A stretch of 33,883 nt of DNA from a virus. Under the pieces are notes generated by a model, which saw nothing but the letters and a program-made list of their open reading frames with translations, searched no databases and had not been told where the DNA came from. The stretch covers positions 1-33,883 of the IMG/VR virus record IMGVR_UViG_3300023240_000057, one strand, 5' to 3'. How positions within the stretch are numbered: the first letter of the stretch is position 1; every line of letters begins with the position of its first letter. This document shows, piece after piece, positions 1 to 33,883 of the stretch. Both the position numbers and the translations under genes were made by a program.

Positions 1-224
1 GCAAGTATTGTATAGTTGAGCGTGTCTACAATGTCACCGTCGTCTAGGTTATATGGGGCTAGGTGTGTCGAGCCTTCATTTTTAACCATTAAACGTGGGA
101 TGATTAAATTTACCGCGCTTCCTTCAAATGCCTTGTGAGCGTTTTCAGCTACACTCGACATTGAAGCCACAACGACTCCTGCTTTTGGTTTTATTGTTAC
201 TTCTTGTTTTTGTTGTTTTGTCAT
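1..224 (-). CDS. Hypothetical protein, N-terminal part (runs off window)
   Basis: An open frame starts at the ATG whose complement is at 222-224 and continues leftward without a stop to the window edge, giving at least 74 residues. An AAGGAAA ribosome-binding site lies about 8 nt upstream on the minus strand. The start reads MTKQQKQEVTIKPKAGVVVA, followed by a region rich in short hydrophobic strands. I do not recognise a family. It follows the coiled-coil gene at 260-766 in the same direction, so it is probably part of the leftward replication operon. The start is well supported; the function is unknown. Confidence 0.7.
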   Translation of the reverse strand, partial: MTKQQKQEVTIKPKAGVVVASMSSVAENAHKAFEGSAVNLIIPRLMVKNEGSTHLAPYNLDDGDIVDTLNYTIL

Positions 225-259
225 TTTATTTTTCCTTTTTTTTGTTGTTTTTTGCTTTA

Positions 260-766
260 TTACAAATCTTTTAATATTACTTTTTTATATGATGTTGGGT
301 CTTCGATGCCTGCTACAGAAAATGGAAAAACATTTTCTTCCTTGGCAACATCAAACTCCGCCTTACAAAAAGCATTTAGCGATTGGCTATTGACCGTAGC
401 CAAACTCCAATAAACATCCTCGCCTTTTTCCTTTAAGTAATTAAAAAATGCCTCTTTATGCTCTTTGTCTTTTGGCGTTTTGAATGAAAGTGTTTCGCGA
501 ACGTGAATTTTCGCATCCGTTCCAACGTGCGCTGTCTTGCCTGTTGTTTCGAAAAACTCCATCAACTCAGCCTCAATCTCGTTAGCGATTTTTTGACAAT
601 CTTTTTGTTGATCTTTCAATCCTTTAATAACATCTTTCATATTTTTAAGGCTCGAAACGTAATCATCAACCTCGCTAACTTTCCACTCTTTTTTTTCACC
701 GTTTTGTTTTTGTTCTTTTTCCTTAACCTCATTCAAAGTTGGGCCTTCAATTATTTCTACTGACAT
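260..766 (-). CDS. Coiled-coil phage protein of the replication/recombination operon
   Basis: The 168-residue frame is best started at the ATG at 764-766, because AAGGAG sits just upstream; the longer in-frame start at 823 would overlap the helicase gene ending at 801. Residues about 25-70 are highly charged and helical, likely a coiled coil. A basic beta-rich segment follows (around HVGTDAKIHVRETLSFKTP), then a conserved-looking TVNSQSLNAFCKAEF stretch near the C-terminus. The layout resembles siphovirus Gp157-like or nuclease-inhibitor-like proteins often found beside phage SNF2 helicases, but I cannot assign it firmly. It lies 34 nt downstream of the helicase gene in the same orientation, which suggests co-transcription and a role with DNA metabolism. 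Confidence 0.85.
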   Translation of the reverse strand: MSVEIIEGPTLNEVKEKEQKQNGEKKEWKVSEVDDYVSSLKNMKDVIKGLKDQQKDCQKIANEIEAELMEFFETTGKTAHVGTDAKIHVRETLSFKTPKDKEHKEAFFNYLKEKGEDVYWSLATVNSQSLNAFCKAEFDVAKEENVFPFSVAGIEDPTSYKKVILKDL

Positions 767-800
767 ATTTTCTCCTTCTTTTGTTTTTATAAAAAATTTA

Positions 801-2222
801 CTACCTTTTCTCATTTTTTCCACTTTCGTTTTTCAATATAAAGTCCAGTACATTCTGTTTCTTCCTTAGCGCATCAAGTACCTGATCGTCGATCGTGCCT
901 GGTGTTACTAAGTCGATGCGTGTTACTTTTTCATGGATGTCAGAGCCACCGCGATAATTCCGCGCCTCGCTCTGGATGTCTTTTTCCAATGAAAAGTCAC
1001 GACTAAAATATATGCAGGTATCTGCTATGGTTAGATTGATCCCGATACCGCCTGCGCCTTGGTTGGCTATGAGTACGTCGAGCTTGCCATTTTGAAAGTC
1101 ATAAATCACTTTGTCTTTTTCAGCTATACTTTGCGCGCCTGTTACAAATCCGTATGATTTTTTTAACGCGATACAAATCTTCTCAATCTGGGAGTAATTG
1201 TATTTGAACGCTGCCCAAACGATAATAGGTTTATTGAAATCTTCTAGTAGGTCATGCAGCGCCTTTACGCGAGGCGCGTCCTTGAACTCAAAATCGTTGG
1301 CCTGGTCATCTTTTACAAAGCCGGAAACGATTTGCTGTAATCTCATAGCCTTAGTTATAGCAAGCTCTGATACCGCAAGCTCGCCACTAGGGAGGCATGC
1401 GATAAGGTCGTCGTGCATATCTTTATAGGCGCGCGCCTGGGAGGGCGACATACCTACATTGATTCTGGTTTTGATATGAGAGGGTAGGTCGAGACAGTCC
1501 CTTTTTTTCACTGAAAAAGATTTGTCTAAAATCTTTGCTTTAATCTCGACACGGCTTTCTTTTTTTATCTGCCAGTCTGGGAAATCAACATGATTTTTAT
1601 AAGCGTTGGCGTTTTCAAAGTAACGTGCGCGGAAAGCGAAGAAATTTTTATCTGGAAAAGTTTGCCCAAGCCTACCATCCATCACCTTAAACTGGTTGAA
1701 TAGGTCAAGCTCATCTTTTAGTACAGGGGTACCGGTGAGTAGGAATCGCCGACTGGCAAGGTTCGCAAGGGGTATGATTGCTTTTGATCTTTTCGCGCTT
1801 GGTGATTTAAGGCGATGCGATTCGTCGCATACCAATATCTCTGGCTCCCACGCCATAAGTCGAGCGAGGTTTTTCTTCTGTAAGAGTGTTTCGTAATTAG
1901 TTATAAGGATATTAAAATCGCCTTTGAGTAAAGCCTTTTCCTTTTTAGCGCCCGATCCTGTCAAAACATGAATTTGCCTTTTCACATAAGCACCCTCTAT
2001 TTTTACAAATTCATCTTGCCAGTTTTGACATACAACAAGAGGCGCAAAGATTAAAGTCTTGGGATATTTCAACCCACCTTTTAGCTTTTCAGCTACGTCC
2101 CCCAAGTAAGTGATGACACATGCAGTCTTTCCGGTACCTGCCTCCATAAAGAGCGCGTACCCTTTGAGCATGCTATCGTGCATTAAGCCTATAGCTTCTG
2201 TCTGATGTTTCCAAAGTTCCAT
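801..2222 (-). CDS. SNF2-like superfamily 2 helicase/ATPase
   Basis: This 473-residue protein carries the helicase motifs in order: Walker A AGTGKT (about residues 28-33), motif II DESH (133-136), motif III LLTGTP (161-166), and C-terminal motifs GGIGINLT and QSEARNYR near residues 400-430. That set and the compact size match phage SNF2-type DNA-dependent ATPases, which remodel DNA or protein-DNA complexes during replication or recombination. A GAAGGA ribosome-binding site precedes the ATG. It lies 41 nt downstream of the primase-helicase gene in the same direction, so the two probably share a transcript. No motif appears degraded. The precise substrate is unknown. Confidence 0.93.
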   Translation of the reverse strand: MELWKHQTEAIGLMHDSMLKGYALFMEAGTGKTACVITYLGDVAEKLKGGLKYPKTLIFAPLVVCQNWQDEFVKIEGAYVKRQIHVLTGSGAKKEKALLKGDFNILITNYETLLQKKNLARLMAWEPEILVCDESHRLKSPSAKRSKAIIPLANLASRRFLLTGTPVLKDELDLFNQFKVMDGRLGQTFPDKNFFAFRARYFENANAYKNHVDFPDWQIKKESRVEIKAKILDKSFSVKKRDCLDLPSHIKTRINVGMSPSQARAYKDMHDDLIACLPSGELAVSELAITKAMRLQQIVSGFVKDDQANDFEFKDAPRVKALHDLLEDFNKPIIVWAAFKYNYSQIEKICIALKKSYGFVTGAQSIAEKDKVIYDFQNGKLDVLIANQGAGGIGINLTIADTCIYFSRDFSLEKDIQSEARNYRGGSDIHEKVTRIDLVTPGTIDDQVLDALRKKQNVLDFILKNESGKNEKR

Positions 2223-2263
2223 GTTATTCCTTCAAATAAACGTATGATAATTTTCAAATAATG

Positions 2264-4612
2264 TCAATCTTTTTGTAAAGGAACCAGCGTACATTTTATA
2301 GGGTAGCCCCCGATCCTCACTGTCCTACTACCTTCTGCGCCTGGGAGCCTTGCCAGGGCTGGCCCCCATTTTCTAGGATTGTTCGACTCCCTCATAAGTT
2401 TTGATAATTCAGCATGAACACTCGATACAGCTAATTTTTCTTCATACCAACGCAGGCCATAGCGTTGGAGCAGCGCGTCTTTTTCACCACCATCGGTATC
2501 TGCTACCTTGCTTGCCTCGATTATTTCACCGATTGACATAGATCGCCCACCCTCGACAATCCTCGATTGTAAAATGTAGGCTAGGCAATCAGTCTGATTG
2601 TTTTCCTTTATGTGAAAATCTTCATGGTTGAACTCTCGAACAACATTTTCTGCACTGTACCCCATGAAGGTAGTGTACCCTGCAAGCATAGTGCCGTATT
2701 GCTCCGCAAACCTAGCGTTGACCTTGATTCGCAGTGCATTAAATAATTCGTCCTTCATATCCAAAATTGCATGCACATTTTGGATTGCCCACGATCGCCA
2801 CCCTGATACAAAATCTTCCGTCAATATATCAAAAAGCTGATCCCTGATCCCTCCAGTCTCATTAAAAAAGTTCGCCTGATTCGGTATCAATTCCATTACC
2901 GTAAACCTATTTGCATCCTGCTCCAAATGTAGACCAACATTTACGGACGACACCGCTGCGCAAAACCTTACGTTATAGGACATCCCCTTGCCTGACGGCG
3001 TACCCTTGGCGACAAAAGACTTGCTTTCACTCGAAGCTTGCCGGAATAGCTCGACCACATTATCTACACGCCTAGCACTCGAGGCATCCGTTGTTTCATT
3101 CTCATCAAAAAGTAAGGGCATCGCACTAGCCCCAATAAGTTGGCGTATTCCTGCCTCAGTAGATCGGCCCATCACCTGGTAGCCTTCGATTACCTTGCCG
3201 ACAACCTCATTCATTACCGTGGTTTTACCCGACCCACTAGCGCCTGTGATCCAGATATGAGGTCGCCAAGGTAGCGCACCACAAACAGGAGCGACTGCGA
3301 GCCACCCAAATAAAAGCTTCGCACTGTCTGATTGCTTCCATGATAAGTTTTCCAAGAGCAGTAAAAACTCACCTACATCTGGTTTCTTTGTTTTAATGTG
3401 GGTGCCGATTGATCGGCCCTGTTGGTAGATATGCTTGCTGTCATAATCAGTTAGGTTTTTTTGCCCCTCATTAATTACTAAATGGTCGCCACAATTTACA
3501 ACAACATCTTTTCCATCAATCCAAACACCAGTGCCCCTTACACTATGGGGGTCGAAGTGGCCTTTGAGTCTACATAGATTCATGAGCGTATTGGTCGCAA
3601 GTTCAAGATTGAAGCTGGTTTTAGCTGGATAACGCGCTTCCCAAAAACCAAGATCACATAGTGAGAGGAGCGTGTGTTTGGTGAAGCCGGAGGCTGCGAT
3701 TCTTGTTATCTGTGGTTTCTGGTTTGAGATGAAATAGAAGTCGTCGCCATCATACCCCAAAGCTTTTATCATCGGCTGGCCTGCCTCATGCTCCTGTGGC
3801 GTATCAAGGGAGGCGACCTTCTCTAAAAAAATCTTCTTGGCTGCCTTCTTGCCGACCTCGACATATAGATCGTTCCAATCCTCGCCAACATCATCAGGCA
3901 AAACATACCTATAACCAAGGCAGGCTTTCCTCCCAGCCTCATCGTTGTCGCCTGCAATTATCGCATCAGGGAACTGCTTGGCTACATGCTTGACGTTCCC
4001 TGCGTCGAAGGCTACCAAAACAGTGCCCCCTGTCATCTCTGCAACACTTGCACCTGTAGAAAATCCCTCGGTGATATAAAGCGCCTTGCCCCCCTTTATC
4101 TTATAGAAGTGGCCTTTTTTAGCACAGCCGGTCTGGAAGAACTTTTTTCCATCGGCCCCTATATACTGCAATCCATGAATTTCGCCATCCTGGGATGAGA
4201 GGGTCAGGGTGATTCTACCCTTGGAAAGTTTAGCGCCGTGGGCCTGGATTTTCTTGCGCGCTAGGTAGGTATGTTTGACGACAGGGGGTAGGTTTGGCCA
4301 AAGATTGGTCGCCTCAAAAGCTGCTTGGTGGTATTTGAGCAATCGCAGCTCCTCAAATTCTTTGGTTTGCTTGTCTACCAAGTCATAGTCCGCCTTATTT
4401 AATGGCTCCTTTGAGTCAAAAATGAGTAGCGCCCCACCTTCCCTGTGGCTTCCATACTGAATAGCCTTAAAAGTGGTGTTATCCTTGCGCTTATTCAAAA
4501 AACCTACATACCAACCAGCTTTGTTGCCTTTCTTGCCCTCAAGGTCAAACCTGTGGATCTTATGGTCATATAATACCGTTCCAGTGAAGCCCATATCTAC
4601 CAATTCTTGCAT
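2264..4612 (-). CDS. Toprim primase fused to DUF927-type helicase
   Basis: This 782-residue protein combines two replication modules. Around residues 178-250 there is a Toprim-type active site: LYITEGFSTG with E182, then GDNDEAG with D222 and D224, then DWNDL. Residues about 285-700 form a DUF927-like ATPase with Walker A GASGSGKTT (457-465) and Walker B LLFDENE (500-506). Such fusions prime and unwind DNA at phage and plasmid origins. I see no N-terminal zinc-binding CHC2 finger, so template recognition may rely on another protein or on the short N-terminal domain. The gene is the first of the leftward operon and begins beside the repeat-rich region at 4613-5317, which fits an origin there. 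An AGGGT site precedes the ATG. Confidence 0.92.
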   Translation of the reverse strand: MQELVDMGFTGTVLYDHKIHRFDLEGKKGNKAGWYVGFLNKRKDNTTFKAIQYGSHREGGALLIFDSKEPLNKADYDLVDKQTKEFEELRLLKYHQAAFEATNLWPNLPPVVKHTYLARKKIQAHGAKLSKGRITLTLSSQDGEIHGLQYIGADGKKFFQTGCAKKGHFYKIKGGKALYITEGFSTGASVAEMTGGTVLVAFDAGNVKHVAKQFPDAIIAGDNDEAGRKACLGYRYVLPDDVGEDWNDLYVEVGKKAAKKIFLEKVASLDTPQEHEAGQPMIKALGYDGDDFYFISNQKPQITRIAASGFTKHTLLSLCDLGFWEARYPAKTSFNLELATNTLMNLCRLKGHFDPHSVRGTGVWIDGKDVVVNCGDHLVINEGQKNLTDYDSKHIYQQGRSIGTHIKTKKPDVGEFLLLLENLSWKQSDSAKLLFGWLAVAPVCGALPWRPHIWITGASGSGKTTVMNEVVGKVIEGYQVMGRSTEAGIRQLIGASAMPLLFDENETTDASSARRVDNVVELFRQASSESKSFVAKGTPSGKGMSYNVRFCAAVSSVNVGLHLEQDANRFTVMELIPNQANFFNETGGIRDQLFDILTEDFVSGWRSWAIQNVHAILDMKDELFNALRIKVNARFAEQYGTMLAGYTTFMGYSAENVVREFNHEDFHIKENNQTDCLAYILQSRIVEGGRSMSIGEIIEASKVADTDGGEKDALLQRYGLRWYEEKLAVSSVHAELSKLMRESNNPRKWGPALARLPGAEGSRTVRIGGYPIKCTLVPLQKD

Positions 4613-4679
4613 ATTCTACCCTGCTTTCTTTTTATGCCAGAGGATTGGATGTATATATCCCATCTCACTGGGTTTTTAT

Positions 4680-4708
4680 AAAGTAGGGCATTAGGTAAAA
4701 ATTGCCAA
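4680..4708 (-). promoter_or_regulatory. Candidate leftward sigma70-type promoter for the replication operon
   Basis: On the minus strand TTGGCA (complement of 4703-4708) is followed after exactly 17 bp by TACTTT (complement of 4680-4685). This is a reasonable -35/-10 pair about 70 bp upstream of the primase-helicase start. The -10 is not close to consensus, so the promoter may be weak or activator-dependent. Confidence 0.4.
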
Positions 4709-4782
4709 GTTTTAAGTATGAAAAAAATCGGCGGCGGCGTTACGTCCTAAAAGCACCTATAAAAACAGCCACTTAGAGGTAA

Positions 4783-5132
4783 AAAGAAACAAGGTTACAT
4801 AAACGTAACAGGAAAAGAAACGGCCCAAAATGGCAAAAACCATAATAATATCATGGACTTAGCTATTTTCAAAAACCCTTGTTACTAACTATTTATAAAA
4901 ATATATATTATATATACTATTTTTTTCTATCTATATCTATATATCTATATATCTGTACATAAATACGAAATGTAACAGCCCGCAAGTCCATCTTTTTTTT
5001 GTAAGTTGCTGATATTCCAGCTAAATCGGCGTGACATTCGGGTTTTTGAATTGTAACAAAATAGCTAAGTCTATGAAATTGCAGGGAAATATGGCGTTAC
5101 GCTATGGCAATAATAAAGAAACAAGGTTACAT
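4783..5132. repeat. 18-bp exact direct repeat pair
   Basis: AAAGAAACAAGGTTACAT occurs at 4783-4800 and again, identically, at 5115-5132. The spacing is 332 bp and both copies lie in the non-coding divergent region. Smaller blocks flank each copy in the same order, which suggests an old duplication or paired binding sites for an initiator or repressor. Confidence 0.9.
4851..5076. repeat. Interrupted inverted repeat around the AT-rich tract
   Basis: The left arm 4851-4878 and right arm 5040-5076 are inverted copies. The segment 4851-4869 pairs with 5058-5076 with one mismatch, and CAAAAACCC at 4870-4878 pairs with GGGTTTTTG at 5040-5048. The right arm carries a 9-bp insertion (TTGTAACAA region). 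The arms enclose the AT-rich stretch, so the unit could be a cruciform or a two-sided binding platform for DNA unwinding. Confidence 0.8.
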
Positions 5133-5244
5133 TCTGAGCAAGTGTGCCTAAAAATAGCTCATATTCTATGGTTTTGAGGCCCAAAAGCCACACAAAGCGC
5201 CTAACCACTGCTCAAAAAGCGTTCCTATTGGTTTCTTTTAGAGT

Positions 5245-5273
5245 TTGACATATAGGACAAAATGACCTATAAT
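5245..5273 (+). promoter_or_regulatory. Consensus sigma70 promoter with embedded palindromic operator
   Basis: TTGACA at 5245-5250 and TATAAT at 5268-5273 are separated by exactly 17 bp, a perfect consensus promoter. The spacer and the first bases of the -10 form a 21-bp imperfect palindrome at 5251-5271 with TATAGG/CCTATA arms. A protein bound there would exclude RNA polymerase, so the promoter is probably strong and repressible. It drives the rightward gene set from 5318. The regulator is unknown; the Xre-type protein at 6589-6771 is one candidate. Confidence 0.85.
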
Positions 5274-5279
5274 AGTACT

Positions 5280-5321
5280 ATGGAAGCAAAAAAAACAAAA
5301 AACAAAAGGAAGCAAAAATGA
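5280..5321 (+). CDS. Possible leaderless 13-codon lysine-rich ORF
   Basis: An ATG at 5280 opens a 13-residue frame reading MEAKKTKNKRKQK, whose TGA stop overlaps the ATG of the next gene at 5318. The -10 box ends at 5273, so the expected transcription start falls at about 5280, on or next to this ATG. If so the message would be leaderless. There is no room for a ribosome-binding site, and the sequence is A-rich, so chance is a serious alternative. Confidence 0.2.
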   Translation: MEAKKTKNKRKQK

Positions 5322-5590
5322 ATAATCAAGAAAAAGTAGATTTGATCGAAGCGTTGGTAATGGTTGATGATTTTAGTTTAATTTTAGACCTTAGCAGTGA
5401 CAGTGACAGTGACAGGGACAAGGTTTTGGGCTTGTGGGGTTTTATGGAAAACGGAATTACTGCAAAGGAATTTTTAGGAATTGTGGATGTTGGCCCCAAA
5501 GACACCTACAAGTGGATTTTAAAATATTATGAGGTTGAAGAATATGTTCAGCAGCACGCTAGTCAGCAGGTGGTTAGGGGGGCAAGATGA
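5318..5590 (+). CDS. Hypothetical acidic protein, first gene of the rightward operon
   Basis: This 90-residue protein starts at an ATG preceded by AAAGGA and lies directly downstream of the strong promoter at 5245-5273. It is rich in Asp and has an SDSDSD run at about residues 27-32 encoded by a short tandem repeat (GACAGT units near 5396-5420), a possible slippage site. The C-terminal half (KDTYKWILKYYEVEEYV) is predicted helical. I recognise no family. Its TGA overlaps the next start in an ATGA junction, indicating translational coupling. Position suggests early expression. Confidence 0.75.
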   Translation: MNNQEKVDLIEALVMVDDFSLILDLSSDSDSDRDKVLGLWGFMENGITAKEFLGIVDVGPKDTYKWILKYYEVEEYVQQHASQQVVRGAR

Positions 5591-6048
5591 AACAATGGAA
5601 AACAAAAGTTAAAGAGTATTTGAGAGAAATCAAAAAGGATGAGTTTATACCTTTTATCAAATCGGTACGCTATGGCAGTGGAGCAATGACCAGTTCAATT
5701 GATATCTACTGCGTAGGCATGGAGTATCAGAAATACAATGAGCTTGTTTCTATCTTGAACGTATTCAAATATGGTTCTTTTGATGGAATGACCGATTGTT
5801 ACAATGTTGACAATAGCCGTGATGATGTGGATCAGGTGAAATGGGTCTGCTGTCACCATGAGATGACCGACGAACAACTTTCTTTTGTGAAGGAAATTAT
5901 AGCAAGTGGCCAAGTAACGGACTGTGGGAAACACGCATATAGTGAAAAATATGGCATCCATTGGATGAAGGATGTTTGGGGAAGTATGTGCGAAGAAAGA
6001 GCCGTTTGGAGAAAACTAGGCGAAGCCAAAGAAGAGGCGGTTGCGTAA
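5587..6048 (+). CDS. LPD29-like protein (large polyvalent protein associated domain)
   Basis: This 153-residue protein overlaps the previous gene by 4 nt. Its core, with SVRYGSGAMTSSIDIYC at about residues 27-43 and FKYGSFDGMTDCYN at about 65-78, matches the pattern of LPD29-type domains found on phage and plasmid polyvalent proteins and as stand-alone genes. In that family the FDGM-D-Y segment is characteristic. The biochemical role of the domain is not known; its usual context is mobile elements in early or anti-host loci. The C-terminal third is acidic and helical. The family call comes from motif recall and should be checked with an HMM search. Confidence 0.75.
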   Translation: MKQWKTKVKEYLREIKKDEFIPFIKSVRYGSGAMTSSIDIYCVGMEYQKYNELVSILNVFKYGSFDGMTDCYNVDNSRDDVDQVKWVCCHHEMTDEQLSFVKEIIASGQVTDCGKHAYSEKYGIHWMKDVWGSMCEERAVWRKLGEAKEEAVA

Positions 6049-6407
6049 TGGAAATGAGAAAAAAAATATACGCCCTAGCCCCAAGCGAGAGAGAAAAAGA
6101 CTGCGAAGTCCACTATTTTACTTGGACAGGATTAATTCCATGCACAGGTAGGCAAGTGTGCCATTTATGTGGTTATGAAAAAAAGGAGAAAAGCAAAATG
6201 GACATTGAATCAATCAAAGCGCAGTACAGAATGTTGAAGCGCCTCGCGCAAGGCCAAGTGAAGGTCTTTTGTGAGGAGTTTTCTACATCAACCGACCAGG
6301 ACGAAAAGAATGATATATGTAAGAGGATCAGCTTTTATGAGAATGAGCTTGAAAAAATCCAGCGAAAACTTGATGAGCTTGAAAACACAGAAGGGATTGC
6401 CTTATGA
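6048..6407 (+). CDS. Small zinc-knuckle/coiled-coil protein, possibly two translation products
   Basis: The frame is open from 5961, but the ATG at 6048 overlaps the stop of the preceding gene (TAATG) and is the likely start, giving 119 residues. The N-terminal part contains a CHLCG zinc-knuckle-like motif with upstream cysteines, and the C-terminal part (residues about 51-119) is a charged coiled coil. A second start at 6198 is preceded by AAGGAG at good spacing in the same frame, which could yield a separate 69-residue coiled-coil product. No family is recognised. It overlaps the next gene by 4 nt. Confidence 0.7.
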   Translation: MEMRKKIYALAPSEREKDCEVHYFTWTGLIPCTGRQVCHLCGYEKKEKSKMDIESIKAQYRMLKRLAQGQVKVFCEEFSTSTDQDEKNDICKRISFYENELEKIQRKLDELENTEGIAL

Positions 6408-6592
6408 AGTTTTTTATTAAGACGACCGGACAGGAAAATGAAGTAGAACTTACAAACCTTGACTTGACCTTGAGAGAATTACAACTTATGGGAATTGACG
6501 CGTTACGGATGGAACATGATTGCGTCGACGAGATACTTGAACCCTTGCGACCCAATTGCATGATTTTACCGTTCAGCGATGATGACAAATGA
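6404..6592 (+). CDS. Hypothetical small protein
   Basis: A 62-residue acidic protein starts in an ATGA overlap with the previous gene and ends in another with the next gene, so it is embedded in a tightly coupled string. It has no recognised motif, no membrane segment and no cysteine pair. Coupling on both sides and lack of a better frame support it as a real gene; the function is unknown. Confidence 0.7.
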   Translation: MKFFIKTTGQENEVELTNLDLTLRELQLMGIDALRMEHDCVDEILEPLRPNCMILPFSDDDK

Positions 6593-6771
6593 CACCGAAA
6601 GAAATTAAAACCCTGCGAAACAAACTAGGCATGAGCCAAGAAGTTTTTGGCAAAGCCATTGGTGGCGTGGACGGTAGGCACGTCCGCCGGTACGAAGCCG
6701 GCGAGATAGCTTTTCCTTTGTATCGTATGTCTTACATTGCGAAGCTACAAAAACAGGCAGATATTGCCTAA
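6589..6771 (+). CDS. Xre/Cro-type helix-turn-helix regulator
   Basis: This 60-residue protein is nearly all one helix-turn-helix domain. The segment KTLRNKLGMSQEVFGKAIGG followed by VDGRHVRRYEAGE fits the Cro/C1 pattern, with the recognition helix around GRHVRRYE. Single-domain proteins of this kind act as dimeric DNA-binding regulators. It overlaps the upstream gene by 4 nt and is in the operon driven from 5245, so autoregulation through the palindrome at 5251-5271 is plausible but unproven. The HTH is of the type that retains Ser-Gln at helix 2, as in toxin-antitoxin antitoxins; no toxin partner is seen. Confidence 0.85.
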   Translation: MTPKEIKTLRNKLGMSQEVFGKAIGGVDGRHVRRYEAGEIAFPLYRMSYIAKLQKQADIA

Positions 6772-6798
6772 AATATAAAAAAGGATTACAATCGATCC

Positions 6799-7383
6799 AT
6801 GAAGTTCGATTGCAGTTTTACTGATATGGTTAAGGTCAACGAGATCAAGCCACACCCAAAGAATAACAACACCCACCCGAACGAACAGGTCGAGGCTTTT
6901 CAAAGAGTAATCTCTAAAAAAGGGGTATGGCGCGTTCCGCTCATCGCATCAAAGAGATCGGGCCTTTTAGTGTCCGGACACTTGCGGTTGCAGGTAGCGA
7001 AGAACTTGGGTTTGAAAGAACTGCCAGTAGTATACCAAGACTTCAAAACAGAAGCCGATGAATACCAATTCCTAACATTCGATAATGAAATAGCCCGATG
7101 GGCCAGCCTAGATTTAGAGGCTGTGAAAATTGAGTTGCAGACCTTTACAGATTTGAAGCTAGAAGACTTGGGGATCAAGGTTGATCTTGGAGAGGGTGAT
7201 CTAGTGGATGATGAGGACAGGGAGCCGCGCGCAACAGATGACGGATATAGTATATTCGAATTGGTCATGCAGCACGATAACAAAACGCGCTTTATAGACA
7301 CGTTGAATGATATTAAAAAAGAGCATAGCTTGGATAAGCAAGAGGATGCGCTTATGGTTTTAGTAAATGATTACAAAAAATAG
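6799..7383 (+). CDS. ParB/Srx-fold protein 1
   Basis: This 194-residue protein has a ParB N-terminal-type domain over about residues 10-115. It shows INEIKP-like and HPNEQVEAF segments, then LVSGHLRLQVAKNLGLKELP, the conserved GHLR motif of the fold. No DNA-binding helix-turn-helix of partition ParB follows; instead there is an acidic C-terminal half. Phage proteins of this class sit beside DNA methylases or PAPS-reductase-like proteins and may bind nucleotides (the fold includes CTPases, nucleases, serine kinases and sulfiredoxin). Here it opens a cassette with a cupin, a DUF3440-like protein and a second ParB-like protein. The activity cannot be told from sequence. Confidence 0.88.
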   Translation: MKFDCSFTDMVKVNEIKPHPKNNNTHPNEQVEAFQRVISKKGVWRVPLIASKRSGLLVSGHLRLQVAKNLGLKELPVVYQDFKTEADEYQFLTFDNEIARWASLDLEAVKIELQTFTDLKLEDLGIKVDLGEGDLVDDEDREPRATDDGYSIFELVMQHDNKTRFIDTLNDIKKEHSLDKQEDALMVLVNDYKK

Positions 7384-7397
7384 AAAGGGATATTGTT

Positions 7398-8201
7398 ATG
7401 ATTAAAGAAAATGATGCGTTTATGACTTTTAGCGAGGACACCGATGGTTTGTTGTTTGATGATGCAGAGCACCCCATTCACCCTATTAGATATTATAACG
7501 TGGCGAACTTAAAACCGTTTAAGTCACAGGAAGATACGAGCGTTCAAGTTTATGTTTACTCTGGTGACTTCTTTATCCAAAGAGAAGATCAAATGCCAGT
7601 ACCGTTGAGCAAAGGTATGTATTACAGTTTGGCCGAGCCGCATGAGTTGTTACCAGTAAGTGGTGACTCCAAGGCTATTGTAATTGAGGTTTTACATAAC
7701 AAGGGCGTTTATCCTGATACCAAGTTTTCCTCTATGTTTACAATGGGTGGCCCGATTGAAACAACCGGACGTTTAAAATATATTGATGGGTGTACTGATT
7801 CGTTATTGATTCCGCCTGTTAAGATGGGCGATCCTTGTTTGAATCACCTGCACTTCCCATCTGGTATTATCCAGACCGCGCATACGCATAACAGTCACCG
7901 GATTGGTGTTGTCGCTAGGGGCACAGGAAAATGCGTAACGCCCTTTGGTGAGCTACCTTTGAAGGCAGGCGTTATTTTCATCATCAAGGAGTGGGATGGC
8001 GAAACAAGAAAGGCTGGATTAGATGGAAAAGACTATGAAGTGGGAAACCATTGCTTCCACACTTTCGGCGAAACAATGGATGTTATCGCGTTTCACCCTG
8101 AATCAGATTTTGGCCCAGAAGATCAGGATCATCCGATGATTAACAGAACTTTCGTGGATGGTATTTCAGCCAAAGATATTGAATCAATTAAGACAGCTTA
8201 G
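7398..8201 (+). CDS. Double cupin protein
   Basis: This 267-residue protein looks like two cupin beta-barrels. The first (about residues 30-115) lacks the usual histidine cluster. The second (about 140-240) has H150, H152, H162, H164 and H167 in a block ending at VVARGTGKC, plus H218, H221 and H233, so it likely binds a metal. Bicupins include dioxygenases, isomerases and sugar-modifying enzymes as well as small-molecule sensors. The gene follows ParB-like protein 1 by 14 nt with a GAAAGGGA ribosome-binding site and abuts the PAPS-reductase-like gene, so it probably acts in the same process. A metal-dependent enzyme is the favoured reading; the substrate is unknown. Confidence 0.75.
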   Translation: MIKENDAFMTFSEDTDGLLFDDAEHPIHPIRYYNVANLKPFKSQEDTSVQVYVYSGDFFIQREDQMPVPLSKGMYYSLAEPHELLPVSGDSKAIVIEVLHNKGVYPDTKFSSMFTMGGPIETTGRLKYIDGCTDSLLIPPVKMGDPCLNHLHFPSGIIQTAHTHNSHRIGVVARGTGKCVTPFGELPLKAGVIFIIKEWDGETRKAGLDGKDYEVGNHCFHTFGETMDVIAFHPESDFGPEDQDHPMINRTFVDGISAKDIESIKTA

Positions 8202-9380
8202 GTGAAGGTAAGGAAAAAACAGTACCTCGACAAAGGCGTGTACGAGGTAGCTTTAGAGAGAATCAGATATATTTACGATTCTTTTGATAAGGTAGTTGTG
8301 TCCTTTTCAGGTGGGAAGGACAGCACTGTTGTTTTGAATTGCGCCCTAGAGGTAGCGCGTGAGAGAAACGCGTTGCCTTTGAAGGTTGTGTTCTTTGATG
8401 AAGAGGCTATACACCCACCTACAATCGAGTATGTGGAACGGATGCGCGTTTCTCCTGAGATTGATCTTGATTGGTATTGCCTGGAATTTAAGCACCGGAA
8501 CGCATGTTCTAATGAGGAGCCGTTTTGGTATACATGGGACGAAGATAAAAAAGACTTATGGGTAAGGGAGTTGCCGGAGCATGGCGAAATAATTACCGAG
8601 CACCCTGCGTTTAAGAAGGGGATGAGTTTTCAGGAGTTTTCACCATACCTATACAACCGTAGCTTTGGCAGGGTCGCCATGCTAACAGGGGTTAGGAGCC
8701 AAGAGTCGCTTCGACGTTATCAGATGATAGCTAAGAAGAAAAACGATGCCTACATAAATTCCAAATCAGAGAAGGGGCAAAGTCAATATAGGTGCCACCC
8801 TGTTTATGATTGGTCGAGCGAAGACGTTTGGCTTGCAGTCAAAAAGTTTAATTGGGATTACAACAAGACTTATGACGTGTTCAATCAAACAAGGATGTTC
8901 AATAGATTTTTAACGCAAAGGGTATGCCCGCCATTTGGTGAGGAGCCGTTGCGTGGTCTATGGATTTACGCCGAGTGCTTTCCTGAGATGTGGCATAAAA
9001 TGCTGTACAGGGTCAAAGGTGTTGGCACTGCTTGGCGTTATGCGAATACAGATTTGTATTCCAGCGTAAAGAGTAAGCCGGATCACATGACCTACAAAGA
9101 TTATATCGGGGTCATTATTGATTCGTATGATGAAGAGTATGCGGTCCAGGTTATGGCTTCGGTTGATAGGTACAAGCGATTGCATATTAAAAAAACAAGC
9201 ATGCCTATAGATGAAGAGTTATCGCACCCTATATCCGGCGTATCTTGGAAGTGGCTTTGTAATATTGCCTTGCGTGGTGATTTTAAGGGCCGACAAAGCA
9301 ATACCTTAAATAGTTTTGCAGGCAAGGTTAGGGAAGACTTAGGTATTTCGCTAGGCACAGCATTGAAGGAGTACGCGTGA
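8202..9380 (+). CDS. DUF3440-type PAPS-reductase-like (PP-loop) protein
   Basis: This 392-residue protein starts with GTG immediately after the cupin stop, implying coupled translation. It has the PP-loop SFSGGKDST (34-42), GVRSQESLRR (163-172) and YDWSSEDVW (202-210), the core of the PAPS-reductase/ATP-pyrophosphatase fold. C242 in VCPPFGEEPLRGLW and C259 follow, the region typical of the YbdN/DUF3440 group rather than of true PAPS reductases. Relatives adenylate a substrate, often in sulfur chemistry; DndC of DNA phosphorothioation shares the fold. ParB-like genes flank it, echoing the E. coli ybdN-ybdM pair. Whether it modifies DNA, a nucleotide or an amino acid is open. Confidence 0.9.
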   Translation: MKVRKKQYLDKGVYEVALERIRYIYDSFDKVVVSFSGGKDSTVVLNCALEVARERNALPLKVVFFDEEAIHPPTIEYVERMRVSPEIDLDWYCLEFKHRNACSNEEPFWYTWDEDKKDLWVRELPEHGEIITEHPAFKKGMSFQEFSPYLYNRSFGRVAMLTGVRSQESLRRYQMIAKKKNDAYINSKSEKGQSQYRCHPVYDWSSEDVWLAVKKFNWDYNKTYDVFNQTRMFNRFLTQRVCPPFGEEPLRGLWIYAECFPEMWHKMLYRVKGVGTAWRYANTDLYSSVKSKPDHMTYKDYIGVIIDSYDEEYAVQVMASVDRYKRLHIKKTSMPIDEELSHPISGVSWKWLCNIALRGDFKGRQSNTLNSFAGKVREDLGISLGTALKEYA

Positions 9381-9874
9381 ATATCTTTGAAGCCTCTGAT
9401 ATTATCGACAAATGGGATTGGGTGTATGCAAAGAGCTATGACAAAACCTTCCCTCATTCTTATGCGCAGCGTAGAAAAATAGCCGATGAGAATGAATACG
9501 AATCTTTTTTGCGCTTGATAAGGTATGCAGGCAGAACAAGATCGTTTTTCTCTAAGCAATACATATACTTAACCATAGGCGAGTACGAATACTGGGAGAT
9601 GGGCCGTCCCATACCCTGCGTCCAGGTAATCAACAAAGCTAAGATCGACATATCAAAAGACTACAAGAAAACAGAAGTCACTCCGGCTCAAGACTTAGCC
9701 TTAAAGCATAAACTTACAATGAGGGAAGACTACCTGGAAGATTTGCTTTACAAGCATGGTAGAACGCCACAAGAGGAATCGATTGTTAAATTTTTAATGG
9801 ATACGAACCGCAGAATACATGGGGGTGGTAAGAATATCCTCGACCACTGCGATATGAAGGTGAGATATGAATAA
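9377..9874 (+). CDS. Conserved-looking hypothetical protein of the PAPS-reductase cassette
   Basis: This 165-residue protein overlaps the PAPS-reductase-like gene by 4 nt (GTGA) and the next ParB-like gene by 8 nt. The first 95 residues look like a compact globular domain with many aromatics (KTFPHSY, YIYLTIGEYEYWEMG, IPCVQVINKA); the C-terminal part is helical and charged. I recall similar domains near phage DNA-modification genes but cannot name a family. Its tight coupling on both sides argues that it is a working partner of the cassette rather than a passenger. Confidence 0.8.
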   Translation: MNIFEASDIIDKWDWVYAKSYDKTFPHSYAQRRKIADENEYESFLRLIRYAGRTRSFFSKQYIYLTIGEYEYWEMGRPIPCVQVINKAKIDISKDYKKTEVTPAQDLALKHKLTMREDYLEDLLYKHGRTPQEESIVKFLMDTNRRIHGGGKNILDHCDMKVRYE

Positions 9875-10367
9875 GCAACCATTGGACAAAATCACATGGG
9901 TTGATCGGGATACGCTAAACCCGAACGACTACAATCCGAACAAGGTCGCGCCTCCGGAGCTAAAGCTTCTGAAAATTAGCATCCTAGAGGATGGGTGGAC
10001 GCAGCCAATCGTCGCAAACGCCGACAACACAATAGTTGATGGTTTTCATAGGTGGACTGTATCGGGCCATAAAGAGATTTATGCCTTAACAGATGGAAAG
10101 GTACCAGTTGTTTTTCTAGCTGATAAGGATGATGCTAGTCAAAAGATGTCAACGATCCGACACAATCGGGCGCGTGGCACTCATGGCGTTATTGAGCTTT
10201 CAAATATAGTTGGCTCTATGTTAGAATCAGGCTTGACAGGTGAAGAAATTATGCACCGTTTGATGATGGAAAAAGAAGAAGTCACTCGCCTACTCTTCAA
10301 GCTAGGAATACCGAATAGCGATGTTTTCAAAGACAAGGAATTTAGCAAGGCGTGGATTCCTGAGTAG
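9867..10367 (+). CDS. ParB/Srx-fold protein 2
   Basis: This 166-residue protein is a second, diverged ParB-like domain. TLNPNDYNPNKVAPPELKLL and DGWTQPIVAN precede the motif IVDGFHRW (about residues 50-57), the counterpart of the DGxHR signature in this fold. The C-terminal part (EEIMHRLMMEKEEVTRLLFK) resembles a short helix-turn-helix. It is clearly not a recent copy of the protein at 6799-7383: the motif in that one is SGHLR. Two different ParB-like proteins flank the cupin/PP-loop pair, which suggests distinct roles. It ends 9 nt before the small terminase gene. Confidence 0.88.
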   Translation: MNKQPLDKITWVDRDTLNPNDYNPNKVAPPELKLLKISILEDGWTQPIVANADNTIVDGFHRWTVSGHKEIYALTDGKVPVVFLADKDDASQKMSTIRHNRARGTHGVIELSNIVGSMLESGLTGEEIMHRLMMEKEEVTRLLFKLGIPNSDVFKDKEFSKAWIPE

Positions 10368-10376
10368 GGGTAAGGT

Positions 10377-10799
10377 ATGAGCGAAGAAAAAAAACCAGGC
10401 GGCATAGGTCGCGCTGCTACAAGTGGCAGCTTCAAAGCAGGAAGCAAGGGAGGCGCAGGCCGTCCGAAGCTAACCCAAAAAGAAAAAAGTGTTCGTGAGG
10501 CGCTGCGCGTTAAAATCGCAGATGTGGCCTACCTACTAACTATCCCAAAAGAAGAAGCTGTTGAGATATTGAACAGGACTGACGGCACCTTGCTGCATAA
10601 TGTTCTAGCCAAAGCAATCCGTGACAATGATAATAAGATTATAAAATACTTCATCCTTCGTATGTTGGGATTGCCTAAACAGATCATCGAGCAAACAACA
10701 CATGATGGCGATGCTGTTGACTTGTCAAAACTTAGCGATAAAGAACTGGACCAATACTTAAAACTAACGGAAAAAGTTGCAACCAGTACAGATAGATAA
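10377..10799 (+). CDS. terS: Probable small terminase subunit
   Basis: This 140-residue protein begins with a Gly- and Lys-rich segment ending in AGRPKLTQKE, similar to the DUF5681-like N-termini seen on phage small terminases. A helical region (REALRVKIADVAYLLT to FILRMLGLPKQ) and an acidic C-terminus follow. Small terminase subunits recognise phage DNA and regulate the large subunit. The assignment rests mainly on position immediately before the large terminase gene, which it overlaps by 23 nt, and on size. A GGGGTAAGG ribosome-binding region precedes the ATG. Confidence 0.7.
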   Translation: MSEEKKPGGIGRAATSGSFKAGSKGGAGRPKLTQKEKSVREALRVKIADVAYLLTIPKEEAVEILNRTDGTLLHNVLAKAIRDNDNKIIKYFILRMLGLPKQIIEQTTHDGDAVDLSKLSDKELDQYLKLTEKVATSTDR

Positions 10800-12222
10800 G
10801 CTTCGTGCTGAGAAGTGCAAGCGGAGTTTTTACTTCTTTGTCCAGACCTTTTGGGAAGACGTAGACCCAGAGCCATTCATAGACAGTTGGGTAGTGAAGT
10901 GCGTTTGCGAACACCTGGAATCTATTGAAAGGGGGGATATATCGAATCTCATTATCAACATTCCGCCGTCGATGGGAAAATCTATTATTGTTTCGGTTAT
11001 GTTTTCAGCTTGGTTATGGGTAAAAAATCCTTCAAACAACACCCTTTGCTCTACTCGAAATTATCAGAACTTAACGCGTGATGCGATTAAGTTTTACAAC
11101 CTTATCAAATCAGAGAAGTACCAGTATTATTTTGGCGACCTGTTTACTATGGGATCAGAGGCCACTAGGGGCACAGGAAAAAAGATCAGCGAAACAATCA
11201 AGGCTATCGACAACAGTGAAAAAGGTTATCGACGCGCAGTAACTACAGGCGCAGGGGCTACAGGCGCGCGTGGTAAGATCATTATATTAGATGATCCTAA
11301 TGACAGGGGTGATGCTTTTTCGGAAGTCGATCGGGCGCGTATCAATGAGTATGTTTTCAAAACCCTATCAACCCGTAACTTTGCTAAAAAAGGTGGGGCG
11401 ATGGTAATCGTTATGCAGCGCCTACATGAAGAGGATGTGGCAGGAGTTGCCATCGAAAAGGGTTATAACCTTTTGAAAATCCCTATGGAATACAAAGACG
11501 GCGAATCAATCTTTGCGATAAAGGGATGGGCAGACCCAAGGGAAGATGGCGAGTTTATAAATCATGAGCTTTACGACTCGACCAGTAAGAGAAAAACCAT
11601 ACTCGATATGGGAAGCCTAGAGTACGAAACCCAATACATGCAGAACCCAACGATCCAAGACGGCGATATGATTAAGGCTGCCTGGATCAAGAACAATCCG
11701 CTACCTAAAGATAACAATGGCGATCTTACTTTTGAGAATGACATTATGACTTTTGATCTAACCTTCAAAGGCGATAGCTCTGCGGAAAAGAAGGGTGAGC
11801 TTGATTTTGTAGTAGGCGACTACTGGATCACGCATAAGGGTGAGTTCTACCTAGTCGATCAGGTTCGTGGTAAGTGGGATTTTTCTGAACAGCTAAAGCA
11901 AATTCAATGGTTCTTTGACAAGCATCGTCCAAATAAGTTATCCATTGAGGATGCTGCTAATGCAAGCGCGGTTTACTCGGTGATCCAAAACACTATCCCA
12001 CAGGTAATGCTATGGAAGCCCCAAACCTCAAAGGTAGCTAGGGTCAATGCTGTATCTCCGCTGTTTGAGGCATTGCGCGTCAACATAGACAGGGATAAAT
12101 TTCCAGTAACTTACAAGGAAACTTTATCTTTTCCGAACGCTAAACATGATGATACAGTTGATGCCATGACAATGGCCTTAATTCAATTAAAACAGGGGTA
12201 CACGATTTTCGATTATCTATAA
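10777..12222 (+). CDS. terL: Large terminase subunit (packaging ATPase-nuclease)
   Basis: This 481-residue protein has an ATPase half with Walker A PPSMGKS (63-69) and Walker B IIILDDP (168-174). Its RNase-H-like nuclease half has D327 in TFDLTF, E391/D392 in SIEDAANAS and HDDTVDAM at 457-464. It pumps DNA into the prohead and cuts concatemers. The only plausible start is TTG at 10777, inside the preceding gene; no ATG or GTG lies in frame before the ATPase core, so a rare start with translational coupling is likely. The length fits the family. Nothing is missing from either active site. Confidence 0.95.
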   Translation: MQPVQIDKLRAEKCKRSFYFFVQTFWEDVDPEPFIDSWVVKCVCEHLESIERGDISNLIINIPPSMGKSIIVSVMFSAWLWVKNPSNNTLCSTRNYQNLTRDAIKFYNLIKSEKYQYYFGDLFTMGSEATRGTGKKISETIKAIDNSEKGYRRAVTTGAGATGARGKIIILDDPNDRGDAFSEVDRARINEYVFKTLSTRNFAKKGGAMVIVMQRLHEEDVAGVAIEKGYNLLKIPMEYKDGESIFAIKGWADPREDGEFINHELYDSTSKRKTILDMGSLEYETQYMQNPTIQDGDMIKAAWIKNNPLPKDNNGDLTFENDIMTFDLTFKGDSSAEKKGELDFVVGDYWITHKGEFYLVDQVRGKWDFSEQLKQIQWFFDKHRPNKLSIEDAANASAVYSVIQNTIPQVMLWKPQTSKVARVNAVSPLFEALRVNIDRDKFPVTYKETLSFPNAKHDDTVDAMTMALIQLKQGYTIFDYL

Positions 12223-12231
12223 GGGGCAACA

Positions 12232-13746
12232 ATGAGCAGAAAAAGAAATAACAGTCAGACAGAAAAATTGCAAGTAAACAAAGAGGTCGATAAGAAACAG
12301 AACAATAGCACGTTTCAAAATGGCTTATCGCAAGCACTTGGCCTAACTGGTTTTGCTTTCGGGCAAGGTAGGCAGATATCACAGGCCACAACGATATTTG
12401 AAAACCTTCGCTTCTACATGACCTCGAACATGCGACAGCTTTTATCTCAAGCCTATGCTGAGATTGGCTTGATACAAACGATTGTAGATATACCAGTTGA
12501 TGATGCTATGCGAGGCGGTATCGATATATCATCCAACGAGATTGACGAAGACGACTTAAAAGAATTGCAGCAACAGATGCGCCGGAACAACGATATGCAG
12601 GTGTTTGCGCAAGCGTTAAAATGGAATCGACTCTTTGGTGGGTCTGGCATTATTATCGCTACTGATGAAGATACCTCTGTTGAAAATACAATGCTCACTC
12701 CTGGTAAGAACAAAGAGAAAAACCTTTTCCAAAAGGAACTTAAAATCTCTGACATAAAACAAGGCGACAAGCTGGAATTTATTGCAGCCGATCTTTGGGA
12801 ACTATACTACCAATACTATGGTGAGGAAGACGACGACAGCATTACCCAGCACAACTTTGTCCCAGATGAATATAATTACTACAACCACAAAATCAACAAG
12901 AGTCGCGTCATTCGCTTTGAAGGTCTGCAAGCGCCTTCCTTTATACGTCAACGCCTGCGAGGGTGGGGCTTATCCGTTGTTGAATCCTTAGTGCAGGGAG
13001 TAAATCAGTACCTAAAAGCCAATGATCTTGCTTTTGAAGTCCTTGATGAGTTTAAGATTGACGTTTACAAGTTACACAATTTAGCAAGTACGCTCGCAAG
13101 TGCAGGCGGCGACGCGGCAATTCAAAAACGTGTAGAGATTGCCAACCAACAAAAGAACTTCCAAAACGCTATCGTGCTTGATGCAGAGGATGACTTTCAA
13201 AACAAACAGCTTTCCTTTTCAGGGCTTGCAGAAGCTATGGACGGAATACGCCAACAAATCGCATCCGACATGCGCATACCGCAGACAAAGCTTTTCGGTC
13301 AATCATCGGCTGGCTTCAATTCAGGTGAGGATGATATCGAGAATTACAACGGCATGATCGAGTCGAGTATTCGAACCAAGTTTGAGAATGAGCTTTTCAA
13401 GTTGGTTCAATTTCGTTGCCAGGCAACCTTTGGCATGGTTCCGAATGATCTAACGATTAACTTTGAATCGCTTCGCTTAATGTCGAGCGAACAGGAAGAG
13501 AATGTAAAAACGCAGCAATTCAACCGCGCGCTTCAAGCGTATGAACGTGGCCTTATTAACGAAACAGAATTTCGTGAAATCTCTAATAAAGATGAGCTTC
13601 TTGGCATGCGCCTTGAGATGGAAAATGTTGGAAGCGGTATGGGCATAGAGGAAATATCAGATGGTAAAGTCTTGGAAGATGAAACCTTGTCGAAGCCTCT
13701 TGAGTTGATAGCTACTAATGCAAAAATGAAAGGCAAAAATAAATGA
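12232..13746 (+). CDS. Portal protein (DUF1073-like)
   Basis: This 504-residue protein matches the DUF1073-type portal family: IDISSNEI early, WNRLFGGSGIIIATDED around residues 126-142, the central RGWGLSVVESLVQGV helix, and TKLFGQSSAGFNSGEDD at about 352-368. The dodecameric portal forms the DNA entry pore at one capsid vertex and docks terminase, then the connectors. The N-terminal 30 residues are polar and probably flexible. It follows the large terminase by 9 nt with GGGGC upstream. The related Acb1 anti-CBASS domain sometimes fused to this family is not evident: I see no paired HxT motifs. Confidence 0.93.
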   Translation: MSRKRNNSQTEKLQVNKEVDKKQNNSTFQNGLSQALGLTGFAFGQGRQISQATTIFENLRFYMTSNMRQLLSQAYAEIGLIQTIVDIPVDDAMRGGIDISSNEIDEDDLKELQQQMRRNNDMQVFAQALKWNRLFGGSGIIIATDEDTSVENTMLTPGKNKEKNLFQKELKISDIKQGDKLEFIAADLWELYYQYYGEEDDDSITQHNFVPDEYNYYNHKINKSRVIRFEGLQAPSFIRQRLRGWGLSVVESLVQGVNQYLKANDLAFEVLDEFKIDVYKLHNLASTLASAGGDAAIQKRVEIANQQKNFQNAIVLDAEDDFQNKQLSFSGLAEAMDGIRQQIASDMRIPQTKLFGQSSAGFNSGEDDIENYNGMIESSIRTKFENELFKLVQFRCQATFGMVPNDLTINFESLRLMSSEQEENVKTQQFNRALQAYERGLINETEFREISNKDELLGMRLEMENVGSGMGIEEISDGKVLEDETLSKPLELIATNAKMKGKNK

Positions 13747-14003
13747 ACAATGTTAGGTACTGGCAAAGTGGAATGACCCTAGCGGAAACCGAAAAGATGA
13801 TTATTGAATACGAATACCTTCGCCAAGGGAAAAATCGTGAGTTGACCGCAAAGTCTTTAGGTATAGCTCCTCGCACAGTAAGCAATAAGATCAGCCAATA
13901 CAAAAAAGATGCGGAAGAACTTTTGGAGAAAAAGAATCCTTCAACAAATCGTGAAGAAATGATGAAAGCATCATATGCCAAGCAAAAAGCTGCCACCAGT
14001 TGA
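13743..14003 (+). CDS. Small Fis/NtrC-type helix-turn-helix protein in the head operon
   Basis: This 86-residue protein overlaps the portal stop by 4 nt and the MuF-like gene by 29 nt. Residues about 11-57 (MTLAETEKMIIEYEY, then LTAKSLGIAPRTVSNKISQYK) fit the HTH_8 domain at the C-terminus of NtrC-family activators, here without the AAA+ part. Such a domain normally binds DNA as a dimer. A DNA-binding protein inserted between portal and minor head gene is uncommon; it may be a late regulator or a packaging accessory protein. The HTH call is moderately strong, the role inferred. Confidence 0.78.
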   Translation: MNNVRYWQSGMTLAETEKMIIEYEYLRQGKNRELTAKSLGIAPRTVSNKISQYKKDAEELLEKKNPSTNREEMMKASYAKQKAATS

Positions 14004-14937
14004 TGTATTCCAGGACAAATTTACTGTTCTAGAGAAAATCATTCGTGATCTGCTTAAAGAATACTTGTACTTGCCCTTACTGCTCGACCTTGACACAAAC
14101 CAAAAAACACTAACCAACGCCAAAGAGTCCGCACTTATAAAGGCTTTGCGTTCCGGTCGAGTGAATTACTATAACGGTGTTTTTTTCGGTAAGATGTCGG
14201 CTGCAATATCCAAAGAGATTAAATCTTTTGGGGGTAAGTATAGCCCCACACAAAAGGGTTATCTTGTCCCTACCTCTAAAATACCCATTGAGTACATGAC
14301 GGTTATTTCATCATCACAGATTTCTTATAAAAAAACACTTGAGTCGATCAACAAAAAGCTCGCCGACCTTGACCCCGAAGCCATTGCAGGTCAGTTAAAA
14401 ATCGAGGGCGTTCTTGATGACATGATCTTTGATCTGGACGCAAAGATCGATCAATCAATAAGCGGCATCACAATTTCACCAAACCTTTCTGAGTTTGAAT
14501 TAAATAAGCTTAAAACTGAGTACCAGGACGACATGGAGAGGTACGTCAAAGATTTTACTGAAAAAGAAATTTCTATTATGCGTGGAGATATTCAAGAGCG
14601 TGTTTTTGAGGGCAGCCGTCCGGCAAACTTTACCAAGTACATAGAAAAACGGTATGGCGTTGGCGCTCGAAAAGCTAAGTTTCTAGCAAGACAAGAAACT
14701 AGGCTCATGTTGGCGACATATAAAAAAGCTAAGTATAAATCTATAGGAGTCGAAAAGTACGTCTGGCAGACGGTTGCAGGCTCGGCAAAACATCCTGTTC
14801 GTACAATGCATAAATTCCTTGACGGAAAAGTATTTGATTGGGACAATCCACCTATTACGGATAAACTTGGTAGTCGTAACAACCCAGGGGAAGATTATAA
14901 TTGTCGATGCGTAGCACGACCTATTATAGAATTTTAG
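13975..14937 (+). CDS. MuF-like minor head protein
   Basis: This 320-residue protein has the C-terminal signature of the phage Mu gpF/SPP1 gp7 family. ARQETRLMLATYKKAKY at about residues 240-256 is followed by HPVRTMHKFLDGKVFDW and, near the end, PGEDYNCRC. The rest is helical and variable. These proteins sit inside the procapsid near the portal and are thought to help DNA ejection or capsid assembly. No toxin-like extension follows the MuF domain. The start overlaps the HTH gene by 29 nt; a downstream in-frame start is possible but none has a better ribosome-binding site. Confidence 0.88.
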   Translation: MPSKKLPPVDVFQDKFTVLEKIIRDLLKEYLYLPLLLDLDTNQKTLTNAKESALIKALRSGRVNYYNGVFFGKMSAAISKEIKSFGGKYSPTQKGYLVPTSKIPIEYMTVISSSQISYKKTLESINKKLADLDPEAIAGQLKIEGVLDDMIFDLDAKIDQSISGITISPNLSEFELNKLKTEYQDDMERYVKDFTEKEISIMRGDIQERVFEGSRPANFTKYIEKRYGVGARKAKFLARQETRLMLATYKKAKYKSIGVEKYVWQTVAGSAKHPVRTMHKFLDGKVFDWDNPPITDKLGSRNNPGEDYNCRCVARPIIEF

Positions 14938-14941
14938 ATAA

Positions 14942-16009
14942 ATGAATAAACTTAAAAACGATTCACCAGCAGCCGAACGATTCTACGGCCTCCATTTCGC
15001 ACCTGGCCTTGCTGAATACCAATACCCTGATGGTTCCAAACGTGTTTACATTAGTGAATCAACCGCAAAGACTATGAACAATAGCTTTGAGGGCAAACCT
15101 TTATACGTCGATCATATTGATGAAGTCACAGATAAAACATTTCAAGAGGCGGCAGGTTACGTTGTCAAATCTTTTTACAATGAAGCGGATGGCCACCACT
15201 GGGCTGAGTTTATTGTAACAACAAACGAGGGCAAAGACGCTATCAAGCGCGGCTTGCAACTTTCCAACGCATACTTTCCTACCGAAAAAGGCCAGGGCGG
15301 TGAATGGCATGGGATGGATTATGAAGAAGAAATTCTTGATGCAGAGTATGAACACTTGGCTATCGTGGGCAATCCACGGTATGCAGAAAGTGTAATTTAC
15401 ACACCAGAAGAGTTTAAGAAGTACAACGAGGATAAAAAAGTTGAACTTGGTATTCTCATGAACCAGAAGGAGAAAAAGGAAATGAAATTTAATATCTTTA
15501 AAAAAGAAAAAGTCAAAAACAGCGAAGAGCATGCAGGGTATGTATATGAGCTTCCGAAGAGTAAGGTTGAAGTCACCATTGAAGAAATGGTTGCGATCTC
15601 TGATTTGGTTAAGGTAAAAAATGCCGATGACTATGAAGTGTCGTATGAAGAAATGGTAAACGTGGACGGAGAATCTGTTTCAGTTGAAAAACTTGTAGAG
15701 TGCTACAAAGCTTCAACCGACATGGTTGTTGAGGAAGACGCTGCCATGGAAAATGAAGACGACGACAAAGACAAAGACGACAAAGCGGAAAACATGGATG
15801 AGGACGACAAAGACGAAGACAAATCTGAAAATGAAGACGAAGTTGAAGTTGAAGTCGAAATTGAAGATGAAGATGATGATGAAGATAAAAAAGAAAACAC
15901 CATCAAAAGTTTGAAAGATGCAAGTCGCAAAATTTCAAAGGTAGAACGTAAAACAATTGATCTTATGCACAACAAAATTGGGCGCGGAAACGCTCGTTAC
16001 GGTTCATAG
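14942..16009 (+). CDS. DUF2213-like prohead protease with acidic scaffold tail
   Basis: The first 160 residues of this 355-residue protein resemble a DUF2213/prohead-protease domain. LYVDHIDE (about 54-61), LSNAYFP (about 102-108) and EHLAIVGNPR (about 138-147) lie where the His, Ser and conserved strand of the HK97-type protease fold occur. Residues about 180-355 include a very acidic Asp/Glu/Lys-rich stretch (about 262-320) followed by a basic end, typical of scaffold proteins. Protease-scaffold fusions shape the shell and are then cleaved. A strong internal ribosome-binding site and ATG at 15482 could release the scaffold separately. The catalytic residues are inferred by pattern. Confidence 0.82.
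   Translation: MNKLKNDSPAAERFYGLHFAPGLAEYQYPDGSKRVYISESTAKTMNNSFEGKPLYVDHIDEVTDKTFQEAAGYVVKSFYNEADGHHWAEFIVTTNEGKDAIKRGLQLSNAYFPTEKGQGGEWHGMDYEEEILDAEYEHLAIVGNPRYAESVIYTPEEFKKYNEDKKVELGILMNQKEKKEMKFNIFKKEKVKNSEEHAGYVYELPKSKVEVTIEEMVAISDLVKVKNADDYEVSYEEMVNVDGESVSVEKLVECYKASTDMVVEEDAAMENEDDDKDKDDKAENMDEDDKDEDKSENEDEVEVEVEIEDEDDDEDKKENTIKSLKDASRKISKVERKTIDLMHNKIGRGNARYGS
15482..16009 (+). CDS. Candidate nested scaffold protein (internal start)
   Basis: Within the protease-scaffold frame, AGAAGGAG at 15465-15472 precedes an in-frame ATG at 15482 by 9 nt. Translation from there gives 175 residues, starting MKFNIFKKEK, that cover exactly the acidic scaffold region. Nested scaffold genes within capsid-protease genes are known in lambda-like phages (C/Nu3). 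The ribosome-binding site is better than that of most genes here; expression itself is inferred. Confidence 0.5.
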   Translation: MKFNIFKKEKVKNSEEHAGYVYELPKSKVEVTIEEMVAISDLVKVKNADDYEVSYEEMVNVDGESVSVEKLVECYKASTDMVVEEDAAMENEDDDKDKDDKAENMDEDDKDEDKSENEDEVEVEVEIEDEDDDEDKKENTIKSLKDASRKISKVERKTIDLMHNKIGRGNARYGS

Positions 16010-16029
16010 GTAAAGGAAAGGTATAAAAG

Positions 16030-16488
16030 ATGACACAATCAATAAATCAATTTAGCCAAGCGCCTGAGAAGGGTAGCAGCGATTTACAAACTCAACCAAA
16101 TACTATTCCGTGCCAAGTATTGAGCACAGAGGCAGTTGCTTTGGTTCCTGGTCAAGCAGTAGTTATTTCAGATACCGCCGGTGGCGCTCCTGTTGTTACT
16201 CTTGCAGCAACAGATACCGATGAAATCTTCGGTGTTGTTATCACTGACTTTAAAGATTCAGACTTTCCGGCAAGTGCGCCTGTGGAGATTGCTTCTGATT
16301 ACAATGTCGTTTACTTGGAAGCTGGAGCAGCGATCGCTCGCGGCGCTCGTGTCCAATATGAAGTGACAGGTGAAAAAGTAATTACAGCGGTCACTGGTAA
16401 GACTGTTGTGGGTAATGCACTCGACAAGGCCGCCGCTGATGGCGATCTAATCCGTGTAATGATTAAAATCGTTCTTGTAGCACTATAG
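16030..16488 (+). CDS. Capsid decoration/cement protein (DUF2190-like)
   Basis: This 152-residue beta-rich protein lies just before the major capsid gene. The run of short strands with Gly/Ala turns (ALVPGQAVVISDT, VVYLEAGAAIARGARVQYE, VVGNALDKAAADGDLIRVMI) matches the DUF2190-type small capsid proteins that bind the outside of the shell and stabilise it. GGTATAAAAG precedes the ATG. A head fibre base is a less likely alternative. Size and context fit. Confidence 0.8.
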   Translation: MTQSINQFSQAPEKGSSDLQTQPNTIPCQVLSTEAVALVPGQAVVISDTAGGAPVVTLAATDTDEIFGVVITDFKDSDFPASAPVEIASDYNVVYLEAGAAIARGARVQYEVTGEKVITAVTGKTVVGNALDKAAADGDLIRVMIKIVLVAL

Positions 16489-16508
16489 AAAGTTAGGGGA
16501 TAAAAAAT

Positions 16509-17522
16509 ATGAAACACAAAATCTTAAATAGTCAGGGCAAGGAAGTTTTACTCAATGCCGAGGAAAAGCGTATTGCTAAATTAAACCAACGTCATGTAAA
16601 TGCACTTGGTGCAAAAATTGACATCACAACATTAACCACGATTATCAAATCGGTCACTGAGCAAAAGTTTTTCGAAATTGCGCCTGCTGATTATATTCCA
16701 GTTCAAGTTGGAGAGGGTGCATGGGGCGTAGAGCTTACAACTTTCAGATCATTTGATTTGGGTGGTGATTTTGAAACAGGTATTATCAATACCGGCGCAA
16801 GCAATGCTAGACTAGCACAAGCTGACGCAGGCGTTGATTCAGTAAGCATCGCGATCCAAAACTGGGCCAAGGGTGTGAACTGGTCAAAACCTGAATTGGA
16901 ATTTGCACAGCGCGCTGTCAATTTTGATTTGATTACTGCAAAAGAAAAATCACGCAAAAGAAACTGGGATTTGGGAATCCAAAAAACAGCCTTTCTTGGT
17001 TTGGACATCGCAGGAATCAGTGGTTTGTTTACTCAAGCTGGAACAACAATCAATCTAACAACAATCACAAAAGCAATTAGCACCATGACCGGCGCTGAAC
17101 TTAAAGCATTTTGTGCCGTTGTACTCGGTAATTACCGTACCAACTGTGTCAACACTGCATGGCCTACACATTTTGTTATTCCAGAAAGTGATTACCTTGG
17201 ACTCGCAGCACCTTCATCCGCTGATTTTCCATTGAAATCTGTTTTGGAAGTATTGCAAGATACCTTCAAAATAATGACCAAAAACCCGAACTTCCAAATT
17301 ATGCCTTGCGCATACGCGGACGCGGCAAACAACAGCCTCGGTGCTCAACGATACGCATTGTACAATGCTGATCCGGAATCTATCCGCATGGATATTCCAG
17401 TTGATTACACCAGCACATTGGCTGCCACTATGAACAACTTTCAATTTGAGAGTGTCGCATACGGTCAGTTTACTGGGGTTAAAGCGTACAGACCTACCGA
17501 ACTTCTTTACTTTGAATTTTAG
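16509..17522 (+). CDS. Major capsid protein (DUF2184-like)
   Basis: This 337-residue protein follows the decoration gene and is followed by a strong terminator, as expected for the most expressed head gene. Features such as YIPVQVGEGAWGVELTTF (about 62-79), NWAKGVNWSKPELEFAQ and the C-terminal VDYTSTLAATMNNFQFESVAYGQ segment match DUF2184 capsid proteins of HK97-like fold. The N-terminus has no long delta domain, consistent with a separate scaffold. AGGGGATAAAAAAT precedes the ATG. Sequence similarity was judged by eye. Confidence 0.88.
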   Translation: MKHKILNSQGKEVLLNAEEKRIAKLNQRHVNALGAKIDITTLTTIIKSVTEQKFFEIAPADYIPVQVGEGAWGVELTTFRSFDLGGDFETGIINTGASNARLAQADAGVDSVSIAIQNWAKGVNWSKPELEFAQRAVNFDLITAKEKSRKRNWDLGIQKTAFLGLDIAGISGLFTQAGTTINLTTITKAISTMTGAELKAFCAVVLGNYRTNCVNTAWPTHFVIPESDYLGLAAPSSADFPLKSVLEVLQDTFKIMTKNPNFQIMPCAYADAANNSLGAQRYALYNADPESIRMDIPVDYTSTLAATMNNFQFESVAYGQFTGVKAYRPTELLYFEF

Positions 17523-17556
17523 TCCATCGTAAAATAGAAGTAAGAAAAGGTAAAAA

Positions 17557-17592
17557 CAAGGGGGGTAGGGTATTATCCCTGCCCCTTTTTTT
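17557..17592 (+). terminator. Strong intrinsic terminator after the capsid gene
   Basis: A GC-rich hairpin with stem arms at 17558-17570 and 17577-17589 and a 6-nt TATTAT loop is followed directly by a T-run ending at 17592. The core pairs GGGGGGTAGGG with CCCTGCCCC and contains one G-T pair. It lies between the major capsid gene and the next head-tail gene, so it would limit read-through from the head operon. Confidence 0.9.
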
Positions 17593-17610
17593 GTTTATAG
17601 AAAGGGTTAC

Positions 17611-18042
17611 ATGTATACAGCACCATCAGTCGCAGACTTCAAAGCCTTTTTTGTAAGGGATTTCAAGTATGATGCAGACCCAGATATTGGAATCACCGAC
17701 ACAGATATTACAAACGCACTTACCGAAGCAGGTTGCACAATCAACATCACTCTTTTCCCCAAGCAAGAAATTTATACGCTTGGCTATTTACTACTGGCAG
17801 CTCATAATTTGGTTTGCTCAATAACTGCGTCCTCACAGGGCTTGTCAGGGCAGTATGAAGGGCTTCTTACAAATAAATCTGTAGGCAGTGTTTCTGTTGG
17901 TTTCCAGATACCTGAGCAATTCTTAAAAGATGCCTACCTATCCATTTTAGCCAAAACCAATTACGGAGTTAGATACCTACAGTTGATTCTGCCATACATG
18001 GTGGGCAACATATATTCAGTTGAAGGGCGTACTCATGCCTAA
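17611..18042 (+). CDS. Head-tail connector (DUF4054-like)
   Basis: This 143-residue protein starts at the ATG after AAAGGG, just past the terminator. The beginning (TAPSVADFKAFFVRDFKYDAD) and the pattern of DTDITNALTEA, then LGYLLLAAHNLV, match DUF4054 adaptors, which bind below the portal. The C-terminal RYLQLILPYMVG is also family-like. Its end overlaps the next gene by 8 nt. Functional assignment is by family pattern and position. Confidence 0.85.
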   Translation: MYTAPSVADFKAFFVRDFKYDADPDIGITDTDITNALTEAGCTINITLFPKQEIYTLGYLLLAAHNLVCSITASSQGLSGQYEGLLTNKSVGSVSVGFQIPEQFLKDAYLSILAKTNYGVRYLQLILPYMVGNIYSVEGRTHA

Positions 18043-18514
18043 GAAAACCAGCGTTAAGATGGAGAACAAGAACTTGAAGGCACTTATTACCGCTTTCGAA
18101 AACTTGCCTGTCGCGCGCGTGGGAATATTACAAGCAAAGAACCAACGGCCAGATGATGATGACGGCGGTAACGGACTCACTAATGTTGAGCTAGGAACCT
18201 TGATGGAGTTTGGGGGTAGCACTATGCCAGCTCGATCTTTCTTGCGTATGCCTATTGCAGAAAAATTAGATGAATTTCTTGAAGATCGTGGAGCTTTTGA
18301 AAAAGAAAACATCAAGCAGGTCATCGCTGAAAAATCATTAAACGTATGGATGGGCAAAGTCGCAGCAACAGCGGCGGACACAGTAGCGGAAGCCTTTAAG
18401 ACAGGCGGCTTTGGGCAATGGAAGCCATCAGACATGAAGTACAAAAAGAATAAGCAAACCCTGGTAGAAGAGGGCTTCCTGCGCGACTCGGTTGGATGGG
18501 ATATTAAAGAATGA
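18035..18514 (+). CDS. Head-tail joining/tail completion protein (HK97 gp10-like)
   Basis: An upstream in-frame TTG at 18020 exists, but the ATG at 18035 is preceded by GAAGG and is preferred, giving 159 residues. The order ELGTLMEFG, then MPARSFLRMP, then a helix and GFGQWKPSDMKYKK with a terminal TLVEEGFLRDSVGW is typical of virion morphogenesis/HK97 gp10-like proteins, which join head and tail. It overlaps the previous gene by 8 nt and the next by 4 nt. Confidence 0.82.
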   Translation: MPKKTSVKMENKNLKALITAFENLPVARVGILQAKNQRPDDDDGGNGLTNVELGTLMEFGGSTMPARSFLRMPIAEKLDEFLEDRGAFEKENIKQVIAEKSLNVWMGKVAATAADTVAEAFKTGGFGQWKPSDMKYKKNKQTLVEEGFLRDSVGWDIKE

Positions 18515-18885
18515 TTAACGGCAATTCAAATGGCCCTAACGATCTTGGTTTACCCAACGTAGTTGTGGCCCTTGATAACTGGTATCAAAATATGACTTTC
18601 CAAACAGTGGTTAAAAGTATTCTAAACGGTTTGCTTGTTGAAACTTTGACAGAAATTATTTTCAAAGGGGTGATGCAACCGTTAAGCCCTGAAAACCTCA
18701 AAATAAAGCCACAGGAGCAACGATATTTTATATGGCAGCAACTACATTGCGATATCAGTTTGAACCTCTTAGTCGATGATATCGCGCAGTACGCGGGCAA
18801 TTCATACAGGGTCATGGCCAAGTATGATTATAATAAGTACGGATATTATGAATATCATCTTGTAGACGAAGGGCCAGTTGTATGA
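18511..18885 (+). CDS. Probable neck/head-tail protein
   Basis: This 124-residue protein lies in a four-gene coupled string of head-tail connectors (ATGA-type overlaps on both sides). It is beta-rich in the second half (RYFIWQQLHCDISLNLLVDD, YRVMAKYDYNKYGYYEYHLV). I recognise no specific family; position and size fit a neck or stopper protein like those between the tail completion and tail terminator genes of Bcep781/Pam3-like phages. Confidence 0.75.
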   Translation: MINGNSNGPNDLGLPNVVVALDNWYQNMTFQTVVKSILNGLLVETLTEIIFKGVMQPLSPENLKIKPQEQRYFIWQQLHCDISLNLLVDDIAQYAGNSYRVMAKYDYNKYGYYEYHLVDEGPVV

Positions 18886-19619
18886 TTGTTATAACCAACT
18901 CGCAATTTATTACACGCGGCGGCAAAAGTGTTTTCCATGTCTCTGCTGGTGTCGCGCCCTATGTCTACAGCGTAGAGGCTGGGGGGGTCGGCGGTAGTAT
19001 AGATGCTAATGGTGTTTATACTGCCCCTTACGCTTACGGCACCGATACGATCAAGGTTGTCGATTCTCTATTAGATGAGGCGTTTTTGCCGGTATACTCC
19101 CTGACTCATATTCAGCTAGTGGCCAACGTCATCCAAACTTCAATGAGCCTAGCAACCGATCGGGTATGGATTTTCGATCAAAAGATCATGGCCCCCAAGG
19201 ATGATAATTTATTTATAACCCTCCGTGAGCTATCCTGTAAGGTATTTTCAAACAACATGCGCGTCATCGACGGCATACCCAATCAGACAACCAACTTCCA
19301 AGCCCAATACTCCATAGATATTGAGAGTCATTCTTTGGAAGCGTTGCAGCGCAAAGAAGAAGTCATTATGGCCCTACGCGGTCAATACGCACAGAATCAA
19401 CAGACCTTGAATGGTTTCAAGATCGCGGGCGTTGCAACATCATTTGTCAATCTATCTGAATTAGAAGGTAGCGCGATCCCTTACCGCTACAATATTACAA
19501 TGAATGTTTTATATGCGAAAATATTTGTAGATCAAGCCGCATCGTATTACGATGAGTTTGACATTTCTATTGATACAAATTCAGGGGATCATGAGGAAAT
19601 CGACACCAGGAACTTATAG
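18882..19619 (+). CDS. Tail terminator-like protein with N-terminal Ig-like domain
   Basis: This 245-residue protein appears to be a fusion. Residues about 1-70 look like a bacterial Ig-like repeat (SAGVAPYVYSVEAGG, then IDANGVYTAPYAYGTDTIKVVDS). Residues about 75-245 resemble the LIC_12616-type tail terminator: FQAQYSIDIESHSLEALQRK, EVIMALRGQYAQNQQ, and LEGSAIPYRYNITMNVLY. Tail terminators cap the tube and join it to the head. The extra domain would project from the neck and could bind a surface carbohydrate or stabilise the joint. The stop lies 41 nt before the next gene. Confidence 0.75.
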   Translation: MIVITNSQFITRGGKSVFHVSAGVAPYVYSVEAGGVGGSIDANGVYTAPYAYGTDTIKVVDSLLDEAFLPVYSLTHIQLVANVIQTSMSLATDRVWIFDQKIMAPKDDNLFITLRELSCKVFSNNMRVIDGIPNQTTNFQAQYSIDIESHSLEALQRKEEVIMALRGQYAQNQQTLNGFKIAGVATSFVNLSELEGSAIPYRYNITMNVLYAKIFVDQAASYYDEFDISIDTNSGDHEEIDTRNL

Positions 19620-19660
19620 GCATGTCCCAACAATCCAAGCAGAAAGAGTAAGGTAGAAAA

Positions 19661-20353
19661 ATGGCTGATAAAAAAATAACAGATTTAGACCCAATCGCAA
19701 CGCTTGACGTTACAGACGTTTTACCCGTTGTTGATCTTACCGATGACACTACAAAAAAAGTTACCGTTCAACAAATCATTGATGAGGTTACGCCAGGTGG
19801 CGCGGTTGATTCGGTCAATGGTCAAACTGGCACTGTAGTTCTTACAACTGACCTTGTAGCGGAAGGTGCTACAGACAAATATGTTACAGCAGCGCAAAAA
19901 ACAAAGCTTGATGGAATCGCAGCACCTGATTATTTAAGTGTCTTCCTATTGGTAGATCAAACAACTAATTTGACAGCAGGCAATCCTATCGTTTTCGATA
20001 CAATAGGCGATCAACCTTCACTGAGTGATATTGCATACAATAACACAACAGGTATTTTCACAATTCAAGCTGGCACTTATGATATGTCCTTTTTCGCACA
20101 GGCTGAGACGTCTGGATTGTTGTATTGCAGATGCACTGGCGCAACAACTGCTGCGCCAGGATCACCTTTTGATTTATCTGCATTAACTGGTTTCGGTGAA
20201 CTTGCTGGATCGAGTAGAGCATGGCCTATAAAGTTTATTTACACAGCGACAGAGGAAACAACCTTCCAATATGAAATCTTGCTTAATTCAGCAACATCAG
20301 ACATCCGGGGTTACTCAACTTGGGCAACAATTATAAAGGTCGCGAGCGTGTAA
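19661..20353 (+). CDS. Fibre-like structural protein (head or neck fibre)
   Basis: This 230-residue protein starts after AAGGTAGAAAA. Residues about 47-88 (VDSVNGQTGTVVLTTDLVAE, TDKYVTAAQKTKLDGIA) are a linker widely seen in phage fibres. The C-terminal 130 residues alternate beta strands (TGIFTIQAGTYDMSFFAQAE, TTFQYEILLN) like C1q/TNF-type trimeric heads of fibres. It is placed between the tail terminator and sheath genes, an odd place for a tail fibre, so a head or neck fibre is likely. A remnant of another fibre follows it, indicating gene replacement. Confidence 0.75.
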   Translation: MADKKITDLDPIATLDVTDVLPVVDLTDDTTKKVTVQQIIDEVTPGGAVDSVNGQTGTVVLTTDLVAEGATDKYVTAAQKTKLDGIAAPDYLSVFLLVDQTTNLTAGNPIVFDTIGDQPSLSDIAYNNTTGIFTIQAGTYDMSFFAQAETSGLLYCRCTGATTAAPGSPFDLSALTGFGELAGSSRAWPIKFIYTATEETTFQYEILLNSATSDIRGYSTWATIIKVASV

Positions 20354-20355
20354 AT

Positions 20356-20457
20356 AATGGTGAAGGTGGAACAGGCGCGGCAAACAGTGCTTCTCAAGGA
20401 TCAATCCAAGGCGGAGAAGGTCGTGCAGGAATCGTTATTGTTGAGGAATTTTATTAA
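20356..20457 (+). pseudogene. C-terminal remnant of a glycine-rich tail fibre
   Basis: Directly after the previous stop, and in a different frame, 33 codons ending at TAA read NGEGGTGAANSASQGSIQGG, then a tail ending in GIVIVEEFY. This Gly/Asn-rich run with a terminal IVIVEEFY is the classic end of phage tail-fibre proteins. The frame closes at TAA 20284 upstream with no start. It looks like the leftover 3' end of a fibre gene displaced by recombination. Confidence 0.75.
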
Positions 20458-20481
20458 AATTTTATATAAAAAGGAGAAAAA

Positions 20482-21903
20482 ATGAGCAACTTATCAATAA
20501 ACAATGTCATCAATGTTTCGGTTTCCCAAGTGGGCGCTGGCATTGGTCAATATAACACATCAAACATAGCTTTGTTTTCGCATGAAGCTTATGAAACGAG
20601 CTTCGGGACTGATGGATATAAACTTTACTTGTCACCAACTGATGTGGAAACTGACTTTGGAAGCGCGAGTGTAACTTACAAGCAAGCTCTTGCAGTATTT
20701 TCGCAGCAACCTAACATGCTTGCAGGTGGCGGATACCTTGTTATTATTCCGGTTATGACAGAAACCCAAACTGTCGCGTTTGATTTAACACCCGACGCGG
20801 GCGACTTTACTTTGTCTTATGACGGCGTAGATTCGAGCCCGATCAATTGGGACGACACGGCGGCGCAAATACAGGTATCACTCCGAATGATTGCGGGTCT
20901 TGAAGATATTATTGTAACAGGTGCGATTGATTCAATCACTGGATTAACTGTAGATATGCAGGGCGTACCGGGCGATCCATTGCCACTTGTTTCTTCTGCA
21001 AACTCACTTGTGGACGGTGCAACCGCGGTTGTTATTACAGTGACAGAAAATGAAGAAAGCCTTGGCGAAGCAATCACCAGAACATCGGACTTGATTGAAT
21101 ACTTCGGCATCATCTCAACCTACATTCAAGCAGAAGCGGAACTTCTTGCAGCGGCAGCGGTTGTGCAAGCTGAAAGCAAAATTGTTTTCTTTGTTCAAAC
21201 AAACGTACTTACTTTGGAAGTGGGCGGAACGCTTGACTTGTTACGACAAGGATCGTTTACCCACTCAAGGGGCTTGTTTTACGGTAGCCTACTCGAAGCG
21301 GACGCGCTCAACTTTATGGCAGCGTATGCTTCAAGAGGGTTATCAACAAACTTTGATGGTTCCCTAACTACCCAAACAATGCACCTGAAAAGCTTGGCAA
21401 CTGTTGTTGCTGATACTTCGATGGATCAAACAAAGCTCAACAAAGCTGAAAACGCAGGCGCAGATGTTTACATAAGCATCCAGGGCGTAGCGAAAACATT
21501 TACAAGCGGTGAGAATGACTTCTTTGATAATGTTTACAACTTGCTTTGGTTTGTTGGTGATCTTAAAGTTGCAGCGTTCAACGTGCTTGCGCAGAACGCA
21601 ACCAAGATTGCACAAACAGAAGAGGGCATCGGCATCATTAAAAGCTCTTTGCGCGCGGTATGCGAACAAGGTGTCACGAACAACTACTTGGCTCCTGGAA
21701 CATGGACTTCACCAACAACCTTCGGGGTGCAGGGTGATTTCTTTGATAACATCGATCAACGTGGGTACTACATCTACAGTCAACCAATTGGATTGCAATC
21801 ACCAGCGGATCGTTCGGATCGAAAAGCTCCGTTGATTCAAATTGCAGCCAAGCAAGCGGGCGCGGTTCACAGCATAGATATCATTGTAAATATTAACGAG
21901 TAA
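20482..21903 (+). CDS. Contractile tail sheath protein (DUF3383-like)
   Basis: This 473-residue protein fits DUF3383 sheaths: the N-terminal INNVINVSVSQVGAG strand, SFGTDGYKLYLSPTDVETDFG, the Tyr/Phe-rich middle, and the C-terminal TFGVQGDFFDNIDQRGYYIY and VHSIDIIVNINE. Presence of a sheath makes this a contractile-tailed phage. Residues about 95-195 read as an inserted beta domain (FTLSYDGVDSSPINWDDTA, then IIVTGAIDS), probably facing outward. GGAGAAAAA precedes the ATG. It is followed after 11 nt by the tube gene, the expected order. Confidence 0.93.
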   Translation: MSNLSINNVINVSVSQVGAGIGQYNTSNIALFSHEAYETSFGTDGYKLYLSPTDVETDFGSASVTYKQALAVFSQQPNMLAGGGYLVIIPVMTETQTVAFDLTPDAGDFTLSYDGVDSSPINWDDTAAQIQVSLRMIAGLEDIIVTGAIDSITGLTVDMQGVPGDPLPLVSSANSLVDGATAVVITVTENEESLGEAITRTSDLIEYFGIISTYIQAEAELLAAAAVVQAESKIVFFVQTNVLTLEVGGTLDLLRQGSFTHSRGLFYGSLLEADALNFMAAYASRGLSTNFDGSLTTQTMHLKSLATVVADTSMDQTKLNKAENAGADVYISIQGVAKTFTSGENDFFDNVYNLLWFVGDLKVAAFNVLAQNATKIAQTEEGIGIIKSSLRAVCEQGVTNNYLAPGTWTSPTTFGVQGDFFDNIDQRGYYIYSQPIGLQSPADRSDRKAPLIQIAAKQAGAVHSIDIIVNINE

Positions 21904-21914
21904 GGGAGAAAAAA

Positions 21915-22370
21915 ATGTCAAAAGCTAGTTTAACAGGAAGCGATACGGTTGTTATAAACGATCGTAACTTTGCTGATTTTGCAGATGGCGATTGCGTAAC
22001 GCTTGATTTTGAAGGCGATATCGCAGATGCAAAAACAGGAAAAAATGGTAACACAATTTACTCTATCAATGAAACAGGCCGTCTATGCACTATGACAGTG
22101 CGTTTGCTGCGTGGGTCTGTTGATGACAAGTACCTCAATAAATTGCTAGAACAACAAAGCGCAAACTTTGCTGGTTTTGTTTTAATGTTTGGTGAGTTTG
22201 TCAAGCGCGTTGGTGACGGTGCGGGCAATGTTTTGCAAGATACTTACATTGTATCGGGTGGAATTTTCACAAAGCGTGTAAATGCTAAAATGAACGTAGA
22301 GGGTGACGTGGAACAAAGTGTTTCTGTTTACACTATGAAATTCTCTAACTCACCGAGAGCGTTGACGTAA
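21915..22370 (+). CDS. Tail tube protein (DUF3277-like)
   Basis: This 151-residue protein follows the sheath gene with GGGAGAAAAAA before the ATG. NFADFADGDCVTLDFEGDI, LLEQQSANFAGFVLMFGEFV and the end YTMKFSNSPRALT match DUF3277 tubes. Subunits stack as hexamers inside the sheath. The length and the sheath-tube-chaperone order are standard. No unusual feature is seen. Confidence 0.92.
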   Translation: MSKASLTGSDTVVINDRNFADFADGDCVTLDFEGDIADAKTGKNGNTIYSINETGRLCTMTVRLLRGSVDDKYLNKLLEQQSANFAGFVLMFGEFVKRVGDGAGNVLQDTYIVSGGIFTKRVNAKMNVEGDVEQSVSVYTMKFSNSPRALT

Positions 22371-22371
22371 T

Positions 22372-22764
22372 ATGAAAAACATGGAATTAGATAGTGGCGC
22401 AAAGTTGGCAATGACGTTGGCACCTTTTTCGGATGGTCATAACCTGTTCAAAGCTTTTGCAAAAGAGCTTGAGCAGGCCGACCTTGATCCGAACGGTGAT
22501 GCGTTAAATCCTATGGCAATTAAAAATCTTTTTTGCAGGCTCGCCTGGTCAAAGGATGTTGAGAAGTGCTTATGGGATTGCATGAAGCGCGCTACCTATA
22601 ATGGGGTAAAAATTACACCTGATCTTTTTGAAGAAGAAGATGCAAGGGAAGATTTTATTATAGTTTGTTCGGAAGTGGGGTCGTATAACCTTGGCCCTTT
22701 TACGAAAAGCCTTTATGCAAAGTATTTACCAGGTCTGGAAGCACTGAAAGCTACCCAAGAGTAG
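22372..22764 (+). CDS. Tail assembly chaperone, zero-frame product
   Basis: This 130-residue protein starts 1 nt after the tube stop. It has helical stretches (HNLFKAFAKELEQADLD, IKNLFCRLAWSKDVEKCLWDC) and lies between the tube and tape-measure genes, the position of G/GT-type tail assembly chaperones that bind the tape measure during tube assembly. A -1 frame opens at 22689 and runs past the stop to 22931, implying a frameshifted longer form. Sequence family recognition is moderate; genomic position and the overlapping frame are the main evidence. Confidence 0.82.
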   Translation: MKNMELDSGAKLAMTLAPFSDGHNLFKAFAKELEQADLDPNGDALNPMAIKNLFCRLAWSKDVEKCLWDCMKRATYNGVKITPDLFEEEDAREDFIIVCSEVGSYNLGPFTKSLYAKYLPGLEALKATQE

Positions 22765-22931
22765 AGATTAAAGAAGATGATTTAATTATCTTTTTCAAAT
22801 TGGTAAAGGCTGGTTTTGGAAACTTGGAGGATGCAAAAAAAATGAATAGTCGAGAAGTATTACAAGCCTTGAACTATGAAGGATTCCTTTCTGATTTTCA
22901 ATCTGAATATTTGGAGATAAATAAAGCATGA
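22699..22931 (+). CDS. Tail assembly chaperone frameshift extension (T-like domain)
   Basis: The -1 frame relative to the chaperone is free of stops from 22689 to the TGA at 22929-22931, which overlaps the tape-measure ATG at 22928. The heptamer CCCTTTT at 22695-22701 is in the correct phase (C CCT TTT) for slippage from zero to -1 frame. The extension has a helical charged segment and ends in REVLQALNYEGFLSDFQSEY, a pattern I associate with T-domains of such chaperones. It has no good start of its own except an internal ATG near 22839. Confidence 0.65.
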
Positions 22932-23974
22932 AAATCGCAGACTTATTTGTAGACATTAGAGTAGGCGGAGCTGATAAAAGTGTTCGCGCGCTATCCTCTG
23001 TTAGCAAGGGTGTGGCGGGTGTAGCAACGGCTTCTCTAGCAGCAAGTGCAGCCATAGTGGGGATGGTATATGCTTTGCAAAGGCTTTCAAGTCCCTCTAA
23101 TTCGGAGGGCGCAGCTCTAAAAAACTTTGGAGTAATGACAGGTCTATCAACCAAAAAATTGCAACAGTACCAATTCGCTGGCAGGCAAGTGAATCTTGTA
23201 AACGAAGAAATCTCCAGCTCCATGTTTAATCTTCAAACAAAAATGGCCGAACTTGTTAAAGGCAAAGGCGCACCAGAAGGCATGGCGTGGCTTTACAGCA
23301 CGATTGACATGTCTAAAACGGAGCTAGAACAAACTTACGACCTGTTCGATCAACTTCAAAAGTTTGCAGTTGCCAATAAAGATAGACCTGAATTGGTAAG
23401 GGATGAATTGGGATCGTTTGGCCTTTCAGTAGGCGTTCAAGGTGGTATGTTTCAAGGTGCATTTAATAAAAAAGTAATGTCGCGCGCACCTTTTTATACA
23501 AAATCACAAATTGAAAGTTTGTCCAAAATGAAGGCTGAGTGGACAAATTTATTTGATAGTATACAGCGTGGAATAGCTGACATAAATCTCAATCATATTT
23601 CTGAGTTGCTACCTGAAATTAGAAAGTTAGTAACAGAGATTTTGGAACTGGTTAAGGCTCTTTCAACATTAGCAAAAGAAACAGGAATTATTGGTGGAGT
23701 TGCTAATGCTTTAAACCACACAGGAAGATTGGTTACTTTCACAGCAGGTGGAGTAAAGGCACTTCCCGGTGTTCCAAATGCTTTCATGAACGATATGAAG
23801 ACCGCTTTTGGCCTGTCTTTCCCAAAAACCAATGGTGATAAAGGTGGGCAGATAAGGGATGTAACCATCAACATGGATATTTTAGATGCCCCCCCACCTC
23901 CTGTTATTAGAGATTCAGTGATACAAGCGATGATTGATGCATCAGCAAAAAATCTACCAGTGGGAGGGGATTGA
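22928..23974 (+). CDS. Short tape measure protein
   Basis: This 348-residue protein overlaps the chaperone extension by 4 nt. It begins with IADLFVDIRVGGADKSVRAL, then an Ala/Gly-rich hydrophobic segment (about 30-55) and long helical stretches, as tape measures do. By the usual 0.15 nm per residue it would set a tail of roughly 50 nm. This is short for the family, and no lytic-enzyme domain is seen. The C-terminal RDVTINMDILDAPPPPV may be the tip-binding part. Identification rests on position and composition. Confidence 0.8.
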   Translation: MKIADLFVDIRVGGADKSVRALSSVSKGVAGVATASLAASAAIVGMVYALQRLSSPSNSEGAALKNFGVMTGLSTKKLQQYQFAGRQVNLVNEEISSSMFNLQTKMAELVKGKGAPEGMAWLYSTIDMSKTELEQTYDLFDQLQKFAVANKDRPELVRDELGSFGLSVGVQGGMFQGAFNKKVMSRAPFYTKSQIESLSKMKAEWTNLFDSIQRGIADINLNHISELLPEIRKLVTEILELVKALSTLAKETGIIGGVANALNHTGRLVTFTAGGVKALPGVPNAFMNDMKTAFGLSFPKTNGDKGGQIRDVTINMDILDAPPPPVIRDSVIQAMIDASAKNLPVGGD

Positions 23975-23978
23975 AAAA

Positions 23979-24836
23979 GTGATTAACTTAGCAACATTAT
24001 CAAACATAACAACCACAGCAAAAAGCTTATCCGGTCTTATTTTGGTTACCCCTAATAAGCCTATAGGGTATTTACCTCAACCAACTTCGTTCGAAGAAAA
24101 CCGTATTAGGGAGCAGTTTATAAGTGGAGAAAGCCAAGATAAAATTTTAACTTTGCCAGAAGCTTACTTTTTCAACTACGAAGGGGAGCAGTCAGCCAAC
24201 TTAGTAAGCGAAACTACAGATCACTATATTGAGGACAACACAGCTATAACGGATCATGTTGCCTTAAAACCAGAGGAAGTTACGACCAACGGTTTCGTTT
24301 CTGAACTTAACGATGTGGTTCCTGACACTTTGCTGCCCTTAAATTTGGTAAGAGAAAAGCTTGTATTGGTTGCAGAATACACTCCCGAATTATCTCGAAC
24401 AACTTTGAACGCTTACAATAGAGCAAAGTTCGCTTACGATAACGCGGTAACTATTGCCAACAACTCGGTTCAAACTTGGCAGTCTTTAACAGGAACATCC
24501 ACAGAGGGTGTGCCTCAAAACAAACAACAAGTAGCATGGCAGAAGTTTTATGGTTATTGGCAAGAAAGAAGATTGTTCACCATTCAGACCCCTTGGGCTA
24601 TTTTTGATAATATGATTATCAAGTCTTTGAAATCTATTCAAAGTGCGGACAATGAGGTGGTTTCTAATTTTGAAATTACTTTTAAAAAAATAAGATACGC
24701 ATCCGCACCCATTGAAGGCACTGATCCTAGGGGTGATTTTGGAAGTGGTCGAAACAGCACTGGAAGCAAATTAAAAACAGTTTTTGGTTCTTCACCTTTA
24801 ACGAATCCTATAGCTCAACCCGATTGGGCGGTATAG
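23979..24836 (+). CDS. Baseplate protein (Dit/DUF6046-like)
   Basis: The open frame begins at 23934, but GTG at 23979 follows GGGAGGGGA by 8 nt and is just after the tape-measure stop, so a 285-residue product is preferred. The C-terminal half (VAWQKFYGYWQERRLFTIQT, AIFDNMIIKSLKSIQS, SNFEITFKKIRYA) matches baseplate proteins that follow the tape measure in Bcep781/Pam3-type phages and contain a distal-tail-like fold. It probably forms a ring at the tube tip. The family name is uncertain; the baseplate role is likely. Confidence 0.75.
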   Translation: MINLATLSNITTTAKSLSGLILVTPNKPIGYLPQPTSFEENRIREQFISGESQDKILTLPEAYFFNYEGEQSANLVSETTDHYIEDNTAITDHVALKPEEVTTNGFVSELNDVVPDTLLPLNLVREKLVLVAEYTPELSRTTLNAYNRAKFAYDNAVTIANNSVQTWQSLTGTSTEGVPQNKQQVAWQKFYGYWQERRLFTIQTPWAIFDNMIIKSLKSIQSADNEVVSNFEITFKKIRYASAPIEGTDPRGDFGSGRNSTGSKLKTVFGSSPLTNPIAQPDWAV

Positions 24837-24837
24837 G

Positions 24838-25179
24838 ATGTTTCGGATTCAGAACATAACTACAGACCCTCTGCAAGAACGTGATCTTATTTTGCCGGAC
24901 GGTTCTATTTTAACATTAACCATGTACTACAGGCCCATGCAATATGGATGGTTTATAAATAGCCTTGTGTACGGAGATTTTACTTTAAAGGGTGTTCGAA
25001 TTACAAATAACCCCAATTTATTATTTCAGTTTAAAAACCAAATACCTTTTGGGATGGCTTGTTATAGTGATGAAAACAGGGAGCCATATTTAATTGAGGA
25101 CTTTTCGTCTGATTCTTCCAAACTTTATATTTTAACAGAAGCCGATATTGAACAGTACGAGGATTTCTTAAATGGATAA
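24838..25179 (+). CDS. Baseplate plug protein (Pam3 gp18-like)
   Basis: This 113-residue protein resembles the small baseplate plug family typified by cyanophage Pam3 gp18: LPDGSILTLTMYYRPMQYGW, FINSLVYGDFTLKGVRIT, then NPNLLFQFKNQIPFG. It starts 1 nt after the previous gene and overlaps the next by 8 nt, within the baseplate operon. The role in Pam3 is to help close the tube tip. Identification is by pattern and order. Confidence 0.82.
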   Translation: MFRIQNITTDPLQERDLILPDGSILTLTMYYRPMQYGWFINSLVYGDFTLKGVRITNNPNLLFQFKNQIPFGMACYSDENREPYLIEDFSSDSSKLYILTEADIEQYEDFLNG

Positions 25180-26044
25180 AATAGATCGAAATTACGAGCT
25201 AGTTTATATCAAGGACAGCGGGCTTGATACGGAAAAGAGCCTTTCTGTAAAATTGCCTTTTACAATCGAAATGAATATCACTCGTACCAACTTTTCATCA
25301 AGCAATATTGGGAACGTTAGAATTTATAACTTATCAAAAACTCAAAGAAATTTTATGCGAAAAGATTGGAAGAATCGAAGCCTTCGTGATCGTTTAGTAT
25401 TATCCGCTGGGTATGGCGGGAACCTCACGGAAATTTTAAATATGCATGTTTCCAAAGCTTTTTCGATTCGTCAGGGAGTCAATTTTATAACTCAAATTGA
25501 TTGCATAGACGGTGGGTACGCTTATCTTAATTCAAAAATAGAAGCATCATATCCCGCAGGAACAACCAAGCAAAGTATGATCGAAGATCAAGCGAGTAAG
25601 TTGGGAGATTTTGGCGTTAGCAAGGGCGCTATAGGGAATTATCCTGGCACTATAAAAAGGCAGCAATCTTTTGTAGGCAATACATTGGAAGCTTTAAAAG
25701 AAACGATTGCGGGTGATATTTTTATAGATAATTCCAAAGTAAACATTTTAAAAAAAAGTGAGGCTATAAAAGGCACCCCATTGAAGATCAATGCTAAAGC
25801 TGGGTTGCTGTCCACTCCTGTCAGGCAAGATACTTATGTAGAATTTGAAATTATTTTTGAGCCACAAATTTCCATCGGGCGTTTAATTGAGTTAGAATCA
25901 ATCACTGGCGACTCGGATGTGAATCAGTTGTATGTCGTTAATTATCTGAGTCATCGTGGTACTTTTTCAGAATCAGTAAAAGGGTCGGTAGTGACCAAAG
26001 TAGGCTGTACTCCTGGAGATTTCTTACAGATTGAGGCAAACTGA
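25172..26044 (+). CDS. Baseplate hub protein (gp27-like)
   Basis: This 290-residue protein has the pattern of hub proteins in small myoviruses: early LPFTIEMNITRTNFSSSNIG and GNVRIYNLSKTQRN, the GYGG turn, and later beta strands up to VNYLSHRGTFSESVKGSVVT. These form the trimeric cap between tube and spike. It overlaps the plug gene by 8 nt and the spike gene by 1 nt, consistent with equimolar expression. No enzymatic motif is seen. Confidence 0.82.
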   Translation: MDKIDRNYELVYIKDSGLDTEKSLSVKLPFTIEMNITRTNFSSSNIGNVRIYNLSKTQRNFMRKDWKNRSLRDRLVLSAGYGGNLTEILNMHVSKAFSIRQGVNFITQIDCIDGGYAYLNSKIEASYPAGTTKQSMIEDQASKLGDFGVSKGAIGNYPGTIKRQQSFVGNTLEALKETIAGDIFIDNSKVNILKKSEAIKGTPLKINAKAGLLSTPVRQDTYVEFEIIFEPQISIGRLIELESITGDSDVNQLYVVNYLSHRGTFSESVKGSVVTKVGCTPGDFLQIEAN

Positions 26045-26757
26045 TGCAAACTAATTACACCAAAAACGGAAACCCTCAAATGTCAGACTTGCTTGATGCT
26101 TGGGGAGTCAACATTGGCATAAACTTAAATTGTCATGCTCTTGGCACTATAGAAGCTTTTGACGCAGCAACCCAAACGGCCACAATTTCGATTAATTATA
26201 AAAAAACTTATGTTGAAGGTGATGTAGAATACCTAAAAAGTTATCCTCCACTTTCTGATTGCCCAGTTATAATGATGAGTGGGGGCGGTGCAACACTTAC
26301 TTTTCCTATAAAAAAAGGCGACACATGCCTGATTCTTTTTAATGATAGAAGTATTGATAATTGGTATGATAGTGGGCAAGTTTTGGCGCTGGACAGTAAA
26401 CGCAATCATTCTCTATCCGATGGAATTGCTTTGGTGGGACTTAGATCTAAACAAAATGTATTGGAAGACTATGATGAAAACCGCAGCGTACTCCGCAAAG
26501 GTGCTATGGCGATGGGTGTTGGGGATAAAGTTCTAATAACCAAGAATTATCCAGCAGCTACGGAAACATTGAACAGCGTATTGCAAAACTTGGTTGATTC
26601 AATTAAAGATTTAACCGCAGCAGCAAAAGCAATTAAAGTGCTGGGCGTTACTACAGGCGGAGGGATAAGCGGGCTGCCCTCTAATGCAGCGACTTTTACA
26701 GCCATTTCAAGTGACCTTACCTCCATCGCAACCGAAATTGGAGAGTTATTAGAATGA
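26044..26757 (+). CDS. Baseplate spike protein (Gp138 N-terminal-like OB domain)
   Basis: This 237-residue protein begins at an ATG overlapping the hub stop. LNCHALGTIEAFDAATQTAT (about 25-44), then PVIMMSGGGATLTFPIKKGD and CLILFNDRSIDNWYDSG match the OB-fold of Gp138/gp5-type spikes. The remaining C-terminal part is Ala/Thr-rich and helical or beta-like rather than a long beta-helix, so the spike tip may be a separate small protein that I did not find. It pierces the outer membrane during infection. Confidence 0.85.
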   Translation: MQTNYTKNGNPQMSDLLDAWGVNIGINLNCHALGTIEAFDAATQTATISINYKKTYVEGDVEYLKSYPPLSDCPVIMMSGGGATLTFPIKKGDTCLILFNDRSIDNWYDSGQVLALDSKRNHSLSDGIALVGLRSKQNVLEDYDENRSVLRKGAMAMGVGDKVLITKNYPAATETLNSVLQNLVDSIKDLTAAAKAIKVLGVTTGGGISGLPSNAATFTAISSDLTSIATEIGELLE

Positions 26758-27203
26758 TCGTGCGCGCAATAGATGCGAATAACGACTGGCTCTTTGGTCG
26801 ATCCAAACAGGATTACAAAGTGGGTCGTGATGCGGTTGCACAAAATATCAAAACGCGCCTACAAAGTTTTCTAGGTGATTGTTTTTTTGCTTTAGAAGAG
26901 GGTATCGACTGGTTTAATTTTTTAGGTGGAAAACAAACTCTGTTATTATCGCTTAATATCCAGTCTATTATTTTAAACACACCTGAAGTCGTTAAATTAA
27001 ATCAAATTGATTTTACATTAAACCAACAAAGAAACTTGCTTTTAACTTATGAAGTTTTAACCGTTTACGGAGTTTTGACGCAAGAAGATTTTATAGAAGC
27101 TCAAACATATATAGATGGATCAGTAGAAAATCTTTTACTTGAAACTGATTTTGATCTTTTACAGCAAGATGATGGACTCATACTTTTAGAGGGGGGCTTT
27201 TAA
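26754..27203 (+). CDS. Baseplate wedge/sheath initiator (gp25-like)
   Basis: This 149-residue protein overlaps the spike gene by 4 nt. DANNDWLFGRSKQDY, then QNIKTRLQSFLGDCFFALEE and GIDWFNFLG match gp25-like proteins, which connect the baseplate to the first sheath ring. It directly precedes the baseplate J gene, the usual order. The C-terminus repeats LLLETDFDLLQQDDG-type acidic stretches. Conserved core residues appear intact. Confidence 0.88.
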   Translation: MIVRAIDANNDWLFGRSKQDYKVGRDAVAQNIKTRLQSFLGDCFFALEEGIDWFNFLGGKQTLLLSLNIQSIILNTPEVVKLNQIDFTLNQQRNLLLTYEVLTVYGVLTQEDFIEAQTYIDGSVENLLLETDFDLLQQDDGLILLEGGF

Positions 27204-28385
27204 ATGCCAAATTTTTTAGACGCTAACGGTCTGCAAACCAAAACACAAGCTGAGCTGGTTGCGGAATTTACATTAGAATATCAAAATATTTATGGGCCTG
27301 ATATTAATCTAGCGCCTAATACACCAGATGGCCAAATGATTATGATTTTTATTCAAGCCATATTAGATAACCTTGATTTGCTTACTCAAATTTACAATTC
27401 GTTTTCTCCGCAAACCGCCATAGGGGTTTCATTGGATCAACGCGTGGCTATAAACGGCATACAACGCCAAGCCGGTACGTTCACGGTAACGCCTGTCACC
27501 ATCACAACGGATAGAGCTTTGAATTTATATGGCCTAGATCAATCTGTAGAGGATGTTTACACAGTCAAGGATAGTGTGGGCAACGAGTGGGAATTGCAAA
27601 CGAGTCAAGTTGTTGTAGGTGCTGGAAGTGCTTCTTACACCTTTCAGGCAAAATTGCCTGGCGAAACTTTCACGGTTCCGAACACGATCACTTTGCCGGT
27701 CACTATTGTTCTAGGGGTAACGGCAGTCAACAACCCTACAGCGTACACGGTTTTGGGTATCAATGAAGAAAGCGATATGAATTTACGCATACGCCAACTG
27801 CGCTCTGTTTCCTTGGCTTCACAGGGCTACCTTTCATCATTGCTTGGGGAGCTATTAAATATCGACGGTGTTTCATACGCAAAAGTTTATGAAAACGTAA
27901 CAGGCGCAATCGACGCTGATTTAATACCAGGCCATAGCATTTGGGTGATCGTGGCTGGCACAGGTACAGACGAAGACATTGCAAACGCAATATATGCTAA
28001 GAGAAATGCTGGCGCCGGAATGAAAGGTGTCGAAACATATGACATTACTCAAATTGATAATTCAATTTTTGAAGTAAAATGGGATGAAGTTGATCCTGTT
28101 GATTTATTTATTGAATTTGATGCAACTTCGATTGACGGTATCAACGCCCCGCAAACGGTTGTCATAACTGATTACCTGGTCGCGAATTTATTGCCTGACG
28201 TTTACGAAACCATGAACATAAATGACCTGGCAACCCTTGTACAAATCGCAGACCCAAATACATTGGTTACAGGTGCAGGATTTTCTCTTGCAGCAATCGG
28301 CCCTTTTACAGACACTTTACAACCCACAACCAAAGACCAACAATTTATAGTTGATGGTGCGGACATAGCGATAACAGTGATATGA
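27204..28385 (+). CDS. Baseplate J-like wedge protein
   Basis: This 393-residue protein starts at an ATG one base after the previous stop with GAGGGGGG upstream. LVAEFTLEYQNIYGPDINL, NTPDGQMIMIFIQAILDN and GVSLDQRVAINGIQR are typical of baseplate J/gp6 proteins; ESDMNLRIRQLRSVSLAS marks the middle of the family. Wedge proteins form the outer baseplate that triggers sheath contraction. It overlaps the next gene by 4 nt. Confidence 0.93.
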   Translation: MPNFLDANGLQTKTQAELVAEFTLEYQNIYGPDINLAPNTPDGQMIMIFIQAILDNLDLLTQIYNSFSPQTAIGVSLDQRVAINGIQRQAGTFTVTPVTITTDRALNLYGLDQSVEDVYTVKDSVGNEWELQTSQVVVGAGSASYTFQAKLPGETFTVPNTITLPVTIVLGVTAVNNPTAYTVLGINEESDMNLRIRQLRSVSLASQGYLSSLLGELLNIDGVSYAKVYENVTGAIDADLIPGHSIWVIVAGTGTDEDIANAIYAKRNAGAGMKGVETYDITQIDNSIFEVKWDEVDPVDLFIEFDATSIDGINAPQTVVITDYLVANLLPDVYETMNINDLATLVQIADPNTLVTGAGFSLAAIGPFTDTLQPTTKDQQFIVDGADIAITVI

Positions 28386-29005
28386 GCGTAGAATCTTTAC
28401 AAATATATTACTCAAATCTTTTGATTTTGCAGTACATCGGCAAGACTAAGGCGCGCGATACAATTAAGCTTATCGCGGGCGGTGCTGTAATGGACGAGCT
28501 TCCAAGTCAGATAGAAGCTGCATTTAATATTGATACAGCGGTTGGCGAGCAACTTGATTTCATAGGAGATTATATTGGTCTTTCACGCGAAGGGTTTGAT
28601 TTTTCAGGCCCGATCACATTGACTGATGACAACTATAGACTGGCATTGCAGCTTAAAACAATTCAAAATACGAGTGGATCGTCTTTGGCAGACATCCAAA
28701 ATTCCTTAGCGGTTTTCTTTACCGATCAAATTTTCATTTTTGATTATTTAGACATGCGCTTAGGATATTTTATTGATACAACTGTCGGTGATTCTACGTT
28801 GATAGAATTTTTTGTTACAGGAGATTTGCTACCAAGACCAATGGGAGTGCAACTTTCCTCAATTATATATGTTCCAGACCTTGATGGTTTTTATGGATAT
28901 AGAACTTTCGACGAAGATACACCAAACAATTCACCGTTAAATTCGTACGCGGCTTATGAGATGGACAGACCATACTTGTCGTACAATGACGCGGTAACTT
29001 TATAA
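28382..29005 (+). CDS. Baseplate wedge protein (DUF2612-like)
   Basis: This 207-residue protein follows baseplate J with an ATGA overlap. LNID-type spacing is seen in AFNIDTAVGEQLDFIGDYIG, the hallmark of DUF2612 proteins, followed by TDDNYRLALQLKTIQNTSG. These attach the fibre to the wedge. The C-terminal 40 residues are Asn/Asp/Tyr-rich and may be the docking site for the fibre encoded next. A 12-nt gap separates it from that gene. Confidence 0.88.
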   Translation: MSVESLQIYYSNLLILQYIGKTKARDTIKLIAGGAVMDELPSQIEAAFNIDTAVGEQLDFIGDYIGLSREGFDFSGPITLTDDNYRLALQLKTIQNTSGSSLADIQNSLAVFFTDQIFIFDYLDMRLGYFIDTTVGDSTLIEFFVTGDLLPRPMGVQLSSIIYVPDLDGFYGYRTFDEDTPNNSPLNSYAAYEMDRPYLSYNDAVTL

Positions 29006-29017
29006 GGAGAAAATGAC

Positions 29018-30388
29018 ATGGCAAAAATTACAAGAGTATTACAGAAAATCTTTGGTTCGACAGCACCTTCTACCGAGCTAGGTCAAATAGGTTCACTTGC
29101 GGCAGGGCTTCCAACTACAACGGCAGACCCTTTGGTTATGCAATCCTTGCCTAACTATCTAGGGGGATTAAACGATTTGATTTTAGGTAACAACTCGCCT
29201 GCCATTGAAGACATGAATAGTTTACATTTTCTAGCTTCAAGACAACTCGCATATCTTATGCAAGCAGGAGTTGCCGAGTACGATGCAACCACCGAATATT
29301 ATATTGGTTCTTTGGTGAATGATGCAGGAGTTTTATACAAATCTTTGACTGATACAAATATAGGAAATGCACTTACTGACGAAACCAATTGGATTAATGC
29401 TTACCCTATAGACTTGCGACGAGCCAAGTTTGCGGCGTTGAATGACGTGGAAGTTCCAGTTCTAGGACAAACTGCTGGATTGAGTAATCATTTACGATTT
29501 TTAAATGGAATATTTCTTGCTGGAGATAGCTCTAGCTTAACAGACGATTATCTATGGGGAGATGGAGGAACATTTACTGAAAAAAATGACTTACCTACAA
29601 ACGCTACTTGGACAGACTTTGCCTACGGAGCAGGTACTTATGTGGCAGTTGGGTATAGCTCGGCGGCTACCTCAACAGATGAAGCAAACAACTTTACAAC
29701 AAGAACTATATCTGCCAATCAATTTTTAACATGCGCTTATGGGTCAGGTCTTTTTGTAGCGGCAGGTTTTAACGGCGAGAACGACACTTCACCTGATGGC
29801 ATTACTTGGACAAATAGACCTAACTTAAATGGAGGAACTGCCAATTTTGTTTCGAGATATTTGATTCATGATGGATCGCAATTCATTTTAGCAGGTGGAG
29901 AAAATGCAGCTACAGATAAAAAAATTGCAACATCACCTGACGGCCTTACTTGGTCTTATCAATCTATAGTTGGTGCTGATACAAATCCTGCAGGAAACAA
30001 TGCTTTTCTTCAAGTAACATTTGGCAACGGAATATATGTGGCAATAGGAGAAGATGCTACAATCGCAACATCACCTGACGGTATCACTTGGACAAATCAA
30101 GGTGACGGAGTTACACTTTTTGGCCCACCAATACCTGGCGCTCCTGCTTGGTGGCAAGGAACAGGAGTTCAATACGGTAACGGACTTTTCCTTATTCAAT
30201 TCAACTCAATAAATCTTCCTCTTGATTTTCCGACTCAAGGCAGAAGGGCAGTTTCAGAAGATGGTGTGAATTGGACTGTTATAAATGCAAACAACTCTGA
30301 TACGAATTTCACTATCGCTTTCGGAAACGGTAGATTTTATTATCAAGGTACTGGCGGACTAAGGGCTTCTTTATCTTTGGGAGATTAA
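29018..30388 (+). CDS. Tail fibre with Asp-box beta-propeller-like repeats
   Basis: This 456-residue protein is the first gene after the wedge proteins, the usual receptor-binding position. Residues about 1-180 are a likely attachment part (IEDMNSLHFLASRQLAYLMQ, then a domain with YYIGSLVNDAGVLYKS). Residues about 185-456 contain at least four blades with FGNGIYVAIG-like strands and SPDGITW Asp-box-like motifs, as in sialidase or BNR propellers. DNA copies of the motif near 29789, 29931 and 30066 are similar, so the repeats can recombine. No catalytic sialidase arginine triad is evident; glycan binding is the likely role. GGAGAAAATGAC precedes the ATG. Confidence 0.82.
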   Translation: MAKITRVLQKIFGSTAPSTELGQIGSLAAGLPTTTADPLVMQSLPNYLGGLNDLILGNNSPAIEDMNSLHFLASRQLAYLMQAGVAEYDATTEYYIGSLVNDAGVLYKSLTDTNIGNALTDETNWINAYPIDLRRAKFAALNDVEVPVLGQTAGLSNHLRFLNGIFLAGDSSSLTDDYLWGDGGTFTEKNDLPTNATWTDFAYGAGTYVAVGYSSAATSTDEANNFTTRTISANQFLTCAYGSGLFVAAGFNGENDTSPDGITWTNRPNLNGGTANFVSRYLIHDGSQFILAGGENAATDKKIATSPDGLTWSYQSIVGADTNPAGNNAFLQVTFGNGIYVAIGEDATIATSPDGITWTNQGDGVTLFGPPIPGAPAWWQGTGVQYGNGLFLIQFNSINLPLDFPTQGRRAVSEDGVNWTVINANNSDTNFTIAFGNGRFYYQGTGGLRASLSLGD

Positions 30389-30389
30389 C

Positions 30390-30449
30390 ATGAAGCTCAA
30401 AGAAAAATCATTGCCTCCTATAAATATGGATGTCTCAAATGACTTATAA
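30390..30449 (+). CDS. Possible 19-codon coupling ORF
   Basis: An ATG one base after the fibre stop is preceded by GGGAG and reads MKLKEKSLPPINMDVSNDL before TAA at 30447-30449. The next gene starts inside it at 30430. Because that gene has a weak ribosome-binding site of its own, this short frame may serve to couple its translation. Chance is possible. Confidence 0.35.
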   Translation: MKLKEKSLPPINMDVSNDL

Positions 30450-30735
30450 AAAAGGCACAACAAAATCAATGACGGTTGTAGATTACAACTTGAAATTTGA
30501 AAGTGGCGTTTTGGATGATTCTTTTTTTGTAGAACGTGGACGCTTAAAACTTATCAACCTTGAGTGCGTACAATGGATATCCAACACGCAAGTCGCTTGC
30601 GGTGGGCACTTGCAACTCTCAGGACTTGTAGGTATCAAAACAAGGATATGGAAAAACTCTATTTCATTATTACAAGAGGCCACTTGTAGCGTGTGCGGTC
30701 GCCCCTGGAATGTCAGGGTCAGGGCTAGAAGATGA
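30430..30735 (+). CDS. Hypothetical zinc-ribbon-like protein
   Basis: This 101-residue protein lies between the tail fibre and lysis genes. Cysteines at about residues 46, 57, 85 and 88 (ECVQW, ACGG, then CSVCGRPW) could form a zinc ribbon. Alternative ATG at 30439 would remove three residues. A role as fibre chaperone or small regulator would suit the position, but I recognise no family. The basic C-terminus (RVRARR) hints at nucleic-acid contact. Confidence 0.6.
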   Translation: MSQMTYKKGTTKSMTVVDYNLKFESGVLDDSFFVERGRLKLINLECVQWISNTQVACGGHLQLSGLVGIKTRIWKNSISLLQEATCSVCGRPWNVRVRARR

Positions 30736-30760
30736 CCTCCAAAAAAAAGGCTAGGATAAA

Positions 30761-31129
30761 GTGAATGAATACGATCAACTTACATCATTCGAGCAATTTG
30801 CCGAGGAAGAGTCAGGCAGCCATATTCATGGTTATAATACCGATGAAGTTCGCGGTTATGTTGAACAACAAAAAGAAGCAGGGGTTCCAAAATGTCTGAT
30901 CGAAAAGACGATAAAGACGTTCAACCCCACAAGGATCAAAGTGATACCGCTAGTGTACGAGATAGAGTACACCCAGAGCGGACAAGCTCACCGATGCTCA
31001 AGGACAATCCCTGGACTCGGTTGGATCGACAGCTTCAAGACCAAATTAAACAACTTATTATTGGCACTGCTGGCGTTTTGCTTTTGTGGATTGCTTATCA
31101 AATTACTACTACTGTGGGCGGTAAAATAG
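30761..31129 (+). CDS. Small protein with C-terminal membrane segment (holin/lysis region)
   Basis: This 122-residue frame starts at GTG 30761 after AGGATAAA. The N-terminal half is acidic and polar, the middle (IKVIPLVYEIEYTQSG) looks like folded beta sequence, and residues about 96-119 form one hydrophobic segment (LLLALLAFCFCGLLIKLLLL). Its last 238 nt overlap, in another frame, the next gene, which also has a membrane segment. Either frame could be a shadow of the other, but both look protein-like. It stands upstream of the endolysin, where holins or antiholins are common. Confidence 0.5.
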   Translation: MNEYDQLTSFEQFAEEESGSHIHGYNTDEVRGYVEQQKEAGVPKCLIEKTIKTFNPTRIKVIPLVYEIEYTQSGQAHRCSRTIPGLGWIDSFKTKLNNLLLALLAFCFCGLLIKLLLLWAVK

Positions 31130-31302
31130 ATGAACACGCAAGGGAACAAAAAATTAGGGACGACGAACAAACAAAGCTCATCAAAGATTGGTTTGAAATA
31201 AAGATGGAGCACTACGATTATAGATTAAAAGAATGTAAGAGTGTCAAGACTGATGTTGACGCGCTAATAGTATTCCACGGTGGGGAGGTTCCAAAAAAAT
31301 GA
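30892..31302 (+). CDS. Single-pass membrane protein, candidate holin or antiholin
   Basis: This 136-residue protein starts at an ATG after AGCAGGGG. The first 45 residues are highly charged, residues about 52-75 form one membrane segment (LIIGTAGVLLLWIAYQITTT), and the rest is a charged coiled coil. It overlaps the endolysin start by 4 nt, so coupling is strong and this frame is the safer of the two overlapping candidates. Holin, antiholin or another lysis-timing role is inferred from place and topology. Confidence 0.72.
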   Translation: MSDRKDDKDVQPHKDQSDTASVRDRVHPERTSSPMLKDNPWTRLDRQLQDQIKQLIIGTAGVLLLWIAYQITTTVGGKIDEHAREQKIRDDEQTKLIKDWFEIKMEHYDYRLKECKSVKTDVDALIVFHGGEVPKK

Positions 31303-31805
31303 GCTTTAGAGAATCACTGGTAAAAGTTTTACACACCGAGGGCGGTTACGTTAATCACCCTGATGATAAGGGTGGGCCTACTAATTACGGCATCACGCTT
31401 CGCACGTTAGAAGCCTACCTTGGGCGCAAGGTGTCTATCTACGAAATGCAAACCCTCAACGACGATATTGTAGAAAGCATATATCGTAAATTATATTGGG
31501 ATAGTTTGAGCCTTGATTTTGTTTCCTACGAAAAACTTGCCAACGCAATGTTTGACCAGGGAATAAATAGGGGGCCAAAACAAATCGCCAAAGAGATTCA
31601 AAAACTTGTTGGCGTTACAATGGATGGAGCAATCGGGCCTATATCTATAAAAGCAATAAACAATGTTAATGGAGGTGATCTTCTGTTTGAATTTGTCAAA
31701 GTCGCGCAGGTCTATTATGCAAGCATAGTGGAGCGCAACCCACGACAAGCAGTTTTTTTAAGAGGGTGGCTTAAACGTACCCATAAACTATTGGAGATAA
31801 CATGA
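31299..31805 (+). CDS. Endolysin, GH108-type muramidase
   Basis: This 168-residue protein has the GH108 signature HTEGGYVNHPDDKGGPTNYG, with catalytic Glu at residue 14. ANAMFDQGINRGPKQIAKEI and the end (GVTMDGAIGPISIKAIN, then RGWLKRT) match the peptidoglycan-binding C-terminal part. It cuts the glycan backbone. No signal peptide is present, so it needs a holin to reach the wall. It is coupled by ATGA overlaps to a membrane protein on each side. Confidence 0.95.
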   Translation: MSFRESLVKVLHTEGGYVNHPDDKGGPTNYGITLRTLEAYLGRKVSIYEMQTLNDDIVESIYRKLYWDSLSLDFVSYEKLANAMFDQGINRGPKQIAKEIQKLVGVTMDGAIGPISIKAINNVNGGDLLFEFVKVAQVYYASIVERNPRQAVFLRGWLKRTHKLLEIT

Positions 31806-32134
31806 AAAAAGTAAGTATTTTTTTTAGTGGCTACAAGACATACATCGGATCATGGGTTGTATTGACTTGCGGCTTTGTGGCAATCTACATCGCTATTTAT
31901 ATGAAGTACGACTCGCGAGAGTTTTGGGACTTTATGAAATACATGTTTGGTTTTGCATTGGCTGGTATTGGTGTAATTGGTGCAGGAATCAGGAGTGCGC
32001 AAAACAAAACTCACAAAGAAGTTGTGGAAGTTTTGGGACGCATGGAACGTGGACGCGGTGAGGCGGAACGAACAACCGAAAAAGATCGTAAGCCAAAAGC
32101 CAAAGCAAAAAAGAAAACGAAAGTAGCCCAGTGA
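31802..32134 (+). CDS. Two-pass membrane protein, probable holin
   Basis: This 110-residue protein overlaps the endolysin by 4 nt. It has two hydrophobic segments at about residues 14-34 and 46-65 (YIGSWVVLTCGFVAIYIAIY, then YMFGFALAGIGVIGAGI), followed by a strongly basic tail ending in KAKAKKKTK, the layout of many phage holins or DUF7940-like lysis proteins. Tight linkage to the endolysin and to the spanin genes supports a lysis role. Which of this and the gene at 30892 is the holin is not decided. Confidence 0.78.
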   Translation: MKKVSIFFSGYKTYIGSWVVLTCGFVAIYIAIYMKYDSREFWDFMKYMFGFALAGIGVIGAGIRSAQNKTHKEVVEVLGRMERGRGEAERTTEKDRKPKAKAKKKTKVAQ

Positions 32135-32433
32135 TAAACCTATCCCCAGAACTTTTGGCGGCTTTAGGAGGCATCCTCGGCGCAATCTTTTTGGTTGTCC
32201 GAGGAAACATTTGGAAGGGCAAAGCTGAAAAATCAAAGGCTAGGGCAACGGCTGCAAAGGCGCAAAGTCAAGCGCACGAAGCATCTAAGGCGGAAGAGAA
32301 GAAAACCATGCATAGAATCAAGGTAAACAAGGAGAAAGTTAGTGGGCTTAAAAAAATTAGCGATGTTATTGCTTATCATATTGATCGGGTGCGCGAAGCC
32401 AACACTAAGCGTAAAGATACCGATACCAAATAG
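32131..32433 (+). CDS. Inner-membrane spanin (Rz-like), first pair
   Basis: This 100-residue protein starts at GTG in an overlap with the holin-like gene. One N-terminal membrane segment (LLAALGGILGAIFLVV) is followed by a long Lys/Ala/Glu-rich coiled coil, the topology of an inner-membrane spanin. A lipoprotein gene begins inside it in another frame at 32342, the classic embedded Rz/Rz1 arrangement. The pair would fuse inner and outer membranes at lysis. Identification is by topology and architecture. Confidence 0.82.
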   Translation: MINLSPELLAALGGILGAIFLVVRGNIWKGKAEKSKARATAAKAQSQAHEASKAEEKKTMHRIKVNKEKVSGLKKISDVIAYHIDRVREANTKRKDTDTK

Positions 32434-32587
32434 GTACTTGCAATCTGAATTTGTTGAGCCTGTCCCTTGTGGATTAGAGTGCACCGACAAAGATATTATT
32501 GAAGCCATGAAAATCATGCAAAATAATTTCGATACATGCAATGAAATAAGGGAGTCTTTAATAAAACTTATAGAAGATACCTATTAA
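32342..32587 (+). CDS. Outer-membrane spanin lipoprotein (Rz1-like), first pair
   Basis: This 81-residue protein begins at GTG 32342 after AAGTTA within the Rz-like gene. LKKLAMLLLIILIGCAKP is a lipoprotein signal peptide with the lipobox LIGC, so the mature 65-residue protein would be anchored to the outer membrane. It contains a Pro-containing segment (VKIPIPNRY) and further Cys residues. It is followed after 1 nt by a second i-spanin-like gene. An ORF this short with so clean a lipobox, in this position, is convincing. Confidence 0.85.
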   Translation: MGLKKLAMLLLIILIGCAKPTLSVKIPIPNRYLQSEFVEPVPCGLECTDKDIIEAMKIMQNNFDTCNEIRESLIKLIEDTY

Positions 32588-32588
32588 A

Positions 32589-32876
32589 ATGGATGATATT
32601 GTTACCGCACTTCTTTGCTTGGTTATGTCGTGCGCATTTTCAATGGTCGCCTTATTTTTACACGTTAAGAAAATAGAAAAAAATGTTGAAGAGATCAATA
32701 AAAGAAGCAAAGTCAATAAAAACGAAGTCGAGCGAAACCAAAAGGCTTTGGAGAAAATGCAGAAAATTGCAATCGGGTCAAGATCGACAATGGATCATCA
32801 TGCTTATAAACCTATTACTACTGGGCCTGGTACTTTCGTCCGTGGGGTGCGGTATGAAAAGACTCCAAAGACGTGA
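32589..32876 (+). CDS. Second inner-membrane spanin-like protein
   Basis: This 95-residue protein repeats the topology of the first Rz-like protein: one N-terminal membrane segment (VTALLCLVMSCAFSMVALFL) and then a charged coiled coil (VEEINKRSKVNKNEVERNQK). A lipoprotein frame starts inside it at 32800. It therefore looks like the inner partner of a second spanin pair. The sequence is not obviously a copy of the first; convergence or ancient duplication are both possible. A short alternative: it could be an antiholin-type regulator. Confidence 0.72.
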   Translation: MDDIVTALLCLVMSCAFSMVALFLHVKKIEKNVEEINKRSKVNKNEVERNQKALEKMQKIAIGSRSTMDHHAYKPITTGPGTFVRGVRYEKTPKT

Positions 32877-33168
32877 CATGCGCAAGGTTCACATACCTGA
32901 TTCTATCGTATATCCTAGGCTTAAAAAAATTGATAAGGGCGCATACACTTGCGAGCAAAAGCTTTACAAGTGCATCACGCATCGCGATTGGGATAATTTT
33001 CTATACAATTTCAATAGAATCAAAAAAACAAAGCAAAATGTTTTGAACCTTATAGACGAACACAACATACAAGTCGAGCGAAGCAGGCGCATATTACCTG
33101 ATGAAATCGAGTGCAAGGCGTTCGACCTAAAATGTCGAAGTGATAAAAATTCTCAATTAAGGCAATAG
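32800..33168 (+). CDS. Second spanin-like outer-membrane lipoprotein
   Basis: The frame is open from 32683, but ATG 32800 gives a perfect lipoprotein start: MLINLLLLGLVLSSVGCGMK, with lipobox SVGC. The mature protein is about 105 residues with basic N-terminal residues and VHIPDSIVYPRLKK, which recalls VKIPIPNRY in the first lipoprotein. It overlaps the i-spanin-like gene by 77 nt in another frame. The ribosome-binding site is weak, so coupling to the upstream frame is likely. It is larger than typical Rz1. Confidence 0.75.
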   Translation: MLINLLLLGLVLSSVGCGMKRLQRRDMRKVHIPDSIVYPRLKKIDKGAYTCEQKLYKCITHRDWDNFLYNFNRIKKTKQNVLNLIDEHNIQVERSRRILPDEIECKAFDLKCRSDKNSQLRQ

Positions 33169-33170
33169 TA

Positions 33171-33257
33171 ATGGATCAAATTTTAGAAGTAAGAATATTT
33201 TGGGGCGTTGTTATATTCGCGCTAGGCGTTATCTTTATCGAGCTTGGGAGGAAGTGA
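33171..33257 (+). CDS. 28-residue single-pass membrane microprotein
   Basis: A short frame starts two bases after the lipoprotein stop and reads MDQILEVRIFWGVVIFALGV followed by IFIELGRK. It is one membrane segment with a charged end on each side. No clear ribosome-binding site is seen, but close spacing allows re-initiation. Its last 36 nt overlap the converging gene at 33222-33434. It could be a lysis-related microprotein; the evidence is topology and context only. Confidence 0.5.
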   Translation: MDQILEVRIFWGVVIFALGVIFIELGRK

Positions 33258-33434
33258 TTGTAAATAGTTTTCAATATTTGTATCAAACCTAGTCATTTTT
33301 GATATTTTTTCTATATCCAAATTAAATTCATTTATATACCTAGCCCCTTTAAATGCAGGTACTGTACTTTGCTTCATCTCCACCTTATAGACACTGTACT
33401 GCTTATCTTCTTTTACAACCACATATTGCTTCAC
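33222..33434 (-). CDS. Hypothetical small protein, distal gene of the leftward right-end operon
   Basis: This 70-residue protein starts at GTG 33434 in a GTGA overlap with the stop of the six-cysteine gene, so it is translationally coupled to it. It is soluble-looking with mixed charge (QYVVVKEDKQYSVYKVEMKQ, then NLDIEKISKMTRFD). I recognise no family. Coupling to a secreted miniprotein would suit an immunity, inhibitor or regulator role, but that is speculation. It converges with the lysis operon. Confidence 0.65.
   Translation of the reverse strand: MKQYVVVKEDKQYSVYKVEMKQSTVPAFKGARYINEFNLDIEKISKMTRFDTNIENYLQSLPPKLDKDNA
33281..33310 (+). terminator. Weak candidate terminator for the lysis operon
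   Basis: TATCAAA at 33281-33287 pairs with TTTGATA at 33298-33304 across a 10-nt loop, and six Ts follow. Stability would be low (one G-C pair in the stem). It lies inside the converging minus-strand gene, just past the last rightward frame. Confidence 0.3.
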
Positions 33435-33604
33435 TTGACTTCAATCGGGTAGTCATAAGGGCAATATTGGTAGTCACACTTAGTGATGCACTGTAGCCCC
33501 TTATAGTCACGTTTACAGCACTGCTTGGTTTGATAGCAAGCATATGCACTACCTATCGCTATCAATATCGCTATCACTGCTACTGTTATTAATTTATTTT
33601 TCAT
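33431..33604 (-). CDS. Secreted six-cysteine miniprotein precursor
   Basis: The ATG at 33604 is preferred over the upstream ATG at 33616, because it sits at the same position after the repeated leader (GGAAAG, then TAAA) as the starts of the array minigenes. The 57-residue product has a Sec-type signal peptide (KNKLITVAVIAILIAIGSA) with a likely AYA cleavage site. The mature part is about 35 residues with six Cys spaced C-x5-CC-x8-C-x3-C-x4-C. Such content suggests a disulfide-rich periplasmic or exported peptide. No known family is recognised. It is downstream of the minigene array and overlaps the next gene by 4 nt. Confidence 0.75.
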   Translation of the reverse strand: MKNKLITVAVIAILIAIGSAYACYQTKQCCKRDYKGLQCITKCDYQYCPYDYPIEVK

Positions 33605-33624
33605 TTTACTTTCCATTTCGTGTG

Positions 33625-33693
33625 TTACCCAGCCCTAGTCCCAGACCAAGCCCTAGCCCTAGACCTAACAACATTTAAGTGTGCTAAGTTCAT
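33625..33693 (-). CDS. Array minigene A, Arg/Ser/Ala dipeptide-repeat peptide
   Basis: On the minus strand the leader provides GGGAAAG and an ATG (complement of 33691-33693). The frame reads MNLAHLNV followed by VRSRARAWSGTRAG and stops at TAA 33625-33627. It has 22 residues, as does minigene B. The stop codon lies in the leader of the next downstream gene. The opposite strand also has an open frame here, so coding is not proven. Confidence 0.45.
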   Translation of the reverse strand: MNLAHLNVVRSRARAWSGTRAG

Positions 33694-33713
33694 TTTACTT
33701 TCCCTTTCGTGTG

Positions 33714-33782
33714 TTACCTAGACCAAGTCCTAGCCCTAGACCTAGACCTAGACCTAGCAACATTTAAGTGTGCTAAGTTCAT
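33714..33782 (-). CDS. Array minigene B, Arg/Ser dipeptide-repeat peptide
   Basis: This has the same architecture as minigene A: leader with GGGAAAG, ATG (complement of 33780-33782), MNLAHLNV followed by ARSRSRSRARTWSR, and TAA at 33714-33716. It has 22 residues with eight arginines. The first eight codons are identical to those of minigene A, whereas the repeat part differs by first-base changes in codons. The peptide would be strongly basic and could bind nucleic acid. Confidence 0.45.
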   Translation of the reverse strand: MNLAHLNVARSRSRSRARTWSR

Positions 33783-33802
33783 TTTACTTTCCCTTTCGTG
33801 TG

Positions 33803-33883
33803 TTACCCAGCCCTAGACCAAGACATAGCCCTAGACCAAGACCTAGACCCAGACCTAGCCCTAGACCTAGACCTAGACCCAGA
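33803..33883 (-). CDS. Array minigene C, partial (runs off window)
   Basis: The frame enters from the window edge and ends at TAA 33803-33805, the same leader position as the other copies. At least 26 codons are open: alternating Ser/Ala with Arg/Gly/Trp, including one Met. The hexamer run is longer than in A or B, so copy length varies between units. The start lies outside the window. Confidence 0.4.
   Translation of the reverse strand, partial: SGSRSRSRARSGSRSWSRAMSWSRAG

Follow-up and report, generated by a model that had tools for sequence, protein, structure and literature searches.

A recurrent viral cassette built around an IbrA-type PP-loop protein and a ParB-like partner occupies a pre-terminase slot shared with known DNA-modification modules and is a probable DNA-modification module

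The window, that is, the whole 33,883-nt stretch of viral DNA analysed here (IMG/VR record IMGVR_UViG_3300023240_000057, positions 1 to 33,883), carries at positions 6799-10367 of the plus strand a run of five open reading frames, all of which were recovered in one direction, with successive spacings of 14 bp, 0 bp, a 4-bp overlap and an 8-bp overlap. These coordinates bear out a previous sequence-only reading of the locus, which had described five co-directional genes abutting or overlapping from the cupin gene onwards, and the motifs that it listed are all present. The cassette and the genes that follow it are:

6799..7383, plus strand: ParBa, ParB-like protein with the motif SGHLR; family common to the various DNA-modification modules that fill the pre-terminase slot
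7398..8201, plus strand: bicupin, recognised from its AlphaFold fold and conservation among homologues
8202..9380, plus strand: IbrA-type PP-loop ATP-pyrophosphatase (PAPS_reduct and DUF3440 domains; Pfam, PHROG) with the motif SGGKDST and a GTG start
9377..9874, plus strand: Unk4, protein without an assigned function; weak domain likeness to a methyltransferase of phage Hendrix, shorter relatives in other cassettes
9867..10367, plus strand: ParBb, IbrB-type ParB-like protein with the motif DGFHR (phrog_2159); constant partner of IbrA
10377..10799, plus strand: putative small terminase subunit (TerS), downstream edge of the slot, named from its position alone
10777..12222, plus strand: large terminase subunit (TerL; Terminase_6N/6C, phrog_38), the fixed landmark beside the slot

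The PP-loop protein matches PF01507 (60 bits) and PF11922 (37.5 bits) above the respective cut-offs, as well as phrog_2302 (1e-87), a family labelled 'phosphoadenosine phosphosulfate reductase'. Both ParBa and ParBb match ParB-like PHROGs, with ParBb being assigned to phrog_2159 (4e-65) and sharing 42% identity with gp5 of Mycobacterium phage Akoma. The window thus contains both core proteins, in identical order, of the known IbrA/IbrB pair (DUF3440 PP-loop and ParB proteins; phrog_2302 and phrog_2159), separated here by the single gene for Unk4. The latter has no match among PDB structures (best Z 3.3), and its only clear viral structural match is an unnamed 93-aa protein. Shorter relatives of Unk4 are found within four other IbrA cassettes (L238, L239, L248 and L287). 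In Microbacterium phage Hendrix, a weakly similar domain forms the start of a methyltransferase whose gene lies two positions ahead of IbrA. The putative TerS has neither a Pfam nor a PHROG match.

In Pfam searches, the second protein of the cassette yields only weak matches to Cupin_2 and AraC_binding. Its assignment as a bicupin in the sequence-only reading is nevertheless upheld by the AlphaFold model (pLDDT 89) and by the retention of the cupin core across 38 distinct homologues, in which H162, H164, H218 and R168 are invariant and a C-terminal HPDSDFGPxDxxHPMINRT motif is strongly conserved. In structure comparisons, the nearest folds are the DUF861/ureidoglycine aminohydrolase bicupins (Z 17.5-18.9, rmsd 3.1-3.5); however, identity to these enzymes, such as (S)-ureidoglycine aminohydrolase, is just 14-16%, and the window protein has no Pfam DUF861 match, which places it outside that family at the sequence level. 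Two different bicupin members used as queries retrieved no match from 50,697 annotated phage records (INPHARED), a search against BFVD returned partial matches only, and among plasmids a single, very large replicon was recovered. Of 71 chromosomal loci with relatives of the cupin, 20 have AsnB-like genes beside it and 10 a PP-loop-like gene (c3).

The five-gene group recurs as a unit, with the order ParBa, cupin, [second PP-loop], [class-II glutamine amidotransferase], IbrA-type PP-loop, [unknown], ParBb, terminase. It is represented by approximately 38 distinct cupin sequences, and the accompanying terminases, grouped by PHROG checks and clustering, fall into at least five families. In a set of 48 cupin loci, which includes several incomplete contigs and some near-duplicates, a ParB gene lies directly upstream of the cupin in 39, the IbrA PP-loop gene follows the cupin within three genes in 45, and ParBb comes after the IbrA gene in 42. 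The association is far beyond chance, and a fortuitous gene cluster was rejected because the cassette recurs. The five genes do not, however, constitute one fixed pathway: ParBa is common to all the modification modules of the slot, and the IbrA-ParBb core is surrounded by components that can be exchanged, namely, the cupin, the second PP-loop protein, the amidotransferase and the unknown protein. As a case in point, in the near-identical contigs L009 and L010 the second PP-loop gene has been cleanly exchanged between flanks that are 99.2% and 98.3% identical, as would be expected for arms-race variation. In L023, a DNA methyltransferase sits where the second PP-loop gene would lie, and in RHph_I4 a DNA methyltransferase takes the cupin position. 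A GATase-II gene is present in cassettes of several lineages (L003, L006, L007, L012, L014, L028 and L032) and absent from that of the window.

The strongest clue to function comes from the position of the cassette. In phages with TerL proteins 57-66% identical, the slot between ParBa (41-58% identical) and TerS-TerL is filled by alternative contents, namely, the ParBa-cupin-[second PP-loop]-[amidotransferase]-IbrA-ParBb cassette, a glycosyltransferase with a Tet_JBP oxygenase (PF12851, 47.4 bits; cut-off 34.9), a TAGT (PF20691, 3e-34) or Mom (PF25680, 148 bits; cut-off 27.1). Among the 49 slot loci with at least 2.5 kb of upstream sequence, IbrA is found in 14, a TET, TAGT/GT, Mom or Dcm-like gene in 18, and both in none (counts uncorrected for relatedness). 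Similarly, mycobacteriophages of B2 carry the dPreQ0 pathway in this slot, those of B4 a TET/amino-acid:DNA-transferase/kinase module and those of B3 IbrA-ParBb. For instance, within the Bclasvirinae, Laurie has the order ParB-DpdA-QueC-QueD-QueE-FolE-TerL, Mithril ParB-TET/JBP-ADDT-P-loop kinase-TerL, and Akoma ParB-x-x-IbrA-ParBb-TerL, with the Akoma and Laurie ParB proteins being 48% identical. In the DNA of Rosebush, a phage of the same genus as Laurie, dPreQ0 has been measured (PMC6884629). ParBa is common to all modification modules seen in the slot, its family also lying upstream of the TET/JBP, TAGT and Mom modules and of DpdA in Laurie. This equivalence applies to relatives of the L009 and Akoma terminases; relatives of the window's own TerL are too distant for such a comparison (at most 36% identical), and only two of them, L221 and L232, carry IbrA. 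A query with the Laurie DpdA recovered only four loci in IMG/VR.

Despite the common slot and ParBa companion, the enzymes of the TET/JBP-TAGT, Mom and TET-ADDT-kinase modules are entirely different from those of the cassette, which encodes no TET, Mom or kinase. The 7-deazaguanine modules share the slot and a homologous ParB (Laurie versus Akoma) and likewise use PP-loop chemistry (QueC, Gat-QueC), but the cassette lacks genes for DpdA, QueD, QueE and FolE.

Relatives of IbrA and ParBb occur in 215 and 220, respectively, of the 50,697 phage records, with the leading host genera in agreement. The bicupin, a separate second PP-loop gene and the amidotransferase gene are, in contrast to the cassette, missing from the isolated-phage neighbourhoods that we read. 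Hendrix IbrA neighbours a run of glucosyltransferase, methyltransferase and acyltransferase genes, L239 and L287 have glycosyltransferase and methyltransferase genes, and phiFN37 a queuine TGT. In a Streptococcus phage and a Microcystis phage, the pair lies away from the terminase, close to holins and an antirepressor in the former and to RecT in the latter. Our literature search found no paper tying IbrA/IbrB or the bicupin to DNA modification and no modified nucleoside reported for an IbrA phage.

Given that the cassette shares its slot with known DNA-modification modules, we read it, with a probability of about three in four, as a post-replicative DNA-modification module kept by phages in an exchangeable position just upstream of the terminase genes. 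The compact phage DNA-modification pathway envisaged in the sequence-only reading thus gains strong support. The absence of DNA genes beside the chromosomal cupins, the IbrA-ParB pairs located away from terminases and the restriction of the slot equivalence to relatives of the L009 and Akoma terminases count against this interpretation. IbrA would adenylate, at the expense of ATP, a group carried either by DNA or by a precursor bound to it, with ParBb, a ParB-fold nucleotide-binding protein, as its partner on DNA and ParBa as a general companion of modification modules. The cupin, together with the second PP-loop enzyme and the glutamine amidotransferase where present, may build or finish the added group, most likely through nitrogen-based reactions that yield an amide or amine, and not by phosphorothioation; GATase-II in several lineages and the AsnB-like genes next to chromosomal cupins are consistent with amide formation. 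Such a module would protect the phage against nucleases of the host, whose adaptation would be answered by exchange of the accessory genes. More tentatively, the cassette may represent a new class of hypermodification, in which IbrA would adenylate the base or backbone directly and the cupin, a PP-loop 2 ligase and the amidotransferase would add a nitrogenous group, with no involvement of TET, DpdA or a hydroxymethyl-pyrimidine.

DNA thiolation (phosphorothioate or other), with a DndC-like IbrA fed by a host cysteine desulfurase and ParBb as a DndB-like partner, appears unlikely. Dnd and BREX type 4 do share with the cassette a PAPS-reductase-like PP-loop fold (DndC; BrxP, PMC12839542) and a ParB-superfamily partner, and the window IbrA retains C93, C102, C242 and C259, so that sulfur chemistry is possible in this lineage. 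However, although the two C-terminal cysteines noted earlier are indeed there, they are not conserved in the family (C242 in 27 and C259 in 31 of 41 sequences), and entire clades in which the cassette persists have lost the cysteines (L003/L006/L014/L021 and L048/L049/L053), which weakens the Dnd analogy drawn in the sequence-only reading. Furthermore, PADLOC DndC profiles match IbrA only in fragments (3e-12), the DndC equivalog TIGR03183 scores 33.8 bits against a cut-off of 290.4, and IbrA is accompanied in the variable cassettes by another PP-loop enzyme and a glutamine amidotransferase. The PADLOC models for DndB, DndD and DndE have no match among the five cassette proteins of this contig, itself a fragment, in line with the previously noted absence of the latter two.

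A small-molecule pathway for a sulfur or serine metabolite or for sulfate assimilation, in which the PAPS reductase would be an auxiliary metabolic gene, is improbable as well: it would fit the Pfam and PHROG assignments of IbrA, the AsnB-like neighbours of chromosomal cupins and a sodium:solute symporter adjoining IbrA in L052, but not the two ParB-like proteins, the linkage to the terminase or the way in which the cassette alternates with TET, Mom and dPreQ0 modules in the slot. Curated CysH models score well below their cut-offs (30.5 versus 154 and 19.4 versus 165 bits), and a dedicated sulfate-assimilation operon was dropped on these grounds. Finally, the literature annotates IbrA/IbrB as co-activators of prophage gene expression (PMC4490671, PMC8813620). 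A purely regulatory pair is highly improbable here, given that conserved PP-loop and ParB motifs, slot exchange and cupin, amidotransferase, methyltransferase and glycosyltransferase partners are unexpected for a transcription regulator, and DNA modification could itself produce a regulatory phenotype.

IbrA-family 'PAPS reductases' have been reported as viral sulfur-metabolism genes. Annotations of the family as viral PAPS reductases or prophage co-activators probably need revision; if IbrA does adenylate DNA directly, as in the more tentative reading above, the IbrA-type 'PAPS reductases' of more than 200 sequenced phages would be DNA-modifying enzymes rather than sulfur-metabolism genes. 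The slot evidence gives the long-unassigned IbrA/IbrB pair a testable hypothesis in tractable isolates, such as Akoma, and would extend the range of DNA hypermodifications known from phages by a chemistry that relies on PP-loop enzymes and may form amides. The arrangement ParBa-X-terminase would be a marker for further modifications of this kind. Most likely, the cassette represents an uncharacterised viral chemical disguise of DNA against bacterial defences.

The window, a contig of 33,883 bases from an uncultivated virus (IMG/VR), encodes a contractile-tail structural module, with matches to portal, head, sheath and baseplate, and carries helicase/primase genes on the minus strand. The five cassette ORFs (ParBa, cupin, IbrA, Unk4 and ParBb; 6799-10367, plus strand) are co-directional and closely packed, as the sequence-only reading had it; a gap of 9 bp separates the last of them from a putative TerS gene, with TerL next. 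The PP-loop protein is a DUF3440 protein of the IbrA type, and ParBb is an IbrB-type ParB (phrog_2159). Two IMG/VR scans yielded 56 loci. Among 48 cupin-bearing loci, a ParB gene lies immediately 5' of the cupin in 39, the PP-loop gene comes no more than three genes later in 45, and ParBb is then present in 42. Among 38 distinct aligned cupins, the 37 from outside the window are 35-64% identical to the window cupin. A large terminase is found within five genes after ParBb in 40 of 44 loci, and these terminases span several families (phrog_38, 2/3717, 15, 979 and 9). The conserved gene order and the linkage of ParBb to distinct terminase families show that the cassette moves as one block between differing phage backbones, nearly always returning to the same position.

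Within the cassette, certain parts are exchangeable. Many loci encode a further PP-loop protein, PP2 (212-265 aa), between cupin and IbrA, in some cases together with a class-II glutamine amidotransferase (N-terminal MCGI(W/F)G); the two are partner types of amide- or amine-forming reactions. The PP2 genes of contigs L009 and L010 share only 31% identity, although the flanking sequence is nearly the same: 99.2% identical as far as the cupin gene extends, and 98.3% from where the IbrA region begins. L004 has PP2 and L019, at the matching junction, lacks it. L023 carries a DNA methyltransferase (phrog_757) in the PP2 position. In L052, the place of the cupin, with ParBa on one side and IbrA on the other, is taken by a sodium:solute symporter (712-2124; PF00474, phrog_20720). 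In the IbrA tree, the long deep branches of which are partly uncertain, cupin-bearing cassettes form two groups, and glycosyltransferase-bearing ones group separately, alongside phage Hendrix. Unk4 is confined to these cassettes, except for short relatives that an HMM picked up in other IbrA cassettes and the N-terminal domain of a Hendrix methyltransferase two genes from IbrA, which is weakly similar (24% over 97 aa; tblastn E 6e-3 in the collection, HMM E 0.012); its AlphaFold model had no match in the PDB. By eye, minus-strand genes 3' of ParBb in L048, L049, L051 and L053 resemble gamma-glutamylcyclotransferase-like and amidoligase-like proteins.

The position itself is a slot with varying content, as seen in 80 IMG/VR loci encoding relatives of the L009 TerL.

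Content of the slot between homologous ParBa and TerS-TerL
Cupin/IbrA cassette: L234, L237, L243
Glycosyltransferase and Tet_JBP oxygenase: e.g. L258, L265, L268
TAGT: L259, L262
Mom: L278, L282
Empty: some loci

Between L234 and the TET, TAGT and Mom loci, ParBa is 41-58% and TerL 57-61% identical. L239 and L287 represent a further group, in which ParBa lies 3' of IbrA-ParBb, with one glycosyltransferase-like and one methyltransferase-like gene as accessories. Across the 49 loci with sufficient upstream sequence, IbrA occurs in 14 and a TET, TAGT/GT, Mom or Dcm-like gene in 18, with no locus carrying both (hypergeometric probability 4e-4, ignoring shared ancestry).

Several further slot genes were observed. 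L267 contains a fusion, adjoining TAGT, of phosphoglycerate-mutase-like and nucleotidyltransferase-like domains (3488-4456; by eye), perhaps a supplier of activated sugar or polyol. An ABC-type ATPase, a GNAT and a formyltransferase occupy the ParB-terminase slot as separate genes in L292 (4377-6198; by eye), and in Gordonia phage NHagos (L151, 630-2473) with ABC and GNAT joined in one protein; this set, present in two unrelated lineages, is a candidate for a further modification module. The TET/JBP-like protein of L258 (5787-6683; PF12851) matches phrog_6059, labelled queuine tRNA-ribosyltransferase; Mithril gp2 (L150, 785-1759) bears this label too, yet Pfam indicates Tet_JBP for it, and the label looks mistaken.

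Isolated phages show this exchange too. Among Bclasvirinae, the order is ParB-DpdA-QueC-QueD-QueE-FolE-TerL in Laurie, ParB-TET/JBP-amino acid:DNA transferase-P-loop nucleotide kinase-TerL in Mithril (the TET/JBP match, at 26.1 bits, is under the Pfam cut-off) and ParB-x-x-IbrA-ParBb-TerL in Akoma, whose ParB and TerL are 48% and about 60% identical to those of Laurie. In Rosebush, congeneric with Laurie, about 28% of guanines are present as dPreQ0 (PMC6884629), and Tonitrus is reported to encode ParB, TET, aGPT-Pplase2 and 5-hmU kinase within its first five genes (PMC11955845). Other IbrA neighbourhoods fit this picture: glucosyltransferase-methyltransferase-acyltransferase-IbrA in Hendrix, ParB-DNA methyltransferase-IbrA-IbrB in RHph_I4, a queuine TGT near IbrA in phiFN37 and, immediately after IbrA in Mycobacterium phage Gaia, gp104 (L143, 6606-7505), in which a small ectoine-synthase-like cupin is fused to an IbrB-type ParB, an independent cupin-ParB link.

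By fold, the bicupin is closest to DUF861 bicupins, including ureidoglycine aminohydrolase. Nearly all of its invariant residues (H162, H164, R168, H218) recur in chromosomal relatives, which a genome scan located in cyanobacteria, Bacteroidota, Methylococcales, Planctomycetota, Verrucomicrobiota and others. Of 71 chromosomal loci, 20 have an AsnB-like synthetase among the co-directional genes within three of the cupin, 19 have a zinc-ribbon protein there and 10 have c3, which is classed as PP-loop-like from its SGGIDST motif, its Pfam search giving no match. The cupin thus has PP-loop enzymes as partners on chromosomes as well as in phages. The grouping of bicupin, AsnB-like synthetase and zinc-ribbon protein, with or without c3, is conserved on chromosomes of many phyla (L089, L104, L105, L121, L123, L129 and others).

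PP-loop enzymes have established ATP pyrophosphatase/adenylation activity, and the intact SGGKDS motif predicts the same for IbrA. The analogy to Dnd sulfur transfer, drawn in the sequence-only reading, fares less well: although the window protein retains four cysteines, those required for DndC-like transfer are missing from whole IbrA clades and no cysteine is among the invariant positions of the family alignment, so that cysteine-dependent thiolation is unlikely as a general function, and Dnd-like thiolation is an improbable account of the cassette. A different PP-loop/PAPS-reductase-like protein (phrog_424), 5' of ParBa in the slot of L255, L257 (1616-2458), L299 and L301, keeps several cysteines (NNCVGC and CDSGxCG) and may be a genuine sulfur-using relative. 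A small-molecule pathway is likewise improbable. We consider the cassette to be a predicted DNA-modification module, with a probability of roughly three in four.

Follow-up and report, generated by a model that had tools for sequence, protein, structure and literature searches.

In eukaryotes, Arg-rich low-complexity tails form part of several Sm/LSm proteins or act together with them. Peptides built from Arg and Gly on a sticker-spacer plan, with aromatic residues, form condensates with RNA (PMC8595643). For phages, a search on Sm-like proteins, dipeptide repeats and condensates, confined to literature other than preprints and most subscription journals, returned no description of the module presented here. 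The first-pass annotation of this DNA knew of no phage system of the kind, which fits the lack of any match in Pfam, PHROGs, NCBIfam or the literature searched. We found no earlier description of the pair formed by an Sm-like gene and an array gene, and treat it as a previously unnamed module.

The DNA under study, called the window below, is the whole of IMG/VR record IMGVR_UViG_3300023240_000057 (33,883 bases, classed as linear). Judged by its portal protein (49% identity), the nearest isolate is Bdellovibrio phage phi1422, which has no array of this type. At the right edge of the window (33602-33883, minus strand), three consecutive 89-bp units make up two complete minigenes and one that is open to the contig edge (Table 1). 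Tandem Repeats Finder places the repeat at 33600-33846, with a period of 89 bp and 2.8 copies, and the hexamer arrays are nested within it. Each unit runs from a leader with AAAGGGAAAG and an ATG, through a short hexamer run, to a TAA, which follows the final hexamer directly in all three. The leader, ACACACGAAA[G/T]GGAAAGTAAAATG, has three minus-strand copies in the window and none in shuffled sequence; together with the 89-bp repeat, this search confirms the tandem minus-strand units and their common leader with a ribosome-binding site and an ATG. Units A and B do read MNLAHLNV followed by 14 alternating residues and a TAA, as first described, except that the array opens with Val or Ala; unit C is indeed open to the edge, with the small correction that it contains one Met. 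The second codon of the dipeptide (X in what follows) is NGG throughout the window's arrays, bar one ATG, and Ala or Thr replaces some of the Ser residues. Over their 89 bp, units A and B show nine differences, every one within the array, and their first 48 bases, the leader, are identical. The gene downstream gave no match in a Pfam and PHROGs scan from an alternative start at 33616. Elsewhere in the window, the protein predicted at 14942-16009 has a repeat rich in Asp, Glu and Lys (15756-15886) close to its C-terminus.

Table 1. Features at the right end of the window
Feature	Position	Strand	Description
Unit C, partial	33803..33883	-	at least 13 dipeptides (SGSRSRSRARSGSRSWSRAMSWSRAG), then TAA; start past the contig edge
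Leader of unit B	33780..33803	-	Shine-Dalgarno-like AAAGGGAAAG and ATG; exact copy; 0 in shuffles
Unit B minigene	33714..33782	-	22 aa, MNLAHLNV-ARSRSRSRARTWSR; TAA at array end; full reading MNLAHLNVARSRSRSRARTWSR*
Leader starting unit A	33691..33714	-	exact copy; 0 in shuffles
Unit A minigene	33625..33693	-	22 aa, MNLAHLNV-VRSRARAWSGTRAG; TAA; full reading MNLAHLNVVRSRARAWSGTRAG*
Third leader copy	33602..33625	-	one change; starts the downstream gene; from leader search; 0 in shuffles
Downstream gene, same direction	33431..33604	-	MKNKLITVAV..., 57 aa; hydrophobic N-terminal stretch, Cys-rich remainder
Rival +1 frame over unit B	33695..33763	-	MLLGLGLGLGLGLGLGNTRKGK; ATG without clear Shine-Dalgarno
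Rival +1 frame over unit A	33606..33674	-	MLLGLGLGLGLGLGLGNTRNGK

The exact leader of the window has no other occurrence in IMG/VR, and the hexamer pattern is present in at least 120 viral contigs. Restricting the set to TCT-type arrays whose fourth base varies left 242 distinct (TCTNGG)n arrays from 127 loci, which are partly redundant and come from short-read assemblies; ACT/GCT hexamer matches were excluded, as they partly look like Pro-Ser linkers read from the opposite strand. In these arrays, hexamer positions 1, 2, 3, 5 and 6 are constant at 89-98%, and A, G and T share position 4 about equally. The most constant position is the third base of the Ser codon (97.8% T, and 99.9% in strict arrays). 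ATGs within 60 nt upstream of the 242 arrays number 259 in the Ser frame versus 44 and 49 in the other frames, and those preceded by a Shine-Dalgarno sequence 78 versus 9 and 2. A Ser-frame stop lies within 30 nt past the array end in 221 of 236 cases, at a median of 6 nt. Because upstream ATGs, Shine-Dalgarno-preceded starts and nearby stops all favour it, we take the Ser frame as the translated one.

The window array quite probably belongs to this family of phage (S[R/W/G])n arrays with an Sm-like partner. It has the leader-array-stop design, NGG codons and tandem units that are common in the family, and departs from most arrays in the variable first hexamer position (giving Ser, Ala or Thr), the shortness of its arrays and the excess of Arg over Trp. 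Several phages have at least six tandem units. The largest tandem arrays, with a common leader in each, comprise about 15 successive minigenes in contig L201 (5508-8415) and about nine in L096 (1569-4111). Among the closest phage relatives found, identified through the tail sheath (L304-L306), the sequence stops short of the array. A search for synteny relatives by primase found none, and the endolysin is too common to serve; the contig with the nearest endolysin, L003, has 129-bp repeats in a predicted repeat protein (2995-5447).

Could the window phage instead code in the +1 frame? Its arrays would then specify small peptides of Leu-Gly repeats (MLLGLGLG...NTRKGK), which may be membrane peptides ending in a basic tail. 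Both complete units hold this frame open, with an ATG of its own, and none of the nine A/B differences alters its amino acids, whereas in the Ser frame each of them is nonsynonymous. However, at position 4 such synonymy holds for any TCT array. The ATG of this frame has no clear Shine-Dalgarno sequence, whereas the Ser-frame ATG has one, in common with the downstream gene. Among the related arrays, the upstream ATGs counted above (259 to 44) favour the Ser frame, and relatives with other Ser codons would read Arg-Gly, Ala-Gly, Gly-Gln/His or Val-Gly, so that the product they keep is not that of this frame. We regard Leu-Gly coding as an improbable, minor rival that concerns the window only; at the level of the family, the other codon classes settle the matter.

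Clustering of the proteins encoded around the arrays identified an unnamed protein of 85-120 residues near the array in 83 of the 127 loci. Its gene lies on the same strand as the array and mostly ends 20-50 nt upstream. The family comprises two subfamilies, for one of which 156 relatives were found, and the array starts less than 150 nt downstream in 77 hits of the family. A search with this partner protein alone yielded 80 loci, 73 of which are followed, within 420 nt, by an array that alternates Ser and X; among the remainder, two end at a contig edge and some have very short arrays. By comparison, an (S-[R/W/G])n array was present in 21 of 1460 control stretches (1.4%). The ATG or GTG of the array gene overlaps the partner stop codon in many loci (AAATGA, AAGTGA). 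Leader peptides of the kind M(I)RG(L/K)KQK(Y/W) are common to array genes, with RG[L/K]KQK[Y/W] kept across loci; codon differences in this leader are in excess at position 3 (814 versus 354 and 327), with 575 synonymous differences and 335 nonsynonymous ones. A detectable Sm-like gene is absent from about 16-20 of the 127 array loci despite the presence of upstream sequence; L201 and L115 have no detectable partner, though their upstream sequence is present.

Searching the rest of the window with the partner family revealed no Sm-like gene. The contig ends inside unit C, and the Sm-like gene of the window phage is predicted to lie just past the right edge, its normal place. Several other contigs end less than 200 nt behind the Sm-like gene (L307, L310, L311, L331, L332, L336, L342, L345, L346 and L362). 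Assemblies seem to break inside the arrays, which are probably under-counted. None of 50,697 records of isolate phages contains the module, and only two uncultured phage records carry it, MW202825 and MW202573 (Manatee Spring). In MW202825 (L302, 5395-6010), the deposited annotation lacks the Sm-like gene and the first array, and covers a second array in part, as a hypothetical protein.

Two AlphaFold models of the partner are confident small barrels (pLDDT 90.6 and 87.8) with the N-terminal helix and five-stranded bent barrel of the Sm fold. When the first model was compared with the PDB by Foldseek, the 50 matches listed were all Sm/LSm proteins or spliceosomal Sm subunits (best E 3.9e-4); those of the second were mostly LSm domains, the best including Tral and LSM14. 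The partner is therefore predicted to have an Sm/LSm fold. Its stretch YTGKLVGVNDTCVLLEDA looks like the Sm1 motif, and GRGAIVD like Sm2. Sequence searches of Pfam, PHROGs, NCBIfam and PDB sequences gave no significant match, the best hit of the Pfam LSM profile (E 0.021, 14.9 bits, below the cut-off of 23.4) involving one of 27 members.

Is it the protein or the DNA that is kept in these arrays? The dominant Ser codon in 145 partner-array pairs is TCT in 90, TCG in 37, AGC in 9, TCA in 7 and AGT in 2, and is usually uniform within one array; Arg is mostly AGG in AT-rich phages and CGG in GC-rich ones. Every Ser-codon class has similar shares at X (R 22-32%, W 27-31%, G 31-39%), with NGG codons in about 85-96% of dipeptides. 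On the partner tree, which is weakly resolved and has few columns, the Ser-codon class changes about 33 times. One array (L349, 2770-3168), with an ordinary Sm-like partner upstream, consists of TCG-NNC hexamers in which Ser alternates with Tyr, Arg, Gly, His and Cys: Tyr stands for Trp, and the aromatic, Arg and Gly residues are kept, but with neither Trp nor NGG codons. With five Ser codons, two Arg codons and one NNC variant, the carriers have no nucleotide motif in common. Across the codon classes, a six-frame comparison reveals common amino acids in the Ser frame only. Since five Ser codons occur with similar R/W/G shares, and Tyr once takes the place of Trp, what these comparisons show to be kept is the protein, rather than the opposite strand or a motif in the DNA.

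The first-pass annotation had left open whether either strand, both, or a nucleotide-level motif was under selection, and had proposed comparing the array among related phages. That comparison, over five Ser codons, largely answers the question: amino acids are kept in the Ser frame while the other five frames change, which speaks for Ser-frame coding and supports neither a Pro-Arg/Ser product nor a motif of DNA alone. The plus-strand frame at 33544-33678 is open, as reported, but its Pro-Ser/Arg stretch is simply the complement of the array. The evidence supports the central proposal, a minus-strand array of tandem minigenes for dipeptide-repeat microproteins; the Sm-like partner gene lay outside what that annotation could see.

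A puzzle lies in the TCT arrays, where the synonymous third base is nearly invariant and the nonsynonymous fourth base is free. This same constancy of the Ser third base, with a free position 4, would be expected if TCTNGG repeats were selected as DNA or RNA, as a binding site or a structure, and translation were incidental. Phages with the same partner nevertheless use TCG, TCA, AGC or AGT hexamers, which have no such motif in common; the starts, stops and leaders point to translation; and an Rfam search of the window's end gave no family match. We judge this reading very improbable. Still, selection on the protein does not by itself give mostly NGG codons at X and a uniform Ser codon within an array; some process that homogenises the repeats, or a constraint on the nucleotides, is needed as well. 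The prevalence of NGG in every Ser-codon class could also suggest that the codons themselves act, runs of NGG sequestering tRNAs or causing ribosome drop-off and so shutting down host translation. Yet L349 keeps Ser-[aromatic/Arg/Gly] with NNC codons, a tRNA sink would need neither conserved leader peptides nor coupling to a partner, and NGG follows from the single codon of Trp, of which Arg and Gly are one-step neighbours; we give codon action equally little credence. TGG, as the sole Trp codon with first-base neighbours for Arg and Gly, could together with block duplication explain both NGG and uniform Ser without a DNA motif.

Such block changes are seen directly in carriers of identical partners, whose arrays differ by 7, 8 or 15 whole hexamers with hardly any substitution; the earlier remark that hexamer number leaves the frame intact holds for these pairs. 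Repeated words in the arrays exceed those in shuffles, and at fixed spacings R, W and G follow one another in random order. Because only position 4 varies, DGR-type adenine mutagenesis acting on a (TCTAGG)n template was weighed; it was rejected, as C is nearly missing at that position, GC-rich phages have CGG in place of AGG, and blocks make up most of the difference between close pairs. RNA self-pairing (U3 with A, G or U at position 4) was rejected since L096 and L302 have CGG after TCT, and PAM-decoy or chi-like arrays found no support.

Neutral microsatellite growth, or an assembly artefact at a contig end, would account for an array that sits at the contig edge, as do the arrays of several related contigs. 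However, the same arrays are found inside long contigs and behind the same gene (73 of the 80 loci above), they differ by blocks, and their Arg/Trp/Gly shares are similar across codon classes. A stricter 36-base S-type pattern is furthermore present in 3 contigs, all of them MAGs, in 257 Gb of prokaryote genomes, versus at least 120 viral contigs. We consider an artefact or neutral origin the least probable of the readings discussed here. The three matches from genome collections (L203, L204 and L205) are Patescibacteria, Halanaerobiales and Thaumarchaeota MAG contigs; L203 also has an Sm-like gene, and all three are possibly mis-binned phage contigs.

What might such a module do? Reading frame, linkage, start/stop overlap, composition and block evolution can be taken from the sequences themselves. 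The units of the window are best read as real minus-strand genes translated in the Ser frame, whose low-complexity product, strongly cationic and aromatic, consists of a short leader and then (Ser/Ala/Thr-[Arg/Trp/Gly])n. They would be members, or close likenesses, of a widespread phage module whose array gene stands directly behind an Sm-like gene and is often translationally coupled to it. The array grows and shrinks by whole-hexamer blocks, its frame never broken, and is kept family-wide near equal Arg, Trp and Gly on a Ser background. The repeat proteins contain 47.5% Ser, 16.5% Gly, 14.5% Arg and 13.8% Trp, with about +14 charges per 100 residues and a median of 27 dipeptides. This is a sticker-spacer make-up, with Arg and aromatic stickers and Gly/Ser spacers, and would offer multivalent Arg (cation) and Trp/Tyr (aromatic) contacts. 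Coupling to a predicted Sm fold, together with recurrent neighbours that encode primase, DNA polymerase, ThyX, dCMP deaminase and ribonucleotide reductase, points to nucleic-acid work during replication. We guess that the repeat protein would bind RNA or ssDNA and, with the Sm-like protein, assemble a phage ribonucleoprotein (RNP) or condensate in the replication phase. Taken as a whole, from Ser-frame genes through the Sm-like partner to this assembly, the account is the best explanation we have, with a little less than an even chance of being right; an RNP or condensate scaffold, considered as a role in itself, is possible, with the balance tilted against it.

The main rival to such a scaffold is a cationic, Trp-rich peptide that inhibits the host, by acting on membranes or poisoning a machine, with the Sm-like protein regulating or sequestering the peptide or its mRNA. 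Arg/Trp-rich antimicrobial peptides resemble the repeat protein in composition and in charge (+14 per 100 residues), and the small size, the leader-plus-array design and the tight coupling to a regulator-like gene would also suit this role. On the other hand, Ser at alternate sites and Gly at one-third of the X positions make a poor amphipathic surface, the random order of R, W and G at fixed spacings argues against a shaped membrane peptide, and the recurrent neighbours are replication genes, not lysis genes. Host inhibition is in our opinion unlikely, and the RNP or condensate scaffold remains our preferred interpretation.

Among environmental phages the module is common, with at least 120 contigs for one codon type, yet the family libraries gave no match to it. 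It has probably been overlooked because its repeats interrupt short-read assemblies and its low-complexity ORFs are passed over by gene finders. The module provides a natural series of near-minimal low-complexity proteins, with variants in codon, length and sticker, tied to one folded partner; whether phages use dedicated condensate or RNP scaffolds thereby becomes directly testable.

How does the module compare with known systems? Its arrays share Ser-Arg dipeptides with the serine/arginine (SR) repeat domains, but Trp and Gly are as frequent in them as Arg, and there is no eukaryotic kinase system. FUS-type regions and designed [RGXGG]n peptides (PMC8595643) likewise combine Arg and aromatic stickers with Gly/Ser spacers, and Tyr can replace Trp in phage arrays (L349). 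In contrast to these, the phage arrays are strictly Ser-X, with nearly all Trp and not Tyr, and typically form free-standing genes of 20-32 dipeptides. On the partner side, the BFVD structural match of the model to A0A6J5KRP8 (E 8.8e-5) indicates a likeness to phage DUF6948 and similar predicted small barrels, although identity is only 17% and Pfam scans of the partner did not find DUF6948. With the Sm/LSm proteins (Lsm1-7, archaeal SmAP, Hfq), the likeness is the predicted Sm fold of the partner, which has no significant sequence match to Pfam LSM or PDB sequences. The most far-reaching reading, and a somewhat doubtful one, is that in many uncultured tailed phages an Sm-fold protein and one or more translationally coupled, fast-evolving minigenes for nearly pure (Ser-[Arg/aromatic/Gly])n polypeptides jointly form an RNA granule or a condensate for replication, as a phage counterpart of the eukaryotic Sm-plus-Arg-rich-tail arrangement. 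Unlike in Sm/LSm proteins, the low-complexity part is here a separate and sometimes tandemly duplicated gene, and the module resides in phages.
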